A stretch of 64,000 nt of DNA from assembly GCA_022562915.1 (NCBI GenBank), contig JADFOJ010000005.1, positions 1 to 64,000 of the forward strand. The letters run 5' to 3'. Within the stretch, counting starts at the first letter, position 1. Each line of letters starts with the position of its first letter. Below, piece by piece: positions 1 to 64,000 of the stretch. This DNA comes from Planctomycetota bacterium. GTDB taxonomy: Bacteria > Planctomycetota > Phycisphaerae > Phycisphaerales > SM1A02. Below the pieces are notes generated by a model. The model saw only the letters and a program-made list of their open reading frames with translations, was not told the DNA's origin and did not search any database. The translations under genes were made by a program, and so were the position numbers.

Positions 1-1
1 C

Positions 2-385
2 GCCCCCCCGGCAGCCGGCCCTCGGCGCGGTGGAGGTGACAACAGCGTTCTGGCGGCGACGTGGATCGATTCGTTTATCGTCTACGCCATCGCTGTGTTT
101 CTCGTTGCCGTCGCCGCCGTCGCGGGCCTGAGGATCGCGCTCGACCCGACGTTCCTGCTGCTGGCAGCAGTCTACGGTGGCACCCTGGTTGCGCGCTCGG
201 GGCAGACGATCGGCAAGGTGCTTCGGGAAATGTCGTCACCTCCAGCGCGGGCCGACCACGCGGGGCTGCCGCCGGTCGGAACCCACCTGTGCGCTAAACA
301 ACCAACGTGTTCGCTGTACCACCCACGCGTTCCATACCGCCCACGGCCAGGGTTCGAACGCGCGGCGCGCCAGAGGCCGGTCTGA
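2..385 (+). pseudogene. RDD-like membrane protein remnant (left-edge partial)
   Basis: The frame is open from the window edge. It reads a WIDSFIVY segment, a hydrophobic stretch (AVFLVAVAAVAGL), a second one (FLLLAAVYGGTLVA) and then GQTIGKVL. That order resembles RDD-family membrane proteins, where an R..A..ID helix precedes a G.T.GK loop. After the GK loop, where RDD proteins continue with a hydrophobic RV segment, the frame becomes Pro/Arg/Cys-rich and stops at 385, so the gene looks broken or read out of its natural end. The start lies outside the window. The family assignment is tentative. Confidence 0.35.
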
Positions 386-441
386 CCTGGCCGTGCCACG
401 TGCCGTGGCGTCCCACTAAGAAACCAACCCTCGTCGGGCGT

Positions 442-843
442 TCAGTGTGCCGTCCAGTTGGTGAGCAGGATCAGCAGGTCCGTGATGGACACCGCGCCGT
501 CGCCGTCGCCGTCGAGATCACCCGGGCAGCCCACCGGCGGGCCGGGGCACGGACCCCACGTGGCCAGCAGCACCAGGAGATCCTGGATGCCCGCGATGCC
601 GTCGGCGTTCACATCGCCGGTGACCAGGTTCGCCTCGTCGATTTCAAGGAACGCTCCCGCGGACACGATGAACGATGAGAAGCCCCCGCTTGGCCAGAGG
701 ATCTCCAGTAACGCACTGCGGCCGTGTCCGAGACCGGCGGCGGCCGTCACGTCCGCGAAGAGCGCCTGGCCGTGGGCGCTCCCGGTGAGAACAAGCCCGA
801 TGGCGATCGGGGCGAATCTCGCGGCGGCCCGTGAATCGATCAT
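442..843 (-). CDS. Small secreted dockerin-type protein, apparent internal-deletion remnant of a CRTAC1-like protein
   Basis: This is a 133-aa protein with an N-terminal signal (APIAIGLVLTGSAHGQ). The mature part opens with FADVTAAAGLGHG, the usual first motif of VCBS/CRTAC1 proteins, and passes almost at once into LLEILWPSGG...FLEIDE, which resembles the final ASPIC/UnbV strand. Two GC-type dockerin-like repeats follow (GDVNADGIAGIQDLLVLLA and GDLDGDGDGAVSITDLLILL). Such proteins normally have several hundred residues of FG-GAP/VCBS propeller between the first two motifs, and here the middle is absent. The start ATG at 843 has a GAGGAG-type ribosome site just upstream. The deletion is inferred from motif order. 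Confidence 0.75.
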   Translation of the reverse strand: MIDSRAAARFAPIAIGLVLTGSAHGQALFADVTAAAGLGHGRSALLEILWPSGGFSSFIVSAGAFLEIDEANLVTGDVNADGIAGIQDLLVLLATWGPCPGPPVGCPGDLDGDGDGAVSITDLLILLTNWTAH

Positions 844-865
844 CGTTGGTTCTCCTCTTGTGATT

Positions 866-2179
866 CTACTTCGGTCCGAACCGTGACGCGTCGGCGATGT
901 CCCAGAACCGCTGAAGCCGGTCGCCGGCCCGGCCGTCCAGGAGCTGGCCGGGCTCATAGAACGTGTAGAGCTGGTCGAAGGACTTGATCTCGGCCGGGCT
1001 GGTTCGCTGGAAGATGTGGCTCGCCTCGAGCCGGCCCGGGTCGTCCAGCCCCGCCGCGGCAACGACCTCCGCCAGTGCCGCGACGGTCTTGCGGTGGAAG
1101 TTCCGGACACGCTGGGCCTTGTCGGAGACCACCAGCGCCCGCTGCAGCGAGCGTCGCTGGGTGGCGACGCCCACGGGGCACTGGTTGGTGTGGCACGTCT
1201 GCGCCTGGATACAACCCAGCGCGAACATGAAGCCTCGCGCCGTGTTGCACAGGTCGGCCCCGAGCGCCAGGGCGACGGCGATGTCGAAGCCGCTGATGAG
1301 CTTGCCCGCGGCGATGATCCGGATCGACTCGCGCACGTTGACACCGACCAGCGCATTGTGCACGAACAGAATGCCTTCCCGCGCGGGCAGGCCGATGTGA
1401 TCGGAAAACTCGATCGGTGCGGCGCCGGTTCCTCCCTCCGCCCCGTCGACCGTGATGAAGTCCGGCGCAAGGCCCGTGTCGACCATCGCCTTGCAGACCG
1501 CGAAGAATTCGTCGGGCCGCCCGACGCACAGCTTGAAGCCGACGGGCTTTCCCCCGGACAACTCGCGAAGACGGGCCGTGAACTCCAGCAACTCGATGGG
1601 CGTACCGAAGGCGCGGTGATACGCCGGCGAGACGCAGTCGGCGCCCCGGGGCACGCCCCGCGCCTCGGCGATCTCGGGCGTGATCTTCGCGGCGGGCAGG
1701 ATGCCGCCGTGGCCGGGCTTGGCGCCCTGGGAGATCTTGATCTCGATCAAGCGGATCTGTTCGAGGGATGCCTGGGCGGCGAACCGGTCCGCGTCGAAGT
1801 CGCCGTCACCGGTGCGGCAGCCGAAGTAGCCCGTCCCGATCTGCCAGATGAGGTCTCCGCCGAACTCCTGGTGGTACCGGGACACCCCGCCCTCACCGGT
1901 GTTGTGGGCGAAGTCTCCCTGCTTCGCTCCCTTGTTCAGCGCGCGGATGGCGCTGGCGCTGAGCGACCCGAAGCTCATCGCCGAGATGTTGTAGATCGAT
2001 GCGGAGTACGGTTTCCGGCAGGCGGCGCCGCCGACGGAGATTCGGAAGGTTTCCACCGGGTGTTCGGCGACCGGTCGAGGCGCCATCGAGTGGGTCAGCC
2101 ACGTGTAGCCTTCGGCGTAGACGTTCAGCTCGGTCCCGAAGGGTTTCTTGTCGCTCACGCCCTTGGCGCGCTGGTACAT
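866..2179 (-). CDS. FMN-binding glutamate synthase-family protein (main body of a frameshifted gene)
   Basis: These 437 codons match the FMN-binding domain of glutamate-synthase large-subunit-like proteins. Visible are the N-terminal block with NISAMSFGSLS, the glycine-rich NTGEGGVS..HQ segment, KISQGAKPGHGG, VDGAEGGTGAAP, and a cysteine cluster CIQAQTCHTNQCP with C-x5-C-x4-C spacing as in the 3Fe-4S site. Stand-alone members start with a membrane segment and about 90 extra residues. That part lies upstream but in another frame (see the fragment at 2297-2468). In this frame the coding sequence continues back to about 2299 (NYPIIGHLRYL) without a start, so the ATG at 2179 is internal. The gene is either a frameshift mutant or carries a sequencing error near 2300. 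Confidence 0.85.
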   Translation of the reverse strand: MYQRAKGVSDKKPFGTELNVYAEGYTWLTHSMAPRPVAEHPVETFRISVGGAACRKPYSASIYNISAMSFGSLSASAIRALNKGAKQGDFAHNTGEGGVSRYHQEFGGDLIWQIGTGYFGCRTGDGDFDADRFAAQASLEQIRLIEIKISQGAKPGHGGILPAAKITPEIAEARGVPRGADCVSPAYHRAFGTPIELLEFTARLRELSGGKPVGFKLCVGRPDEFFAVCKAMVDTGLAPDFITVDGAEGGTGAAPIEFSDHIGLPAREGILFVHNALVGVNVRESIRIIAAGKLISGFDIAVALALGADLCNTARGFMFALGCIQAQTCHTNQCPVGVATQRRSLQRALVVSDKAQRVRNFHRKTVAALAEVVAAAGLDDPGRLEASHIFQRTSPAEIKSFDQLYTFYEPGQLLDGRAGDRLQRFWDIADASRFGPK

Positions 2180-2296
2180 GAGCGACCGCTGGTCCCGGCT
2201 GAAGGGCTTGCCCTCGGTGTTGCTCTCGACGATGTACTGCCGGAGTTCCGCCCCGGTGTCCTCGATCAGGTACCGCAGGTGCCCGATGATCGGATA

Positions 2297-2468
2297 GTTG
2301 CAACAGGTTGTGGCGGGTCTGCAGCACGTCCCACAGTCCCAGCAACACCAGGGGCACCGTGGCCAGAAGCGCCCAGCGAACCCATGGGACCCACTGGCCG
2401 AGCACCACCAGCATCGCCGACAGGGCGATCAAGCCGTAGAAGAGCTGTGTTCGAAGCTGCCGGATCAT
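2297..2468 (-). pseudogene. N-terminal membrane segment of the FMN-glutamate synthase-like gene, out of frame with the rest
   Basis: The ATG at 2468 begins MIRQLRTQLFYGLIALSA and continues with two hydrophobic stretches (LSAMLVVLGQWV and ALLATVPLVLLGLWDVL) to QTRHNLLQ. This is the family's usual N-terminal membrane region leading to RHNLLRNYPIIGH. Near 2300 the frame slips. The frame of the 866-2179 gene resumes with NYPIIGHLRYLIED, so one extra base or two missing bases break the gene. This fragment and 866-2179 are one gene spanning 866-2468. Confidence 0.75.
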
Positions 2469-2555
2469 TGATGTGAACCTGCGCGGCAGGATACGTGGGT
2501 GTCACGACGACGGCAAATCGCTCCATGCAGACGCGCGGAGTTGTAGAATCGCTCC

Positions 2556-5500
2556 GTGCTTCAGCCCGGACGAGCCGCGGTCCTCGCCGTATGTGTCTGC
2601 GCCGCGATCTCGCCGGCGTTCTTCGCCGGTTGTCTCGACGGCACTCCGTCCGCGCCGGGAACCGGGACGATCACGTCCACGCCGTTGGCGCCGCGCTCGG
2701 CCATCGCGGGGCCGATGTTCGTGAGGCTCTCGCCTGAACGAACCGGCGTGCGGTTCGAGAACCGGTTCGACTGGGACACGCCGCGCAGGAACCTTTACCA
2801 GCACGGGTTTGCCGGCGGCGGCGTCTGCGTCGGCGACTACGACGGTGACGGTCTTCCGGACCTGTACCTCGTGAGCCAGGTCGGGCGTGACAGCCTCCTT
2901 CGGCAGGTCGGCGACCTGCGCTTCGAGGACGTCACCGATTCCGCCGGGCTCCGCGGCGGCGGCGACTGGGGCACCGGGGCGGTCTTCGCCGACGTGGACG
3001 GCGACGGTGACCTCGACCTGTACGTCTGCAACTACGACGCACCGAACCTGCTGTACGTCAACCAGGGCGACGGCACGTTTACCGAGCAGGCCGCCCTGGC
3101 GGGGCTCGACGTCCACGGTGCCAGCGTCATGGCGGGGTTCGCCGACTACGATCTCGACGGCGACCTCGACATGTACCTGCTCACCAATCGCCTGTACCCC
3201 GGCGCGGGCGCCGACACGCCCCGGACGACGCGGGATGGGGGCCGGCTGGGCAAAGTGGTCATGGCGCCTGAATCGGCCGAGGCCTTCGCCATCCAGACGC
3301 GCAACGTCAACGGGGAGATGCAGACGTTCATCATCAAGGCGGGCCAGCGCGACCGGCTCTATCGCAACAACGGCGACGGGTCGTTCACGGACGTCTCCGG
3401 CGAGGCGGGGATCTCCGGCAACCACCCGGGCCTTTCCGCCTCATGGTGGGATTTCGACGGCAACGGACTCCCCGACCTGTACGTCTGCAACGACTTCTGG
3501 GACGCCGACAGGCTCTATCGCAACAACGGCGACGGGACGTTCACCGACGTCCTGGAGCAGACCGTCCCGCACACGCCGTGGTTCTCGATGGGCTCGGACA
3601 TCGCGGACGTCAACAACGACGGGCTGATGGACCTGCTCGCCGCCGACATGTCCGCGACGACCCACTTCATGAGCAAGATCATGATGGGAGACATGAACGA
3701 GTCGCGATGGTTCCTCGAAAGCGCGACACCGCGGCAGTACATGCGCAACGCGCTGTACCTCAACACCGGGACCGATCGGTTCATGGAGGTCGCGTACCTG
3801 GCGAACCTGGCCAGCACGGATTGGACGTGGTCCGTCAAGTTCGGTGACCTGGACAACGACGGGTGGGTCGATCTGTTCGTCACCAACGGGACCGCCAACC
3901 ACTCGTTCGACCCCGATCTCACCCGCCGGTTGCGGGCCGCAACCCGGCAGCAGGACAGGGCGGGGTTGCGCGATCCCGTGGCTCGTTCGGAGCAACTGTG
4001 GGAGCTGTACCGTGCCGTCGAGCCGCGTCGCGAAGCCAACATGGCCTTTCGGAACATGGGCGATCTGCGGTTCGAAGACACCGGCAGCGCATGGGGGCTG
4101 GCACACGTCGGCATCAGCTTCGGCGCGGTTCTTGCCGACCTCGACCGCGATGGAGACCTCGACCTGGTCGTGAACAACGTTGACGACCCCGTCGGTATCT
4201 ATCGCAACGATCTCGCGACGGGGCACGGGATCCTGATTCGTCTGCGCGGCGTGGCGAGCAACCGCGACGGAATCGGTGCGATGGTGACCGTGACCACGGC
4301 CGCGGGGATGCAGGTGCGGTACCTCTCCCCGACACGCGGCTACATGTCCGCCAACGAGCCGATCCTTCATTTCGGCATGGGTGACGACGTCCTGGTCGCC
4401 CTGGAAGTCCGCTGGCCCAGCGGACACGTTCAGCGGTTCGTCAACCTCGCCGCCGATCGCTTCTACGTGATCACCGAGCCCGGCGGCCCCGTGCCGCAGC
4501 TCGTGGCGGTGCCTGCACGGCAACGTGATTTTCGCGAGGTCGCGATCGAGTCGGGCCTGGACACGGGTTCGGTGCGCGAGCGCCCCTACAACGAGTATCG
4601 CCGGCAGCCGCTGCTGCCGCAGAAACTCTCGCAGCTCGGCCCCGGCATGGCCTGGGGCGATGCCGACGGCGACGGCATCGACGATCTGTTCATCGGCGGT
4701 TCAGCCGGCCGGGCCGGTCGGCTGTTCCTCGCCAACGGCGACGGCTCGTTCGCCGAGGCCGAGCCGGGGCCGTGGGTGGCACACACACAGTCCGAGGACA
4801 TGGCCCCGCTGTGGCTCGACGTCGACGGCGACGGCGACAACGACCTCTACGTTGCCAGCGGCAGCGTCGAGTGCCGGCCGCATGACCCGCTGCTCGCGGA
4901 CCGGCTCTATCTCAACGACGGCACCGGGCGGTTTGCCGCGGCGCCGGCGGGTGCGCTGCCGGATGTACGGGAAAGCTCCAGCGTCGTGGCAGCCGCGGAC
5001 TTCGACGGCGACGGTGACCTGGACCTCTTCGTCGGCACGCGTGTGATTCCCGGCGCCTACCCGTTGACCCCGGAGAGCCATCTCCTGCGCAACGACGGCG
5101 GCCGATTCGTCGACGTCACCGCCGACGTTGCGCCGGGGCTCGGCGGCGTGGGCCTGGTCACCGCGGCGCTGTGGTCCGACGCGGACGGCGACGGCAGGCC
5201 GGACCTGCTGGTGGCGACGGAGTGGGGGCCCGTGTCCTACTGGCACAACACCGGCGGGCACCTCGAAGATCTCACCGGCCCCGCCGGGCTCGCCGATCGG
5301 CTCGGCTGGTTCACGAGCATTACGGGCGCGGATCTCGACGGCGACGGCGACACGGACTACGTCGTCATGAACGCCGGGCTGAACACCAAGTACCACGCGA
5401 CGCCGCAGGAGCCCGCGTACCTGTTCTACGGCGATTTCGAAGGCAACGGCAGGATGCGTCTGCTGGAGGCGAAGGCCCACGGCGAGGAGTACCTGCCGGT

Positions 5501-6281
5501 CAGGGGGCTGAGTTGTCTCTCGACGGCGATGCCGTTCGTCTGGCAGCGGACGCCGTCGTACCGGCAGTTCGCCCGGGCCTCGGTCCAGGACATTTTCGAA
5601 CCGTCCGGTCTCGAGTCCGCCACGGTGTTCACCGCGACGAACCTCGAAAGCGGCGTGCTCGTGAACCAGGGACCGGCCGGCGGGTTCACCTGGCAGCCGC
5701 TGCCGCGACTCGCCCAGGCAGCGCCGGGCTACGGCGTCGCGGCGTCGGACTTCAATGCCGACGGTTTCACGGACGTGTACTGCGTGCAGAACTTCTCCTG
5801 GCGCGAACCGGAGACGGGCCATTGGGACGGCGGCGTGAGCGTGATGATGCATGGCCGGGGAACCGGCGAACTCGTGTGCGTGTCACCGGCCCGCACCGGG
5901 CTCGTCGTGACCGGCGACGCGAGGGGGCTTGCGGTCTGCGATGTCAACAGCGACGGCCGGCCGGACGTCAGCATCACCCGCAACAACGATTCGCTGCTCG
6001 TGTTTCGCAATGAGAATGCATCGGGCCCGTCGTTCTCGGTCCGCCTGGCGGGGCCGTCCGGCAACCCCACGGCTGTCGGGGCGCGGGTGACGGTAGTCTA
6101 TGAGGACGGTCACATACAGACCGCGGAGATGTACGCCGGGTCGGGCTACCTCTCGCAGTCTTCGGCGGTACTCTTTTTCGGTCGCCAGGGCGTACGCGAG
6201 ATCCGCGTCCGCTGGCCCGGTGGGGCCGAAACCGTCCACCCCGGCCCGGGTCTCTCGGTACGGATCACCCTTGAAGAGTGA
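2556..6281 (+). CDS. CRTAC1-family VCBS/ASPIC-UnbV repeat lipoprotein
   Basis: This is a 1241-aa exported protein with a GTG start. The N-terminus has a hydrophobic segment ending FAGC (Cys26), a lipobox, so it is probably a lipoprotein. It contains many FG-GAP/VCBS calcium-loop repeats (D.DGDG.DDL..., for example YDGDGLPDLY and DLDRDGDLDLVV) arranged as two propellers. Each propeller ends in an ASPIC/UnbV domain: about residues 556-641 (LEVRWPSG) and 1159-1232 (IRVRWPGG). Double CRTAC1 proteins of this build are common and expanded in planctomycetes; extracellular ligand binding is the usual inference and the substrate is unknown. The diheme cytochrome gene follows after 80 nt on the same strand. 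Confidence 0.93.
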   Translation: MLQPGRAAVLAVCVCAAISPAFFAGCLDGTPSAPGTGTITSTPLAPRSAIAGPMFVRLSPERTGVRFENRFDWDTPRRNLYQHGFAGGGVCVGDYDGDGLPDLYLVSQVGRDSLLRQVGDLRFEDVTDSAGLRGGGDWGTGAVFADVDGDGDLDLYVCNYDAPNLLYVNQGDGTFTEQAALAGLDVHGASVMAGFADYDLDGDLDMYLLTNRLYPGAGADTPRTTRDGGRLGKVVMAPESAEAFAIQTRNVNGEMQTFIIKAGQRDRLYRNNGDGSFTDVSGEAGISGNHPGLSASWWDFDGNGLPDLYVCNDFWDADRLYRNNGDGTFTDVLEQTVPHTPWFSMGSDIADVNNDGLMDLLAADMSATTHFMSKIMMGDMNESRWFLESATPRQYMRNALYLNTGTDRFMEVAYLANLASTDWTWSVKFGDLDNDGWVDLFVTNGTANHSFDPDLTRRLRAATRQQDRAGLRDPVARSEQLWELYRAVEPRREANMAFRNMGDLRFEDTGSAWGLAHVGISFGAVLADLDRDGDLDLVVNNVDDPVGIYRNDLATGHGILIRLRGVASNRDGIGAMVTVTTAAGMQVRYLSPTRGYMSANEPILHFGMGDDVLVALEVRWPSGHVQRFVNLAADRFYVITEPGGPVPQLVAVPARQRDFREVAIESGLDTGSVRERPYNEYRRQPLLPQKLSQLGPGMAWGDADGDGIDDLFIGGSAGRAGRLFLANGDGSFAEAEPGPWVAHTQSEDMAPLWLDVDGDGDNDLYVASGSVECRPHDPLLADRLYLNDGTGRFAAAPAGALPDVRESSSVVAAADFDGDGDLDLFVGTRVIPGAYPLTPESHLLRNDGGRFVDVTADVAPGLGGVGLVTAALWSDADGDGRPDLLVATEWGPVSYWHNTGGHLEDLTGPAGLADRLGWFTSITGADLDGDGDTDYVVMNAGLNTKYHATPQEPAYLFYGDFEGNGRMRLLEAKAHGEEYLPVRGLSCLSTAMPFVWQRTPSYRQFARASVQDIFEPSGLESATVFTATNLESGVLVNQGPAGGFTWQPLPRLAQAAPGYGVAASDFNADGFTDVYCVQNFSWREPETGHWDGGVSVMMHGRGTGELVCVSPARTGLVVTGDARGLAVCDVNSDGRPDVSITRNNDSLLVFRNENASGPSFSVRLAGPSGNPTAVGARVTVVYEDGHIQTAEMYAGSGYLSQSSAVLFFGRQGVREIRVRWPGGAETVHPGPGLSVRITLEE

Positions 6282-6322
6282 CCCCTCCCGGCACCGGCTT
6301 CCGCGTGTCGGCTCAGAAGTGA

Positions 6323-6369
6323 TGGACACGCCATGATCACCATACAAAGGATAGACACACCATGATCGC
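6323..6369 (+). repeat. 29-nt imperfect duplication of the cytochrome start region
   Basis: The segment tggacacgccatgatcac at 6323-6340 recurs 29 nt later as tagacacaccatgatcgc at 6352-6369, which contains the cytochrome start codon. The first copy therefore carries its own ATG (6333) opening a seven-codon frame (MITIQRI) that stops just before the real start. This could be a chance tandem duplication or a leader mini-ORF; the sequence alone does not decide. Confidence 0.5.
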
Positions 6370-7759
6370 TCACCGAATCGCCTGTACGACACTGGCAACG
6401 ACGGCCCTGCTCATCGGGCAGGCTGCCGCAGAGCAAGAGGCCGGACGGACCAGCTACAGCCCCGTGGTCATCAAGGAGGACTTTGCAACCGTCATGAAGC
6501 GCATGATCGAAGCAAAGCCCGGCATTCAGCGTCGCCACCAGCAGTTGCTCCAACAGCGGTACGACATGCGGGACCTGCCCAGCAGCACCGTGACGATGTC
6601 CGGCGGCAAACCGGTTCAGGGCGGCGTGCGGGTTCGGCTCGTCTCGGGTGTTAAAGGCGTGACGTGGGACATGCTGGCGGAGTTGACGCCGCAGGAGATC
6701 CGCGCGAAGGGCCTGTTCCCCGCGGGTTTCCTGCCGCTGCCCCACCCCAACCACCCAGAGGGCGGCATGCTGTTTCCGAAGTTTCACATCGACGAGATCA
6801 AGTTGCAGACGGGCCGGGACGTGGCCCGATTCGATCTCGACTTCGACCTGCCCGACCACTTTCTTCCGGAGTTCCCGCCCCCGATCTACCTGACCACCCG
6901 GACGGACCTCGGTGACGTCTCGCAGGGCAGGCTGGTCACGACGGACAACTACTACGAGATGTTCGACGGCATCCTGAACCCGAAGCAGCTCGAGGGCCTG
7001 AGACTGCTGGTGACGCCCTTTCCCCAGCAGCAGTTCAACGCGACGGCCGACCGCCGCTCGGTGCGGCCGAGCCTGGGCGTCTCCTGCTTCGAGTGTCACG
7101 CCAACGGGCATACCAACGCCTCGACGCACCTGGTGGGTGACATCCGCCCGCAGGAGTTCCGGCATCGGCTCGACACGCCGACGCTTCGCGGGACCAACAT
7201 CCAGAGGCTCTTCGGCTCGCAGCGCGCCCTGAAGAGCGTCGAGGACTTCACCGAGTTCGAGCAGCGGGCCGCCTATTTCGATGGGGACCCCGTGATCGCC
7301 CTGAAGAAGGGCGTGAATACGCTGGAGCGGGGCAGCCAGGTTCACTTCATGGCGGAGTTCCAGGCGATCCTGGACTTTCCGCCGGCAGACAAGCTGGACA
7401 TCCTGGGCCGTCTCGATCCTGACCGGGCCACGCCGCAGGAGCTCGCCGGTGAGAGAGTCTTCTTCGGCAAGGCCAAGTGTGCGATCTGCCACGTGCCCCC
7501 GTACTACACCGACAACCTCATGCACAACCTCCGCACGGAACGGTTCTTTGCGCCGACGATGATCAACGGGCGGATGGCGAACGCAGACGGGCCCATCAAG
7601 ACCTTTCCGCTGCGCGGCATCAAGGACTCGCCGCCGTACCTCCACGATGGACGCCTGTTAACGCTTGATGACACCGTCGAATTCTTCAACCTGATCCTCG
7701 GCACGAAGCTGACTACGCGGGAGAAACAGGCGCTGGTGGCCTTTCTCGCAGCACTGTGA
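6362..7759 (+). CDS. Diheme c-type cytochrome (CCP/MauG-like)
   Basis: This is a 465-aa protein with a Sec signal (MIAHRIACTTLATTALLIGQAAA). Two CxxCH heme-attachment sites are visible: CFECH at residue 242 and CAICH at residue 373. The C-terminal part (GERVFFGKAKCAICH, then FPLRGIKDSPPYLHDGR) matches the cytochrome c peroxidase/MauG-like domain, whose LRG...PYLHDG region is characteristic. It should act in the periplasm in electron transfer or peroxide or organic-radical chemistry. It lies directly downstream of the CRTAC1 lipoprotein with no terminator seen between them, so cotranscription is likely. The database name is often cytochrome B6, which is misleading because the motifs are c-type. 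Confidence 0.88.
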   Translation: MIAHRIACTTLATTALLIGQAAAEQEAGRTSYSPVVIKEDFATVMKRMIEAKPGIQRRHQQLLQQRYDMRDLPSSTVTMSGGKPVQGGVRVRLVSGVKGVTWDMLAELTPQEIRAKGLFPAGFLPLPHPNHPEGGMLFPKFHIDEIKLQTGRDVARFDLDFDLPDHFLPEFPPPIYLTTRTDLGDVSQGRLVTTDNYYEMFDGILNPKQLEGLRLLVTPFPQQQFNATADRRSVRPSLGVSCFECHANGHTNASTHLVGDIRPQEFRHRLDTPTLRGTNIQRLFGSQRALKSVEDFTEFEQRAAYFDGDPVIALKKGVNTLERGSQVHFMAEFQAILDFPPADKLDILGRLDPDRATPQELAGERVFFGKAKCAICHVPPYYTDNLMHNLRTERFFAPTMINGRMANADGPIKTFPLRGIKDSPPYLHDGRLLTLDDTVEFFNLILGTKLTTREKQALVAFLAAL

Positions 7760-7784
7760 GACCCTTCGGTCGTATCATGGCTGC

Positions 7785-8843
7785 ATGAATACGCGGATCG
7801 TCATCGCCTGTCTGTGTTCGTTCGCCGCCATATCGGCGTCGCTCGGTCAGGACACCCTCACGGTGCGTCGCGCGCGGGACTTCGAACGTCGGGTCATGGC
7901 GTCGCGCCCCGACCCCGGCCCGCCGTCCAGTGAGAGTGCCCAGCCCGGCGGCTTCATCGATGCCGGCCGCGGGCCGATCCCGGTTCACGTGCCGGCCTCG
8001 TACGACGGGTCGACGCCGACTCCGCTGGTGATCCTCCTGCACGGGTACATGAACAACGGCGCCGAGGTCGAGGCCTGGATGCAGTTCGCAGGCCTCGTGG
8101 ACGAGTTCGAGTTCCTCTACCTCTATCCGACCGGGACGAGCGACTTCCTCGGGAACCCGTTCTGGAACGCGACGGATGCCTGCTGCGACCTGTTCGGCAG
8201 CGGCGTCGACGACGCCGGGTACCTTCGCGACGTGATCACCGAGGTGCAGGCGAGCTACAACGTCGATCCGAACAGCATTCATTTCGCCGGCCACTCCAAC
8301 GGCGGCTTCATGTCGTACAGAATGGCGTGCGACTTCGCCGATATCGTGGCGTCGATCATGAGCCTCTCCGGGGCAACCTATCTCGACCCCGCCGACTGCA
8401 CGCCTGTCCTGCCCGTGCACGCGCTGGAGATCCACGGAACCGCCGACACCGTGATCCCCTACAACGGCGGGTGCGTCCCGCTGGGGGGGTGCCACCCCGG
8501 CGCCGTGCAGACGACCGAGACGTGGGCCGCGTACGACGGCTGTTCGCCTGTGGGCGATCCGCAGCCGGTCCCCCTCGACATCGACGCCACCATCCCCGGC
8601 GACGAGACGCAGGTCGTGCAGTACGCGAACGGCTGTGCGCCGGGCGGCTCGGCCGAACTGTGGACGGTCAACGGCGGCCCGCATTCGCCGACGTTCTCGG
8701 CAGACTACAAGACCCTTGTCATCGAGTGGCTTCTGGCCCACAGCAGGTCCGGCCCCGGTTGTCCCGCCGATCTCGACGGCGACAACCAGGTCGGCATTAC
8801 CGACTTCCTTCAATTGCTCGCGACCTGGGGCCCATGCGCGTAA
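7785..8843 (+). CDS. Secreted PHB-depolymerase/feruloyl-esterase-like hydrolase with C-terminal dockerin-like repeat
   Basis: This is a 352-aa protein with a signal peptide ending SASLGQ. The alpha/beta-hydrolase core has the PLVILLHGY oxyanion strand, the nucleophile elbow GHSNGG (Ser171), a YRMACDF helix typical of LpqC/PHB-depolymerase-like esterases, and a late EIHGTADTVIPYNG segment (acid) plus GGPHSP (His). The last 32 residues form one GC-type dockerin-like motif (CPADLDGDNQVGITDFLQLL, ending WGPCA). The substrate is probably an ester in polysaccharide or polyester. The dockerin module is more likely a surface-retention or assembly tag here than part of a true cellulosome, because no cohesin is visible. 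Confidence 0.9.
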   Translation: MNTRIVIACLCSFAAISASLGQDTLTVRRARDFERRVMASRPDPGPPSSESAQPGGFIDAGRGPIPVHVPASYDGSTPTPLVILLHGYMNNGAEVEAWMQFAGLVDEFEFLYLYPTGTSDFLGNPFWNATDACCDLFGSGVDDAGYLRDVITEVQASYNVDPNSIHFAGHSNGGFMSYRMACDFADIVASIMSLSGATYLDPADCTPVLPVHALEIHGTADTVIPYNGGCVPLGGCHPGAVQTTETWAAYDGCSPVGDPQPVPLDIDATIPGDETQVVQYANGCAPGGSAELWTVNGGPHSPTFSADYKTLVIEWLLAHSRSGPGCPADLDGDNQVGITDFLQLLATWGPCA

Positions 8844-8859
8844 AGATGCGGTGGGACAG

Positions 8860-8907
8860 TGGGCGCTGCCGGACTCGAGCCGGCGACCGCTTTCTGCGAT
8901 TGAAAGC
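8860..8907 (-). other. tRNA 3'-half-like fragment (possible attachment-site scar)
   Basis: Read on the minus strand, a 19-nt stem-loop (8907-8889, five-base stem CTTTC/GAAAG) is followed by a perfect T-arm-like hairpin (GCCGG, CTCGAGT loop, CCGGC) and AGCGCCCA, which is exactly a tRNA acceptor 3' strand with discriminator. The same acceptor end occurs in the intact tRNA-Val at 21421. No matching 5' half is present upstream, and the loop lacks U33. It lies between the convergent genes ending at 8843 and 8919. It fits a leftover tRNA 3' end, as integrating elements leave; a functional tRNA is unlikely. Confidence 0.4.
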
Positions 8908-8918
8908 ATCCACAGCAA

Positions 8919-10172
8919 TCACGGCCGCGGGGGTTTCTCGTTGTACCGCTCACGCAACGCATCGGGAATCGTCTCGGCGTCGAGTTGCATCTGCATCCAC
9001 TGCCGGTCTCCCCGTGTGAGGAGGAAGCGGTCGCGCTTCTCAAGCAATCGCTCAAAGAACTGGATCGCCTGGTCCCCGGTCAGTGTCAGGCCTCCCAGCA
9101 CGGCCCACTCGTCCGCCACGAAGCCGCGGGGAGCTTCGCTGATCTCGTTCATCAGCAGTTGCTTGAGCGTCTCCTGCTGCTGTGGCGTCAGTGAACGGCC
9201 GGCGAGCTCCGCCCACGTCCTGTAGCTGCTGAACCCGGCATCCTGGTTCGCCTCGATCCCCTTGAAAAGCAGCCAGGTGGGCGTGACCGACGAGCGAAAG
9301 GTCCGCCCGCCGATGAGATCCATGAGGGCCGGTCCGCCGTAGCTGACGACGAAGAGAAACAGCATCAGCCCGCCGGACCACAGCATAGACCTCGACCTGA
9401 CTGGTGTTCCGCGCTTGAGGGCGCCTGGTAACGTCCACTGGCTGCCGCATTCCGGGCAGCGCTGGACCTCGCCCGCGGCCCGTTTGTAGTCGCACTTGGC
9501 GCAGTAAAGGTCGTCGCCCGTTCGCCGCTTCCAGCCGAGCGACATGAAAAGGATAGCCTGACCAAGGAAGAGCATGTGGACGGACTTCACCGCGGTAATC
9601 GTGAACGGGAAAGGTGTGGTCACCGCCATGCCGGCGCTCGTCGTCAACCAGACAGCCACGAGGGCGAAAGCGGTGACCCAGGGGCGGTTGCGTAGTGTCC
9701 ACTTGATCGAGTCCCACCGGGGCGACCAGCCTCCGGCGGCGCCGGACCCGATGGGTGCTCGCTGTCTGTTCGGATACGGGTAGTGCTCCCAGTAGCCACG
9801 CGCGTCAGTGCACTCGAAGGCGCCATGGCCGCGGGGGCAACGCAGCCGGTCGGAACCTTCGTCGAGCAGAGCCCGGCACCTCGGACAGACGCGTCCATCG
9901 GCGGCGGGAACACGCTTCAGCACGAGATGCTCGCGCCGGTAACGGCACAGGGAGGCCGCCGTCCCGAGGAGCAGAAAGACCACGGGCAGCACCATCACAG
10001 CAATGCCGAATCCGCGTGAGACCGGTGGTCGTGATGTCGGGGGCAGTTTCGTTTCGATGACGGCCCAGATGCCGACCCACATCGCCATCATAAGCACCAT
10101 CACGACCGTCGCGATCAGCGACGCCCTGCATCGCGTACGCTGGGCACGTTGCCACGCTTCGCTCCAGTGCAC
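8919..10172 (-). CDS. Zinc-ribbon-containing integral membrane protein
   Basis: This is a 417-aa protein with a GTG start. Two membrane segments near the N-terminus (LIATVVMVLMMAMWVGIWAV and FGIAVMVLPVVFLLLGTAA) precede a first zinc ribbon (CPRC...CPRGH). More hydrophobic segments (TAFALVAVWLTT, MLFLGQAILFMSLGW) follow, then a second zinc ribbon (CAKCDY...CPECGS), a further membrane segment and a hydrophilic helical C-terminus. No enzymatic motif is recognised. Planctomycetes carry many such paralogous proteins of unknown role; 24963-26126 is another with one ribbon. It converges with the esterase gene across the tRNA-like fragment. Confidence 0.7.
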   Translation of the reverse strand: MHWSEAWQRAQRTRCRASLIATVVMVLMMAMWVGIWAVIETKLPPTSRPPVSRGFGIAVMVLPVVFLLLGTAASLCRYRREHLVLKRVPAADGRVCPRCRALLDEGSDRLRCPRGHGAFECTDARGYWEHYPYPNRQRAPIGSGAAGGWSPRWDSIKWTLRNRPWVTAFALVAVWLTTSAGMAVTTPFPFTITAVKSVHMLFLGQAILFMSLGWKRRTGDDLYCAKCDYKRAAGEVQRCPECGSQWTLPGALKRGTPVRSRSMLWSGGLMLFLFVVSYGGPALMDLIGGRTFRSSVTPTWLLFKGIEANQDAGFSSYRTWAELAGRSLTPQQQETLKQLLMNEISEAPRGFVADEWAVLGGLTLTGDQAIQFFERLLEKRDRFLLTRGDRQWMQMQLDAETIPDALRERYNEKPPRP

Positions 10173-10688
10173 GAGTGTACCTCCGTTGGCTCGCCATCGA
10201 AGAACGTTCGAGTAAGACTCGGCAACGTAGACCGAGTTGTCAACTCCGGCGAATCCAAGTCTAGCCCGAATGATGCATGACGCTCCGCCGCTGACGGGCG
10301 ATCCGAACCGAGGTGTCCGAGTGTGCTCCTCGACGTATCAGGAATGCGCCTTCGGAACACCCTCGGACACCTCGGCCCGGCTTGCCTCGCCACTGGAGCG
10401 CCGTGCACGAGTCGCCGCAGCGGCGCAGGTGCTCAACCACGGACGGTTCAAGGTGTTTCGGATCACCCACGGCGAAGGGTCATGCATACTCCGGGCTGGC
10501 AGCACGGTGGAGCGTGAGAACAACGGCGCCGCACTGGCCGCCACCGTGCGGCCGGCGGTTGCGAGCCTCGAGGAGGCGGAGCTGGAGCCGCTATCGGACC
10601 TTCATTCGCTACCGGTTCATGCCGATGATGCTCGATGAGCGCTGTCGCGGAGATCTCGCGCCGGCGATGCTCGGCGGGTGACAGCATC
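10173..10688. other. Intergenic region between divergent genes
   Basis: There are 516 nt between the GTG of the zinc-ribbon membrane protein and the ATG of the prepilin-like gene. The open frame at 10237-10638 has no domain resemblance and atypical composition, and is probably not a gene. The one clear structure is the 14-nt inverted repeat at 10307-10374 described separately. Promoters for both flanking genes should lie here, but I cannot pick boxes with confidence. Confidence 0.5.
10307..10374. repeat. Perfect 14-nt inverted repeat with 40-nt loop
   Basis: CCGAGGTGTCCGAG at 10307-10320 is repeated as its exact reverse complement CTCGGACACCTCGG at 10361-10374. No T-run follows on either strand, and both neighbouring genes point away, so it is not an ordinary terminator. 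It could be an operator, a structured leader, or the ends of a tiny non-autonomous element. Confidence 0.6.
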
Positions 10689-11090
10689 ATGACGCACGTT
10701 CGAAAGGCAAGTGACAGAACCGGCACCGTCATCGTCGTGTTCATTGTCGTGCTGATCATGGTCGAACTCATCATCGTCACGATGGTGACCAGCGCTAGCC
10801 GGGACCACGACTTGACGGTTCACCGGGCCTTCACCGTCGAGGCGTTCTATGCCGCCGAGGCGGGCGTGAACATGGCCGTCCGCGAACTGATGGAGGACAG
10901 CGACGAGGATGGCGACGGCACGATCGGAAGCATCTCCGACGACTCGAACGACGCCAACGATCCGACGCTGGGCAACGCCAGGTTCCTCGTCACCTCCACC
11001 GCGGACACGCCGTTCCCCGGCCAGCGGACGCTGACAAGCCAGGGCCGTTCGGGGGAGACCCGCCGCGAGATGACGAACGTGATTGAATAG
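10689..11090 (+). CDS. PilX-like prepilin-type pilus assembly protein
   Basis: From the ATG at 10689 (preferred over 10635, which adds 18 unconserved residues) the protein is 133 aa. A basic N-terminus (THVRKASDRTG) leads into a long hydrophobic helix (TVIVVFIVVLIMVELIIVTMV). About 20 residues later comes AFYAAEAGVNMAVREL, the hallmark of the PilX N-terminal family and of type IV pilus or type II secretion minor pilin-like proteins. The C-terminus is short and Asp-rich. It opens the surface-protein locus and probably belongs with the fibro-slime gene that follows. Confidence 0.72.
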   Translation: MTHVRKASDRTGTVIVVFIVVLIMVELIIVTMVTSASRDHDLTVHRAFTVEAFYAAEAGVNMAVRELMEDSDEDGDGTIGSISDDSNDANDPTLGNARFLVTSTADTPFPGQRTLTSQGRSGETRREMTNVIE

Positions 11091-11107
11091 GCGGCAACGG
11101 CGCGAGT

Positions 11108-12100
11108 GTGCAGCGCCATGGCAATCCGGGGTGGTACGGCCGCATTGACCATCTCCCGCAGCCGGCACAATCGGCAAACTCACCCATGACTGGGGAGACC
11201 GCGAAGGCGTCCCGCCAATCGCCTTGCACCGGCACAGGCGTTTCGGCCAGGCGGATCGGAATCAGGTTCTGTAGGTGGAGGCACCTCGGCGATGACGGGG
11301 AGGAAGGGCTTCATCATCCATTACGCCCGCAGCCTCCAGCGAATGACCGGTCCCGGCCTTGCAGCGGTCACCCCACGATGGAGCGGCCGAACAAACCGGC
11401 TGCTCTCGGCCCGCGGTGGGTTATCGGCAATCTCGTCGAGCCGACACTGGGCAGCGACGGCAAGCCCGTGTTCACGGACAACGGTATCATCGTGAAGACG
11501 GCCTGGAAAGATGCGGCGGGTCGCAACATCGCCCCGCAGCTTCCTGCCGAGGTCGGTGACGTGCCGGGAGTAGTGACAAACGCCCGGAACGACTATCTCG
11601 ATGCGGCAAGCTTCCCCGAGCTGTTCAACGACGTGCTCGGCGTCAACCTGTCGGCTCCGTTGACGATCACGTTCAACCTCCAGGCCGATGGGACCTATCT
11701 CTTCGACGCCGACACGGCTCCCGGCTACACCGGCGGGTTCTTCCCGATCAACGACCAGCTCGTCGGCAACTCCAACGGCAGCCGCAACTACCACTTCAGC
11801 TTCGAGCTGCACACGCAGTTCGTCTACGACGTGGCGGGCAGTCAGATCCTTGAGTTCACCGGCGACGACGACGTCTGGGTCTTCATCGACGACCAGCTCG
11901 TGATTGATCTCGGCGGCCGGCACTCGGCCAAGAGCATGTTCGTCGATCTGAACCGGCTCGGCCTCAGCCACGGCGCAATGTACCGCCTTGACTTTTTCCT
12001 CATGGAGCGGAAGACGTCAGGCTCGCACTGCAAGTTCTCGACGAACCTGCCGATGGAGGTGACCCCTTCCTCGGTCTCGATCTCGGCCCCCTACGATTGA
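11108..12100 (+). CDS. Fibro-slime domain protein with eroded N-terminus
   Basis: The reliable part begins near 11360 (GHPTMERP) and runs to 12100. It shows TLGSDGKPVF, FHFSFELHTQF-type strands, FTGDDDVWVFIDDQLVIDLG, GRHSAKSMFVDLNRLGL and YRLDFFLMER, the conserved sequence of the fibro-slime (PA14-like) domain. The first roughly 85 codons of the open frame have non-coding-like codon use and no signal peptide. An overlapping frame from 11292 (MTGRKGFIIHYARSLQRM) looks more like a genuine N-terminus, so a frameshift near 11360 is likely. A conservative start is the ATG at 11378. The role is probably extracellular matrix or surface adhesion. Export is doubtful in the present form. Confidence 0.7.
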   Translation: MQRHGNPGWYGRIDHLPQPAQSANSPMTGETAKASRQSPCTGTGVSARRIGIRFCRWRHLGDDGEEGLHHPLRPQPPANDRSRPCSGHPTMERPNKPAALGPRWVIGNLVEPTLGSDGKPVFTDNGIIVKTAWKDAAGRNIAPQLPAEVGDVPGVVTNARNDYLDAASFPELFNDVLGVNLSAPLTITFNLQADGTYLFDADTAPGYTGGFFPINDQLVGNSNGSRNYHFSFELHTQFVYDVAGSQILEFTGDDDVWVFIDDQLVIDLGGRHSAKSMFVDLNRLGLSHGAMYRLDFFLMERKTSGSHCKFSTNLPMEVTPSSVSISAPYD

Positions 12101-12155
12101 TCGCGACCGGCAGACGCGGTACCGCGGACCGCTCGCCGCCGGATGCTGCTGGTGA

Positions 12156-12341
12156 CGTACTCTCGGCAACGGCCTTATCGGTCGGATATCTGGGCAGGAT
12201 GCGGCCCCTGCGGAAGCGCCACCGTCTGTGTGGGCACGCATCGATCGCGCCAGCAACGCGGTGTTCGACCCCACCTCTGACGCTGCCGATGAATCCGAGG
12301 AGGCCGCAGTTCTCATCCCGCACCCGAGGGAAACCCATTGA
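12156..12341 (+). pseudogene. C-terminal tail of an unknown gene (copy X1)
   Basis: This frame is open from an in-frame TGA at 12153 to a TGA at 12339-12341, 11 nt before the next ATG. From 12174 it aligns without any gap, at a fixed offset of 1686 nt, to 13860-14027. Shared residues include LIGR, GQ, PAE.PP, WARI, RAS and VL, and the stop is at the equivalent place. Many differences fall in third codon positions, so both copies evolved as coding sequence. The 5' part of the gene is missing. I do not recognise the family. Confidence 0.5.
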
Positions 12342-12352
12342 GCAGGCCAGTC

Positions 12353-13984
12353 ATGCGCACGTCGATCCTCGCCCATGCCGTCCCGGCGCTCGGCGCCCGG
12401 CGTCGCGCGGGAGGAGTACAGGTGAGCCCATCCGAACCTCCCGGCGATGCCGTGAGAATCGTCCGCCGTCGTCCGTTGGCTTCGATGATCGCGTGCATCG
12501 CTTTCCTGGCACTGTCACCCGAGGCGCCGGGCGAGATAGCCACCGGGACCTACACGGGCAACGGCACGACCCAGTCGATTACGGACATCGGATTCCAGCC
12601 CGACGTCGTCATCGTGAAGCGCTACCCGCATAGGAAGGCCTATATGCGCACCTCAACGATGCCCGCCGGTTTGTCCAAGATGATCAAGAAACCGAATGCC
12701 CTGGAGACCGACGGGATCACGTCCCTCGATGCCACCGGCTTCACCGTCGGCAACCTCGTGCATGTAAATGGGCTCAACGACCCCTACTACTGGATTGCGT
12801 TCAAGCAGGAGGCGGGGGTGTGCGAGGTCGGTACCTACACGGGTACACCTGCGGCCCAGACCGTTCCCGTTGCCTTCCAGCCGGACTACGTGATCGTGGT
12901 GCCCGAAGCCGAAAAGGTGTCCGTTCACCGCTCCTCCGCAATAGCCGGAGACAACACCTTCAGCTTTGAAGGCAAACAGAACCCGCCAATTCTTGGCGAC
13001 TACATCACCGCCCTGGTGGCCACCGGTTTCGACGTGGGAATGAACGCGAGCGTCAACACGAACGGTGCGGTCCACCATTATGTGGCCTTCAAGGTGACGG
13101 CGGGGAAGGTGGCCGTCGGTTCCTACCAGGGGGACGGTTCGGACGGTCGGTCCATCTCGGTGGGCTTCCAGCCGGAGTGGGTCCTCATCCACGCCGACAC
13201 CGCGGTAACGGTTCCCGATGGATCGCCCGGCACGATTCATCGCCCGGCGTCGATGTCCGGGGATATCTCACTCAACATGACCTATTCGGAAGAGACGACC
13301 ACGTTTGACAACTGCATCCAGGCGCTCAACGCGACCGGCTTCGAAGTCGGGAGCGACGACACGGTCAACAAGGGGCCGTCCGGGCCCAACTACTACTGGA
13401 TGGCGTTCGGCCCCGCAAGTGCGCCGCCGCAAGCGGTCGTCAACTACCGCTCGATCGGGACCGACACCGGCACCGTGTACTCGACCGGCAACGCGACGGT
13501 CGCCACCGGCTCGAGCACGGTCACCTTCGCCAGCGGAGCGAGCCTGCCGGCCAACGTCGGCAAGGGCGACAAGCTGACGATCGGCAGCGACACGTACTAC
13601 ATTGTCTCGAAGGACTCGCCGACCCAGGTCACCGTTCACGCAGCGTCAGCAAGCCCCTACACGAACACGGCATACACGATCACGCGGGCCTACAACACGC
13701 TGCAGGCGTGGGAGACGGCGCGCCAGGGCGACCTGGTCACCGACAACCGCCAAGTCTGGGTGGCACGGTTGACGTCGCGAAGCGACGCCAGCCGTGTCTT
13801 CGGACGTCGCTCCACGGCAGAGCAAGCTCTACCGTGCCACCCAAGCACCGCAAGTCTGCCTTATCGGGCGGGGCACTGGGCAAGCTGCAGGTCCTGCAGA
13901 AGGACCACCGATTGGATGGGCACGTATCTCTCGCGCCAGCCACGCGCTGCTGGTCCCCGCCGCCGCCGATGCCGATCAGACTGA
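12353..13984 (+). CDS. Truncated repeat-domain surface protein (copy Y1), cut by a palindromic element
   Basis: The start ATG at 12353 aligns with the second copy. After a long basic N-region and a hydrophobic signal (SMIACIAFLALSPEAPGE) come three repeats of about 90 aa that begin like GTYTGNGTTQSI or GSYQGDGSDGRSI and contain VGFQPD..V. Then comes one module start (YRSIGTDTGTVYSTGNA to RAYNTLQAWE). At 13758 the sequence leaves the paralogue (expected NRREVGV) and enters a palindromic element. The last roughly 75 codons are therefore element and junction sequence, rich in Arg/Cys/Pro. Compared with its 1466-aa neighbour, about two thirds of the protein is missing. It is probably non-functional or a short secreted variant. 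Confidence 0.7.
   Translation: MRTSILAHAVPALGARRRAGGVQVSPSEPPGDAVRIVRRRPLASMIACIAFLALSPEAPGEIATGTYTGNGTTQSITDIGFQPDVVIVKRYPHRKAYMRTSTMPAGLSKMIKKPNALETDGITSLDATGFTVGNLVHVNGLNDPYYWIAFKQEAGVCEVGTYTGTPAAQTVPVAFQPDYVIVVPEAEKVSVHRSSAIAGDNTFSFEGKQNPPILGDYITALVATGFDVGMNASVNTNGAVHHYVAFKVTAGKVAVGSYQGDGSDGRSISVGFQPEWVLIHADTAVTVPDGSPGTIHRPASMSGDISLNMTYSEETTTFDNCIQALNATGFEVGSDDTVNKGPSGPNYYWMAFGPASAPPQAVVNYRSIGTDTGTVYSTGNATVATGSSTVTFASGASLPANVGKGDKLTIGSDTYYIVSKDSPTQVTVHAASASPYTNTAYTITRAYNTLQAWETARQGDLVTDNRQVWVARLTSRSDASRVFGRRSTAEQALPCHPSTASLPYRAGHWASCRSCRRTTDWMGTYLSRQPRAAGPRRRRCRSD
13760..13842 (+). repeat. REPIN-like palindromic element, copy 1
   Basis: This 83-bp element has ends GTGGCACGGTTGA and TACCGTGCCACCC. 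The left arm forms a hairpin with tip GTCGC-GAA-GCGAC, the right arm one with tip AGAGC-AA-GCTCT, separated by the linker tcttcggacgtcgct. It interrupts the coding sequence of Y1. The 8-nt sequence CAAGTCTG occurs at 13751-13758 and again at 13851-13858 and could be a target duplication, although the paralogue does not contain it. Related copies are at 23375, 54442 and 54525. Confidence 0.85.
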
Positions 13985-14027
13985 AGGAGGCCGCGTTCTC
14001 GGCCCGCCCTGCAAGGAACCACAGTAA
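13859..14027 (+). pseudogene. C-terminal tail of the same unknown gene (copy X2)
   Basis: This is the second copy of the X tail: LIGRGTGQAAGPAEGPP, WARISRASHA and a TAA stop at 14025-14027. The stop lies 11 nt before the codon that aligns with the Y1 start, as in copy 1. Everything upstream of the tail is lost at the palindromic element. The arrangement shows that the duplicated unit was X followed by Y, and that a deletion at the element removed the end of Y1 and most of X2. Confidence 0.5.
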
Positions 14028-14095
14028 TCCCGCACAGCGTCCGCAAGTCGATCCTCGCCCACGCCGTCCTGGCGGTCGGCAGCCGCCGTCGCATC

Positions 14096-17000
14096 GTGCG
14101 TGTCGCGGTCGTGATTCTCCTCGCCGGGCTCTTCGCGCCGAAGCCGGCCCTCGGGCAGATGGCCACGGGCTCGTACACGGGCGACGGCAGCGACGATCGC
14201 GGGATCACCGGCGTGGGCTTCCAGCCTGACGTCCTCTTCGTCAAGGCCAGCTCGGCGAGTTCGACCGTCTGCCGGATCTCCTCGATGGCCGGGGATCTCT
14301 CCAAGCCGATGTTGCCGCATGTTGACGCGACCACGAACCGGGTCCAATCCCTCGATGCGGACGGATTCACGGTTGGAACCAGTAGCCAGGTCAACGGCGA
14401 TGGCAACACCTACTACTGGACGGCTTTCAAGGCGGCGGCGGGGGAGCTCTACGTCGGGTCCTACGTCGGAGACAGCCAGGACAACCGCAGCATCGCGGGC
14501 GTGGGTTTCCAACCTGACTACGTGATCGTGCTCCCTGAGCCCGGCAACACCAACAGAATGCCCTACCAGCGGTTCTCGTCGATGGTCGGGGACACGAGCA
14601 TCGAGTTCGGCGCGGCGGTTGGGAAGTCAGACCGGATACAGGCCTTCGAGGCGGACGGCTTTCAGCTCGGAAAGAATCAGAATGTCAACAAGTCGGGTGT
14701 GACCCATCACTACGCGGCCTTCAAAGCGGTCGCGGGCAAGATGAAGGTCGGCTCCTATACGGGCGACGGCGCGGACAACCGCTCGATCGCAGGCGTCGGC
14801 TTCCGGCCAGAGTACTTGATCATCAAGGACTACACGACGGATCACCAGGCCGTCCATCGCCCCGCGTCGCTGGCCGGGGACAGCACGCTCTGGTTCACCC
14901 AACGCTTTAACGACACCAACCTGATCCAGGCGCTGGAGGCGGACGGTTTCCAGCTCGGAAACAGTGTGACACCAACGTCGGTCAACCAGTCGGGCGACAC
15001 CTATCACTGGGCGGCGTTTGGGACATCGCTGGCCACCAACTACCGCTCGATCGGAACCGATACCGGGACCGTGTACTCGGGCGGCAACGCGACGGTCGCA
15101 ACCGGCTCGACCACGGTGACCTTCGCCGGCGGCGCGAGCCTGCCCGCCAACGTCGGCCAGGGCGACACGCTGACGATCGCCGGCGACACGTACTACATTC
15201 TCTCGAAGGACTCGCCGACCCAGGTCACCATCCATTCGCCGTCGGCAAGCCCCCACACGACCACGGCGTACACCATTACGCGTGCCTACAACACGCTGCA
15301 GGCGTGGGAGAACGACCGGGACGGCGACCTGGTCGCAGACAATCGCCGTGAGACAGGCGTGTGCTACAACGACGGTGCCTTCAATGCACGGGTGGACATC
15401 AACGACTCCACGACCGACGCCACCCACTACATGCACCTGACCGTGGCCCCCGGCCAGCGCCACTTGGGTGTCGCCGGAATGGGAGCTCGCGTTGACGCGC
15501 TCGGCGGGGGCGGGCCGGGGATAAATCTCATCTTGCTTCGAGACCCCTACACACGCGTCGAGTGGCTTGAGCTCACGAACTTCAATTCCACGGGGATTCT
15601 GATATCGGGGACGGCGCCGAACTGCGTTTTGGAAAACCTGCTGATCCACGACTCGGTCGGTTCGTACTCCGGCATCGAGACGGGGGCCGACGCGATCATC
15701 CGCAACACCATCCTGTACGACGGATATGTGGGGATCAAGCCCATCGGTATTTCCGATGTCACGATCGAGAACGTCACGATCTACAACATGTCACTGTATG
15801 GCACACACATGCACGCGACGGCGAAGGTCACGATCAGGAATGTAATCGCGGTCGGATCGGGCACCACGGATTTCTCCACTCCCGGCACTCTCAATTACTT
15901 CGGGTACAACATGTGGTCGACATCGACGGCCAGTGGAGGTCCCTTCGACCCGAACACCCAGGACGGCAACCACCAGCAGCCGCCTACCGACCTCGGCGAC
16001 CTCTTCGCGTCGATCGAGGCGGGATCAGAGGACCTGCACCTGGAATGGGAGGGCCACGACGCTGTCGAGACGGGGCTCGACCTGTCGGCGAGCTTCACGA
16101 CCGACATCGACGACGAGACCCGGACGGTTCCCTGGGACATCGGCGCCGACCGGATCGGCACCCCCAACCACCGCTCGATCGGAACAAACAGCGCCACCGT
16201 GTACTCGACGGGCGATTCGTCGATCACACTCGGCACGAAGACCGTCACGTTCGGCGGGGCTGCGAGCCTGCCGGCCAACGTGGGGCCCGGCGACGAGCTT
16301 GTGATCAACGGCGAGACGTTCTACATCGCGACAAAGGACTCAACCACCCAGGTCACCGTCGACACGGCCGCTGTCAGCACGCACAGCAACAACTCGTTCA
16401 CGATCAGCCGGGCGTACAACACGCTGCAGGCGTGGGAGGACGATCGGGACGGCGACCTGGTCACCGACAACCGCCGCGAGGTCGGCGTGGCGTACAACGA
16501 CGGACCGTTCACGGCGAATCTTAGCATCCAGGACTCCACCACCGACGCTACCCACTACATGACGCTGACCGTCGCCGAGAGCCAGCGTCACGACGGCACC
16601 GCGGGAACGGGCGTCGTGCTGGACATGGGCGGTGCCTCGGCCAACGTACCCGTCCAGATCTGGGACCCCTACACGAAGTTCGAATGGTTCGAGGTCACCG
16701 ACTCGAACAAGGACGGCGCCACGGTCAAAGCGGCGGCGACGCAGGTCGAGCTGTCGAATCTCATCGTGCACGACGTGATCAAATGGGGCATCGCGGCCTG
16801 GGACTCGGGCACGACGACCATACGCAACTGCGTGGTGTACGACGCGGGGGAGGTTGGCATCATCATCTATAAGGGCACGACCACCGTCGACAACTGCACG
16901 GTCGACGGGACCGGCTCGATCGCGGGGATCTACTTCCTCAACACCGGCCCAACGACTGTGACGATCAGGAACACGATCGCGGTCGGCAGCGCCGTTGACT

Positions 17001-18496
17001 TCGGGGCCTGGACGACCGGGGTGACGGTCAGCTACTTCGGCTACAACATGTACGCCACGTCCGACAGCAACTTCGACCCGGAAGCCTACAACGACAACAA
17101 CCAGGCGCCGCCGGCGGACCTGGACGACCTGTTCGTGTCCATCGCCCCCGGCAGCGAGGACTATCACCTGGAGTGGGAGGGTCACAGCGCTCTCAACACC
17201 GGCCTCGACCTGTCCTCCAGTCTGCTGACCGACATCGACGGGGACATTCGGCTCGTGCCGTGGGACATCGGCGCCGACTGGGTCACGCCCTCCAACCATC
17301 GCTCGATCGGCACGACGACGGGCTCCCTGTACTCCGCGGGGACCGCAACGATGAGTGCGGGCTCGGTCATCGTCACGTTCGCGAGCGCCACGCTCCCGGC
17401 CAACATCGGCCCCGGCGACAAGCTGGTGATCGGCGCCGAGACCTTCCACATCTTCACGAAGGACTCGACCACCCAGGTCTCCGTCCACCTCCCGGCGGCG
17501 ACCACCCACACGGCGGAGGCCTACACCGTCTCGCGGGCGTACAACACGCTGCAGGCCTGGGAAACCGCCCGCCAGGGTGACCTTGTGACCGACGACCGCC
17601 GCGAGTACGGCGTGTGCTACAACGACGGCCCCTTCACGAGCCGACTGGTGATCAGCGGCTCCACGACGGACCAGGACCACTTCATGAGGGTCACCGTCGC
17701 TGACGGCCAGCGGCACAACGGGCTGATCAACACCGGCGCTGCAATCGATGCCGCCGGGGGCTTCGGCGGATCCAACGCGATCGACGTCGAGGACCAGTAC
17801 ACCCGGATCGACGGGCTGGAGATCAAGAACATCAACGATGCCGGCAACGGGATCTACTTCGACGACAGCCCGGCCGCGGACAACGGGATGGTCTCCAACG
17901 TCTTCGTCCACTCGTTCTGGCAGTTCGGCAACGCCGGCGTGGACGTCGGCGCCCAGAACGTCACCGTCCGCAACTCGTTCTTCGACGGCACCTCGGACGT
18001 CGGCATCCGATTGCTGGCCGGTAGCACCGCGACGATCGAGAACTGCACGCTGTACGGTGACGGCGCTGCAGGCAGCGGCGTCACCGACGGGGCCGGGGCC
18101 ACGGCGACCATCAGGAACACGATCTCGGTGAACCACCCCGGGGGCAACGACTTCGTGCTCAACGCATCAATCGCCTTCTTCGGCAACAACATGTTCTCGA
18201 CGGTGACCGGCTTCGACCCGGACCTGCAGGACGGTGGCCACCAGTGGCCGCCACAGAATCTCAAGCACCTGTTCATCGACAGGAGCACGTACGATCTGCA
18301 CCTGAGGACCAAGGGCAACTACGCGGCCAACGCGGGGCTCGACCTCTCGGCCTTCTTCAAAGACGACATCGACGGCGACGTCCGTGTCGTCGCCTGGGAC
18401 ATCGGCGCCGACGAGGGCGTCTCAGGCACCGAGCTGCTGAAACCCAAGGTGCTCCGGTGGAAGGAGCAGGGCCCGACCATCGTCGCGTCGCCGTAG
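14096..18496 (+). CDS. Giant secreted protein: three N-terminal beta repeats and three beta-helix modules (copy Y2)
   Basis: This is a 1466-aa protein from a GTG start. The codon aligned with the Y1 ATG is GTC at 14039, so the original start is lost, though upstream codons still read VRKSILAHAV. A signal peptide (VAVVILLAGLFAPKPALGQ) precedes three repeats of about 95 aa (GSYTGDGSDDR, GSYVGDSQDNR, GSYTGDGADNR; each with VGF.P). Three modules of about 370 aa follow (roughly 315-690, 690-1063, 1063-1448). Each opens RSIGT, contains RAYNTLQAWE and a run of parallel beta-helix rungs (TIRN..., TIENCT), and closes with DIGAD. No anchor is seen; the C-terminus is GPTIVASP. The role is probably adhesion or polysaccharide contact. 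The catalytic residues of beta-helix lyases were not identified. Confidence 0.85.
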   Translation: MRVAVVILLAGLFAPKPALGQMATGSYTGDGSDDRGITGVGFQPDVLFVKASSASSTVCRISSMAGDLSKPMLPHVDATTNRVQSLDADGFTVGTSSQVNGDGNTYYWTAFKAAAGELYVGSYVGDSQDNRSIAGVGFQPDYVIVLPEPGNTNRMPYQRFSSMVGDTSIEFGAAVGKSDRIQAFEADGFQLGKNQNVNKSGVTHHYAAFKAVAGKMKVGSYTGDGADNRSIAGVGFRPEYLIIKDYTTDHQAVHRPASLAGDSTLWFTQRFNDTNLIQALEADGFQLGNSVTPTSVNQSGDTYHWAAFGTSLATNYRSIGTDTGTVYSGGNATVATGSTTVTFAGGASLPANVGQGDTLTIAGDTYYILSKDSPTQVTIHSPSASPHTTTAYTITRAYNTLQAWENDRDGDLVADNRRETGVCYNDGAFNARVDINDSTTDATHYMHLTVAPGQRHLGVAGMGARVDALGGGGPGINLILLRDPYTRVEWLELTNFNSTGILISGTAPNCVLENLLIHDSVGSYSGIETGADAIIRNTILYDGYVGIKPIGISDVTIENVTIYNMSLYGTHMHATAKVTIRNVIAVGSGTTDFSTPGTLNYFGYNMWSTSTASGGPFDPNTQDGNHQQPPTDLGDLFASIEAGSEDLHLEWEGHDAVETGLDLSASFTTDIDDETRTVPWDIGADRIGTPNHRSIGTNSATVYSTGDSSITLGTKTVTFGGAASLPANVGPGDELVINGETFYIATKDSTTQVTVDTAAVSTHSNNSFTISRAYNTLQAWEDDRDGDLVTDNRREVGVAYNDGPFTANLSIQDSTTDATHYMTLTVAESQRHDGTAGTGVVLDMGGASANVPVQIWDPYTKFEWFEVTDSNKDGATVKAAATQVELSNLIVHDVIKWGIAAWDSGTTTIRNCVVYDAGEVGIIIYKGTTTVDNCTVDGTGSIAGIYFLNTGPTTVTIRNTIAVGSAVDFGAWTTGVTVSYFGYNMYATSDSNFDPEAYNDNNQAPPADLDDLFVSIAPGSEDYHLEWEGHSALNTGLDLSSSLLTDIDGDIRLVPWDIGADWVTPSNHRSIGTTTGSLYSAGTATMSAGSVIVTFASATLPANIGPGDKLVIGAETFHIFTKDSTTQVSVHLPAATTHTAEAYTVSRAYNTLQAWETARQGDLVTDDRREYGVCYNDGPFTSRLVISGSTTDQDHFMRVTVADGQRHNGLINTGAAIDAAGGFGGSNAIDVEDQYTRIDGLEIKNINDAGNGIYFDDSPAADNGMVSNVFVHSFWQFGNAGVDVGAQNVTVRNSFFDGTSDVGIRLLAGSTATIENCTLYGDGAAGSGVTDGAGATATIRNTISVNHPGGNDFVLNASIAFFGNNMFSTVTGFDPDLQDGGHQWPPQNLKHLFIDRSTYDLHLRTKGNYAANAGLDLSAFFKDDIDGDVRVVAWDIGADEGVSGTELLKPKVLRWKEQGPTIVASP

Positions 18497-18510
18497 TTGA
18501 GCGCTCCGTA

Positions 18511-18525
18511 CGGCCCTCCGGGCCG
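18511..18525. terminator. Short GC hairpin between convergent genes
   Basis: CGGCCC-TCC-GGGCCG lies between the stop of the giant protein (18496) and the stop of the ankyrin gene (18533). It has a six-base stem and no T-run on either strand, so it is only a weak bidirectional terminator candidate. Confidence 0.35.
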
Positions 18526-18532
18526 ACGATCG

Positions 18533-18886
18533 TCAGCCGGGGTCGCGGGCCAGGAAGTCCTGCATGATCCGCTCGGTGTCGACGTGGCCCTCGGCGAGCT
18601 GAAGCGGCGTCTCGCCCGCGTTGTTGCGCGCGTATAGGTCGGCACCGCCGTCGAGCAGGCATCGACAGGTGGCCTCGCTGCCCTCGTTCGCGGCCAGGTG
18701 CAGCGGTGTCCAGCTCGAACCGGTCGGCGTGGCATTGACATTTGCGCCTTTCTTCAGGTTACTCCTTGCCGCACCGCGGTCGCCGACAGTTGCGGCCTCG
18801 AAAAGGCCCGACACTGGTTGAACGCATGCGACAATGGTGAGGCAGATGACGGCGCCGAACCCGACGATGAATCCACGAATGAACAT
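18533..18886 (-). CDS. Ankyrin-repeat lipoprotein
   Basis: This is a 117-aa protein. The N-terminal hydrophobic segment (FIRGFIVGFGAVICLTIVAC) ends in a possible lipobox Cys. It is followed by about two ankyrin repeats: DRGAARSNLKKGANVNATP, WTPLHLAANEGSEATCRCLL, DGGADLYARNNAGETPLQLA. Ankyrin repeats mediate protein binding; the partner is unknown. It is divergent from the DUF2846 lipoprotein gene with 46 nt between start codons, so the two may share a promoter region. Confidence 0.8.
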   Translation of the reverse strand: MFIRGFIVGFGAVICLTIVACVQPVSGLFEAATVGDRGAARSNLKKGANVNATPTGSSWTPLHLAANEGSEATCRCLLDGGADLYARNNAGETPLQLAEGHVDTERIMQDFLARDPG

Positions 18887-18932
18887 GAGTTACCTCGTTC
18901 AAAGCCTGGGCACAAATGGTACCGTGCCGCGA

Positions 18933-19403
18933 ATGAAAACCAGGGTAATGTTCGTGGCCGTGTTTTTGCTGGCGGCTGGGCTGGTCGGCTGTGCGAGCGG
19001 GCCAAAGTACGACGAAGTTGCGGCCAAGATACACCCGATCCCGCCGGGCCATGCGCGGGTCTTCTTCTACCGCGAGCAGGGTCATGCGGGCGCGCGCATG
19101 AAGCCCGATGTGGACTTGGACGGTGAGAAGATCGGCAAGTCGAAGGAAGGCGGCTTCTTCTTCATCGACCGCCTGCCCGGCGCCTACATGGTTTCCACGA
19201 CGACGGAGACCAAGTACGAAGTGCAACTCGATCTGGAGGCGCAGCAGACCATCTACGTGAACACGAAGATCGGTATGGGATTTTGGGTCGGTCGCGTCCG
19301 TCCGGTACTCGAGGAGCAAGAGGTCGCGATGAAGACCCTGAGAAAGTGCCGGTACATCGGCTATCTCGAAGAGCTGGGCGGCAAGCCTCGAAAGCACCGG
19401 TAA
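18933..19403 (+). CDS. DUF2846-type lipoprotein
   Basis: From the ATG at 18933 the protein is 156 aa. The signal MKTRVMFVAVFLLAAGLVGC has a clear lipobox (LVGC), which is why the longer open frame from 18834 is rejected. The mature domain has ARVFFYREQG, VDLDGEKIGKSKEGGFFFID, LPGAY and a YVNTKI strand. This is the beta-sandwich pattern of DUF2846, a family of small outer-membrane or periplasmic lipoproteins whose function is not established. The next 250 nt contain no recognisable gene. Confidence 0.85.
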   Translation: MKTRVMFVAVFLLAAGLVGCASGPKYDEVAAKIHPIPPGHARVFFYREQGHAGARMKPDVDLDGEKIGKSKEGGFFFIDRLPGAYMVSTTTETKYEVQLDLEAQQTIYVNTKIGMGFWVGRVRPVLEEQEVAMKTLRKCRYIGYLEELGGKPRKHR

Positions 19404-19662
19404 ACCCGGCAGACCACGTCCACCGGTAGCGCCCTGCTTCTGAGGTACTTTTGGGTTCACGGCGTGGGCAACACGACCGGCTGAACCTGCGCAACCCACA
19501 CAGATTCACATCGACTGCCTCCGTTGCCCGTGTCCTTTGACGAACCCCTCCTGTCTCGCCACGAAGAGAAGACGCGACGGTTCGACGCATCGTCGGCACT
19601 GCAATTCGATGCTGTATATGGAGGCGTGCTGCCAGGACACGAGAGAGACCAAGATGAGAGAT

Positions 19663-20370
19663 TGAAGAGAACAGGCTCCTCCGTATCGCCACCGCGGTTG
19701 CGCTCTTCGCGTCGGTCGGCCTGACGCAGTCCGCCTCGGCGTTCCAAGGCAACGGCAATGGGAACGGCAACGGCGATCAGATCGCTCTCACCGGCTTTGC
19801 ACGCGAGTTCATCGGCTTGCACCCGGACTTTGACGTGACGCCCACGGACGGCTTCGGCTTCTTCGCCGATCCCGCTACGGGAAGTGTCAACGACGCCAAC
19901 AACCCTCGCCACTTCATCATGCCCGAAGACGGCACGATCAGCAGCATCAGTCTGTACGTCAAGTACGACACGGGGCAGCTTGCGAAGGCCCGGATGGGCA
20001 TTTAGACCGACATCGCCGGTAAGCCCGGCAACTGCTGGCTGGCGGCGTACACGTCGCCCGGCAACAGTACTGCATACAACTCCTCTTTGAGTACGCCCCC
20101 GGCTGCGGCGAAGTATCGGCGTTACGTCTACGACGCTACCAACGGCATGCCCCCGGCGCTGGGCCCGGACCTGCCGACGGCTGCCCTCGCAATCAGGGAG
20201 TTTGAACTCCTCGCCAGCTATTCGAACCCCGGGACCTTTACGCAGCACTTGTCCGCCAAGAGCGGCCAGAATTCACCGTACGTCCTGGTCTTGCGGAACG
20301 GCGACTCCGTCCCCTCGATCCCCGGCTTCTCGAACCAGGCCCTTGACGATCAGCCGGTCTTTTCGGCTGG
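19663..20370 (+). pseudogene. Broken secreted-protein gene
   Basis: In frame from 19664 it reads NRLLRIATAVALFASVGLTQ (a good signal peptide), then GNGNGNGNGDQIALTGFA, FDVTPTDGFGFFADPATGSV, ISLYVKYDTG and ARMGI. Three lesions are visible. The start region needs a 2-nt correction (ttgaagagaac for an original like ttgaagaac). An in-frame TAG at 20003-20005 sits where the same frame continues at once with TDIAGKPGNCWLAAYTS, suggesting CAG to TAG. The 3' end runs into the epimerase gene on the other strand after NQALDDQPVFSAG. Family unknown; sugar-binding-like beta proteins of this style are frequent in planctomycetes. Confidence 0.65.
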
Positions 20371-21381
20371 TGAGCGCACGTGGTACTGCCGGTACCATGC
20401 GACGAACTTTGCAATGCCATCCTCGATCGATGTGCGCGGCTGGAATCCGACGTCGCGGACCAGGTCGTCGACGTCGGCGCAGGTGGCGGGCACGTCGCCC
20501 TGCTGTAACGGCAGGAAGTTGCACTTCGCTTCTACGCCCAGGCACTTTTCGAGCGTCTCGATCAAGTGCGTCAGCTCGACGGGCTGGTGGTTGCCGATGT
20601 TGTAGAGGCGGTACGGGCCTGCACCGGTGGCGGGGTCGGGTGCATCGCCGGTCCAGTCCGCGTCTGCCTTCGCGGGCCGATCCGCCACCCGGACGACGGC
20701 GTCCACGATGTCGTCGATATACGTAAAATCGCGACGCATTCGCCCGTGGTTATGGACGTCGATCGGCCGGCCGGCGAGCATGGCCTCGGTGAACAGGTAG
20801 ATCGCCATATCGGGCCGTCCCCACGGGCCGTAGACGGTGAAGAACCGGAGCCCCGTCGTCGGCAGCCCGTAAAGGTGGCTGTAGCTGTGGGCGATCAATT
20901 CGTTGGCCTTCTTCGACGCCGCGTACAGGCTGATCGGGTGATCGACGTTGTCGTGGGTCGAGAACGGCATCCGCGTGTTGGCGCCGTAGACCGAACTGGA
21001 CGACGCGTAGACCAGGTGTCCCACGCCGTTGTGGCGGCACGCCTCGACGACGTTGAGGAAGCCGACAATGTTGCTCTGGACGTACGCATGCGGGTTCTCC
21101 AGTGAGTACCGGACACCTGCCTGTGCCGCGAGGTTCACCACCACCGTGAACTGGCGCGCCCGGAAAAGCGATTCCATCGCGTCGCGGTCGGCCAGGTCGA
21201 TCCGCATGAACGAGAAACGCTCGCGCCCATCCAACTGTGCCAGCCGATCGCGTTTCAACTGGACACTGTAATAGTCGTTGAGGTTGTCGAGGCCGACGAC
21301 CTCGTCGCCACGCGCGAGCAGCGCCTCGCAGAGGTGATAGCCGATGAAACCGGCCGCTCCTGTTACCAGGCATGTACCCAT
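20350..21381 (-). CDS. NAD-dependent epimerase, UDP-glucuronate 4-epimerase type
   Basis: This 343-aa short-chain dehydrogenase-fold protein has the N-terminal Rossmann motif TGAAGFIG, DNLNDYYSVQLKRDRL (typical of UDP-glucuronate/UDP-GlcNAc 4-epimerases), NLAAQAGVRYSL, the serine-rich YASSSSVYG and the catalytic YAASKKANE, with FFTVYGPWGRPDMA downstream. It should interconvert UDP-glucuronate and UDP-galacturonate for extracellular polysaccharide. That fits the UDP-glucose dehydrogenase encoded just upstream on the same strand, across the tRNA-Val. The length is normal for the family. Confidence 0.92.
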   Translation of the reverse strand: MGTCLVTGAAGFIGYHLCEALLARGDEVVGLDNLNDYYSVQLKRDRLAQLDGRERFSFMRIDLADRDAMESLFRARQFTVVVNLAAQAGVRYSLENPHAYVQSNIVGFLNVVEACRHNGVGHLVYASSSSVYGANTRMPFSTHDNVDHPISLYAASKKANELIAHSYSHLYGLPTTGLRFFTVYGPWGRPDMAIYLFTEAMLAGRPIDVHNHGRMRRDFTYIDDIVDAVVRVADRPAKADADWTGDAPDPATGAGPYRLYNIGNHQPVELTHLIETLEKCLGVEAKCNFLPLQQGDVPATCADVDDLVRDVGFQPRTSIEDGIAKFVAWYRQYHVRSPAEKTG

Positions 21382-21420
21382 GGGTTGGAGGGTCCGACTG
21401 GGAGGGTTCCGGTGAGAGAG

Positions 21421-21494
21421 TGGGCGCTACTGGACTCGAACCAGTGACCCCCGCCGTGTAAAAGCGGTGCTCTAGCCAACTGAGCTAAGCGCCC
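21421..21494 (-). tRNA. tRNA-Val (UAC)
   Basis: This is a complete 74-nt cloverleaf on the minus strand: acceptor GGGCGCT/AGCGCCC, D arm GCTC..GAGC, anticodon stem CCGCT/GGCGG with loop TTTACAC (anticodon TAC), five-base variable loop, T arm ACTGG-TTCGAGT-CCAGT and discriminator A. CCA is not encoded. Its first 10 nt overlap the end of the UDP-glucose dehydrogenase frame on the same strand. Confidence 0.97.
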
Positions 21495-22852
21495 GTGCTC
21501 CGTGCCATGGTAGCAGCGCTGCGGGCCGTCTTGTCGCCGATGGGGCCGCGGCCCACGGAGTAGTAGGTGAAGCCGGCCCGTTGCATGGTCGCCCGGCGAT
21601 AGATGTTGCGGCCGTCGAAGATGACCGGCGTACGCATGGCCCTGGCCATGCGCGAGAAGTCCGGCTGGCGGAACTCGCTCCATTCGGTGCAGATAACCAG
21701 CGCGTCGCAGCCGTCGAGCACCGAGTACATGTCGTCCGTGGTGGTGATCTCGGGGCGCTCGCGTTTGAGATTCCCGGTCGCGACGGGGTCGAACGCCCGG
21801 ACGGTCGCGCCGGCGGCGAGGGCGTTGCTCATCAGGGTCAGCGCCGGGGCCTCGCGAATGTCGTCGGTCTCCGGCTTGAACGCGATGCCCCAGAAGCCGA
21901 GCGTGCGACCGGTGAGGTCCTGCCCGAAGTGCGTGGTGATCTTGCGCCAGAAATACCCGCGCTGGTCCTCGTTGACGGCGTGCACGGCACTGGCCAGCTT
22001 GGTGTCGAAGCCGACGCTGTTGCCCATGTCGATGACCGCCCGGATGTCCTTCGGGAAGCAGGAGCCGCCGTAGCCGAGCCCCGGGTGGAGGAACTGCCGG
22101 CCGATGCGCTGGTCGGCGCACATGCCGTCGCGGACCGCGCGAATGTCGGCGCCGTAGTGTTCGCAGAGAATCGCAATCTCGTTGATGAAGCTGATCTTGG
22201 TCGCGAGCATCGCGTTGGCGGCGTACTTGACCATCTCCGAGGAGCGGATGTCCATCTTGATGATCGGGTTGCCCTGGCGGACGAACGGGTCGTACAGGTC
22301 GCGCAGGACCTCCGCGGCCTCGTCGCTGTCGGTGCCGCAGATGACGCGGTCCGGCCGCATGAAGTCGCTGACGGCGGCGCCCTCCTTGAGGAACTCCGGG
22401 TTGTTGGCGATGTGGAACGGCATGTCCGTGATCGACTTGACGATGTCGCGCACGCGCGCGCTGGTTCCGACGGGGACGGTCGATTTGACGACGACCAGTC
22501 GCGGCGTCGGCAGCGGTGGCGCCTGTTCAATCGCCTCGGCGATGTCCTTCGCGGCCTGCATCACGAAGGTGAGGTCGGGGGAGCCGTGGGGGCCGGCCTG
22601 GGTGCCGACGCAGATGAAGATGATCTCGGCCTCGGCGTACGCCGCCTGCGCGTCGGTCGTGAAGACCAGCCGGCCGCTGTTGCGTCGCATGAGTTCGGCA
22701 AGGCCGGGCTCGTAAATGGGGCACTTGCCGTCGTTGAGCAGGGCGATCTTGTCGTCGTCAACGTCGAGACAGGTCACGTCGTTGCCGGTGTTCGAAAAAC
22801 ACGCCCCGGAGACGAGCCCGACGTACCCGGTGCCGACCATCGTGAGCTTCAT
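21485..22852 (-). CDS. UDP-glucose 6-dehydrogenase
   Basis: This 455-aa protein starts MKLTMVGTGYVGLVSGACFS, the NAD-binding GxGxxG of the UDP-glucose/GDP-mannose dehydrogenase family. Further marks are FICVGTQ, VVKSTVPVGT, EFLKEGAAVSDFMRPDR and the catalytic GYGGSCFPKD (Cys near residue 263). It oxidises UDP-glucose to UDP-glucuronate, the substrate of the neighbouring epimerase. The start overlaps the methyltransferase stop by 4 nt (ATGA), so translational coupling is likely. The last codons and the TAG stop are made of the 5' end of tRNA-Val, so processing of the tRNA from this transcript would clip the stop codon from the mRNA. Confidence 0.93.
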   Translation of the reverse strand: MKLTMVGTGYVGLVSGACFSNTGNDVTCLDVDDDKIALLNDGKCPIYEPGLAELMRRNSGRLVFTTDAQAAYAEAEIIFICVGTQAGPHGSPDLTFVMQAAKDIAEAIEQAPPLPTPRLVVVKSTVPVGTSARVRDIVKSITDMPFHIANNPEFLKEGAAVSDFMRPDRVICGTDSDEAAEVLRDLYDPFVRQGNPIIKMDIRSSEMVKYAANAMLATKISFINEIAILCEHYGADIRAVRDGMCADQRIGRQFLHPGLGYGGSCFPKDIRAVIDMGNSVGFDTKLASAVHAVNEDQRGYFWRKITTHFGQDLTGRTLGFWGIAFKPETDDIREAPALTLMSNALAAGATVRAFDPVATGNLKRERPEITTTDDMYSVLDGCDALVICTEWSEFRQPDFSRMARAMRTPVIFDGRNIYRRATMQRAGFTYYSVGRGPIGDKTARSAATMARSTGA

Positions 22853-23349
22853 CGCGGTGTGGACCTCTCCAGGTTGAGCAGCCACCGCTTGATCCCGAGC
22901 TCCGGGCTCAGCGGATCGGCGCTGCCGTTATATCCAAGGAGGCGCCCACCGGCGGCGATGATACGGTGACATGGGACGATCACGGGCAGCGGGTTGTACC
23001 GCATGGCCTGTCCCGCTGCCTGGGCGCCGCGGTCCGCCCCCGCGAGGCCGGCCAGCTCTCCGTAGGTGAGCGTCCGCCCGCGCGGGACCGCGCGGCAGTG
23101 CACCCAGCACCGGTGGCGAAAGGCAGTGCCCCGCGGTGTGGCGACATCGTCGAAGTCGACGGCCTCGCCGCTGAAGTACCGCGCGAGCCGGCCGCTGAGC
23201 TCCGGCTGCAGGTCGGGATCGTGCCGCGACCCGTCATGGCCGGGTTCATCATCCCAACGAGCCGAGACCGCGCCGTTGGGCCCGCAGGTCAGGAAAAACG
23301 GACCCACTGGCGTGTCGAAGATGCGGTGCCGGGTCGTGCGAGTATCCAT
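22849..23349 (-). CDS. ogt: Methylated-DNA--protein-cysteine methyltransferase
   Basis: This 166-aa protein has the C-terminal ATase domain: TYGELA, AAGQAMRYNPLPVIVPCHR with active-site Cys in PCHR, then AAGGRLLGYNG. The domain transfers O6-alkyl groups from guanine or O4 from thymine to its own cysteine. The N-terminal part is short and lacks Ada transcription-factor features, so it is the Ogt/MGMT type. The start ATG at 23349 is chosen because the frame upstream runs into palindromic repeat sequence. The downstream ugd-like gene overlaps by 4 nt. Confidence 0.92.
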   Translation of the reverse strand: MDTRTTRHRIFDTPVGPFFLTCGPNGAVSARWDDEPGHDGSRHDPDLQPELSGRLARYFSGEAVDFDDVATPRGTAFRHRCWVHCRAVPRGRTLTYGELAGLAGADRGAQAAGQAMRYNPLPVIVPCHRIIAAGGRLLGYNGSADPLSPELGIKRWLLNLERSTPR

Positions 23350-23374
23350 CGAAGGGTATTCTACTAAAAACAGC

Positions 23375-23475
23375 GGTGGCACGGTTGAACTCGCGAAGCG
23401 AGTTCGGCCGTGTCTTGGGACGTCGCTCCACGGCCGAACTCGTCCGCGGACGGACGAGTTCAACCGTGCCACCCC
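23375..23475 (+). repeat. REPIN-like palindromic element, copy 2
   Basis: This 101-bp copy has perfect 19-nt terminal inverted repeats (GGTGGCACGGTTGAACTCG at the left end). The left arm hairpin has stem GAACTCGC and loop gaa. The right arm has an 11-bp stem GAACTCGTCCG. The linker tcttgggacgtcgct separates them. It occupies almost the whole gap between the methyltransferase start (23349) and the stop of the EEP gene (23480-23482), ending 4 nt before that stop codon. Confidence 0.9.
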
Positions 23476-23479
23476 TCGT

Positions 23480-24952
23480 CTATTCCCACGCCAGGTCCAC
23501 GACGACCGGCATGTGATCACTGGCGTCGGCCGTGTCGCCCGCGCCCAGCCCGTGATGCGCCAACCAGCGCCGGCCCAGGTCGCGAGTATCCAGCACGAAC
23601 GCGCCGCGAGATTCCGGCGACGGGCTCGACAGGAGCATGAAATCCAGGCGACCCGGCATGAACGGCCGGCGGGCGTCCGCCCACGTCGCGTTGGACCGAC
23701 CGTCGATCTGCAGCGCCTCGACCACCACCAGCGACTCCGAAAGAACCTCCAGCGGCCACCGCGAGCCGACGAGGTTCAGATCGCCGCCCACGACCACCCC
23801 GTCAAAGCGGCGCGACGACATCGCGCGTTCCACGGCCCTGCGGATCGCGTCCGCTTCGACCAGGCGGGTGCGGTCCTCGAAGCTGCCGGCCTTGCCGCAA
23901 CAACGCAGGTGGGCGCACACGACAAGCAATCGGCGGCCCGCCTGCGTGATCTCGGCGCCCAGCACGCGGACCGACCGGTCCGGCCGATCCGGCAGGGGCA
24001 GCGGGTCCAGCGGCGCGTATTTCTTCATCGTGAGCCGTGACGCGATCGCGCAGCGGAGCCTTCCGCCGCCGCTGCCGATGATCACGCTCCATCGCTGCCG
24101 CCTGGCGGCCGGAATCGATTGCTGGAGCAAGGCGGCCAACTCGGCCGGGTCGTCCGCCTCGGTCAGCTCCTGGAAGAGGATCACGTCCGGCGCCAGGGCG
24201 TGCAGGAGGCGGCCGAAGAGTGCCCGGCGGTCGCGCAGCCCGTTGGCACCGGTGTTCCAGGTCACGACGCGCAGGTCGGTGCCCGGCGCCCGGGCAAGCG
24301 GGTCCGCCGGTTGGCCGGCGGGTGCCGGGGCAACCGGCGTCAGCTCGTGGGAGAAGGTTTCGGTGGTGTCACGAATCCTGCCGGCGCGATCGATGAAGAT
24401 GAGCCTCGCCCGGAATCGCCCCGGGCCCAGGAACGACTTGACGCCGGGCAGGACCGCCCCGCGACGCAGTCGAAACTCGAAAAGGTCGCCGGCATAGGTG
24501 GGACCGTAGGTGAAGCCGATCAGGTGAGCGCTGAGACGCATCCGGTCGCCGGGCGGCGGGTCATCGACGGGTATCGCGATGCCCGCGCCACGTCCCGCCG
24601 GAGGGGTCGACTGCGGATCGCGCGGGCTGAGCTCGACGATGACGTCCACTCCCGGCATGTCGTGGACGCTCCGGCCGGTAGCAGTGTCCGCATCGACGTC
24701 GAGCAGTATCTCGATCGACCCGTCGAGTTGCTGCACGTTGACCGTTCGGCCCAGTTCGACCAGCAGGTGTACGAAGCGGTGGTCGTGAGTGACGCGGACC
24801 GTGCCGAAATCGACGGCCGCATCCGGCGCGTCGGCGGGGTCATCGACGGCGACCGGCACGGTGGTCCAGTCCTCGAACCGCCCGTCGATCACGACCGGCG
24901 ACGCCGCGGCGGCAACGGACGCGAAAACGGCGAACAGCAGTGGCACAGACAT
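23480..24952 (-). CDS. Secreted endonuclease/exonuclease/phosphatase-fold protein with N-terminal CBM9-like domain
   Basis: This 490-aa protein has a signal peptide (MSVPLLFAVFASVAAAA). Residues about 20-200 begin VVIDGRFEDWTTVP and continue with beta-rich sequence, as in DOMON/CBM9-like sugar-binding domains. The C-terminal half has the EEP catalytic motifs: VVTWNTG, ILFQELTEADD, GGDLN (metal and phosphate site) and SDHMPVVVDL at the end. The substrate (nucleic acid, phospholipid or phosphosugar) cannot be told. It is divergent from the membrane protein at 24963 with a very short gap. Confidence 0.85.
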   Translation of the reverse strand: MSVPLLFAVFASVAAAASPVVIDGRFEDWTTVPVAVDDPADAPDAAVDFGTVRVTHDHRFVHLLVELGRTVNVQQLDGSIEILLDVDADTATGRSVHDMPGVDVIVELSPRDPQSTPPAGRGAGIAIPVDDPPPGDRMRLSAHLIGFTYGPTYAGDLFEFRLRRGAVLPGVKSFLGPGRFRARLIFIDRAGRIRDTTETFSHELTPVAPAPAGQPADPLARAPGTDLRVVTWNTGANGLRDRRALFGRLLHALAPDVILFQELTEADDPAELAALLQQSIPAARRQRWSVIIGSGGGRLRCAIASRLTMKKYAPLDPLPLPDRPDRSVRVLGAEITQAGRRLLVVCAHLRCCGKAGSFEDRTRLVEADAIRRAVERAMSSRRFDGVVVGGDLNLVGSRWPLEVLSESLVVVEALQIDGRSNATWADARRPFMPGRLDFMLLSSPSPESRGAFVLDTRDLGRRWLAHHGLGAGDTADASDHMPVVVDLAWE

Positions 24953-24962
24953 CGAATGGGCT

Positions 24963-26126
24963 ATGGTAACGCCGCCGAGGTCACGCCGGATGACGCCACC
25001 AGTCGTGCCTGAGAGAGCCCCGCAGTGCCCGCGCTGCGGCTACGACCTCCGCGGGGCCGTCGCCGCGTGGCGCGATGCCTGCCCGATGTCGGGCACCTGC
25101 ACCGAGTGCGGGCTCACGTTCGTCTGGGCGGAGATCCTTCTCCCTCAGAAGTTCGAGCCGCCGTGGTGCGTCGAGTTCACGAAACCGCCGCAGCGGTTCG
25201 GGCGGGCGTGCCTGGGCACGATCCTTCGCTCAGCGCGGCCGTGGCGCTTCTGGTCCGCACTGAACATGTCGATGCCGGTAAGGTCCGCGAGGCTTGGCGC
25301 CTACCTTGCCATGTTGCTGCTGCTGCCGCTGCTGCTGAGCTGGATCGTCATGCAGACGGGTGCGGCACTCCGGGTCCGCCTGCTGGTGCAGCGCCAGGCC
25401 ATCATGCAGGTACGCCAGACGCAACCACAGATCACCCGTCTCCGACGGATGCTCGCCGACACGACCCTCGACACCGTATGGCGCATCCGGCTCCAACAGC
25501 AGCTTGTCATGTTCCAGCGATTCTCCGCCGCCAATTGGTTGGTCAGGCATTCGTATCCCGCGGCAATCGCCGAAGCCGTTCTCGTTCCCTGGCGGTCGAA
25601 ATCATCGGGCGCGGTGAATACCTGGGTCGGCCCGCAGCCCTACACGCCGCCGCGAGACCTGCACGTGCTGGCCATGGGTGAGACCGGCCGGGCTCGAGTT
25701 CTGCTGAACATGACGACCCGGGTCTTGACGATGACGGGGATGCTGGCCGCGACGTGGAACGCGGTGACCATGCCGCTGGCGTTCGTGCTGCTGCCGTGGT
25801 CGCGGCGCCGGGCGAAGGTGCGGTGGGCCCACCTGTTGCGGGTCGGGTGCTACGGCCTCGCTGTCGTGCCGGTACTCGTCGCGGTGACCTTCCTGCTCGT
25901 GGCGATCGGATACGCGGTGAGCGGGCTTCAGCCCGCGTCGCTTGCGGCGGCGCACCTGCTGGGCCGATACGGCATCGTGCTCGTGACCGTCGTCTGGTGG
26001 GCGGTGGCAATCCGGTGCTACCTGTACATCCCGCGCGGCTGGGTGATCGCCCCGGCCCTCGCGGTCCTGCTGCTTCTCCTGCTCGCAGTCGGCGTGTTGC
26101 TGGTCGTGTCGAATGTGCCGTCGTGA
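24963..26126 (+). CDS. Zinc-ribbon integral membrane protein
   Basis: About 387 aa from the ATG at 24963; an ATG at 24990 is equally possible. An N-terminal zinc ribbon (CPRCGYDLRG ... CTECGL) is followed by a hydrophobic segment (LAMLLLLPLLLSWIVM), a central hydrophilic helical stretch, and four more membrane segments toward the C-terminus (including LAVVPVLVAVTFLLVAIGYA and LAVLLLLLLAVGVLLVV). No enzymatic motif is seen. It is a paralogue in style of the 8919-10172 protein. The next gene, glyA, starts 22 nt downstream and may be cotranscribed. Confidence 0.72.
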   Translation: MVTPPRSRRMTPPVVPERAPQCPRCGYDLRGAVAAWRDACPMSGTCTECGLTFVWAEILLPQKFEPPWCVEFTKPPQRFGRACLGTILRSARPWRFWSALNMSMPVRSARLGAYLAMLLLLPLLLSWIVMQTGAALRVRLLVQRQAIMQVRQTQPQITRLRRMLADTTLDTVWRIRLQQQLVMFQRFSAANWLVRHSYPAAIAEAVLVPWRSKSSGAVNTWVGPQPYTPPRDLHVLAMGETGRARVLLNMTTRVLTMTGMLAATWNAVTMPLAFVLLPWSRRRAKVRWAHLLRVGCYGLAVVPVLVAVTFLLVAIGYAVSGLQPASLAAAHLLGRYGIVLVTVVWWAVAIRCYLYIPRGWVIAPALAVLLLLLLAVGVLLVVSNVPS

Positions 26127-26148
26127 CCGCCGCGTATACACTGCCGAC

Positions 26149-27456
26149 ATGACACCGGAAACCCCCACCGCGCCGCCGTCACGGTCGTTCGATACCCTGA
26201 CCGACGGCATGATCGAGTTGCTCCGGCAGAGCGACCCCGACGTCGCCCGGATCCTCGCCGCCGAGGGAGACCGCCAGGCGACGACCATCGAGCTGATCGC
26301 CAGCGAGAACCACGTCAGTGGCGCGGTCATGCACGCGATGGGCAACTGCATGACCAACAAGTATGCCGAGGGGTATCCCGGCGCGCGGTACTACGGCGGC
26401 TGCCGGTTCCACGACGAGGTGGAGGACCTCGCGCGCGATCGCGCCAAGCAGTTGTTCAACTGCGGGTTCGCCAACGTCCAGCCGCATTCGGGCGCGAGCG
26501 CCAACATCGCCGCGTACATGGCGCTGTGCAAGCCCGGTGACACGATCCTGTCGCTGCCGATCAAGTCCGGCGGCCACCTGAGCCACGGGCTCAAGGTGAA
26601 CTTCTCCGGGACGTTCTTTTCGATCGTCGACTACGATCTCGATCCCGATACGGAGACGCTCGACTACGACGCGATCGAGACGATCGCCGTCGAGTGCGAG
26701 CCGACGATGATCATCTGCGGCTATTCGGCGTACCCGCGTGTGATCGACTTCGAGCGCTTCCGGAAGATCGCCGACAGGGTGGGGGCCGTGCTACTGGCGG
26801 ATATCGCACACATCGCCGGTCTCGTCGCGACGGGCGTGCACCCGTCGCCGTTCCCGCACGCCCACGTCGTCACGACCACGACGCACAAGACGCTGCGGGG
26901 GCCGCGCGGCGGGCTGATCCTCTCCGACGACGAAGACATGGCCAAAAAGATCGACCGCAAGGTCTTCCCCGGCAGCCAGGGCGGGCCGCTCATGCACATG
27001 ATCGCCGCCAAGGCGGTCGGTTTCGCCGAGGCGCTGCGCCCCGAGTTCACCGTGTACTGCCGGCAGATCGTGGCCAATGCCCGGGCGCTGGCGGACGGGC
27101 TCGCCGGGCACGGCTACCGGTTGTGCTCCGGCGGCACCGACAACCATCTCATGCTCGTGGACCTGCGGCCGCGCGACGAGAACCTCACCGGCGCCGACGC
27201 CGAAGGGTGGCTCGAGACCGCCGGCATCATCGTCAACAAGAACGGCATCCCCAACGATCCCCGCCCGCCGCGCGTGACCAGCGGATTGCGGCTCGGCACG
27301 CCGGCGCTGACGACGCGCGGCTTCAAGGAACCGCAGATGGCCCGGGTCGCGGCGCTCATCGATCACGTCCTGGCGGGCAACGGCGAGGGCGCCGTCACGA
27401 GCCGGGTTCGCGAAGATGTCCGGGCGTTGTGCGCGGAGTTTCCCCTGCCTGGCTGA
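26149..27456 (+). CDS. glyA: Serine hydroxymethyltransferase
   Basis: This 435-aa PLP enzyme converts serine and tetrahydrofolate to glycine and 5,10-methylene-THF. It shows ELIASENHVS, MTNKYAEGYPGARYYGGC, QPHSGASANIAAY, LLADIAHIAGL, the PLP-lysine motif TTTTHKTLRGPRGG (about residue 247) and PGSQGGPLMH. The ATG at 26149 is preferred over an earlier one at 26113. Its last 62 nt overlap the convergent trmL gene, so the two transcripts are antisense at their ends. Confidence 0.96.
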   Translation: MTPETPTAPPSRSFDTLTDGMIELLRQSDPDVARILAAEGDRQATTIELIASENHVSGAVMHAMGNCMTNKYAEGYPGARYYGGCRFHDEVEDLARDRAKQLFNCGFANVQPHSGASANIAAYMALCKPGDTILSLPIKSGGHLSHGLKVNFSGTFFSIVDYDLDPDTETLDYDAIETIAVECEPTMIICGYSAYPRVIDFERFRKIADRVGAVLLADIAHIAGLVATGVHPSPFPHAHVVTTTTHKTLRGPRGGLILSDDEDMAKKIDRKVFPGSQGGPLMHMIAAKAVGFAEALRPEFTVYCRQIVANARALADGLAGHGYRLCSGGTDNHLMLVDLRPRDENLTGADAEGWLETAGIIVNKNGIPNDPRPPRVTSGLRLGTPALTTRGFKEPQMARVAALIDHVLAGNGEGAVTSRVREDVRALCAEFPLPG

Positions 27457-27922
27457 CCTGGCGGAGTCCCTCGTATACCGCCGCGCACACGACCGTCGCG
27501 AGGTTGAGGCTGCGGGCGCCGTCGGCCATGGGCAGTGTGATCCTGGCGTCGGCGCCGTGGGTCTGCTCGACCCACCGGTGAACCTCGTCGGGGACCCCCG
27601 TGGTCTCGGCGCCGAACAGCAGGTAATCGCCGAGGGCCAGGTCCGCCCCCCAGTGCGGCAGATCGCTCCTGGTGGTGTAGAGCCGGAGCCGCCGCGGCTG
27701 CTCGCGCTGCAGGAACGCCTGCCAGCAGTCGTGTTCGCGGCAGTCCACGAGGTGCCAGTAGTCCAGCCCCGCACGGCGGCGGGCCTTCTCGGACATGTCG
27801 AATCCCAACGGGTGGATCACGTGCAGGCGGCATCCGGTCGCCGCGGCGGTCCGGCCGATGTTCCCGGTGTTGTTGGGGATCTGCGGGCTGAGCAGCACGA
27901 TGTGAAACCGCGGTTCGGCCAT
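27395..27922 (-). CDS. trmL: tRNA (cytidine(34)-2'-O)-methyltransferase
   Basis: This 175-aa SPOUT-class methyltransferase starts FHIVLLSPQIPNNTGNIGRT. It then has LHVIHPLGFDMSEKARRRAGLD, LLFGAETTGVP (the glycine-rich SAM knot) and LPMADGARSLNLATVVCAAVYE. These are the three SPOUT motifs of TrmL, which methylates the wobble base of tRNA-Leu isoacceptors. The length is slightly over the usual 155 because of a C-terminal tail that overlaps the glyA end. It is divergent from the EF-G-like gene. Confidence 0.93.
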   Translation of the reverse strand: MAEPRFHIVLLSPQIPNNTGNIGRTAAATGCRLHVIHPLGFDMSEKARRRAGLDYWHLVDCREHDCWQAFLQREQPRRLRLYTTRSDLPHWGADLALGDYLLFGAETTGVPDEVHRWVEQTHGADARITLPMADGARSLNLATVVCAAVYEGLRQVSQAGETPRTTPGHLREPGS

Positions 27923-28019
27923 GGTCGTGGAGTCTACGGGCTCGCTCCCGGAAGGCCTGCCCCAACGGCTCGCCGATGCGATATCATCGTCGATCCGATC
28001 CCACTGGAGGCCCCGACCG

Positions 28020-30083
28020 ATGCCCAGCTATACCACGGAAGCGATTCGCAACCTTGCCCTCCTCGGCGCCGGCGGGAGCGGCAAGACCACGATCGTGGAG
28101 GCGATGCTTCACGCAGCGGGCGAGATCGGCCGCACCGGACGGGTCGAGGACGGCAACACGGTCTGTGACTTCGAGGATCTCGAAAAGGAGTTTCATCACA
28201 GCCTCGACAGCGCGCTGGTGCACTTCGATTTCGCGGGGGCGCACCTCAACGTCCTGGACACGCCGGGAATCTCTGACTTCCTCGGTCGCGCGGTGACGGT
28301 GTTGCCCGCGGTCGAGATGGCCGTCGTGGTGATCGATGCGACCGCAGGCGTCGAGACGGTGACGCGCCGGGTCATGAAGGCCGCGGATGCGTACGGTCGC
28401 CCGCGCATGATCCTCGTCAACAAGATCGACAATGCCTCGGGAATAGCGGATCTCGTGTCGAGCATCCAGGACACGTTCGGCGGCGTGTGCCGGCCGATCA
28501 ACCTGCCGGCCGGCGGCGGCACGAGCGTCATCGACTGCTTCAAGACGACCGAGGGCGCCAGCGACGCGGGCGACGTCGCGGACTTCCATACCGCGATCGT
28601 CGACCAGGTCGTCGAGACCGATGAAGCGCTCATGGAGCAGTACCTCGAACAAGGCGAGATCTCGCCGGAGCAACTCACCGGCCCGTTCAAGACGGCGATG
28701 CGGCAGGGGCACCTGGTTCCGATCTGCTTCGTCTCCGCGCGGGAGGGGGTCGGCATCAAGGAGTTCATGCAGATCGTCGCGGACCTGTGCCCCAATCCCA
28801 CCGAGGGCAATCCGTTCGAGCTGGAACAGACCATCGACGGTGAGCGCACCAGGATCCGGGTGGAGTACGATCCCGACAAGCCGGCGCTGGCGCATGTCTT
28901 GCGGGTGACCTCCGATCCGTACGTCGGCAAGCTCTGCGTGTTCCGGGTGTACCAGGGATCGGTCGGTCCCGGCGCCCAGATACACGTTGACGACGGCACG
29001 CGTCCGGTGCGTCTCGCGCATGTCTTCAAGCTCCAGGGCAAGACGCATACCGAGACGGACCGGATCGTGACCGGTGACATCGGCGCGGTGGCCAAGGTCG
29101 ATGAGTTGCATTTCAACAGCATCCTGCACGAGGAGGCGCTCGGCGGGTCTCCCAGACTCGTCGTGCCGACCCCACCCAAACCGATGTACGGCCTGGCGAT
29201 CGAGGGGACGAGCAAGGGTGCCGACGCCAAGATGGGCGAGTCGCTCGCCAAATTGATGGCCGAGGACCCGACGCTCGAGGTCGAGCGCTCCAGGGCCACC
29301 GGCGAGACCGTCATGCGAGGCCTCGGTGAACAGCACCTGCGCATGAAACTGCGCCTTCTCAAGGATCGGTACGGTCTCGAGATCGCCACGCGCCCCCCAC
29401 GGGTCGCCTACAAGGAAACGATCACCGCCAAGGCAGAAGGGCATCATCGCCACAAGAAGCAGTCCGGCGGCGCCGGGCAGTTCGGCGAAGTATATCTAAG
29501 GGTCGAGCCGATCCTGAGCAGTGCCGAAGAGGCCCAGGAGGTCGTCAACGGCCTGATCTTCGAGGACGCGACGTTCGGCGGATCGATCCCGAAACAGTTC
29601 ATCCCCGCGGTGGAGAAGGGCATTCGGCGGGTGATGAGCGAAGGCGCCATCGCCGGTTACCCGATGCAGGACATCAAGGTGAGCGTCTTCGACGGCAAGC
29701 ATCATCCGGTGGACTCCAAGGAGATCGCCTTCATGACCGCCGGAAGAAAGGCGTTCGTCGACGCCGTACAGAAGGCCAAGCCGGTCCTGCTTGAACCGTA
29801 CGTGGACCTGGAGATCACCGTGCCCGCGAGCCTGATCGGCGACATCTCCTCGGATATCTCAGGCCGACGCGGCCGCATCCAGGGCACGGAAATGCTCGCG
29901 GGGGACCAGGCGGTGATCTCCGCCGAGGCGCCGCTGTCGGAGGTCATGAGCTACGCCAGCCAGCTCAAGAGCATCAGCGGCGGCGCAGGGTCGTACACGA
30001 TGGAGTACACCCACGACGAGCGGACCCCCCCGAACATCCAGGCGGACGTGATCAAGGCCTTCAAGCCCAAGGACGACGAGTAG
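28020..30083 (+). CDS. Elongation factor G-like GTPase
   Basis: This is a 687-aa translational-type GTPase. The P-loop is GAGGSGKTT, not the AHVDHGKTT of canonical EF-G; switch II is DTPGISDF and the guanine-specificity motif NKID. The C-terminal EF-G domains are present, including HHRHKKQSGGAGQFGEVYL and ISGRRGRIQG. The shape and divergent P-loop place it with the EF-G2/FusA-like group whose role is less defined than that of EF-G. A start at 28020 gives MPSYTTEAIRNLALLG; upstream codons to 27921 lack homology. Confidence 0.9.
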   Translation: MPSYTTEAIRNLALLGAGGSGKTTIVEAMLHAAGEIGRTGRVEDGNTVCDFEDLEKEFHHSLDSALVHFDFAGAHLNVLDTPGISDFLGRAVTVLPAVEMAVVVIDATAGVETVTRRVMKAADAYGRPRMILVNKIDNASGIADLVSSIQDTFGGVCRPINLPAGGGTSVIDCFKTTEGASDAGDVADFHTAIVDQVVETDEALMEQYLEQGEISPEQLTGPFKTAMRQGHLVPICFVSAREGVGIKEFMQIVADLCPNPTEGNPFELEQTIDGERTRIRVEYDPDKPALAHVLRVTSDPYVGKLCVFRVYQGSVGPGAQIHVDDGTRPVRLAHVFKLQGKTHTETDRIVTGDIGAVAKVDELHFNSILHEEALGGSPRLVVPTPPKPMYGLAIEGTSKGADAKMGESLAKLMAEDPTLEVERSRATGETVMRGLGEQHLRMKLRLLKDRYGLEIATRPPRVAYKETITAKAEGHHRHKKQSGGAGQFGEVYLRVEPILSSAEEAQEVVNGLIFEDATFGGSIPKQFIPAVEKGIRRVMSEGAIAGYPMQDIKVSVFDGKHHPVDSKEIAFMTAGRKAFVDAVQKAKPVLLEPYVDLEITVPASLIGDISSDISGRRGRIQGTEMLAGDQAVISAEAPLSEVMSYASQLKSISGGAGSYTMEYTHDERTPPNIQADVIKAFKPKDDE

Positions 30084-30095
30084 GCACGTTGCAGG

Positions 30096-31307
30096 TCACC
30101 CGCGCGGCTCGAGCACGTACTCCTTGCGCCCCCAGACGATGGGCCGGCCGAGTTCGAGATCCCGTGCGGCGCGCGCCAGGATCCTGCCCACGATCAGGCA
30201 GCCCAGCGGGTACAGCAGGATCGTCCGAAGCGGCGCGCGCGCCAGCGCATAGACCCGCAACAGCACGGCAGTCTGGGCGGCCCAGCCCACCAGCACCGTC
30301 GCGGCCATGGCGATGGCCAGCGGTGGATCGCCTGCACTCGCGAGGCCGGCCGCAGTGATCAGGGCGGCCACCTGCAGAACGGGCATCGCCGCGCCGAACG
30401 CGAGGGTTCGGCGGCTCCATTTCCGGAGCCGTGCGGGTCTGCGCGCGCACGCCTCGATGAAGACGCGTCTCCACCCGGCGTCGAAGGCGGCCGGCGAGTC
30501 GTACATCGAGCACATCAGCATGCCGTCGGCAAACAGCACGCTGCCGCGCCCGCCGTGGCGGGCGATCAGCTTCGCCGCGGCAATGTCCTCCAGCAACGCG
30601 TCCTTGACCGCATCGTGACCGCCGATGCGGTCGTACCAATCGCGCCGGAAGAGCATGAACTGGCCGTTGGCGAAGGGGCGCGGCGACTTGGTCCGATCGG
30701 TACGATGGATCGGATACAGTTCCAGCAGCGTCATGGTGGCGGCGACCTGGGCGATGCGCTCAAAGCGGTGCTCGACGGTCAGCGTGCTCAGCAGGCTCAA
30801 CAGGGCCAGGTCCCGTTCCCGCGCAAGCGCCACCGCCGCACGGGCCAGTTGCGGGTCAAAACGCGTGTCCGCATCCGTAAAGAGGAGCCAGTCGCCGGTC
30901 GCGTGCTCGGCGCCGATGCGGGCCGCATTGCACTTGCCGGCCCAGTCTTCCGGACAGGACTCGTTCTCGATGACGACAATCCGCGGATCGGCCCTGGCGT
31001 GCCGGGCAAGGACCGCCGCGGTATTGTCCGTACAGCGATCGAGCACGAACACGATCTGGAGATTCTCGTACTCCTGCTCGCGCAGCAGGGTCGCGCAGCC
31101 GTCGATCATGTCTTGTTCGTCGTGGGCCGGCACGATGATGCTCAGGGACGGCCATCCGTCCGGCGGCGCGGGGAGGTCGATCCCGTCGCGAACGGTCGGC
31201 CGGTCGACGAGCATCATGTTGATCCGCACGAGCAGGACGATCCAGATCGCGACTGCCGCGGCGCAGACCGCCAGCAGCACCCAGGCCGTGATGGAAAGGG
31301 CGATCAT
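30096..31307 (-). CDS. Membrane glycosyltransferase family 2
   Basis: This 403-aa protein has an N-terminal membrane helix (SITAWVLLAVCAAAVAIWIVL), then a GT-A domain with LSIIVPAHDE, VLDRCTDNTA, WAGKCNAA, the DxD-type FTDADTRFD, and DALLEDIAAAKLI. Three more hydrophobic segments lie toward the C-terminus. It probably transfers a sugar to a lipid or polysaccharide acceptor at the inner membrane. The gene lies 5 nt after the oxidoreductase stop, so the two are probably one operon. Confidence 0.87.
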   Translation of the reverse strand: MIALSITAWVLLAVCAAAVAIWIVLLVRINMMLVDRPTVRDGIDLPAPPDGWPSLSIIVPAHDEQDMIDGCATLLREQEYENLQIVFVLDRCTDNTAAVLARHARADPRIVVIENESCPEDWAGKCNAARIGAEHATGDWLLFTDADTRFDPQLARAAVALARERDLALLSLLSTLTVEHRFERIAQVAATMTLLELYPIHRTDRTKSPRPFANGQFMLFRRDWYDRIGGHDAVKDALLEDIAAAKLIARHGGRGSVLFADGMLMCSMYDSPAAFDAGWRRVFIEACARRPARLRKWSRRTLAFGAAMPVLQVAALITAAGLASAGDPPLAIAMAATVLVGWAAQTAVLLRVYALARAPLRTILLYPLGCLIVGRILARAARDLELGRPIVWGRKEYVLEPRG

Positions 31308-31312
31308 GGGTT

Positions 31313-32671
<1,359 letters not shown>

Positions 32672-32712
32672 GACGGATCCTCCATCGGGGTCGATACACG
32701 GTACCCTACGGC

Positions 32713-34578
32713 ATGCGAAGAAACAGCCTCCTCGCGATTGCGGCTTCCTCGATCGCATGGGCGGGGGACTGGACGGGGAACGGGACCGGGGCCGGGGCCG
32801 TTGTCGCCCAGGGATACACGAGGCCCGCGCCGAGGATCCCTACGGCCCGCGAGACTCTCCACGGGCTCTTCGAGAGCCACTTGAAGTGGCGGCTGGAGCA
32901 ATACCCGGCCATGGCGATGAGACGCGGCGACTACTCCGATGCCGATCGGCTCACCGACGTCAGCGTGGACGCGATCGTCCAGCGATACCTGGACATGGGC
33001 CGGTTCCTGCGGAAGCTGTCCGTCGTCCCCTACGACGACCTGGATCGCACCGACAAGCTCAGCTACGACCTGTTTAAACGGCGGCTGAGCGTGTCCATCG
33101 AGGGCGAGCAGTACCGGGTTTTCCTCATGCCGATCGGCGGGCGGTCCGGAACCCACCAGGGCATCGCCCAGATGGCCGAGCAGGTGCGGTTCCGCGACGA
33201 CGCCGACTACGCGAACTACCTGGCCCGTCTTGAACTCGTTCCGCGGCTCATCGATCAGACGATCACATTGATGAGGCTTGGCCTGGACGAAGGCCGCACC
33301 CCTCCGAGAGTGACCCTCGCCGGCGTGCCCGCGCAGTTCGAATCATTGCTGGAGCCCGATGGTGGCCTGGCGGCGCTGGCCGCGCCGATGCGGGACATGC
33401 CGCCCGACGTGACCGGGCCGCGGCAGCGCGAGCTGCGAGAACGGTTCGAGACCGTGTCGTTGCCCGCCGTCCGCGGTGCACTTCGACGGCTCGGTGACTA
33501 CGTCGTCGACGAGTACCTGCCCGGCTGCCGGGAGTCGATCGCTGCGTTTGATCTGCCCGACGGGGAGGCGTACTACGCCTACCAGCTCCGCTCGATGACG
33601 ACCACCGACAAGACGCCGGCGGAGATCCACGAGCTGGGCCTGTCCGAGGTCGCACGCATCCGTGCCGAAATGATGGAGGTCATCCGGTCCAGCGACTTCA
33701 TGGACCGCTACCCCACGGGCGCCGCCGGCGCCGACGAGGAGCTCTTCGACGCATTCCTCCATTTTCTGCGCACCGATCCTCGTTTCTACCACCAGTCCGC
33801 CGAAGAACTCCTGACCGGCTACCGCGACATCTGCAAACGGGTGGATGGCTGGCTTCCGAAGCTCTTCGGAGCGCTGCCGCGTCTTCCCTACGGCGTCAGG
33901 CCGATCCCGGACTTCATGGCGCCGAGCCAGACCACCGCGTACTACCGGCGGGGCGACATACGCAATGCCGAGGCGGGGGTATTCTTCGCCAACACCTACG
34001 CGCTCGATCAGCGACCCCGTTACGAGATGATCCCGCTGGCGTTGCACGAGGCGGTCCCCGGGCATCACCTCCAGGTGGCGCTGGCGCAGGAACTCGACGA
34101 CCTGCCCGATTTTCGCACCGAGTGGGGGTTTACCGCCTTTGGAGAGGGGTGGGCGCTCTACTCGGAGCGGCTGGGAATCGAGATGGGTTTCTACGACGAC
34201 CCCTACGACGACTTCGGCCGGCTGTTGTACGAGATGTGGCGCGCGTGCCGGCTCGTGGTCGATACAGGGATCCATGCGTTCGGCTGGCCGCGGCAGCGTG
34301 CGATCGACTTCATGCTCACCAACTCGGCACTGTCGGAACTCAACATCGAGACCGAGGTCGATCGCTACATCAGCTGGCCGGGCCAGGCGTGCGCGTACAA
34401 GATCGGCGAATTGAAGATCCGCGAGCTGCGCAAGCGGGCCGAGCGCCGCCTCGGCGCGCGGTTCGACATCCGCGCGTTCCACGACGCCGTGCTCGGCGCC
34501 GGCTCGATACCGCTGACGGTGCTCGAGAAACGCGTGGACTTCTGGATCAATTCAATACTGTTCCGGAACTATGATTGA
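32713..34578 (+). CDS. DUF885 metallopeptidase-like protein
   Basis: This 621-aa exported protein belongs to the DUF885 (gluzincin-like) family. Signs are PAMAMRRGDYSDADRL near the N-terminus, YYRRGD, the zinc-type motif HEAVPGHH (His445) and the distal glutamate in FGEGWALYSERL, then ISWPGQACAYKIGELKI. The N-terminal 30 residues are signal-like but Gly/Asn-rich. It probably cleaves peptides in the periplasm. The stop codon overlaps the start of the next gene by 8 nt, so the two are translationally coupled. Confidence 0.9.
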   Translation: MRRNSLLAIAASSIAWAGDWTGNGTGAGAVVAQGYTRPAPRIPTARETLHGLFESHLKWRLEQYPAMAMRRGDYSDADRLTDVSVDAIVQRYLDMGRFLRKLSVVPYDDLDRTDKLSYDLFKRRLSVSIEGEQYRVFLMPIGGRSGTHQGIAQMAEQVRFRDDADYANYLARLELVPRLIDQTITLMRLGLDEGRTPPRVTLAGVPAQFESLLEPDGGLAALAAPMRDMPPDVTGPRQRELRERFETVSLPAVRGALRRLGDYVVDEYLPGCRESIAAFDLPDGEAYYAYQLRSMTTTDKTPAEIHELGLSEVARIRAEMMEVIRSSDFMDRYPTGAAGADEELFDAFLHFLRTDPRFYHQSAEELLTGYRDICKRVDGWLPKLFGALPRLPYGVRPIPDFMAPSQTTAYYRRGDIRNAEAGVFFANTYALDQRPRYEMIPLALHEAVPGHHLQVALAQELDDLPDFRTEWGFTAFGEGWALYSERLGIEMGFYDDPYDDFGRLLYEMWRACRLVVDTGIHAFGWPRQRAIDFMLTNSALSELNIETEVDRYISWPGQACAYKIGELKIRELRKRAERRLGARFDIRAFHDAVLGAGSIPLTVLEKRVDFWINSILFRNYD

Positions 34579-35722
34579 CAGTCTCGTCGTTCGTGTGCTG
34601 ACCGGCCTCGTCGCACTTTCGGCGACGGCGGTGGCGCCGGTGACACGGGCCGCGGCGCGCGCCGTAGTCATCGACGCGGCGGTCGCCCGAGGCGTCGAGG
34701 TCCTGCTCGCCGGCCAGGAGGGACCGGGCAACGACCAGTGGCCGTACGAAGGGGTCTATCGCGTCAATCAGGAGCTACCGATCGGGTACCGGGTGGGAGG
34801 GACGGCGATCGGCGGGCTGGCACTGTTGAGTGCGCCCGCTGACGGCGACCTCGCGCAGCGCGAAGAAGCACTCGCCCGGGCCGCCGCGTTCGTTGCCGGC
34901 AGCATCGAACATCCGCGGATGGCGCACCGGTTCGAGGCGACCTACGACGTGCGCGGCTGGGGCTACGTTTACGGACTGTCGTTCCTGCTGTCGCTGCACG
35001 CATCGGACCGGGTGCCCGACGGCCTCGCCGCCGGCAGCGAGACGGCGATCCGCTTCTTCATCGCGGGTCTCGAGGCCATCGCGATCCCTCTCACCGGCGG
35101 CTGGAACTACGCGCGCCGCGCCGGTTTCACGGAGCCCGGTCCCGCCGCCTCGTTCATGACGGCGCCGGCGCTGCAGGCGCTGTTCGAGGCGAAGCGGCAG
35201 GGCTACGAGGTGAACCCGGAGGTGGTCGGTCTCGGCCTCGACGCCCTGGAGCGGGCCCGATCGAGTACCGGGGCCTTCGCCTACAGCGGCACATCGCGCA
35301 CGGGAGTGCGGAACATGGTGCCGGGTGCAGTCGGGCGCATGCCCGCCGCCGAGGTCACGCTGTACCTCGCCGGCCGGTCGGAGCTCTCGCACGTGCGCGG
35401 TGCGATCGACGCGTTCGTCGTGCACTGGCAGTGGCTCGAGCAGCGCCGGGCGAAGAAGGGGACGCATGCGGGGCGCTACAACATCGCCCCGTATTACTTC
35501 TACTTCGCGCACCACTACGCGGCCCAGGCGGTCGAACTCCTGCCCGATCCGCTTCGGCACGAGTACCGCCGGAGAATCCGCGACCTGCTGTTTCTCACGC
35601 GAGGTGACGACGGCACGTGGAACGACCGGGTCTTCCCGCGATCGGCAAGCTACGGCACGTCGATGGCGATCATCTCCCTGATGATGCCCGAATCCCCGCC
35701 GCTCGCCCGCTGGCAGGAGTAG
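34571..35722 (+). CDS. Exported terpenoid-cyclase-fold (alpha6/alpha6 toroid) protein
   Basis: This 383-aa protein has a short N-terminal hydrophobic segment (VVRVLTGLVALSATAVAPV), followed by repeats of the prenyltransferase/squalene-cyclase type: WPYEGVYRV, WGYVYGLSFLLSLHA, GGWNYARRAGF.EPG, AFAYSGTS and DDGTWNDRVFPRSASYGTSMAI. The sequence suits an alpha/alpha toroid. The DxDD cyclase motif is not seen, so a catalytic cyclase role is doubtful and a binding or inhibitor-like role is possible. It overlaps the DUF885 peptidase stop by 8 nt. Confidence 0.78.
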   Translation: MIDSLVVRVLTGLVALSATAVAPVTRAAARAVVIDAAVARGVEVLLAGQEGPGNDQWPYEGVYRVNQELPIGYRVGGTAIGGLALLSAPADGDLAQREEALARAAAFVAGSIEHPRMAHRFEATYDVRGWGYVYGLSFLLSLHASDRVPDGLAAGSETAIRFFIAGLEAIAIPLTGGWNYARRAGFTEPGPAASFMTAPALQALFEAKRQGYEVNPEVVGLGLDALERARSSTGAFAYSGTSRTGVRNMVPGAVGRMPAAEVTLYLAGRSELSHVRGAIDAFVVHWQWLEQRRAKKGTHAGRYNIAPYYFYFAHHYAAQAVELLPDPLRHEYRRRIRDLLFLTRGDDGTWNDRVFPRSASYGTSMAIISLMMPESPPLARWQE

Positions 35723-35789
35723 CCGATGCTCCACGCGTTCATGGCGGTGGCGCTCGCGTAGTTGGCGACGGACATCTTCCGGCCTGCGT

Positions 35790-36437
35790 TCAGAAGCCGT
35801 TGACCACGAAGGGGTTGGTTGCCCGCTCGCGGCCGATCGTCGTCGCGGGGCCGTGGCCGGGGTGCAGCGCCAGGTCGTCGGGCAGGCTCATCATGACGTC
35901 GAGGATGGTTCTCCGGAACGCCTCGGGGTCCGAGGACGGGAAGTCGATCCGGCCGATGGAGCCGGCGAACAGCGTGTCGCCGACGATCGCCTGCCCGGAG
36001 GCATCGTGAATGAACAGGACGCCGCCCGGGCTGTGCCCCGGCGCGTGCACGACGCGCCACGGTTCACCGGCGAGATGAAGCGTGTCGCCGTCGTGCAGGA
36101 GACGATCCGGTTCGGTCACGCTGATCGGCATCCCCAGGACGGCCGAAAGGTTGAGCATCGGATCGCTGCAGAAGCCCGCCTCCGCCTCGTGGACGTAGAT
36201 CGGCATCGGTCCGAGGCGGCCCAGGGCCCGGTCCACGCCGGCGATGTGGTCGGGGTGGGTGTGGGTGAGCAGCATCGCGGACGGCTCGAGGCCCCGCTGC
36301 TCGATCCAGTCCAGCATCTCGTCCGGATCGAACCCGCAATCCACGATCCACGCCTCGGAGCAGCCCGGATTCGAGACCACGAAGCAGTTGGTCTGGTACT
36401 CGCCAAGCACGAAAGTCTTGATTTCAGGTGTGCTCAA
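35790..36437 (-). CDS. MBL-fold metallohydrolase (glyoxalase II-like)
   Basis: This 215-aa protein has the metallo-beta-lactamase fold. Metal ligands are HTHPDH, GHSPGG, VGDTLFAGSIGR and the final HPGHGPATTIG. It resembles the short glyoxalase II-like hydrolases that act on thioesters such as S-lactoylglutathione; the substrate is uncertain. The proposed start is a TTG at 36437 with GGAG upstream, giving MSTPEIKTFVLGEYQTN. An ATG-initiated form would need 49 extra residues without homology. Confidence 0.88.
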   Translation of the reverse strand: MSTPEIKTFVLGEYQTNCFVVSNPGCSEAWIVDCGFDPDEMLDWIEQRGLEPSAMLLTHTHPDHIAGVDRALGRLGPMPIYVHEAEAGFCSDPMLNLSAVLGMPISVTEPDRLLHDGDTLHLAGEPWRVVHAPGHSPGGVLFIHDASGQAIVGDTLFAGSIGRIDFPSSDPEAFRRTILDVMMSLPDDLALHPGHGPATTIGRERATNPFVVNGF

Positions 36438-36571
36438 GAGGGCACCTACTCCGAACAGGAATCGGCCGCACGAGGGTAGCCGGGTTCCTGCCAGGCTGCC
36501 GAGTGGAATATTCTTGCGAGAAAAATCCGGTTCCTGCGCAGGATCGGCGCCAAAGCAGCATATAGACCGGT

Positions 36572-38959
36572 ATGGAGTGTACAACTTTCGGTCGAGCGAC
36601 CGTGGTGCTGCTCGCGGCGGCGTGCGTGCCGGCGAACATCGCGACGGCCGGCATCGGTGTCGTCTGCGGTGAGACCGGGAGCCCCTCGCACTGCCAGTTG
36701 CCGGATCAGGCAGGGCACGGTTCCAACAGCACCATCGGGGCCGTGAGCGATCTGGCGGCGGGCTTCGCCGTCGCCGAGCGGGTGACCAGTGACGTGACCG
36801 CCTCGATCAGCACGATCTGCTGGTGGGGCTTCTACCTGGACTTCGACGCATCGGCCGACTGCGGCGTGCCGGCGCCGGCCGACGCGTTCACGATCACGAT
36901 CTTCGGCAATATTTTCGGCTGCCCCGGCAGTGAGCCCGACACCACACAGCAGGCGGGACCGTTCGCCGTCACGGTTGTGCGGGCCGCGACGGGCAACCTG
37001 ATTCCCAGTTCCGCCGGCGACCTCGTGGAGTACGAATACACCGCGACGCTGCCGGCGCCGATCTCGCTGGGTCCAGGCCAGTGCGCGTGGATCCAGGTCC
37101 TCAACGATACGTCGGCCACACCTGAGCCGTGCGTCTGGGTCTGGAGTACCGCGCCGGGTGACGGCCTGTCCTGGCAGTCCGGCATGCCCATGGACTTTGA
37201 CATGGCGTTGTGTGTCGAGTTCGACCTGGGCGATCCGGACAACTGCCAGACGGCGATCAATCCGGCGTGCGGAGAAGGGGCAGGCGCGTGCTGGCAGGTC
37301 AACGGTACGCCCGGTTGTGACGACGTGTGCTGCTGTACCGAGGTGTGCGAGCAGGACCCGCTGTGCTGCACAGTCGAGTGGACCCAGGCGTGCGCGGAGG
37401 TCGCGGCAATCGACCTCGGTTGCGCGCCACTGCTTCTGTGCGAGCCTCCGGGGCACTGCCAGGTCTTCTCCGACGTCAATGCCTTCAATTCCACGATCGG
37501 CTCGGTGCCCGCCGGTGACCAGTTCATCTCCGCGGACGACTTCACGCCGGCGGTAACCGGCTCGATCGACAGCGTCTGCTGGTACGGTGCGCTGGTCCCC
37601 CAGGACCCGGGCTCGGCCCCTCCCGACGACTTCACGGTGACGTACTACGCTGACGACGACGGGCTTCCCGGGTTGCCGATCGCGTCGTACTCCCAGTCGG
37701 CCGGGACGCTGGTCGGTCTTGAGGTGCTGGACAGCGGCTTCACACTCTCCGTCTTCACGATCTTCCGGTACACTGCGAGCCACGCCGGGGTGCCAGTCAG
37801 CGCCGGTGCCTGCTTCTGGATCGAGATCACCAACCGGGTCGGTCTCGACGGGAGTTCGTGGTTCTGGTCGTTGGCCGGGACGACTCCCACGCCGCCGCTG
37901 TTTGCAGGCAATGCCCAGTTGGCGGTGGACGGATCGCCACCTGATGGCTACGACGCCTCGGACCTCCTGCCGGCGGACTTGGCGTTCTGTCTGAACCTGG
38001 AGCTGACGGTGCCCTCGTGCGGACTCCGCACACTGTTCAACACCGGCCCGGAGCAGCCTGTCCTCGCCAACGGGTCCTCGAGTTTCCTCGGCTGGACATC
38101 GGGACGATTGTGCCACCCGAACTGCGCCGACGACAATTTCCCACAGCGCCGCACTGCCCAGGCGTTCACACTGCCGTCACCGGAACAGGGTTCCGGGGGC
38201 TGGCGGGTCCGGCAGATCTTTGTCGACGGCTTTACCCCCGCCGACTCGACCACCGAAGAGCTCAACTTCGAAATCTTCGCGCGCAAGGGGCTCGACCGGC
38301 CCCAGCCGGGCGACTCCGTCGCTGCGGGCGCCGTTGCGTTTCCCCAGTTCTCGCTCGATCATCCGCAAGGCGGATTCCAGGGATCGCTTCACGGGATGAG
38401 CGTGGACCTGACACTTCCGCCCGGCGACTACTGGCTGACGGTGTGGGCCTCCAACGACGATGAGCTGCCAGCGGTGTTCTCATGGTTCACCAACGCGCCG
38501 GACGGGATCAACAACACCTGCCCGGTCGCGGACTGTGTCGGTTCCGCCCCGTGCCCTGTGGACGCCGGCTCCGGTTGCGACCCGGACGATTGCGCGATCA
38601 CCGGCGGTATCCCGATGATGTGGCGGGCGTGTCACTGGCCGCCGCTGCCCGACGGCTTCGGCTTCGGCTCCATCACCCTCCCCGCCCTGATCGACGTGGA
38701 TCCGGTCAACGATCCGACACCGGACCCGGCGGACCTGCTCAACACGACCTTCATGATCCGCGGCACCCCGGCGCAGCCGGTGCAGCCGTGTCCGTTGGAC
38801 TGCGCCGACGGCAACGGCACCGTTGACATCGTGGATTTCCTCGCACTGCTGGCCCAGTGGGGGCAGATCGGCGCGCCGTGCGACCTCGGCCTCGGCGCGC
38901 CGGGTGTCGGGATCGAGGAGTTCCTTGACCTGCTGGCCAACTGGGGACCGTGCCCATAA
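36572..38959 (+). CDS. Large secreted Cys-rich surface protein with C-terminal dockerin-like repeats
   Basis: This 795-aa protein has a signal peptide (VVLLAAACVPANIATAG). Two beta-rich modules of about 170 aa resemble each other: STIGAVSDLAAGFAVAE ... CWWGFY and STIGSVPAGDQFISADDF ... CWYGAL, each ending with CAWIQV or CFWIEI. Between them lies a Cys-dense block (GTPGCDDVCCCTEVCEQD, then CCTVEWTQACAEVA) seen in other planctomycete surface proteins. The C-terminus carries two GC-type dockerin-like EF-hand motifs (DCADGNGTVDIVDFLALLAQ and VGIEEFLDLLANWGPCP). It is probably cell-surface associated; function unknown. Confidence 0.85.
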   Translation: MECTTFGRATVVLLAAACVPANIATAGIGVVCGETGSPSHCQLPDQAGHGSNSTIGAVSDLAAGFAVAERVTSDVTASISTICWWGFYLDFDASADCGVPAPADAFTITIFGNIFGCPGSEPDTTQQAGPFAVTVVRAATGNLIPSSAGDLVEYEYTATLPAPISLGPGQCAWIQVLNDTSATPEPCVWVWSTAPGDGLSWQSGMPMDFDMALCVEFDLGDPDNCQTAINPACGEGAGACWQVNGTPGCDDVCCCTEVCEQDPLCCTVEWTQACAEVAAIDLGCAPLLLCEPPGHCQVFSDVNAFNSTIGSVPAGDQFISADDFTPAVTGSIDSVCWYGALVPQDPGSAPPDDFTVTYYADDDGLPGLPIASYSQSAGTLVGLEVLDSGFTLSVFTIFRYTASHAGVPVSAGACFWIEITNRVGLDGSSWFWSLAGTTPTPPLFAGNAQLAVDGSPPDGYDASDLLPADLAFCLNLELTVPSCGLRTLFNTGPEQPVLANGSSSFLGWTSGRLCHPNCADDNFPQRRTAQAFTLPSPEQGSGGWRVRQIFVDGFTPADSTTEELNFEIFARKGLDRPQPGDSVAAGAVAFPQFSLDHPQGGFQGSLHGMSVDLTLPPGDYWLTVWASNDDELPAVFSWFTNAPDGINNTCPVADCVGSAPCPVDAGSGCDPDDCAITGGIPMMWRACHWPPLPDGFGFGSITLPALIDVDPVNDPTPDPADLLNTTFMIRGTPAQPVQPCPLDCADGNGTVDIVDFLALLAQWGQIGAPCDLGLGAPGVGIEEFLDLLANWGPCP

Positions 38960-39019
38960 CGGGGAAGCTGTTTCCCGGTGCCAGGGCGGCTACAGTATCG
39001 GATTCCAGAAGGAGTCTCG

Positions 39020-39214
39020 ATGCTGATTCGCAGTGCCGGGAAGATGCCGGGTGAGCCCGTGGAGATGGACGGAGCCCGGTTCGTCACGATGCGGTTGATG
39101 GTCGGTCGGGCCGACGGCGCGGCCAACTTCGCGATGCGCCACTTCACGGTCGAGGCGGGCGGGCACACGCCGCGACACACCCACGACTGCGGAACCCCGA
39201 CCCCCGGAAGCTGA
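39020..39214 (+). pseudogene. Truncated cupin-domain gene
   Basis: These 64 codons have a strong ribosome site (AGAAGGAG) and read MLIRSAGKMPGEPVEMDGA, then MRHFTVEAGGHTPRHTHD. This is the first metal-binding half of a cupin (G.H.PRH.HD). The second half, normally beginning YEHE and ending with a G.....H barrel motif, is absent; the frame ends CGTPTPGS and the next gene begins directly. A deletion that joined the cupin to its neighbour is likely. The remaining product cannot form a full barrel. Confidence 0.7.
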
Positions 39215-40168
39215 ATGCTCATGCGACGTACCTCGGGCGGCAGGACCCCTTTCATTCTCACAGGCGTGCTCTACGCGATTCCGCTGATCATCGCCGGTGC
39301 AATGGTGGTCTTCGGCGTCAAGGGCGGGCAGCAGGCGCTGTACGTCGGCGGCGGAATCGGGCTCGTCTTCGTCGCCGCGACCGCGCCGCTGGCGTTCCTG
39401 CTCGTCGGTCTCGGCGGTCGTTTCCGGGACTCGGCGTCGCTGCGCCGGGCGATCGAGGAGATCCGCGACAACTCCATGCTCTCGGACAACGCCAAGCGAG
39501 TCCTGTTCCGCGACCGTGAGCTGCACATGCTCCACGACGCCATCGAGGATGACATCGCCCGCTGCGACTACAACGCGGCGATCACGCTGTGTGACGAGAT
39601 GGCCGCCCTCTTCGGCCAGCGGACGGAAGCGGAGGGGTATCGGTCCCGGATCGCCCGGAGCCGCGCGCAGCAGTACGAGTTGGAGGTGCAGGCGGCGCTT
39701 GACCAGTTCGAGGCGTCGCTGGCCGAGCACCACTGGGCGGAGGTCCACCAGCAGGCGGCGCGGATCCGCCGGCTCTACCCTGATTCGCACCTCGTCGGTG
39801 AGATGGATCAGCGGATCGAGCGCGCGCGCAGCCGGCACAGGAACGACCTGGAGCGCCGATTCCTGGAGGCGGCCGAGCAGGACGACCCGACGGCGGCCAT
39901 GGGCCTGCTCAAGGAGCTCGACCATTACCTGTCGCGGGATGATGCGCAACGGCTCGCCGGTACGGCCGAGGAGGTCATCGTCCGCCATCGCGACAGTCTG
40001 AGCCGCCGGTTCCGCATCGCCGTCAACGAGCATCTCTGGGGCGAAGCGGCGCAGTTGGGCGAGGCGATCATCGTGGAGTTTCCCAACTCGAAGATGGCCA
40101 CCGAGGTCGGTTCAATGATCGAGGTCTTGCGGTCGCGGGCCACCCAGGCGGCCGTGACGCCGCAGTAA
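39215..40168 (+). CDS. Membrane protein with helical-repeat (TPR-like) cytoplasmic domain
   Basis: This is a 317-aa protein starting at ATG 39215, or at ATG 39221 six nt later. Two membrane helices (FILTGVLYAIPLIIAGAMVVFG and ALYVGGGIGLVFVAATAPLA) precede about 230 residues of amphipathic helices with repeated A..L.....A patterns (ALDQFEASLAEHHWAEVHQQ, RIRRLYPDSHLVGEM, LGEAIIVEFPNSKMATEV), typical of TPR-like or coiled repeats. No catalytic motif is seen. It may scaffold a complex. It is followed by the HEAT-repeat lipoprotein gene after 50 nt. Confidence 0.72.
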   Translation: MLMRRTSGGRTPFILTGVLYAIPLIIAGAMVVFGVKGGQQALYVGGGIGLVFVAATAPLAFLLVGLGGRFRDSASLRRAIEEIRDNSMLSDNAKRVLFRDRELHMLHDAIEDDIARCDYNAAITLCDEMAALFGQRTEAEGYRSRIARSRAQQYELEVQAALDQFEASLAEHHWAEVHQQAARIRRLYPDSHLVGEMDQRIERARSRHRNDLERRFLEAAEQDDPTAAMGLLKELDHYLSRDDAQRLAGTAEEVIVRHRDSLSRRFRIAVNEHLWGEAAQLGEAIIVEFPNSKMATEVGSMIEVLRSRATQAAVTPQ

Positions 40169-40218
40169 CTGGCGAGGTCGTGGTAGACTAACCGATCGAC
40201 GACTGGAGAAGCTCTCCG

Positions 40219-41082
40219 ATGGGTGGATGCATCACAGTGCGGCGCGGCGTCCCCGTTCTCCTGGCCGGCATCGGTCTCTTCGCGCCGGCGGGGGTCGTCG
40301 GCTGCGAGACGATGCGGCAGGACTTCGATGACTTCGGCCGCGGGCTGATGCCGGTGAGCCCCGAGCAGGCAAGCCTGTGGATGGTCGATCCCACCGATCC
40401 GGACAATCGCCGCAGGGGGACGGTGCTCATTTCGAATTCTCCGTTCGGTGGTCAGGACGTCTACGTCTCGTGGTACCGTGACAGTGTTCTTCAGGAGAAC
40501 GATCCCCTGGTCAAGGCGGTCGCGATCTCGGCGCTCGGCCGACACGGCCGGCCCGACGATGCGTTGAGAATCGCGGTGAGCCTGGCGGACGATGACGCGT
40601 TCCAGGTCCGCTGGGAGGCGGCCAAGGCGCTGCAACGTCTGCACAACGCTGCGGTCGTCCCGGTGCTGATCGCCACGCTGCGGCTCGACGGGGAGGAATC
40701 GGACATCCGTGTCTCCGCCGCGATCGCACTGGGCCAGTATCCGCAGGACCGAGTCTTCCAGGCCCTGGTGGCCGCGTTCGATTCGCCGGACCTGAGCATT
40801 AACGAGGCGGCGCGACGGGCCCTCGAGACGCTCACCGGTACGGACCACGGCCTGGAGCCGGAACCGTGGCTCCTCTGGTACAAAGGCGTCAAGGACCCGT
40901 TCGCTTTTCAGCAGGAGTACCTGTACCCGACGTATCACCGCGAGGAGACGTTCCTGGAGAAGCTGGCGTTCTGGACGAAGAAGACCTACGAGCAACCGGC
41001 CCCTCCGGCCGGACTGGAGTCCTCGGAACGCCGGACCTATCAGGACACCGACGACCGGGCGGCAGATGAAACAGGCGGCTGA
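40219..41082 (+). CDS. HEAT-repeat lipoprotein
   Basis: This 287-aa protein has a signal with lipobox (GIGLFAPAGVVGC). The core contains HEAT/PBS-lyase-type repeats: DPLVKAVAISALGRHGRPDD, DAFQVRWEAAKALQRLHN, SDIRVSAAIALGQYP and LSINEAARRALETLTG. The C-terminal tail is charged and Pro-rich. Such helical solenoids bind proteins at the membrane. The stop overlaps the downstream dehydrogenase frame by 17 nt if that gene starts at 41066. Confidence 0.82.
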   Translation: MGGCITVRRGVPVLLAGIGLFAPAGVVGCETMRQDFDDFGRGLMPVSPEQASLWMVDPTDPDNRRRGTVLISNSPFGGQDVYVSWYRDSVLQENDPLVKAVAISALGRHGRPDDALRIAVSLADDDAFQVRWEAAKALQRLHNAAVVPVLIATLRLDGEESDIRVSAAIALGQYPQDRVFQALVAAFDSPDLSINEAARRALETLTGTDHGLEPEPWLLWYKGVKDPFAFQQEYLYPTYHREETFLEKLAFWTKKTYEQPAPPAGLESSERRTYQDTDDRAADETGG

Positions 41083-42103
41083 GACCACCCCGACGAACCG
41101 CGATCAGACCACGGCCGGGATGCCGATGCGGGCGTTGCGTTTCGACGGGACGGCGTTGCAACTGGTGACGGGCCATCCGAGGCCGCAGACGCAGCGCGGC
41201 GAGGCGCTGATCCGCCCGCGGCGAGCGGCGGTGAGCGGGATCGACGTCGAGTTGTGCCGCGGTCTGCTGGGCTTTCACGGCACGCTCGGTCACGAGTTCG
41301 TCGGCGTGGTCGAGGCGGTCGACGGTGACGATCGCACGGGGCTCGTTGGCAAGCGCGTCGTCGGGTCGGTCGCCGCGGTGTGCGGCCGGTGCGACATGTG
41401 CCTGGCCGGGTTGAGCAACCACTGCCGGCATGGCACGGTGCTCGGCATCCAGGGCCGCGACGGCTGCCTGGCGGATTGGCTGGTGCTGCCGGCGGGCAAC
41501 CTGGAAGTCGTCCCCGATACGGTCGACGACGACCACGCCGTGTTCGTGCAAATGGTCGCCTCGGCGATCCAGGCGGCTCGCCAGCTCGCGATCGAGGGAA
41601 AGCCGTATATCACGGTGCTCGGCGACGGCCCGCTCGGCCTGGTCATGGTGCAGGTGATGGCCAGGCTCAACGCATCGGTCCGGCTCATCGGCCGATACTC
41701 GGAGAAGCTCGGGATGTGCGAGAAGTGGGGTATCAAGCACCGTCACGTCGACGACGTCGGTCGGCGGGCCGATCAGGACATCGTCGTGGACTGTACCGGC
41801 AGCGGCACAGGCCTGGAGATTGCCATGCAACTGGTGCGGCCGCGAGGGACGATCATTGTCAAGACGATGTACGCCCGGCACCCGGAGCGTTCCGCCCACG
41901 TTGACTATTGCCCGATCGTGATGAAGGAGATCACGCTGCTGGGCTCCCGGTCGGGTCCGATCCGCGAGGCGCTGTCCACGATCGCCGACGGCTCGATCGA
42001 CGTGGTCAGCCTCATCGGGAAACGTATGACGCTCAACGACGGGCCGGCGATCCTGCAGACCGCGGCACGGCCCGGCATGTTGAAGGTCCTGGTGGATATA
42101 TAG
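41066..42103 (+). CDS. Zinc-type medium-chain dehydrogenase, catalytic Cys replaced by Ser
   Basis: This is a 345-aa protein (327 aa from ATG 41120). It has the MDR layout: an N-terminal GroES-like domain with GHE (LGHEFVGVVE), a structural-zinc loop with four cysteines (CGRCDMCLAGLSNHC) and a Rossmann segment (TVLGDGPLGLVMVQ). In active family members the first catalytic ligand lies in a GICGTD-type motif; here it reads AVSGID, so the Cys is Ser. Either the catalytic zinc is held differently or dehydrogenase activity is lost. The MATE transporter starts 2 nt after the stop. Confidence 0.82.
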   Translation: MKQAAETTPTNRDQTTAGMPMRALRFDGTALQLVTGHPRPQTQRGEALIRPRRAAVSGIDVELCRGLLGFHGTLGHEFVGVVEAVDGDDRTGLVGKRVVGSVAAVCGRCDMCLAGLSNHCRHGTVLGIQGRDGCLADWLVLPAGNLEVVPDTVDDDHAVFVQMVASAIQAARQLAIEGKPYITVLGDGPLGLVMVQVMARLNASVRLIGRYSEKLGMCEKWGIKHRHVDDVGRRADQDIVVDCTGSGTGLEIAMQLVRPRGTIIVKTMYARHPERSAHVDYCPIVMKEITLLGSRSGPIREALSTIADGSIDVVSLIGKRMTLNDGPAILQTAARPGMLKVLVDI

Positions 42104-42105
42104 CC

Positions 42106-43536
42106 GTGCCCGGCGAGATCCGGTCGGGCAAGCTCGCCGGCCGTTCCATGTGGTCGGCGATCTGGATCCTGGCGTTCCCGGTGCTCGTCCAGCAGACCAT
42201 GGCGGCGTGCGTCGGACTGGTGGACACGGTGTACGCGGGACGCCTGCCGGGGGCGATGGTCGTTCCGGCGCTGGACGCCATCGGCGTTGGGTCGTACATC
42301 ACGTGGTTCATCGGGATCGCCATGACGGGCCTTGGAATCGGTGGCCAGGCGGTGATCGCCCGCGCCATGGGCGCCGGCGATCGCAACGAGAGCCATCGAG
42401 CCCTGGGTAACGCGATTCTTCTGAGCGTGCTGTGGGGCGCCGCGGTCGGGGTGGTGCTGTTCTTCGGCGCGGCGCCGGTCGCGTCGCTGTGCAGGCTTAC
42501 CGGCGAGGCGGGCGACCTGCTGGTCGTCTACATCCGCATCATTGCCTACGCGATGCCTCCGGCCGGGATCATGATGGTCGGCGCGATGTGCCTGTACGGG
42601 GCGGGCGAGACCGTGCTGCCGTCGGTCATCGCGATCGCCGTGAACCTGGTCAACATCGTCGTGTCGTGGGTGCTCTCCGGCGTGGACCTGACGGTCGGGC
42701 ACTGGACGATGATCAACCCGTTCTCCTTCGACATGCACCTGGCCGGGATCGCCTGGGGAACGTTCAGCAGTTACCTGCTCGGGGCCGCGTTGACGCTGTG
42801 GGTGCTCAAGCGCGGGGTCAAGGATCTGCGGTTGGACCGGCGCGACCTCGCCTTCGACCGCCGCATGACGATCCGGATCATCCGCATCGGCGGGCCCGGC
42901 TTCGCCGACAGCATCATGATGTGGTCAGCCAACCTGCTGGTCCTGCTGGTGATCGGCGTGGTGGCGTCGGCCGAAGCCGTCGGCGGCGTGCCCAGGCAGG
43001 GGCTCCAGGGTGCTCACCTCATCGCGATCCGATGGGAGGCATTCAGCTTCCTGCCCGGTTTTGCGATCGGGACCGCGGCCGGAGCGCTCGCCGGGCAGTA
43101 TCTCGGCGCGGGCAATCCATCGATGGCCCGGCGCTCGATCCTCGCCTGCACCGGGATCGCGGTCGTCATCATGGGCGGCCTCGGCGTGGTGTTCATCTTC
43201 GGCGGCACGCTGCTCACGCGGATCATCAGTGTTCAGGAGGTCCACCTCGCCGAGACGCCGGCCCTTCTGCTCATCTGCGGCCTTGTCCAGGCCTTCTTCG
43301 CCGTCACGATGGTGATTCGCCAGGGATTGCGCGGCGTCGGCGACACGCGCTGGACGTTCCTGATCACGACCGTCGCGAGCTTCGGCATACGCCTGCCCGC
43401 GACGTGGCTACTGGCGGTGACGTTCGGCATGGGATTGCGCGGGGTCTGGCTGGCGATGTGCGGAGAGATCGTCCTCCGCGCCGGCCTGTTCGTGTGGCGG
43501 TTCTCTCACGGCGGGTGGATGAGGACCCGCGTGTAG
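42106..43536 (+). CDS. MATE-family efflux transporter
   Basis: This 476-aa polytopic protein with about 12 hydrophobic helices starts MPGEIRSGKLAGRSMWSAIW from a GTG. The MATE pattern is visible in PVLVQQTMAACVGLVDTVYA, GLGIGGQAVIARAMGAGD, LPSVIAIAVNLVNIVVSWVL and the second half AIRWEAFSFLPGFAIGTAAG with AGQYLGAG. MATE proteins export cationic drugs or metabolites in exchange for Na+ or H+. It is probably translated from the same mRNA as the MDR dehydrogenase, which could make or detoxify its substrate. Confidence 0.9.
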   Translation: MPGEIRSGKLAGRSMWSAIWILAFPVLVQQTMAACVGLVDTVYAGRLPGAMVVPALDAIGVGSYITWFIGIAMTGLGIGGQAVIARAMGAGDRNESHRALGNAILLSVLWGAAVGVVLFFGAAPVASLCRLTGEAGDLLVVYIRIIAYAMPPAGIMMVGAMCLYGAGETVLPSVIAIAVNLVNIVVSWVLSGVDLTVGHWTMINPFSFDMHLAGIAWGTFSSYLLGAALTLWVLKRGVKDLRLDRRDLAFDRRMTIRIIRIGGPGFADSIMMWSANLLVLLVIGVVASAEAVGGVPRQGLQGAHLIAIRWEAFSFLPGFAIGTAAGALAGQYLGAGNPSMARRSILACTGIAVVIMGGLGVVFIFGGTLLTRIISVQEVHLAETPALLLICGLVQAFFAVTMVIRQGLRGVGDTRWTFLITTVASFGIRLPATWLLAVTFGMGLRGVWLAMCGEIVLRAGLFVWRFSHGGWMRTRV

Positions 43537-43542
43537 TGGCCG

Positions 43543-44325
43543 CTACGCCCCGATCGCAAGACGATCGGCGAGCACCGACGGCAGGCCGGCCTTGAGCGTT
43601 GCCATCTGAGCAGCGTCGATGTCGTACATCGTGCGATGGACCGTGAACGTTCGATCGTTCATGTCCAGCACCGCGAAACTCGCACGGGGGTCGGCGTCGC
43701 GTGGCTGACCGACCGAACCGGGATTGCAGATGTGGCGGCGCTGCGGGCACAACTGCACGGGCACGCCGGAATCGGGTCTGGAGGCGAGGATGTCGGCGGG
43801 TGCCGGGTGGCCGTCGCCGGTGCCGTCGCCGGCGACGCGCGGTGCCTCGAACACGATCGGTATGTGGGTGTGCCCGAGCAGGCACATCGACTCGCTGAAC
43901 GCCGGGAACGCTTCCAGGGCGGCGGCGGTGTCGTGGACGTAGTCCATCGGACCGTCCGCCGGGCTGCCGTGGATGCACACGACGTCTTCGTGTGGATGGG
44001 CCGTCTCCGCCAGCCGGCTCAGTGCGTCCAGGTGCAGCGGTCCCAGGACGCCGCGCGTCCACATGATCGCCTCGCGGGCCGGGCCGTTGAACTCGATCTC
44101 ACGCTCCGGGTTGATGACGGCCTCGTCATGATTGCCGCGAATGATCGTCGAGCAGCACCGGATGACGAGATCGACGCACTTGTGAGGGAACGGGCCGTAG
44201 CCGACGATGTCGCCGAGGCAGACGACCTCGGTGATGAGCAGGCGGTCGATCTCCGCCAGCACGGCCTCGAGGGCGTGCAGGTTGCCGTGGATGTCCGAGA
44301 TGATTGCGAATCGGTCCATGGTCAT
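43543..44325 (-). CDS. YfcE/DevR-like metallophosphoesterase
   Basis: This 260-aa protein has the calcineurin-like phosphoesterase motifs in order: FAIISDIHGNLHALEAVL, CLGDIVGYGPFPHKC, RGNHDEAV, VVCIHGSP, LLGHTHIP and CNPGSVGQPRD. These bind a dinuclear metal centre; the physiological phosphodiester is unknown. The frame extends upstream to 44445 but homology starts at the ATG at 44325. It converges with the MATE gene with 6 nt between stops. Confidence 0.9.
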   Translation of the reverse strand: MTMDRFAIISDIHGNLHALEAVLAEIDRLLITEVVCLGDIVGYGPFPHKCVDLVIRCCSTIIRGNHDEAVINPEREIEFNGPAREAIMWTRGVLGPLHLDALSRLAETAHPHEDVVCIHGSPADGPMDYVHDTAAALEAFPAFSESMCLLGHTHIPIVFEAPRVAGDGTGDGHPAPADILASRPDSGVPVQLCPQRRHICNPGSVGQPRDADPRASFAVLDMNDRTFTVHRTMYDIDAAQMATLKAGLPSVLADRLAIGA

Positions 44326-44653
44326 GCCGGAAGTAACGATGCGCGAGATACTCGTCTCTTGCAGCCGCACCGAGAATCGGCGGGACCGCATCGGTCGGGT
44401 TTGGCATGCCCCACCACAGAGGCCGGCCGCGGAACCCCGGCCCAATCTTCTATCGGGAAGGACCGGCGGTCGTTGTCAATGTTCCGGAAAGTTTTCCGTA
44501 CGTACTTCTTGGGACGCTCCCGGCGTTCTTTCACTCGCCAAGGCCATATTAGGCGCCCCGTACGCTCCGGTGCATGTCCCACATGACGCTTTCGTTCCTG
44601 ACGCCGCCGTAGCATCATGGGGCCGTCCCCTGTTCTCAGACTGGAGGTGCATT
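44326..44653. other. Intergenic region between divergent genes
   Basis: There are 328 nt between the metallophosphoesterase start and the PAPG-protein start. I see no gene, tRNA or clear terminator. It must contain promoters for both directions; the A/T-richer stretch around 44470-44515 is the likeliest site. A strong GGAGG ribosome site at 44643-44647 serves the gene on the right. Confidence 0.45.
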
Positions 44654-45352
44654 GTGAAGATCAAGGCATTGAAAGTTGCGGCAGGCGTCAGTGCGCCGTT
44701 GATCCTCGCCGGGTCGGTGCACGCCGGGTTCACGGGTATCACGACCACCTCGAAGCCGAACGCGTTCGGCCTCCTCGTCGTGAACGTCTACGCGAACTTC
44801 GACCGTCCGGGTACGGACGCCATGGTCGCGGTCGGCAAGACACCGGATTCCCCGCTGTTCATCCAGGTCGTCGGCGGCACCTTCTACAACCACGCCTTCG
44901 GTGGCGACCAGGCCCCGCACCACCATCTTCTCGAACTGTTTCCCAGCCTGGCCTACGACACCTTCGTGACGATCGGCATGAAGGTCGCGGGTCCGACCGA
45001 GGACGCGTCGGTATTCACAGGCACGTTCGGGGTCAGCACACTTCAGGACGCGGGGTGGGCGGTCACTCCGAACAGCCCGCAGGGCAACCCGTTCAACGCG
45101 GTCAACTCGTTTCCCGGCGACGGCCGCATTCTCATCGGGCAATTCGCGACCGCCGACGGCACGTCGATCCAGGGCACGATGCTGCTGCAGTTCACGAGCA
45201 ACGGTGTTGCCGGCGTTCAGGCCGTAGTCGGCTTCAACAGCATTCCCGCTCCGGGAGCCCTCGCCATGATGGGATCGGCGGGCCTGGCGGGGCTCTTCGG
45301 TACTCGTCGGCGCCGCCGGCAGCCACGCGGGAACAGCTCACGCCGCCAGTGA
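44654..45352 (+). CDS. Exported protein with PAPG/PEP-CTERM-like sorting tail
   Basis: This 232-aa protein has a GTG start and GGAGG ribosome site. It has a signal peptide (VAAGVSAPLILAGSVHAG), a beta-rich middle (VVNVYANFDRPGTDAMVAVG, FYNHAFGGDQAPHHHLLELF) and a C-terminal tripartite tail: IPAPGALAMMGSAGLAGLFG followed by RRRRR. The tail has the pattern of PEP-CTERM-type sorting signals, with PAPG as the recognition motif. The protein is probably processed by an exosortase-like enzyme, none of which is encoded in this window. Function of the body is unknown. Confidence 0.8.
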   Translation: MKIKALKVAAGVSAPLILAGSVHAGFTGITTTSKPNAFGLLVVNVYANFDRPGTDAMVAVGKTPDSPLFIQVVGGTFYNHAFGGDQAPHHHLLELFPSLAYDTFVTIGMKVAGPTEDASVFTGTFGVSTLQDAGWAVTPNSPQGNPFNAVNSFPGDGRILIGQFATADGTSIQGTMLLQFTSNGVAGVQAVVGFNSIPAPGALAMMGSAGLAGLFGTRRRRRQPRGNSSRRQ

Positions 45353-45362
45353 CATCGGCCAC

Positions 45363-46064
45363 TCAGGCGTTGCCGGCTTCGACCTGCTCGGTGGGGGCGT
45401 CGGCCGGCGGTGTCTCGACAGGGTCGGCCTGCGGCGTCCGGGCCGGGCCGGACGGCGGGGTCTCCTCGGCGACCTGCTTCGACGCACCGCGCTGCTTGAT
45501 CTTCTCGATCTTGGCCTTGTCAGGCGCCAGGATCATGGTGATCCGCCGGCCCATGAATCGTGGCGGCACCTCCAGCTTCGCAACGTCCTCCATCTGCTTG
45601 ACGATGTCGGACATCCGTTTCTGGCCGCGTTCCTTGTGCATCATCTCGCGGCCGCGGAAGTTCTGCACGATCTGGACCTTGTGACCCTCCATCAGGAAGC
45701 GACGCGCCTGGTCCAGGCGAATGCTGATGTCGTGCGGGTCGATTTTCATCGATCGACCGAGGCGGACTTCCTTTAACTCGGTCGTCTTGCTCCTGGCCTT
45801 GGTCGCCTTGTCCTTCTTGGACTGTTCGTATTTCCACTTCCCGAAATCCATGATCCGGCACACCGGTGGGTCGGCGGTGGCGGCCACTTCGACGAGGTCG
45901 AGCCCCGCCTCGCGCGCCTGGCGCAGGGCAACGTCGGTCTCGACGACGCCGACCATTTCGTTGTTCTCATCGAGCAGTCGAACCGGGCTGACGCGAATGC
46001 GGTCGTTGACGCGCGGGCCGCGCGGGGTCCGTTCGTAGGGGCGGAAGAATCGTCGACGTCCGAT
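45363..46064 (-). CDS. infC: Translation initiation factor IF-3 with AUC start codon
   Basis: IF-3 sequence is clear: RVNDRIRVSPVRLLDENN, REAGLDLVEVAATADPPVCRI, MDFGKWKYEQSKK, then the C-terminal KEVRLGRSMKIDPHDISIRL and VQNFRGREMMHKERGQ. A Pro/Ala/Thr-rich tail follows, giving about 233 aa. An ATG occurs only at 46112, outside homology. The good ribosome site AAGAGGAG ends 7 nt before an in-frame ATC at 46062-46064 that gives MGRRRFFRPYE. Use of AUU/AUC is a known autoregulatory feature of infC, where IF-3 itself discriminates against its own start. It lies downstream of thrS, as in many bacteria, but rpmI and rplT do not follow. Confidence 0.93.
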   Translation of the reverse strand: MGRRRFFRPYERTPRGPRVNDRIRVSPVRLLDENNEMVGVVETDVALRQAREAGLDLVEVAATADPPVCRIMDFGKWKYEQSKKDKATKARSKTTELKEVRLGRSMKIDPHDISIRLDQARRFLMEGHKVQIVQNFRGREMMHKERGQKRMSDIVKQMEDVAKLEVPPRFMGRRITMILAPDKAKIEKIKQRGASKQVAEETPPSGPARTPQADPVETPPADAPTEQVEAGNA

Positions 46065-46361
46065 GGGCAGGCTCCTCTTATCCGGCGCGGCGGGAGATCG
46101 TGATACCGACACCCGGCCGGGCGTGGCGGCTCAAGGACAATGGGGACTGGGTTGTGCTGTGGGGCTCGTCGGGCATGCGGTCAGGCATTCCCGGAGCGGG
46201 TCGGAGTGAGCGTAATGCGCATCAGTATCCAGACTCTCGTAAAGACATGGCCAGGGTCCGCCATGGGGCCCACGGCTCTTTCATCGGAGTACCCTACCTC
46301 CACATCGGGTGGCGGGCAAACTGTATTTCGTGCAATTCTCGACGAGCGGCCCGAGCATGCT
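46065..46361 (-). other. Long spacer between thrS and infC
   Basis: There are 297 nt between the thrS stop and the infC ribosome site on the same strand. No gene is convincing. It should contain the infC promoter or leader, since thrS-infC operons often place an internal promoter and regulatory structure here. I cannot define a specific terminator or riboswitch. Confidence 0.4.
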
Positions 46362-48443
46362 CTACACCGTCGCGGCCTCGAAGTGCTCCGCGAGCAGCGT
46401 GTCCCGTCCGCGGGAGCTGACCTCGCCCGTGACGGAGTGCACGAAGGTCGCCAGGGGGAGCGCCCCAAGGTTGCGCTGGATGCCGCGGGCCCGCACGCTC
46501 ACTTCATGTCGCTGCTGGTCGGTGGGTCCCACCACCAGCAGGTAGGGGATCTTGAGCGTGGACGCCACCCGGATCTTCGCCTGGATCCGCTCGCCGGATT
46601 CGTCGATCCCGGCCCGGAGACCCGCGTCGATGAGGGTACCCAGGACTTCCTTGCCGTACGCCGATGACTTCGCGCTGATCGGCAGGACGCGGACCTGCTC
46701 CGGCGCGAGCCAGGTCGGGAACGCACCGGCGAAGTGCTCGATGAGCAGTCCCACGAATCGCTCCATCGACCCGAACGGCGCGCGGTGAATCATGACCGGC
46801 CGGTGCGGCCGGTTGTCGGGGCCGATGTATTTCAGATCGAATCGTTCGGGCAGGTTGTAGTCGACCTGGATCGTCCCCAGCTGCCACTGGCGCCCGATGA
46901 CGTCGCGGGCGAGGAAGTCGATCTTGGGCCCGTAGAACGCGGCCTCGCCTTGCTCCTCGTTGAATGGCACGCCGAGTGTCGCGGCGGCCTCGCGGCAGGC
47001 CTGCTCGGCCTTGGCCCAGTTCTCCGGCGGCCCGATGTATTTCGAATCGTCGGGATCGCGCAGACCGACGCGTACCTCGAAATCGGTGATCTCCAGCGTG
47101 CCGAAGATGGTCTTCACCAGCGAGAGGCAGCCCTGCAGCTCGTCGGCAAGTTGCTGTTCGGTGCAGAAGATATGCGCATCGTCCATGGTCATCCCGCGAA
47201 CACGGGTCAGGCCGCTGATCTCGCCGGATTGCTCCCACCGGTAGACCGTCCCGAACTCCGCCAGCCGCACCGGCAGGTCGCGGTAGCTGTGGTGGTTGCT
47301 GTCAAAGATCTTGATGTGGTGCGGGCAGTTCATCGGCTTGAGCAGGTACCCGTCGAGGTCTCCTTCGAAAAGGCGGTTGGCAAGGTCCGCGCACCCGGCT
47401 CCCTCGTCGGCCAGCATCTGAATCTGTTCGGCGGAGATCAGCGGCGGGTACTGGCTCTCGCGGTAGTACGGAAAGTGTCCGCTGGTGCGGTACAGCTCGA
47501 GCTTGCCGATGTGCGGCGTGTAGACCATCCGGTACCCCTGCTTGATGAGCTCGGCGCGGATGAACTCCTCCAGTTCGCGGCGCACGATGGCACCGTTGGG
47601 CTTCCAGAGGATCAGCCCCGGCCCGACCGCGTCGTCGATGCAGAAGAGATCGAGCTGCCGGCCGAGCACGCGGTGGTCCCGCTTGCCGGCTTCCTCGATC
47701 TGGGCGAGATGCTCCTCGAGCAGTTGGCGGGTCGGAAATGCGGTCCCGTAGACGCGGGTGAGCCGGTCACTTGCGGCGTCGCCGTGCCAGTAGCTGGAGG
47801 CAAGGCTCATGACCTTGAAGGCCGCGATGCGGCCGGTGCTTGGGACGTGCGGGCCGGCGCAGAGGTCCTCCCAGTCCCGTCCGACCACGCCGGTGACGTA
47901 CCAGGAAAGGCACGTTGCGCCGTCGGCGACTGCTCTCTCGGCGTTGTCGAGCTTGTACTTGCTGCCCTCGGCGCGGAGCTTGGCCATGCCTTCGTCGATC
48001 GAGAGTTCGCAACGGGTGAAGGGGCGATCCTCGGCGATGATCTCGGTCATGTGCCTCTCGAAGGCCTCGAAGTCGTCGGTCGACAACGGTCGCCCCGGCG
48101 GCACGGACATGTCGTAGTAGAAACCCGTCTCGAGCGCGGGGCCGTACACGAGTTCGATTCCCGGTACGACACGCTGGATCGCCTCGGCCAGGACATGGGC
48201 GCAGCTGTGCCGGATCAGCCGCAGAGCGTCCTGGTTGGGGCGGCCCTTGCGATCCGTCGGCGTCACGATCGAGATCGCCGCATCGCTTGTGATGGAGGCG
48301 GTGAGGTCGCTGAGCGTGCCGTCGATCCGGGCGCCCAGGGCGTCGGCGGCCAGCCTCGGTCCGATGTCGGCAGCGACCGCGCCGGCGGTGACCGGGCTGT
48401 CATACGATCGGACGCTTCCGTCGGGCAGCGTGATGCGGGGCAT
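46362..48443 (-). CDS. thrS: Threonyl-tRNA synthetase
   Basis: This 693-aa class II synthetase has the N-terminal TGS domain (MPRITLPDGSVRSYDSPV), the editing domain with HSCAHVLAEAI, and the catalytic core with motif 2 (FGTVYRWEQSGEISGLTRVRGMT, here shortened to VYRWEQSGEISGLTRVRG), KPMNCPHHIKIF, and motif 3 near RAPFGSMERF. The C-terminal anticodon-binding domain contains QVRVLPIS and LVVGPTDQQ. It charges tRNA-Thr. The ATG at 48443 is preferred to the longer frame from 48584. It is divergent from nrdR. Confidence 0.96.
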   Translation of the reverse strand: MPRITLPDGSVRSYDSPVTAGAVAADIGPRLAADALGARIDGTLSDLTASITSDAAISIVTPTDRKGRPNQDALRLIRHSCAHVLAEAIQRVVPGIELVYGPALETGFYYDMSVPPGRPLSTDDFEAFERHMTEIIAEDRPFTRCELSIDEGMAKLRAEGSKYKLDNAERAVADGATCLSWYVTGVVGRDWEDLCAGPHVPSTGRIAAFKVMSLASSYWHGDAASDRLTRVYGTAFPTRQLLEEHLAQIEEAGKRDHRVLGRQLDLFCIDDAVGPGLILWKPNGAIVRRELEEFIRAELIKQGYRMVYTPHIGKLELYRTSGHFPYYRESQYPPLISAEQIQMLADEGAGCADLANRLFEGDLDGYLLKPMNCPHHIKIFDSNHHSYRDLPVRLAEFGTVYRWEQSGEISGLTRVRGMTMDDAHIFCTEQQLADELQGCLSLVKTIFGTLEITDFEVRVGLRDPDDSKYIGPPENWAKAEQACREAAATLGVPFNEEQGEAAFYGPKIDFLARDVIGRQWQLGTIQVDYNLPERFDLKYIGPDNRPHRPVMIHRAPFGSMERFVGLLIEHFAGAFPTWLAPEQVRVLPISAKSSAYGKEVLGTLIDAGLRAGIDESGERIQAKIRVASTLKIPYLLVVGPTDQQRHEVSVRARGIQRNLGALPLATFVHSVTGEVSSRGRDTLLAEHFEAATV

Positions 48444-48528
48444 GGTCAGGTATCCCTCGATGGGTTGTAGAGCATAGGCAACTATCGTGTAGACTCCTGA
48501 CCCGACTTGATTGCGAGGGAGGCACCCG

Positions 48529-49023
48529 TTGATCTGTCCGTACTGCCGGCAGGACCACGACCGAGTCATCGACAGCCGGGCCACCGAGGGCGGCCTGGTG
48601 ATTCGCCGGCGACGCGCCTGCCTGGACTGTTCAAAGCGCTACACGACCTACGAGCGTGTCGAGAAGACGTCCCGCCTGGTGGTGGTCAAGAAGGACGGCA
48701 GCCGGGTGCCCTTCAACCTCCGCAACGTGCTCCACGGATTGCAGGCCGCCTGCGGCAAGCGGCCCATTCCCGAGGACGTCAAGCAGCAGCTGGCTGAGGC
48801 GGTTGACGACGATCTGCACCGCGAGTTCGACCGCGAGGTGCCGAGTTCAGAGATCGGCCTTCGCGTCGCCGCCAGGCTGCGCGAGATCGACGAGATCGCC
48901 TACATCCGCTACGCCAGCGAGTATTACAGGTTCGGCACGCTGGATGAGTTCGTCGAGGAACTCAGCCAGTTGAAGGCCCGGCCCAGGAACATGCCGAACC
49001 AGCAGGGGTTGTTCGACGGGTGA
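48529..49023 (+). CDS. nrdR: Transcriptional repressor NrdR
   Basis: This 164-aa protein starts at TTG 48529, with a GAGGGAGG ribosome site just upstream. The N-terminal zinc ribbon is ICPYC ... CLDC, followed by KRYTTYERVE and the ATP-cone domain (VVVKKDGSRVPFNLRNVLHG ... YASEYYRFGTLDEF). NrdR senses ATP/dATP and represses ribonucleotide reductase genes by binding NrdR boxes; none of its target genes is in the window. An earlier in-frame start at 48511 adds only unconserved residues. Confidence 0.93.
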   Translation: MICPYCRQDHDRVIDSRATEGGLVIRRRRACLDCSKRYTTYERVEKTSRLVVVKKDGSRVPFNLRNVLHGLQAACGKRPIPEDVKQQLAEAVDDDLHREFDREVPSSEIGLRVAARLREIDEIAYIRYASEYYRFGTLDEFVEELSQLKARPRNMPNQQGLFDG

Positions 49024-49042
49024 GAAAAAAAGAGACCGGGAG

Positions 49043-49795
49043 TCATTTCTTCGCCAGCGCCCCCCGCGTGTCATCCTGAAGAAACAGGATCCGACCGCAC
49101 GCGGCGCACACCACCAGCGTGTCGCCCCGGCCCATCAGGGCGGTCACCGCCTCGAACGGCAGGTTCAGGTTGCATGAACCGCACACGTACTCCCGGCGGC
49201 GGCGATCGATCTCTTCGACCGGCGTCACCGCCTCGCCGTCATACGCCTCGGCAAGGTCATCGAAGAGCTTGAGATCGGTTCCCGGTATGCAGCCCGCCGC
49301 GGTGGTGCGCTGCTGTTCCAACTCCGCCAGCCGTGTGCCGACTTCCTCGTGCCGCTGCTTCAACTTGGCTTTGGCAATCGCCCGTACCTTGGTACGCTCG
49401 GCTGTCTCCCCGGCGAGCGTTTCCAGTTGCCGGCCGCATTCCTCGACCGTCTCCATTTCCTGGAGGGTGCGGTCCTCCAGTTCCGACCGCGACAGCTTGA
49501 CGGTATTCAACTCGGTGAGGACGGCCGTGTACTGCTTGTTCGTGGTGGCGACGTTCAGTTCGCCGCGGAGCTTTTCCAGGCGCTCGTCGATGACGGCGAC
49601 CTCGCCCTCCAGGTTACCAATGGTGGCCTGGAGGTGGCGTCGCCGCAGTTGGACCTCGTCGTGCTGCTGGCCCAGTTCCTGCAAGGTCAGGTCCTGGGTG
49701 TCGAGATAGCGGCTTGCCGAATCGAGCCGCCTGCGCAGACCTCGGACCTGGGAATCGATGCGGAACAGGCTGAGCAGGTCGGTGGTCAGTGTCAT
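49043..49795 (-). CDS. C4-type zinc-ribbon coiled-coil protein
   Basis: This 250-aa protein is almost all coiled coil from residue 15 to 165 (heptads such as LRRRLDSASRYLDTQDLTLQ and LEGEVAVIDERLEKLRGEL, with NKQYTAVLTELNTVK at the turn). It ends in a zinc ribbon, CGSCNLNLP ... CAACGRIL. This is the hairpin-plus-ribbon design of the CT398-type family, tentatively linked in chlamydiae to type III/flagellar regulation; no secretion genes are nearby. It lies on the same strand as cdsA, 85 nt downstream. Confidence 0.85.
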   Translation of the reverse strand: MTLTTDLLSLFRIDSQVRGLRRRLDSASRYLDTQDLTLQELGQQHDEVQLRRRHLQATIGNLEGEVAVIDERLEKLRGELNVATTNKQYTAVLTELNTVKLSRSELEDRTLQEMETVEECGRQLETLAGETAERTKVRAIAKAKLKQRHEEVGTRLAELEQQRTTAAGCIPGTDLKLFDDLAEAYDGEAVTPVEEIDRRRREYVCGSCNLNLPFEAVTALMGRGDTLVVCAACGRILFLQDDTRGALAKK

Positions 49796-49880
49796 GTCGT
49801 GTCTTTGCCCACGGGCGGCGGTCACGGAACCTGCAAGTGTACCCACCTGCGGACGCTCAGGCGAAGCGCCGCCCGCAGCG

Positions 49881-50855
49881 TCATGCCGGCAGGATGGTCA
49901 GGGTCCACCACGCCACCGGGGCAACCAGCAGCGGTGAGTCGAGCAGGTCCAGCACGCCGCCGAGACCGGGGAGCATCGCCGAGGAGTCCTTCAGCCCGGC
50001 ACCACGCTTGAACAGGCTCATGGTGAGATCGCCGAGCTGCCCGACGACGCCGAAGAGCGCGCCGCACACGGCCCCGATCCACGGCGCAACGTGGTCGATC
50101 GGATCCAGCAGCCGGCTGGCGAACGAGAACGCGACGCCCGTCACCACGGCGGTCGCGATGCCGCCGGCAAGCCCCTCCCACGTCTTGCCTGGGCTCAGCC
50201 ACGGGATCATCCGGTGCCGGCCGATCGCGCGCCCGGTGAAATACGCCCCGGTGTCGCACGCCTTGGTGACGAAGATGACACCCACGACGATCCACGCGGA
50301 GTGCTCCCGCCGCAGCGCCAACAGGAGGCCCAGCATGAAACCCAGGTACACCATGGCGAACATCACCGCGCCCGCCGCGGCGATCACCCCGGCGACGTTC
50401 TGCCGGCGGCTGAATGTCAGGATGGCGATCACGAACACCACGATCATGCTCGTCGTGACGAGGGCGATCGTGGTCGTCGTCTCCGTGCCGGGTGATGTGC
50501 TGGTCTGCGTCGGGATGCTGTAGCAGAGCACGAGCCCGACCACCGTGGCGAGCGTCGTCAACCACGTCCGGGTCATGATGCCGTTGGTCCGGAAGATCGC
50601 TGTGAGTTCGCGTGCACACAGCGGCGCCAGCCCCAGCGCCACCAGGAACAGGACGATTCCCCGCGGCGGGTGTTCCTTGCCGCGAAAGAGATCCTGGAAA
50701 AAACCGGCCGGTAACGCGATCGTGTCCACCCAGTCGTCGAGCACGACCACCGCCAGCAGCGTGGCGATCAGGATCGGTCCGGTGATGAGTCGTTTCCGCA
50801 GCACGGGCGGGGGCGGGTCAGGAGCCAGGCGGGTCCGTCCACTGAATATCGGCAT
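49881..50855 (-). CDS. cdsA: Phosphatidate cytidylyltransferase
   Basis: This 324-aa polytopic membrane enzyme makes CDP-diacylglycerol from phosphatidate and CTP. It has about eight hydrophobic helices and the C-terminal signature region SLFKRGAGLKDSSAMLPGLG, then GVLDLLDSPL, preceded by DTGAYFTGRAIGRH and SPGKTWEGLAGG. In the family consensus the PGHGG...DRxD part has His and Arg; here both positions are Leu, as PGLGG and DLLD. The start overlaps the upstream lipoprotein gene by 38 nt. Confidence 0.92.
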   Translation of the reverse strand: MPIFSGRTRLAPDPPPPVLRKRLITGPILIATLLAVVVLDDWVDTIALPAGFFQDLFRGKEHPPRGIVLFLVALGLAPLCARELTAIFRTNGIMTRTWLTTLATVVGLVLCYSIPTQTSTSPGTETTTTIALVTTSMIVVFVIAILTFSRRQNVAGVIAAAGAVMFAMVYLGFMLGLLLALRREHSAWIVVGVIFVTKACDTGAYFTGRAIGRHRMIPWLSPGKTWEGLAGGIATAVVTGVAFSFASRLLDPIDHVAPWIGAVCGALFGVVGQLGDLTMSLFKRGAGLKDSSAMLPGLGGVLDLLDSPLLVAPVAWWTLTILPA

Positions 50856-51402
50856 CCCCGCCCTCGGCGGCAAACCAGTCCCACAGTTCGGCGGGCCGCC
50901 GCGGCGGCACCACGGCATACGGTTCGCCGGGGCTGCGGGTGCTTGACCACGGCCAGTTGCCCAGCAGCATGTCAACGGGGGCCCACAGCAGCATCGCGGC
51001 CGCATGCACAGGGGCGGTCACGCCGTCGGCGAAATCCTGCCCGGCATCGACGGGGTCCACGATGCTGTCGGCAGCAGTGGGGTAGGCGGGGTTCCACGGC
51101 TCGCGGTCCTGCTCCCACCGGAAATTCTTCGCATAGGTCGGGTAGTGGGCCACCTGGTGCGTCGGCACGTTTATGGTCACGAGGTCCCAGCCGCGACGAT
51201 CAATCCCGCGCAGCAGCGAGGGCCGCCCGGTGAGTTCGGTGGTGCCGCCGGCGGGCACGAGTGCGGGAAGCGGTTCCGTCCCGACCAGGTCGATGGGCTC
51301 GTTGAAGGGCCTGGCACAACCGGATGCCATGGTCGAACTTACGATGATGATCATGGCGGCGGCGGCACGCGGACGGTTGGTGAATCTTCTCGGACAGGTC
51401 AC
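50818..51402 (-). CDS. Lipoprotein of unknown function
   Basis: This 194-aa protein has a GTG start that overlaps the recX stop as GTGA. Hydrophobic signal AAAAMIIIVSSTMASGC carries a lipobox. The body is Trp/Pro/Asp-rich (RRGWDLVTINVPTHQVAHYP, NFRWEQDREPWNPAYPTAAD, APVDMLLGNWPW) without a recognised domain. Sitting between recX and cdsA in one overlapping operon, it may be an envelope protein. A shorter start at 51354 (MIIIVSS) is possible. Confidence 0.72.
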   Translation of the reverse strand: MTCPRRFTNRPRAAAAMIIIVSSTMASGCARPFNEPIDLVGTEPLPALVPAGGTTELTGRPSLLRGIDRRGWDLVTINVPTHQVAHYPTYAKNFRWEQDREPWNPAYPTAADSIVDPVDAGQDFADGVTAPVHAAAMLLWAPVDMLLGNWPWSSTRSPGEPYAVVPPRRPAELWDWFAAEGGDADIQWTDPPGS

Positions 51403-51908
51403 GGTCCATGCTCCCGATCGAACGATTCATCGAGTGACGACTGCGGCAGCCCCTCGCGGTCAAGTACGGTCGAGATGATATCAGTATCGAAACCTCGCCG
51501 TGCGAGGGCAGCCCCGACCCGGCGCCTGGTTGCCTCGGCGGACCGGACCGCTCCGCCGGCCAGGATTCCCCGGACCATGCCGGTGGCGGCCGCGACCGGG
51601 TCCGTCTCGGCGAGGACCTCGGTGGCGACGCGCCGGGCGATCTCCGGCGGCACCCGGCGAGCCAGGAGTTTCTGTTCGATCAAGGTCGCTGATGCCGGCT
51701 TCTTCTTTACGACCGCTGCCGCCACAGCGAGGGCATACGCTTCGTCGTCGAGCAGCCCGCATGCGGCGAGCCGCTCGATCACGAGGTCCGCGAGGTCCCG
51801 ATCGTGTCCCTTGGAGACCAGTTTCTCGGCAAGCTCACCGCGCGAGTAGCCGCGACGGTCCAGCAGGCGAAGGGCGTGTTCCCTGATCGGGTCGGTCTCG
51901 GCGTCCAT
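51399..51908 (-). CDS. recX: Regulatory protein RecX
   Basis: This 169-aa helical protein contains RecX three-helix repeats: REHALRLLDRRGYSRGELAE KL-type sequence split at YSRGELAEKLVSKGHD, then LADLVIERLAACGLLDDEAY and a final RRRVGAALARRGFDTDIIS. RecX binds and tunes RecA filaments. recA is not next to it here. The ATG at 51908 is selected because the longer frame to 52085 is low-complexity. The stop overlaps the next gene start by 4 nt. Confidence 0.87.
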   Translation of the reverse strand: MDAETDPIREHALRLLDRRGYSRGELAEKLVSKGHDRDLADLVIERLAACGLLDDEAYALAVAAAVVKKKPASATLIEQKLLARRVPPEIARRVATEVLAETDPVAAATGMVRGILAGGAVRSAEATRRRVGAALARRGFDTDIISTVLDREGLPQSSLDESFDREHGP

Positions 51909-51932
51909 CGTGGCTGATGGTACCTTCTCGGC

Positions 51933-53396
51933 ATGGCGAGCCGGCCGTATGTCGTCTGCGCGCGTGGGGCGGGTGTCATGGTGGCCATGATGGCCGCCGC
52001 CGTCGGATGCGCCGCCGCGCCCGCCCCGGTCTTGAGTCGTCCCGCGGCGGGCCTCGTCGTCACCGGGCACACCGGCGGCACACACTACCGGACCAGGATC
52101 ATCGGCGGGTTCTGGTACCAGACATTCGGTACGACGCTGCTGGTGATCGATCCGCGTTCCGCCGAGGTGATCTCATCTTTGCCGCTGGCCCCCGTCGGCG
52201 CGAGCGGCCCGGCCACGGACATGGTGGCGACGGGCGACCGGCTGTTCGTGCTGTTGCGCGCAACGGAGGTGATCGCCTTGACGACGGCCGATCCGGCCCA
52301 TCCGCGGATCGTGGATCGCGTCGGCGCCGAGGAACTCGGTGTCGAGCCGGTGTCGCTCAGCCTGGTCCGCGACGAGTTGTACGTCTCGGGCGCCGGCGGC
52401 GTGGTCCGCTGGTCCGACCGGGCGAGGTACCTGGACGGGATGGAGTGCAGGACAGTGGTCGAGTGCGACCTCGGCCTGGTCGCCTGTGTCGGCCGGCGCG
52501 TGTACCGGCTGCTCGATACAGCCTACGTCGGCTCGGCCGGCGAGCTGTACGCCTGGGGTGATGGTGCCGGGCCCGCTGCGCCGCTCGTATTCGTTCGCGC
52601 CGGGCCGGACACGACCTCGGTGGGCCTGATGACAGGCGCGATACGAGAGGTCAGCACGCGGCTGGCCACGGTGACGGTTGCCGGACCCGTACGGCGGGCC
52701 CGCATCGTTGACGGCCGGCTCTGGGTCGTCTCCGACCAGCGTATCGCCGCCTATCCGATCAGTGGCGAGCGCCTGCTCGACCCGGTGGTCTATGAGATCG
52801 CCGGTGTCCGCGATCTGGCATTCATCGACGGCAGTACCGGCCGCGCTGCCGTCGCGGGGGTCTTCGGCCGGGCGATTCTGCGCTTCGGCCTCGACGGAAC
52901 CGTTCGCACCGAGAGCGAGCATCGCGAAGCTGCCGGCCTGGTTCGGGCGCACTGTGACGGCCGCTACGTCGTGGCGAGCGGACCGTTCGGCTCGTGGCAA
53001 TATGACACGACGGGTACGGGCTCGATCCGGCCCCGGATGCTCGACGGGGCGACGACGGGACCGGCCGTCACGGCGACGGAACCGGCCGCCGCGGCGACTC
53101 TTTCCGGGAGCGCCTCGATCAGCGCCGACGGCCGGTCGGTGAGACTGCCCGGCGGCGAGCAGTACACGGAACCGGGCTCGCCGACGGTGACGTGTCTGAC
53201 CGCCGTCGAGGGTGAGCTCTGGGTCGGACACGACTCCGGCATCACGGTGCTGGGCATGGACGGCATGGTCCTGGGCAGGTTGCGGCTGGACGGGCCCGTC
53301 CGGTTCATCTTCCCGCTTTCAGGCGGCGGTGCGGCGTGGGTCAGTGAGGGGGGCGGGTTCGGCTCGGCCCGGAGAACACTTCCGGCCGATGAGTGA
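51933..53396 (+). CDS. Lipoprotein with beta-propeller-like repeats
   Basis: This 487-aa protein has a signal AGVMVAMMAAAVGC (lipobox). The rest is repetitive beta sequence with alternating V.GDRLFVLLRATEVIAL, VRDELYVSGAGGVVRW, VDGRLWVVSDQRIAAYPI, CDGRYVVASGPFGSWQY and VEGELWVGHDSGITVL. These are spaced like propeller blades of the LVIVD/PQQ-like type. No enzymatic motif is seen; ligand binding or scaffolding at the envelope is likely. The EEP membrane protein gene begins 33 nt downstream. Confidence 0.78.
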   Translation: MASRPYVVCARGAGVMVAMMAAAVGCAAAPAPVLSRPAAGLVVTGHTGGTHYRTRIIGGFWYQTFGTTLLVIDPRSAEVISSLPLAPVGASGPATDMVATGDRLFVLLRATEVIALTTADPAHPRIVDRVGAEELGVEPVSLSLVRDELYVSGAGGVVRWSDRARYLDGMECRTVVECDLGLVACVGRRVYRLLDTAYVGSAGELYAWGDGAGPAAPLVFVRAGPDTTSVGLMTGAIREVSTRLATVTVAGPVRRARIVDGRLWVVSDQRIAAYPISGERLLDPVVYEIAGVRDLAFIDGSTGRAAVAGVFGRAILRFGLDGTVRTESEHREAAGLVRAHCDGRYVVASGPFGSWQYDTTGTGSIRPRMLDGATTGPAVTATEPAAAATLSGSASISADGRSVRLPGGEQYTEPGSPTVTCLTAVEGELWVGHDSGITVLGMDGMVLGRLRLDGPVRFIFPLSGGGAAWVSEGGGFGSARRTLPADE

Positions 53397-53429
53397 ACGA
53401 GCGCGGCAGACCGAGCGTACGATCAGTCG

Positions 53430-54440
53430 ATGCCCACGCCGAGTCCACTCCGAACGGCCCGGGAGAGCCGGCAGCACATAAAGAACATTGCGGCGCACTG
53501 GGCCCTGGTCGGCTCGGTTGTGCTCCTGCCGCTGACGCTGCTTCCATTTATCGGATGGCGGTATCCGTTGGAATTACTGTCACACTTCCAGGCGCAGTAC
53601 TTCCTGGCGGCGCTGGCGTGCGCGGCATTGCTCGCACTGCTGCGCCGGTGGCGGTGGTTTGCGGTCTCGCTGGGGAGCCTCCTGCTGGCCGCGAGCACGG
53701 TCCTGCCGTACGCGGGGGCGGGACGGGCCGCGCACGCCGACGCCGTCATGCCCGCCGAGCGGACGGTGCGACTGCTGATGGCGAACGTCCTGCTCGGCAA
53801 TCGCTCCCACGGCCGCGTGCTGCACCTCGTCGAGGAGGCCGACGCCGACGTGCTCGTCTTCCAGGAGGTCAACGAGCGCTGGAGGGCGGCGCTGGCGCCG
53901 ATCACCGGCAGATACCCGTACATCGCGGGCACTCCGCGCGAGGACGCCTTCGGCACGCTCGTGTACAGCCGCTTGCCGATCGAGGAAGTCGACGTGGTGG
54001 TGCTCGGCAAGGCGGGCCGGTCGACGGTCTGCCTGCGGGTCATCGTCGATGGTGCGCCGCTGACCATCGTATGCACGCACCCGAAGCCGCCGCACCTGCC
54101 GACAGCCTTCACGCTTCGCAATGACCAACTCGAACAGGTCGCGGACCTCGTCGGCCGCCTGCCGCGACCGCTGGTGCTGGCCGGCGACCTCAACACCACG
54201 ATGTGGTCGCCGTGGTTCCGGCGATTGACAGAGCAGACCGCGTTGAGAAGCGTGCGTCGCGGTTTCGGCGTTCTCGCGAGCTGGCCCGCGGCCCTGCCGG
54301 GATTCCTGCGAATCCCCATCGACCACGTTCTGGTCAGCGATGACGTCTCCGTGACCGGGTGCCGCCTCGGCGCCCCGACAGGCTCCGACCACCTGCCCCT
54401 GATCGTCGACCTGGTGTTGCCGCCGGCGGACGACGTCTAA
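53430..54440 (+). CDS. Membrane-anchored endonuclease/exonuclease/phosphatase-family protein
   Basis: This 336-aa protein has three hydrophobic N-terminal segments (HWALVGSVVLLPLTLLPFIGW, YFLAALACAALLALL, FAVSLGSLLLAASTVLP). The EEP domain follows: LLMANVLLGN, VLVFQEVNERW, LTIVCTHPKPP, LVLAGDLNTTMWSPWFRRL and TGSDHLPLIVDLV. The layout resembles extracytoplasmic EEP proteins of the YbhP/DUF type. The TAA stop lies inside what looks like a half copy of the palindromic element (gacgtcTAAccacgg against the linker gacgtcgctccacgg), so the gene end has been reshaped by it. Confidence 0.88.
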   Translation: MPTPSPLRTARESRQHIKNIAAHWALVGSVVLLPLTLLPFIGWRYPLELLSHFQAQYFLAALACAALLALLRRWRWFAVSLGSLLLAASTVLPYAGAGRAAHADAVMPAERTVRLLMANVLLGNRSHGRVLHLVEEADADVLVFQEVNERWRAALAPITGRYPYIAGTPREDAFGTLVYSRLPIEEVDVVVLGKAGRSTVCLRVIVDGAPLTIVCTHPKPPHLPTAFTLRNDQLEQVADLVGRLPRPLVLAGDLNTTMWSPWFRRLTEQTALRSVRRGFGVLASWPAALPGFLRIPIDHVLVSDDVSVTGCRLGAPTGSDHLPLIVDLVLPPADDV

Positions 54441-54441
54441 C

Positions 54442-54480
54442 CACGGCCGAACTCGCTCCGCGAGTTCAACCGTGCCACAC
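54442..54480 (+). repeat. REPIN-like element, half copy (single arm)
   Basis: This is one arm only: ccacggcc, stem GAACTCGC, loop tcc, stem GCGAGTTC, then aaccgtgccaca. It begins directly after the EEP gene stop. Forty-four nt of unrelated sequence separate it from the full copy at 54525. Confidence 0.8.
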
Positions 54481-54524
54481 AGATTGCGCTGCGAACGTAC
54501 AGGGACGCATCTGCGAATCCGAGT

Positions 54525-54617
54525 GTGGCACGGTTGAGCGAGTCCGCCTCCGGCGGACTCGCTCGGCCGTGGAGCGACGCACGAAGACACGGCAGAGCAA
54601 GCTCTACCGTGCCACCC
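54525..54617 (-). repeat. REPIN-like palindromic element, copy 3
   Basis: This 93-bp copy is in the opposite orientation to copies 1 and 2. Reading the minus strand: ggtggcacggt, tip AGAGC-TT-GCTCT, gccgtg, linker tcttcgtgcgtcgct, ccacggcc, a 15-bp stem GAGCGAGTCCGCC..., then aaccgtgccac. The element overlaps the end of nth and provides its last codons and TAG stop. Confidence 0.9.
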
Positions 54618-55284
54618 TCGATGTCTTGGCGTTCGAGCAGTACCTGCGACAAATGGTGTCCCGGGCGCACTCGCCGCCACGTGCCTTGCATACCCGGCGA
54701 CCGTGCCGGATGAGCAGGTGGCTGAGCATGGTCCACTCGTCGCGGGGGAACAGCGCCATCAGGTCACGCTCGATCTTGACGGGGTTGGTGTGGCCGGTGA
54801 GGTCGAACCGCTGCGAGAGCCGCATGACGTGTGTGTCCACGACGACGCCCTCGTTGATCGCGTAGGCGTTGCCGAGCACGACGTTGGCCGTCTTGCGGGC
54901 GACGCCGCGGAGCGCGAGCAGGTCCTGCATCGTGTCGGGTACCGTGCCGCCGAAATCCCTTTCGATCGTCTTCATCGACTCGTGGATTGCCCGTGCCTTC
55001 ATGCGAAAGAATCCCAGCGACTTGACGTACGGCTCGATCGAGCGCGGCGTGGCCGCCGCGTAGTCGGCGGGCTTGGGAAACTTCGCGAAGAGCTTCGGCG
55101 TCGCCTTGTTGACGCCGACGTCGGTCGTCTGCGCGGAGAGGATCGTCGCGATCAGCAGTTCGTGGGGCGACGCGTAGTCCAGCTCGCAGTGGGCGTCCGG
55201 GTACTGTGCGTACAGCGCCTTGAGGATTCGCCGGGCGCGGGCCTTTGCCGCCGGGGCCGGGGCCGGGGCCGGGGTCGGGGTCAT
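54604..55284 (-). CDS. nth: Endonuclease III with an unusual iron-sulfur cysteine spacing
   Basis: This 226-aa HhH-GPD DNA glycosylase has LLIATILSAQTTDVGVNKAT, the HhH motif LLALRGVARKTANVVL with catalytic Lys, and VVVDTHVMRLSQRF (catalytic Asp in VDTHV). The C-terminal cluster reads CKARGGECARDTICRRYC: C-x6-C-x5-C-x3-C, instead of C-x6-C-x2-C-x5-C. Residues from SRVAR to the TAG come from palindromic element copy 3, so the original C-terminus has been replaced. The start overlaps the membrane-protein stop by 4 nt (ATGA). Confidence 0.92.
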   Translation of the reverse strand: MTPTPAPAPAPAAKARARRILKALYAQYPDAHCELDYASPHELLIATILSAQTTDVGVNKATPKLFAKFPKPADYAAATPRSIEPYVKSLGFFRMKARAIHESMKTIERDFGGTVPDTMQDLLALRGVARKTANVVLGNAYAINEGVVVDTHVMRLSQRFDLTGHTNPVKIERDLMALFPRDEWTMLSHLLIRHGRRVCKARGGECARDTICRRYCSNAKTSRVAR

Positions 55285-55847
55285 GGGCGCGGTCCGGGTG
55301 CGGGGCCGAGCGCCGTCGCCGAGGCCGCCAGGCCCACCAGCACGAGCACCAAGTTAACCTCCAGAATGTGTCGCGCCGTCGCGTGTCCCGCCCGGAAAAG
55401 CTCCCGGTGCCGTTGCGCTGCATCGAGGTCGGCGACCTCGGCCGCCTGCCAGAACAGGCGAAGCTCGCCGTTGAGCGTCGGCGCCAGCAGCAGGGCGTAC
55501 CAGGCGAACAGCGCCGCGGCCAGGAGAAGGCACGCGGCGCGGACGACGTTCGCCGGCCGGCGGGCGCGGACGCCGAAGACCGTCAACTGAAGCACCAGCG
55601 TGATGACGACCAGTGGGATCGCGATGAACTGAACAACGTCCACCGCGAAGAAGACGTCCGCCATGACCAGCCCGGCCGCGATGGTGCCGTGCTCCTCGGC
55701 GGGATATCCCTGGAACCGATCGAGTGAGAGCGACATGCCCGGCAGCTTCCCGAAGACCATCGACGCGGAGATCGCGGCCGTCACCAGCCCGCTCAGCCAG
55801 ACTGCAAGGCCCAGCCAGTAGGCAACCAGGCACAGCCGCAGGGGCAT
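55281..55847 (-). CDS. Four-helix integral membrane protein
   Basis: This 188-aa protein with start ATG 55847 has four hydrophobic helices (LVAYWLGLAVWLSGLVTAAI, VDVVQFIAIPLVVITLVLQL, AACLLLAAALFAWYALLLAP, ILEVNLVLVLVGLAASATAL). A soluble loop between the first two contains FQGYPAEEHGTIAAGLVMAD. It resembles the DUF4149-like small membrane proteins, but I would not name it. It lies between moaE and nth in a tight operon. Confidence 0.72.
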   Translation of the reverse strand: MPLRLCLVAYWLGLAVWLSGLVTAAISASMVFGKLPGMSLSLDRFQGYPAEEHGTIAAGLVMADVFFAVDVVQFIAIPLVVITLVLQLTVFGVRARRPANVVRAACLLLAAALFAWYALLLAPTLNGELRLFWQAAEVADLDAAQRHRELFRAGHATARHILEVNLVLVLVGLAASATALGPAPGPRP

Positions 55848-55849
55848 GG

Positions 55850-56314
55850 TCACGAAGCATCGCCCTCCGGGAGTACGGGCGTCCCCTCGGACCAGGTCGT
55901 ACCGTCGGTCCACAGCTCTTGCTTCCAGATCGGCGCGGTCGCCTTGAGCCGGTCGATGAGAAAGCGGCACGCCTCGAACGCCTTGGCGCGATGACCGCAG
56001 ACGACCTGCACCAGGACGCTCGCCGCGCCGACCGGAACCTCCCCGACGGCGTGGTGGATGCGGACCACCTGGCACTGGAACTTCTCGGCCGCATGCTCGG
56101 CAAGCTCGTCGAGGGTGCGGCGTGCCAGGGGCACGTACGCGTGGTAGCTGAGCCGGGCGAGGGTGCCGTGGCGGGGATGCACGTCGCCGCGAGTCCGGCC
56201 CAGGAACACGCACTCGGCGCCTGCCCGCGGCGGGAACGGTTCGATGGTGACCACCTCGACTGGATGCTCGAGGATCCTGACATCGATGGTGCACGGGTCC
56301 GGCATCGGTGGCAT
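55850..56314 (-). CDS. moaE: Molybdopterin synthase catalytic subunit
   Basis: This 154-aa protein has AECVFLGRTRGDVHPRHG, YHAYVPLARRTLDELAEHAA, RIHHAVGEVPVGAASVLV, GHRAKAFEACRFLIDRLK and APIWKQELWTDGTTW (the Lys of PIWK is catalytic). MoaE with MoaD makes molybdopterin from precursor Z. moaD is not adjacent, but moaB lies 0.9 kb away. The start is ATG 56314, with ATG 56305 as an alternative. It is followed by the four-helix membrane protein 2 nt downstream. Confidence 0.92.
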   Translation of the reverse strand: MPPMPDPCTIDVRILEHPVEVVTIEPFPPRAGAECVFLGRTRGDVHPRHGTLARLSYHAYVPLARRTLDELAEHAAEKFQCQVVRIHHAVGEVPVGAASVLVQVVCGHRAKAFEACRFLIDRLKATAPIWKQELWTDGTTWSEGTPVLPEGDAS

Positions 56315-56372
56315 CGTACCGCCAGTGCGTCCGGGCTTGGCTTTTCGACCGTGTCCACCATAGGGTGGACCC

Positions 56373-57137
56373 ATGCAGGGCCCGTCCACGACAACACCTG
56401 AAGACTGTCTCGCCCCGACCCTTGCGGCCCTCGGTGACCGTCCGCGGACCGCCATCGACCGGCTGGCGGGTCTGGGCTTCCGGGCCGTACAGCTCTCGGC
56501 ATCACAGCCGGGGCTGCGGCCACGAGAGCTGGACCGTTCCGGGCGGCGCGACCTGAAGACCAAGCTCTCACGACTGGCAATGGCGCCGGCCGGCCTGGAC
56601 CTGTGGCTGCCCGAAGCGCACCTTCGCGACCCGGCCCGCGCCGATCGCGCCATTGCCACCATCCAGGCCGCGGTGGAGCTTGCGGCGGACCTGGGGCGGG
56701 TCGCAATGAGTCTCATGCTGCCCGCGCGCGAGGATGCAGTGAGCCCGATCACGGCCATTCTCGACGCCGTCGTCGAGAAGGCCCTGCGGTTCGGTGTCCC
56801 GCTGGCGGACTGCGCCGTACCGCCATCGGACCGCGCCGAGGTCGGCGTCGGCATCGACCCGGCGTTCTGGATGAGCCACGGGCGCAATCCCGTCGAGGCC
56901 GTGAGAGTGCACGCCGACCGCCTCCGCTCGGTACGCCTCAGTGATCTGGCGTCGACGGGCGAGCGGATGCCGGCGGGCTCCGCCGAAGAAGGCCGCCTCG
57001 ATCTTCCGGAGTATCGCGCCGCGCTGCAGGCGCAGGGATATGACGGTCCGGTGGTCGTCGACTTGCGAGGTCGCGGCGATCCCTGGGGCGATCTGGAACA
57101 GGTCGAGCGTGCCTGGGGCCTCGCGGGGCTCGTCTAG
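56373..57137 (+). CDS. Sugar phosphate isomerase/epimerase-like TIM-barrel protein
   Basis: This 254-aa protein fits the AP-endonuclease-2/xylose-isomerase-like TIM barrel: AAIDRLAGLGFRAVQLSA-type first strand (AIDRLAGLGFRAVQLSAS), GLDLWLPEAHLRDPARAD, TIQAAVELAADLGRVAMSL, HADRLRSVRLSDLAS and YRAALQAQGYDGPVVVDLRG. Metal ligands of true isomerases are only partly visible, so the activity is uncertain. Its TAG stop is the first arm of a hairpin shared with moaB. Confidence 0.8.
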   Translation: MQGPSTTTPEDCLAPTLAALGDRPRTAIDRLAGLGFRAVQLSASQPGLRPRELDRSGRRDLKTKLSRLAMAPAGLDLWLPEAHLRDPARADRAIATIQAAVELAADLGRVAMSLMLPAREDAVSPITAILDAVVEKALRFGVPLADCAVPPSDRAEVGVGIDPAFWMSHGRNPVEAVRVHADRLRSVRLSDLASTGERMPAGSAEEGRLDLPEYRAALQAQGYDGPVVVDLRGRGDPWGDLEQVERAWGLAGLV

Positions 57138-57168
57138 CAGCCCGAATGACTTCTTCAACGGGCTGCTA
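57135..57168. terminator. Bidirectional hairpin built from two stop codons
   Basis: TAGCAGCCC and GGGCTGCTA form a perfect 9-bp stem with a 16-nt loop. The first TAG is the stop of the TIM-barrel gene (57135-57137); the complement of the final CTA is the TAG stop of moaB (57166-57168). There is no T-run, so it would be a symmetrical hairpin at the convergent ends rather than a classical terminator. Confidence 0.6.
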
Positions 57169-57708
57169 CGCGCGATGCCACACCAGGTGCGCAAGCTCCG
57201 GGGCGATGAGCTCTTTCATCGCCGTCTCGACGGCGTCGGTCGAGCCGGGCATGGCAAAGACGAACGTGTCGCAACTCGAACCCTGCTCACGGCACGCCAG
57301 GCCTGCCACGGCGCGGCTGAGCATCGCCGCGGCGCCGATCCGGCGGTGGCTCAGCATGCGAAACAGTTCCCCGAACCCCTCGATCTCGACCGTGATCAAC
57401 CTGCGCACCACCTCGATCGACGTGTCGCGCCGCGCGAGGCCCGTGCCGCCGGTGGTCAGGACGACCTGGGTGCGGTCATCGGCGATCCAGCTCGCCAGCC
57501 TGGCCTCGATGGTGCCGGCGTCGTCGCGGACGATCGCACGATCAACGACCCTGTGTCCGTGCTCGGCCAGCAGCCTCTCGATGAGAGGACCGCTCAGGTC
57601 CGACTGCTCCGTCCGCGTGTCCGAGATGGTCAGCACGGCGCAGCGGACCGGGTCGCGGCTGGTTGCCTCGGTGGCGCGGCGACGGTGCTCCCGGCTCGAT
57701 GAACCCAT
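57166..57708 (-). CDS. moaB: Molybdenum cofactor biosynthesis protein MoaB/Mog-like
   Basis: This 180-aa protein has CAVLTISDTRTEQSDLSG, VLTTGGTGLARRDTSIEV and FVFAMPGSTDAVETAMKELI. These are the MPT-binding motifs of the MogA/MoaB fold, which adenylylates molybdopterin before metal insertion. With moaE in the neighbourhood this supports a molybdenum enzyme in the organism; none is encoded here. It is divergent from acpS by 32 nt. Confidence 0.92.
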   Translation of the reverse strand: MGSSSREHRRRATEATSRDPVRCAVLTISDTRTEQSDLSGPLIERLLAEHGHRVVDRAIVRDDAGTIEARLASWIADDRTQVVLTTGGTGLARRDTSIEVVRRLITVEIEGFGELFRMLSHRRIGAAAMLSRAVAGLACREQGSSCDTFVFAMPGSTDAVETAMKELIAPELAHLVWHRA

Positions 57709-57740
57709 GGCCGCCTCACCGTAGCACCTCCGGTACTACC

Positions 57741-58133
57741 ATGCCTCCAGTGCAAGTGATCGCACACGGCATCGACCTGGTGGAGATCGCGCGGATCGAG
57801 GCGATGCTCGACGAGCATGGACCTCAGTTCGCCGGCCGCTGCTTCACCGAGAAGGAGCAGGCCTACGCCGATGCCGCGCCCCGCATGAGGGCCCAGCGGT
57901 ACGCCGCGCGGTTCGCCTGCAAGGAAGCGGTGCTCAAGGCCCTGGGCATCGGCTGGCGGGACGGGATCAGTTGGCGTGACATCGAAGTCCTGCGGGAACC
58001 GTCCGGGCAGCCGAAGGTGGCGCTTACGGGCCGTTGCGCCGAACTGGCCGAGGACATGGGAATCGTCCGTTGGCAGGTCAGCCTCAGCCACACACCCACC
58101 AGTGCCGTCGCCAGTGTCATCGCGGGTCGTTAG
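57741..58133 (+). CDS. acpS: Holo-[acyl-carrier-protein] synthase
   Basis: This 130-aa phosphopantetheinyl transferase has IAHGIDLVEIARIEAMLDEH (metal ligand Asp in GIDLVE), CFTEKEQAYAD, RYAARFACKEAVLKALG (Glu and Lys of the second motif) and SLSHTPTSAVASVI. It transfers 4'-phosphopantetheine from CoA to ACP. The ATG at 57741 is chosen on homology; the frame extends further upstream to 57663 without conservation. Confidence 0.94.
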   Translation: MPPVQVIAHGIDLVEIARIEAMLDEHGPQFAGRCFTEKEQAYADAAPRMRAQRYAARFACKEAVLKALGIGWRDGISWRDIEVLREPSGQPKVALTGRCAELAEDMGIVRWQVSLSHTPTSAVASVIAGR

Positions 58134-58171
58134 ACCTTTCGTGAAGCTCCAGGGAAAGCTAGCATCCGATC

Positions 58172-58882
58172 ATGGCCAGGAAGCGGTCGAAGAAACCCCT
58201 CTACGAACTTATGCTCAGCTCGCGGGTCGGCGTCGCCGGGGGCCCGAAGAAGACGATCCGCGAGTCCCCGACCAAGTTGTCGGGGCCGGGTCGGGCGATC
58301 CGATTGCCGGTGGGTTATGTCTGGCTGGGTGCCGCTGGTGCGGTCCTCGTCGTGGTGGCCGCCTTCTCGACCGGCTACCTGCGTGGGCACAGGGAGGCGA
58401 CCACGACGTTGGAGCGACAGTGGCTCCAGACACATCAGCAGTCGATGCCGGTGCCTCCGCCGGAGATCGCCCCCGGCGTGCCGGGCGCAACCATCCCGCC
58501 GGCGGCGGCTCCGGACGGAAACGACATCGTCGCAGCGGCGGTCGTTGGCAGAGCCGTGCGATCCGACGCCGAGGCGCCGATCCAGTCCGATCCCCGTGTG
58601 AAAGGGATGAACTACTTCGTCCTGATCCACACCCGCCTCGAAAACGCGATCAGGCTGGCCCGGTTCTGCAGGGACCTCGGTGTGGACGCGTACGTGGTAC
58701 CTGCCAAGAATGTCTCCCTGTATCACATGGTCATCGTCCTGCCGGGATACGCGAGGGGCGAGCGCTCGGTCGAGCCGGTGCGGTTCCTGGAGCAGCGGAT
58801 CGCGGAAGTCGTCCGGAAATGGAGACTCCAGGTCAACTCCCGCGACGACCTGGCGTACTACCCCCAGCGATTTGATGGCTAG
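58172..58882 (+). CDS. Single-pass membrane protein with SPOR-like C-terminal domain
   Basis: This 236-aa protein has a basic cytosolic N-terminus (MARKRSKKPLYELMLSSR), one transmembrane helix (VWLGAAGAVLVVVAAFSTGY), a Pro/Ala linker, and a C-terminal alpha/beta domain NYFVLIHTRLENAIRLARFC, VDAYVVPAKNVSLYHMVIVL with a SPOR-like pattern. SPOR domains bind denuded peptidoglycan. Function is otherwise unknown. Confidence 0.7.
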   Translation: MARKRSKKPLYELMLSSRVGVAGGPKKTIRESPTKLSGPGRAIRLPVGYVWLGAAGAVLVVVAAFSTGYLRGHREATTTLERQWLQTHQQSMPVPPPEIAPGVPGATIPPAAAPDGNDIVAAAVVGRAVRSDAEAPIQSDPRVKGMNYFVLIHTRLENAIRLARFCRDLGVDAYVVPAKNVSLYHMVIVLPGYARGERSVEPVRFLEQRIAEVVRKWRLQVNSRDDLAYYPQRFDG

Positions 58883-58990
58883 ACTGACCGTAGACGTCCG
58901 ATCAGCGATGGCGAATGAATTCGCCGTCGCGTACCAGAGCGAGTGTCGGCCGAAGGCCGAATGGAGCGCTCAACTGGAGAACCATCGCTC

Positions 58991-59224
58991 ATGAGCCTTC
59001 ACAGAAGTCTGAAAGTCACCGCCGGAGCACTCAACCAGCACCGCAACGTCCTCACGCGGGCGGAGCGAATCGAGAAGCTTACCGAGCAGGATCGCTTCCG
59101 CCCCGGTGACGATTCGCCGCTGGGGTTGGTCAAGGTCGCCAATCGTGCCGTCGCGAAGAAGAAGAAGGCCGCGAAGACCCAGGACGACGCCGCGACCGAC
59201 GAGAAGACCGCCACCACCGAATGA
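58991..59224 (+). CDS. Small basic protein of the PVC-group family
   Basis: This 77-aa protein starts MSLHRSLKVTAGALNQHRNV, with LTRAERIEKLTEQDRF next. The core is strongly basic, followed by a Lys/Ala/Asp/Thr tail (VAKKKKAAKTQDDAATDEKT). The N-terminal half matches the small basic proteins of Chlamydiae/Verrucomicrobia/Planctomycetes, thought to associate with the ribosome. The stop overlaps the aminotransferase start by 4 nt (ATGA), so both are probably one transcript. Confidence 0.82.
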   Translation: MSLHRSLKVTAGALNQHRNVLTRAERIEKLTEQDRFRPGDDSPLGLVKVANRAVAKKKKAAKTQDDAATDEKTATTE

Positions 59225-60390
59225 CGACGTGCCGGATCGACTTCGACGAGTTGATCAGCGCCCGAAGCCTGGCCATCGATGTCTCCGGAATCCGGCGTGT
59301 CTTCGAGCTTGGCGCCAGGCTCGAGAACCCGATCAACCTGTCGATCGGCCAGCCGGACTTCCCGGTGCCCGAAGTGCTCAAGGACGCCGCGGTGGACGCG
59401 ATCCGCGCGGACCGCAACGGCTACACCCTGACACAGGGCATCGACGAACTGCGCGCCTCGATAACGGCTCACCTCAAGGACGACGTCGGATGGGTGGTGC
59501 CGTCGGACGACCTCGGCCTGATCGTCACGTCAGGCACGAGTGGCGGACTGCTGCTGGTGCTCATGGCGACGCTCAACCCGGGCGACGAGGTGATCGTGCC
59601 CGATCCCTACTTCGTGGTGTACCCGGCGCTGACCGGCTTGACCGGCGGCAGGACGGTCTACTGCGACACCTACCCGGACTTTCGCTTGACCGCCGAGCGC
59701 GTCGAGCCGTTGATCACGGACCGCACCAAGCTCCTGCTGCTGAATTCACCGAGCAACCCGAGCGGGATCGTTCTGCACGGCGACGAGTTGCGGGATCTCG
59801 TGGATCTGTGCGAGGCGCGCGGCGTGCTCATCGTCTCCGACGAGATCTACGACGAGTTCACCTACGCCGACAGTCGCCAGGACGGGCGATGCCCCAGCCC
59901 CGCCCGTTTTACCGACCGGATGCTTCTCGTCCGGGGGTTCGGCAAGACCTACGGGTGTACCGGGTGGAGGTTGGGTTACGCGGCAGGCCCGCGCCCGTTG
60001 ATCGAGCAGATGGCGAAGCTGCAGCAGTACACGTTCGTCTGTGCGCCCTCGATTGGCCAGGCCGCCGTGGTCGGCGCCTTCGGCGTAGACATGAGCCCAC
60101 TGGTCCGGGCCTACCAGGGCAAGCGCGACAGGGTGCTGGCGAGCCTCGGCAAGGTCACGGAGGTGCAACACCCCGGCGGCGCGTTCTACGCGTTCGTCAG
60201 GGTCCCCCGGGACGTGGCCGGCTCCGCGACCGAGTTCGTCGAGCGGGCGACCGAGCGGAACGTCCTGGTCATTCCCGGCAACGTCTTCAGCAGGCGTGAC
60301 ACCCACTTCCGGTTGAGCTACGCGGCGCCGGATGAGATGCTTGACGAGGGCCTGGAGATCCTTGCCGAGCTTCTCTCCGGACGGCAATAA
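59221..60390 (+). CDS. PLP-dependent aminotransferase class I/II
   Basis: This 389-aa protein has fold-type-I aminotransferase motifs: INLSIGQPDFPVPE, NGYTLTQGIDELRASI, LLLNSPSNPSG, VLIVSDEIYDEFTY, the PLP-lysine segment GFGKTYGCTGWRLGYAAGP (Lys242) and FRLSYAAPDEMLDEGL. Substrates are probably aspartate/aromatic amino acids or alanine, but cannot be fixed by sequence. It is coupled to the small basic protein gene. A strong terminator lies 146 nt downstream. Confidence 0.92.
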   Translation: MTTCRIDFDELISARSLAIDVSGIRRVFELGARLENPINLSIGQPDFPVPEVLKDAAVDAIRADRNGYTLTQGIDELRASITAHLKDDVGWVVPSDDLGLIVTSGTSGGLLLVLMATLNPGDEVIVPDPYFVVYPALTGLTGGRTVYCDTYPDFRLTAERVEPLITDRTKLLLLNSPSNPSGIVLHGDELRDLVDLCEARGVLIVSDEIYDEFTYADSRQDGRCPSPARFTDRMLLVRGFGKTYGCTGWRLGYAAGPRPLIEQMAKLQQYTFVCAPSIGQAAVVGAFGVDMSPLVRAYQGKRDRVLASLGKVTEVQHPGGAFYAFVRVPRDVAGSATEFVERATERNVLVIPGNVFSRRDTHFRLSYAAPDEMLDEGLEILAELLSGRQ

Positions 60391-60535
60391 TCGCCGCCCG
60401 TCGACAAATCAGATCACAAATCGAACGGAAAGCGGTTGCCGAGGCCGGATTTGTTCGTCATAGTGATAGGGACAGACCGGTTGATATGACGCAGCCTCAG
60501 TCTGTCAAAGGATTTACGTACATGCCATCCACCCG

Positions 60536-60571
60536 CCGCCGACGAGGACCCGGTCCTCTCGGCGGTTTTTT
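60536..60571 (+). terminator. Rho-independent terminator
   Basis: Stem CCGCCGA/TCGGCGG (7 bp), then a bulged C and an inner stem GAGGAC/GTCCTC (6 bp) with loop CCG, followed by six T residues. It ends the transcript of the small-basic-protein/aminotransferase operon. The 146 nt between the stop and the stem contain no further gene. Confidence 0.88.
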
Positions 60572-60674
60572 CGCGGCGCGGAGCACGCGCGCGGAACACA
60601 AGTTAACCACACTGCCGGCTTGACCCGATGCACCGAGAATCCCTGGCTTCCCGCCGTTCGCCAGACCTGTGTAT

Positions 60675-60902
60675 TCAGTCGTCGGACGGTTCGTCAGGCG
60701 TGCCGCCAGGAACCTGGCTGTCATCGCCTTCCTGGAAGCTGCCGTCTGCCGGTCCCGGTGGCGGACGCGGCGCCCTGGTCTTCGGTCGCTGGCCTTCCTG
60801 GATATCGAGATCGGCGGCCGTGGTGGCCCCCTCGTCTTCGCAGCCCGGCATCACTATGGCGACCGCCAGCACGACGATCAGAAGCATCAAGAATCGAATC
60901 AT
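60675..60902 (-). CDS. Small lipoprotein
   Basis: This 75-aa protein has a signal IRFLMLLIVVLAVAIVMPGC with lipobox (MPGC) and an AAGGA ribosome site 8 nt before the ATG at 60902. The mature part is Pro/Gly/Asp-rich (KTRAPRPPPGPADGSFQEGD) and probably unstructured. Function unknown. Confidence 0.7.
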   Translation of the reverse strand: MIRFLMLLIVVLAVAIVMPGCEDEGATTAADLDIQEGQRPKTRAPRPPPGPADGSFQEGDDSQVPGGTPDEPSDD

Positions 60903-61045
60903 GAGGTTAATCCTTCCCGCGTAGGGTGCGACCTGACACCGCCAACGACACTATAGCCGATTCCGGGCGGCGTCGCGCCTCAGTCAGCCATACGGCGGTT
61001 GTCACGGTTCCCGGGAGACCCGATCCCCTGGCTCCGTCCGGCAGC

Positions 61046-61078
61046 AAAAACCCCGTTGAAGCAAGAGCGACAACGGGG
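61046..61078 (-). terminator. Rho-independent terminator (minus strand)
   Basis: On the minus strand: stem CCCCGTTG/CAACGGGG (8 bp), 12-nt loop, then TTTTT. It lies 102 nt after the stop of the glycosyltransferase gene and would end the DUF971-thioesterase-glycosyltransferase operon. Confidence 0.85.
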
Positions 61079-61179
61079 CGGAGGGGAGAAAGATGTCTGT
61101 GATCGGCCGTCCCTGTTCATACTCGGACCGGAACCCGGCGGATCGACACTTTTTGATCTTTTTCGGACGTTCCGTGGCC

Positions 61180-62277
61180 TTATACAGAAGCGTCAAATGC
61201 GTGGGCACCGCCGCTGAGAACCTGCTGAAAGGCACCCGCGAGGCTGTCGGACTGGGCGGCCGGGTGATGCCGTCGACCGATCAGCTCTCGTGCCGTCCCG
61301 ATCAACCGCGAGGAGAGTTCCGGATCGGTGAGGATCATCTTGAGCTTCTCAGCCCAGTCCTCCGGTGAGTCATGATCGACGATCAGGGCGGTCTGGTCGT
61401 GAACCAGTACGTCCACGTACGGGTCGTCGGCGGCCACGACCGGCATCCCGACGGCCATCGCTTCCAGCACGATCGTTCGGATGTGGCCAAGCCGCTCCGG
61501 TACCACCAGCACGTCACAGCCGGTCAGCAGCGGCCGGTGCAACGCGGCGTCCACGATCGTCGAGACATGGCCCAGCAGGTCCAGCCGCCGTGCCTGGCGC
61601 CATATCTCGTGCTCGCACGGCCCGCGGAGTTCCAGGAAAGCCTGGATCTGCGGCAGGTCCGAGGTGAGGCGGCTCAGCCCGGTCAGCAGGGCCCGATAAC
61701 CGGGAAGGTCTCGACCGCTTCCAATGATCGCCAGGCACATCGACGCCTCCGGGTCGGCCAGGATCTTTCGAGGCTGCGGGGGCATCCGGACGCCCATCGG
61801 CACGACGCTGACCAGGCCCGGCTCCACCCGATCGCGGAGGGCGTCGGCGAGCGGTTCCGTGGCGGCGATGTACGCCGCCACCCGCGCCGCGGCTCGGCCC
61901 GGCGGGACTCGCTTCAGCAGGTCCGCGCTCCAGACGTCCAGCGTCACGGGTCGATCGATCACCCGGGCCAGATCCAGCCCCACCGTCCACGCCTGCTCAC
62001 CGATGGCGTGGATGAGATCGGGTGTCGCGTTGGCCAGCGTGCCGGCAATCTGACGGGCCCTGGAGCGCCGCATCCACGGCGGCACGTGCATGCGCACCTG
62101 CAGTTCGGTCGGACCGTCCAGCATGGGTTCGTCGTCGCCTGTCCCGTTGCGGCCGGACGGATCTGGAACGATCGCCGTGAGCTGGATGTCACGCGCCGCC
62201 AGGTCGGTCGCGATCTGCTGAAGCATCGCGCGCTCGCGGCGCAACCGTTCGCCGTCGATGATCAGCGCGAGGTGCAT
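61180..62277 (-). CDS. GT4-like glycosyltransferase
   Basis: This 365-aa protein has N-terminal LALIIDGERLRRERAMLQQI, DLIHAIGEQAWTVGLDLARV and VPMGVRM, and a C-terminal GT-B half with CLAIIGSGRDLPGYRALL, DLLGHVSTIVDAALHRPLL, DVLVVPERLGHIRTIVLEAM and MPVVAADDPYVDVLVHDQTA. The last follows the family's EAMA.G.PVVA..... signature. Sugar and acceptor are unknown. It overlaps the thioesterase by 16 nt and is the last gene of its operon. Confidence 0.85.
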   Translation of the reverse strand: MHLALIIDGERLRRERAMLQQIATDLAARDIQLTAIVPDPSGRNGTGDDEPMLDGPTELQVRMHVPPWMRRSRARQIAGTLANATPDLIHAIGEQAWTVGLDLARVIDRPVTLDVWSADLLKRVPPGRAAARVAAYIAATEPLADALRDRVEPGLVSVVPMGVRMPPQPRKILADPEASMCLAIIGSGRDLPGYRALLTGLSRLTSDLPQIQAFLELRGPCEHEIWRQARRLDLLGHVSTIVDAALHRPLLTGCDVLVVPERLGHIRTIVLEAMAVGMPVVAADDPYVDVLVHDQTALIVDHDSPEDWAEKLKMILTDPELSSRLIGTARELIGRRHHPAAQSDSLAGAFQQVLSGGAHAFDASV

Positions 62278-62783
62278 CGGTTTGCGCCGGAGGGAGAATC
62301 CAGTGGAGCGAAACGGGACACCATGTCCGTATCGTGCCGGATCGGCCGTCGCGTCTGCAGGTCCACCAGGACCCACAAGGTGGACGCCCGGCACACGAGG
62401 GTATGGTCGGCAGGACGCATGACGAGTGTATCGCGCCACGACTTTACCCGGCGCATGGTCCGGACCCATGTCGCCAGGACCAGCTCATCACCCGGCCAGA
62501 CCTCCGCCAGGTAGTCGATCTCGTGCCGGACGACGAACCACATGACCCCGCGTTCCAGGAGGTCGCCACGAGTGAACCCCAGATCGTCTGCGTGGAGCAC
62601 CGCGACGCGGTCCACCCATCGCACGAACGCGATGTTGTCGACGTGCGCGACGGCCCGGCTCACCTGCGAGTGGTCGATCGTCAGATCACACAGGAACGGG
62701 GCCGGGTGTGGGACAGGCCACGCCGAACAGTCGAATGCGGCGGTGCGGGCAACCGGCTCGGACCGCGTCGCGCCGAGGGTCAC
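62262..62783 (-). CDS. Hotdog-fold acyl-CoA thioesterase
   Basis: This 173-aa protein has AHVDNIAFVRWVDRVAVLHA, GDLLERGVMWFVVRHEIDYL and PGDELVLATWVRTMRRVKSW. These are the 4HBT hotdog motifs: N..Y/F..W.D near the start and a central hydrophobic helix. It hydrolyses fatty-acyl or other CoA thioesters. The GTG start (62783) overlaps the DUF971 stop as GTGA; the 3' end overlaps the glycosyltransferase. Confidence 0.87.
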   Translation of the reverse strand: MTLGATRSEPVARTAAFDCSAWPVPHPAPFLCDLTIDHSQVSRAVAHVDNIAFVRWVDRVAVLHADDLGFTRGDLLERGVMWFVVRHEIDYLAEVWPGDELVLATWVRTMRRVKSWRDTLVMRPADHTLVCRASTLWVLVDLQTRRPIRHDTDMVSRFAPLDSPSGANRCTSR

Positions 62784-63148
62784 GGCGGTTGCTCCGTGCT
62801 GGACGGGGCGGGACGGTCCGGGTCGATCTGCCGGAGATACTCCCAGGAGTACAACCCGGTGTCGTGGCCGTCGGAGAACCTGATCCGGACCGCGTAGTTG
62901 CCGACGAGTTCGGCGCCGGTGGCCGAGAGCGGTTGATCGCCGCCCGAGGACGTGGACGGCAGGACGGTCAGGGGGTTCCTGGCCAGCTGCTCGCGCAGGA
63001 CCCGGGCGTCAGCCGAAGGGGACATGCGACGAAGGTAGTTGATCGGGTAGAAGCTCGACGTCCCGTCGGACCAGCGGACCGTGAGGCCACGATCTTTCGC
63101 GAGGTCCAGGTGCGCCGGCGCTTGTGCGGTGGATTCCGGGCGTGTCAT
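62780..63148 (-). CDS. DUF971 domain protein
   Basis: This 122-aa protein has LTVRWSDGTSSFYPINYLRR and IRFSDGHDTGLYSWEYLRQI. These are the two conserved halves of the DUF971 (GBBH-like N-terminal) domain, which binds a metal or ligand; in some bacteria it neighbours or is fused to Mrp/ApbC proteins. The ATG at 63148 fits homology; the frame runs further upstream. It forms the first gene of the DUF971-thioesterase-glycosyltransferase operon. Confidence 0.85.
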   Translation of the reverse strand: MTRPESTAQAPAHLDLAKDRGLTVRWSDGTSSFYPINYLRRMSPSADARVLREQLARNPLTVLPSTSSGGDQPLSATGAELVGNYAVRIRFSDGHDTGLYSWEYLRQIDPDRPAPSSTEQPP

Positions 63149-63201
63149 GAAGGAATTGTAGAAGACCGTACGGTATGGTGGCTGGGCCAACCGCCGCAGC
63201 C

Positions 63202-64000
63202 ATGTCCGAAGCAGGGCCCCACAGTACGAGCCAGGAGCATCCGGCGGACCGCCTGTGTGCCGCGATCGCCCGGGTCGGCTCGCCGGTGTGCGTGGGGATC
63301 GATCCGGTCCTGGATCGTCTGCCGGCTTCGCTGCAACCGGCTCGCCGGGACTTTCGGGCGGCTTCACAGGCAATCGCGTCGTTCTCTCTGGGCGTCATGG
63401 ACGCCGTGACGCCGCACACGGCGTGCGTCAAGCTCCAGTCGGCATGCTTCGAGCGTTTCGGGCCGCCCGGTGTCGAGGCACTGCGCCGCGTCATCGATGA
63501 GGCCGGCCGCCGGGGCCTCCAGGTCATTCTGGACGCCAAGCGCGGCGACATCGGTGTGACCGCCGAGCACTATGCCGGCGCCATCTTCGGAGACGCCCCC
63601 GGAGACGCCCCCGCAGACGCCCCCGGCGAACTCGCGCCGGGCACTCCGGACTGGGTGACGATCAACAGCTATTTCGGCGAGGACGGCATCCGGCCGTTCC
63701 TGAGGCCCGCCTGCGGCGCATTCGCCCTCGTGCGCACCTCCAACCCGGGCGGTGACGCCGTGCAGTGTGCGCGGCTCGCGGACGGTCGGAGCGTTGCCGA
63801 GCTGGTCGCGGGCATGATTGCGTCGATCGGCGACAACTACGTGGGGCCCGACGGCTACAGCGCCCTGGGCGCTGTCGTCGCAGCCACCCGGCCGGATGAG
63901 ACCGCGGCGCTGCGCGACATCATGCCGCGGCAGATCCTGCTGGTGCCGGGTTTCGGGGCCCAGGGCGGCGATGCCGAGACCGTTCGGAACTGTTTCGCCC
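63202..64000 (+). CDS. pyrF: Orotidine 5'-phosphate decarboxylase (right-edge partial)
   Basis: The frame starts at ATG 63202 and is open to the window end (266 codons visible). It has VGSPVCVGIDPVLDRL, CVKLQSACFERFG, the active-site segment VILDAKRGDIGVTAEHYA, WVTINSYFGEDG, LVRTSNPGGDAV, SALGAVVAATRPDE and LLVPGFGAQGGDAET. This matches the OMP decarboxylase type 2 subfamily, which makes UMP. An insertion after YAGAIFGDAP is a 12-nt unit repeated three times (63589-63624). The final residues are outside the window. Confidence 0.93.
   Translation, partial: MSEAGPHSTSQEHPADRLCAAIARVGSPVCVGIDPVLDRLPASLQPARRDFRAASQAIASFSLGVMDAVTPHTACVKLQSACFERFGPPGVEALRRVIDEAGRRGLQVILDAKRGDIGVTAEHYAGAIFGDAPGDAPADAPGELAPGTPDWVTINSYFGEDGIRPFLRPACGAFALVRTSNPGGDAVQCARLADGRSVAELVAGMIASIGDNYVGPDGYSALGAVVAATRPDETAALRDIMPRQILLVPGFGAQGGDAETVRNCFA
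63589..63624 (+). repeat. 12-nt triple tandem repeat inside pyrF
   Basis: ggagacgccccc occurs twice and gcagacgccccc once, coding GDAP GDAP ADAP in frame. It sits in a surface loop after the catalytic segment. Being in multiples of three, it is tolerated; the copy number may vary between strains. Confidence 0.85.

Follow-up and report, generated by a model that had tools for sequence, protein, structure and literature searches.

A REPIN family of a planctomycete genome that gathers at gene 3' ends and supplies stop codons to some of its neighbours

The facing ends of two genes in the 64,000-nucleotide stretch of Planctomycetota DNA analysed here (the window) are partly made of a repeated palindrome, which is very probably a REPIN: a non-autonomous mobile palindrome composed of two inverted REPs bearing the tag (GG)GTGGCACGG, with a short linker between them. 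The repeats and their palindromy, a RAYT gene with these tags on both sides, a bias towards gene 3' ends, stop codons lying inside elements and the dispensable nature of the resulting protein tails were all observed. The explanation that best unites them, to which we give a probability of about 0.9, is that REPINs are spread by their cognate RAYT, persist mainly where they are least harmful and sometimes alter the stops of adjoining genes. The elements form a new REPIN-RAYT family, of a kind already described in other bacteria.

An endonuclease/exonuclease/phosphatase (EEP) family gene on the plus strand (53430..54440; PF03372, E 1.2e-29) and nth, coding for endonuclease III on the minus strand (54604..55284; TIGR01083, 232.9 bits against a cut-off of 211.7), converge on segment 54431-54617, which holds one lone REP and one full inverted pair. 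The lone REP, a REPIN half with its linker half, occupies 54431..54480 on the minus strand (tag 54472-54478, inner foot 54442-54446, linker 54431-54441); its predicted fold reaches -29.6 kcal/mol (z -3.9), and it shows 97% complementarity with copy 2 of the element across 37 nt. The full REPIN (copy 3, plus strand, 54525..54615, taken to 54617 by a terminal CC) contains two inverted REPs with GTGGCACGG tags and folds at -62.3 kcal/mol (z -7.8). The Nth protein ends in ...CSNAK-TSRVAR, and its final three codons plus stop (GTG GCA CGG TAG, 54604..54615, minus strand) correspond to the initial 12 nt of the REP tag at the outer end of this intact 91-nt element, exactly as the original prediction had read them. 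The same prediction had located the EEP stop in a degenerate copy of the linker, and this was borne out as well. Indeed, the EEP protein ends in ...PPADDV, encoded up to GAC GTC TAA and followed by CCACGG, and the TAA (54438..54440, plus strand) falls inside the REP linker, with TAAC here versus CAAC in the consensus. Read outwards from the REP foot, the last EEP codons give GTTAGACGTCG, which matches the linker GTTGGACGTCG, present in five other sampled arms, at 10 of 11 positions. No match to any linker better than 9/11 was obtained at any of 474 element-free gene ends, a contrast whose strength is somewhat overstated since the 11-nt window was picked after a 16-nt window had given only 11/16, equalled by 26 of the 474 controls; the signal sits in the 11 nt beside the foot.

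The two remaining copies of the window bear on the claim that every copy is found no more than 5 nt from the point where a gene's translation ends, which failed. Copy 2 (23374..23474, plus strand; -70.3 kcal/mol, z -7.5) faces the 3' end of EEP-2, a second EEP-domain gene on the minus strand (23480..24952; PF03372, E 2.5e-14). The last position of its tag is 23472 and the EEP-2 stop codon spans 23480-23482; the copy is thus close to the stop, as had been proposed, at a distance of 7 nt, or 5 nt counting the terminal CC, instead of 4 nt. Copy 1 (13758..13842, also given as 13760-13840, plus strand; z -4.6) lies inside the plus-strand open reading frame 12338..13984 of gene A, a truncated repeat protein that is probably the gene called Y1 in the original prediction and said to be ended by the element. 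Recognisable homology does end there, as the similarity of gene A to its paralogue at 14096-18496 stops at residue 472 and copy 1 begins at residue 475, but the frame continues through the element to a stop 144 nt downstream, and the part of its 548 residues beyond the homology consists of element and downstream DNA. Copy 1 therefore sits where the recognisable gene A was cut short, yet supplies no stop. In the wider sample described below, just 16 of 70 elements come that close to a stop. Gene A and its neighbour (together 12338-18496) code for related repeat proteins, and positions 13858-14092 resemble 12172-12406 (71%), the latter near the gene A start; this points to an ancient tandem duplication whose junction lies close to copy 1.

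Genome-wide, the pattern GTGGCACGGTNGANC with at most one mismatch was counted 388 times across the 3.6-Mb assembly, against 11 occurrences of a reversed control. Sampled stretches totalling 710 kb contain 79 clusters, of which 51 are simple plus-minus inverted pairs, mostly of 70-111 bp; only two of the 79 lie within called genes. The tag GTGGCACGG is combined with the inner foot CCGTG in 126 of 145 arms. The arms form imperfect hairpins whose foot (CACGG/CCGTG) is fixed, while above it the bases vary but pairing is kept: the pair above the foot covaries (C-G 86, T-G 23, A-T 9, T-A 6), and the stem dinucleotides are TC/GC in 83 arms, TT/GG in 22 and TA/TG in 8. Although 73 distinct upper stems were counted among the 126 sampled arms, most still pair, with positions 1-4 and 7-10 paired in 82-99% of arms, and the commonest linkers have an ACG/GACG core in common. 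The hairpins of the full elements are very stable, with z between -4.6 and -7.8. The family has the hallmarks of REPs, namely a GT(A/G)G-type tag at one end of a short palindrome and a high, mostly extragenic copy number, together with that of REPINs, two REPs in inverted orientation around a short conserved spacer. Target-site duplications above chance were absent from REPIN flanks, a result in keeping with Y1 enzymes and in itself uninformative. In 40 relatives searched, none of the same genus, tag counts were near background, and the GTGG REP family is apparently confined to this genome among the 41 searched.

Enzymatically, the probable driver is a 179-residue protein (P0004), hereafter the C83 RAYT, which scores 88.2 bits against the cut-off of 80 for NF047646 ('REP-associated tyrosine transposase') and whose HUH region aligns with transposase chains of known structure, 2xm3 among them. 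Its gene is bracketed by tags of the family, GTGGCACGG at L106:4435 and CCGTGCCAC at L106:5157, so that a predicted cognate RAYT gene lies between REPs of the same family. The closest relatives found, at 60% and 51% identity, come from a Phycisphaeraceae and a Planctomycetales MAG, respectively. Three RAYT relatives, from Phycisphaeraceae, Planctomycetales and Hydrogenedentota MAGs, are flanked by palindromes tagged GGGTGCCAC, one base off GGGTGGCAC. Two other Y1 genes of the genome, at L009 and L010, also exceed the family cut-off, and their flanking inverted repeats are unrelated to the GTGG tag.

Besides nth and the EEP gene, other genes of the 710-kb sample are ended by the same elements. 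Elements face 98 gene 3' ends and overlap about 9 of them (roughly one in eleven stop inside an element), five in the tag or stem and four on the linker side of lone REPs. The stop falls within the tag in three genes (VAR-TAG in nth, WHG-TGA at L090 and L098) and within the stem in two (L087 and L103). Genes of other kinds than DNA or phosphate enzymes are among those concerned, and no special link with such enzymes was apparent. In four lone REPs (L072:13398, L080:5206, L087:1263 and window 54431) the linker end falls directly at the stop codon of the neighbouring gene, which gives the impression of REPINs half-lost up to that codon.

What these tails replaced can be read from the orthologues. 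Many nth orthologues end at or soon after CSNAK and the remainder carry unrelated tails, while most EEP orthologues stop no more than about 20 residues past SDHxP, again with unrelated tails. Element-free orthologues share the same end of the conserved core (...CSNAK in Nth, ...SDHLPLIVDx in EEP) and differ freely beyond it, so no conserved residue was replaced. At L090 and L103, the best-orthologue alignments end at residues 210-214 of 217 and at about 398-408 of 414, respectively, before or about where the element-coded residues start. In the four genes compared (nth, EEP, L090 and L103), the alignments thus indicate that the elements supplied a variable tail only. The orthologue comparison suggested with the original prediction gave an outcome in between: stops and C-termini are supplied by the elements, but conserved residues are untouched and the tails alone differ. 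G020 was considered as an empty-site comparison since EEP and nth are near neighbours there, and was set aside because another gene intervenes; the gap after its EEP gene is about 10 nt, carries no tag and is not the same junction.

Placement was assessed on the 710 kb of sampled stretches, about a fifth of the genome, by measuring distances to the stops called by a simple gene caller trained on these stretches (551 genes, 88% coding). Among 70 elements in gaps, 32 lie in convergent gaps, where intergenic length predicts 9.5 (p 7e-11), 30 in tandem gaps (37.1 expected) and 8 in divergent gaps (23.4 expected); in tandem gaps, 21 of 28 copies are nearer the 3' end. An element occupies 34% of the sampled convergent gaps, a rate inflated because the stretches were picked for containing elements, while comparisons between gap types within stretches should be unaffected. 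Distances to the stop are at most 5 nt for 16 elements, at most 10 nt for 32 and at most 20 nt for 39. Uniform intergenic placement would put 4.1 elements within 10 nt. When each element is randomised within its own gap, 23.2 (sd 2.5) are expected within 10 nt, versus the 32 observed, and 16.5 within 5 nt, versus 16, so that there is no excess at 0-5 nt. The 3' bias mainly reflects which gap and which side of it are occupied, and at 6-10 nt there is a modest additional enrichment. The original prediction had offered either a preference for 3' ends or survival only there; the bias itself holds for the fifth of the genome that was sampled, and the two causes are not fully separable. Survival at harmless sites fits best, given the absence of an excess at 0-5 nt within gaps and the avoidance of divergent gaps. 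Most of the 3' bias probably stems from insertions being tolerated where they spare promoters and coding DNA, and the excess at 6-10 nt leaves room for some real target preference.

We infer that the C83 RAYT moves the REPINs and that survival rather than target choice creates the bias. Located elsewhere in the genome between two same-family REPs, the enzyme would mobilise the REPINs; copies falling in genes or at promoters would be lost, and those falling in convergent gaps and just past stops would persist. Upon landing on or next to a stop, the reading frame would enter the tag, which offers VAR-stop (GTG GCA CGG TAG) or WHG-stop (TGG CAC GGT TGA), or alternatively the linker, which may carry or acquire a stop, and the protein would thereby gain a short new tail beyond its conserved core. 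It is hardly credible that the overlaps with stop codons are chance similarities instead of element sequence: a tag of only 9 nt in a 67% G+C genome could invite such matches, but the nth tag belongs to an intact REPIN, the EEP linker match is equalled by none of the controls, and the tag pattern far outnumbers its control.

Two further readings concern the bias, and both seem rather unlikely. If gene 3' ends were targeted directly, for example through terminator hairpins, the bias would arise at insertion and not from survival. The surplus of elements within 10 nt of stops, which persists when the gap is taken into account, points this way, as do the REPIN at L091:9005-9112, which lies between near-perfectly complementary flanks of about 20 nt, and a second palindrome family centred in longer palindromes. 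Set against this, the flanks of 53 REPINs show no greater complementarity than do mismatched pairs (-9.98 versus -9.61, sd 0.42), the closest distances (0-5 nt) are not enriched, and past the terminal CC/AC only a weak enrichment of T appears, at flank positions 7-9, for which AT-richer intergenic DNA may account. Alternatively, the elements may be kept at gene ends by positive selection, as terminators or stabilisers of mRNA 3' ends. Such roles have been proposed for REPs elsewhere (PMC3733652) and would agree with the very stable hairpins and with the frequent occupation of sampled convergent gaps. However, the sequence and length of the stem vary widely, the family is absent from the 40 relatives, and a T-rich stretch (7 or more T within 14 nt) follows only 5 of 158 element sides, on which ground classical intrinsic terminators were rejected. 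Spread by the RAYT with survival at the least harmful sites remains our preferred account.

Much of this behaviour has precedents. Di Nocera et al. 2013 (PMC3733652) found REPs mostly downstream of genes, P. entomophila included, and both their proximity to 3' ends and REP termini that provide stop codons were already reported there. The GTAG-tagged REPs and REP dimers of that work resemble the present elements in their tag (GTRG or GTGG in some families), palindromy and dimers, in adjoining the 3' ends of convergent or tandem genes, in giving TAG stops to flanking ORFs and in having a repeat-flanked RAYT; the present family differs by GTGG throughout, an extended (GG)GTGGCACGG foot and its diversity of upper stems within one genome. 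Likewise, P. fluorescens REPINs (PMC3116915), in the account that PMC3733652 gives of them, are units of two inverted REPs and a short linker, with single REPs occurring as remnants; the family reported here belongs to another phylum (Planctomycetota) and has an unrelated stem sequence. GTGG-type REPs with RAYTs were listed for P. fluorescens SBW25 by Nunvar et al. 2010 (PMC2817692). The C83 RAYT has the REPtron layout, in which two inverted REPs of one family enclose a Y1 transposase gene (PMC2817692; NF047646), and is distinguished by nearest relatives in Phycisphaeraceae and Planctomycetales MAGs and by their GGGTGCCAC tags. The Y1 genes at L009 and L010, flanked by non-GTGG inverted repeats, are rather like the TIRYT/TIRtron type (PMC3733652), except that one of these repeat families is nested centrally in GTGG REPs. 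This work adds a well-supported REPIN-RAYT family from a planctomycete host and puts a count on the editing of C-termini by a mobile palindrome.

The nested second family is the least ordinary observation and the one most worth following. This palindrome of about 82 bp, AAAATAGACCGGGA...TCCCGGTCTATTTT, matches the repeats around the Y1 (RAYT) gene at L010. It is usually centred in a longer palindrome, with on average 10.1 of 12 flanking bases complementary in 11 copies versus 6.2 for mismatched flanks, and 7 of the 11 copies lie inside GTGG REP hairpins (L075, L078, L080, L087, L089, L090 and L100; free sites at L070, L087 and L102). The third Y1 gene, L009:1100-1990, has its own flanking inverted repeats, AAAAAGGGGTCGGGAGTCTTTT, hence the genome holds three Y1 genes with three different palindromes. 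That Y1 palindromes here insert at, or create, the symmetric centres of other hairpins, one RAYT family nesting in another, is a speculative idea that we hold to be improbable; should GTGG REPINs do likewise at weak terminator hairpins, their placement at 3' ends would be explained by hairpin targeting rather than by survival alone. Finally, the inverted sequences on either side of the REPIN at L091 are agcgagcgccaaggatagtgg and ccactatcctggcgctcgct, as if the element had been inserted in a hairpin loop or one flank had been copied by fold-back synthesis.
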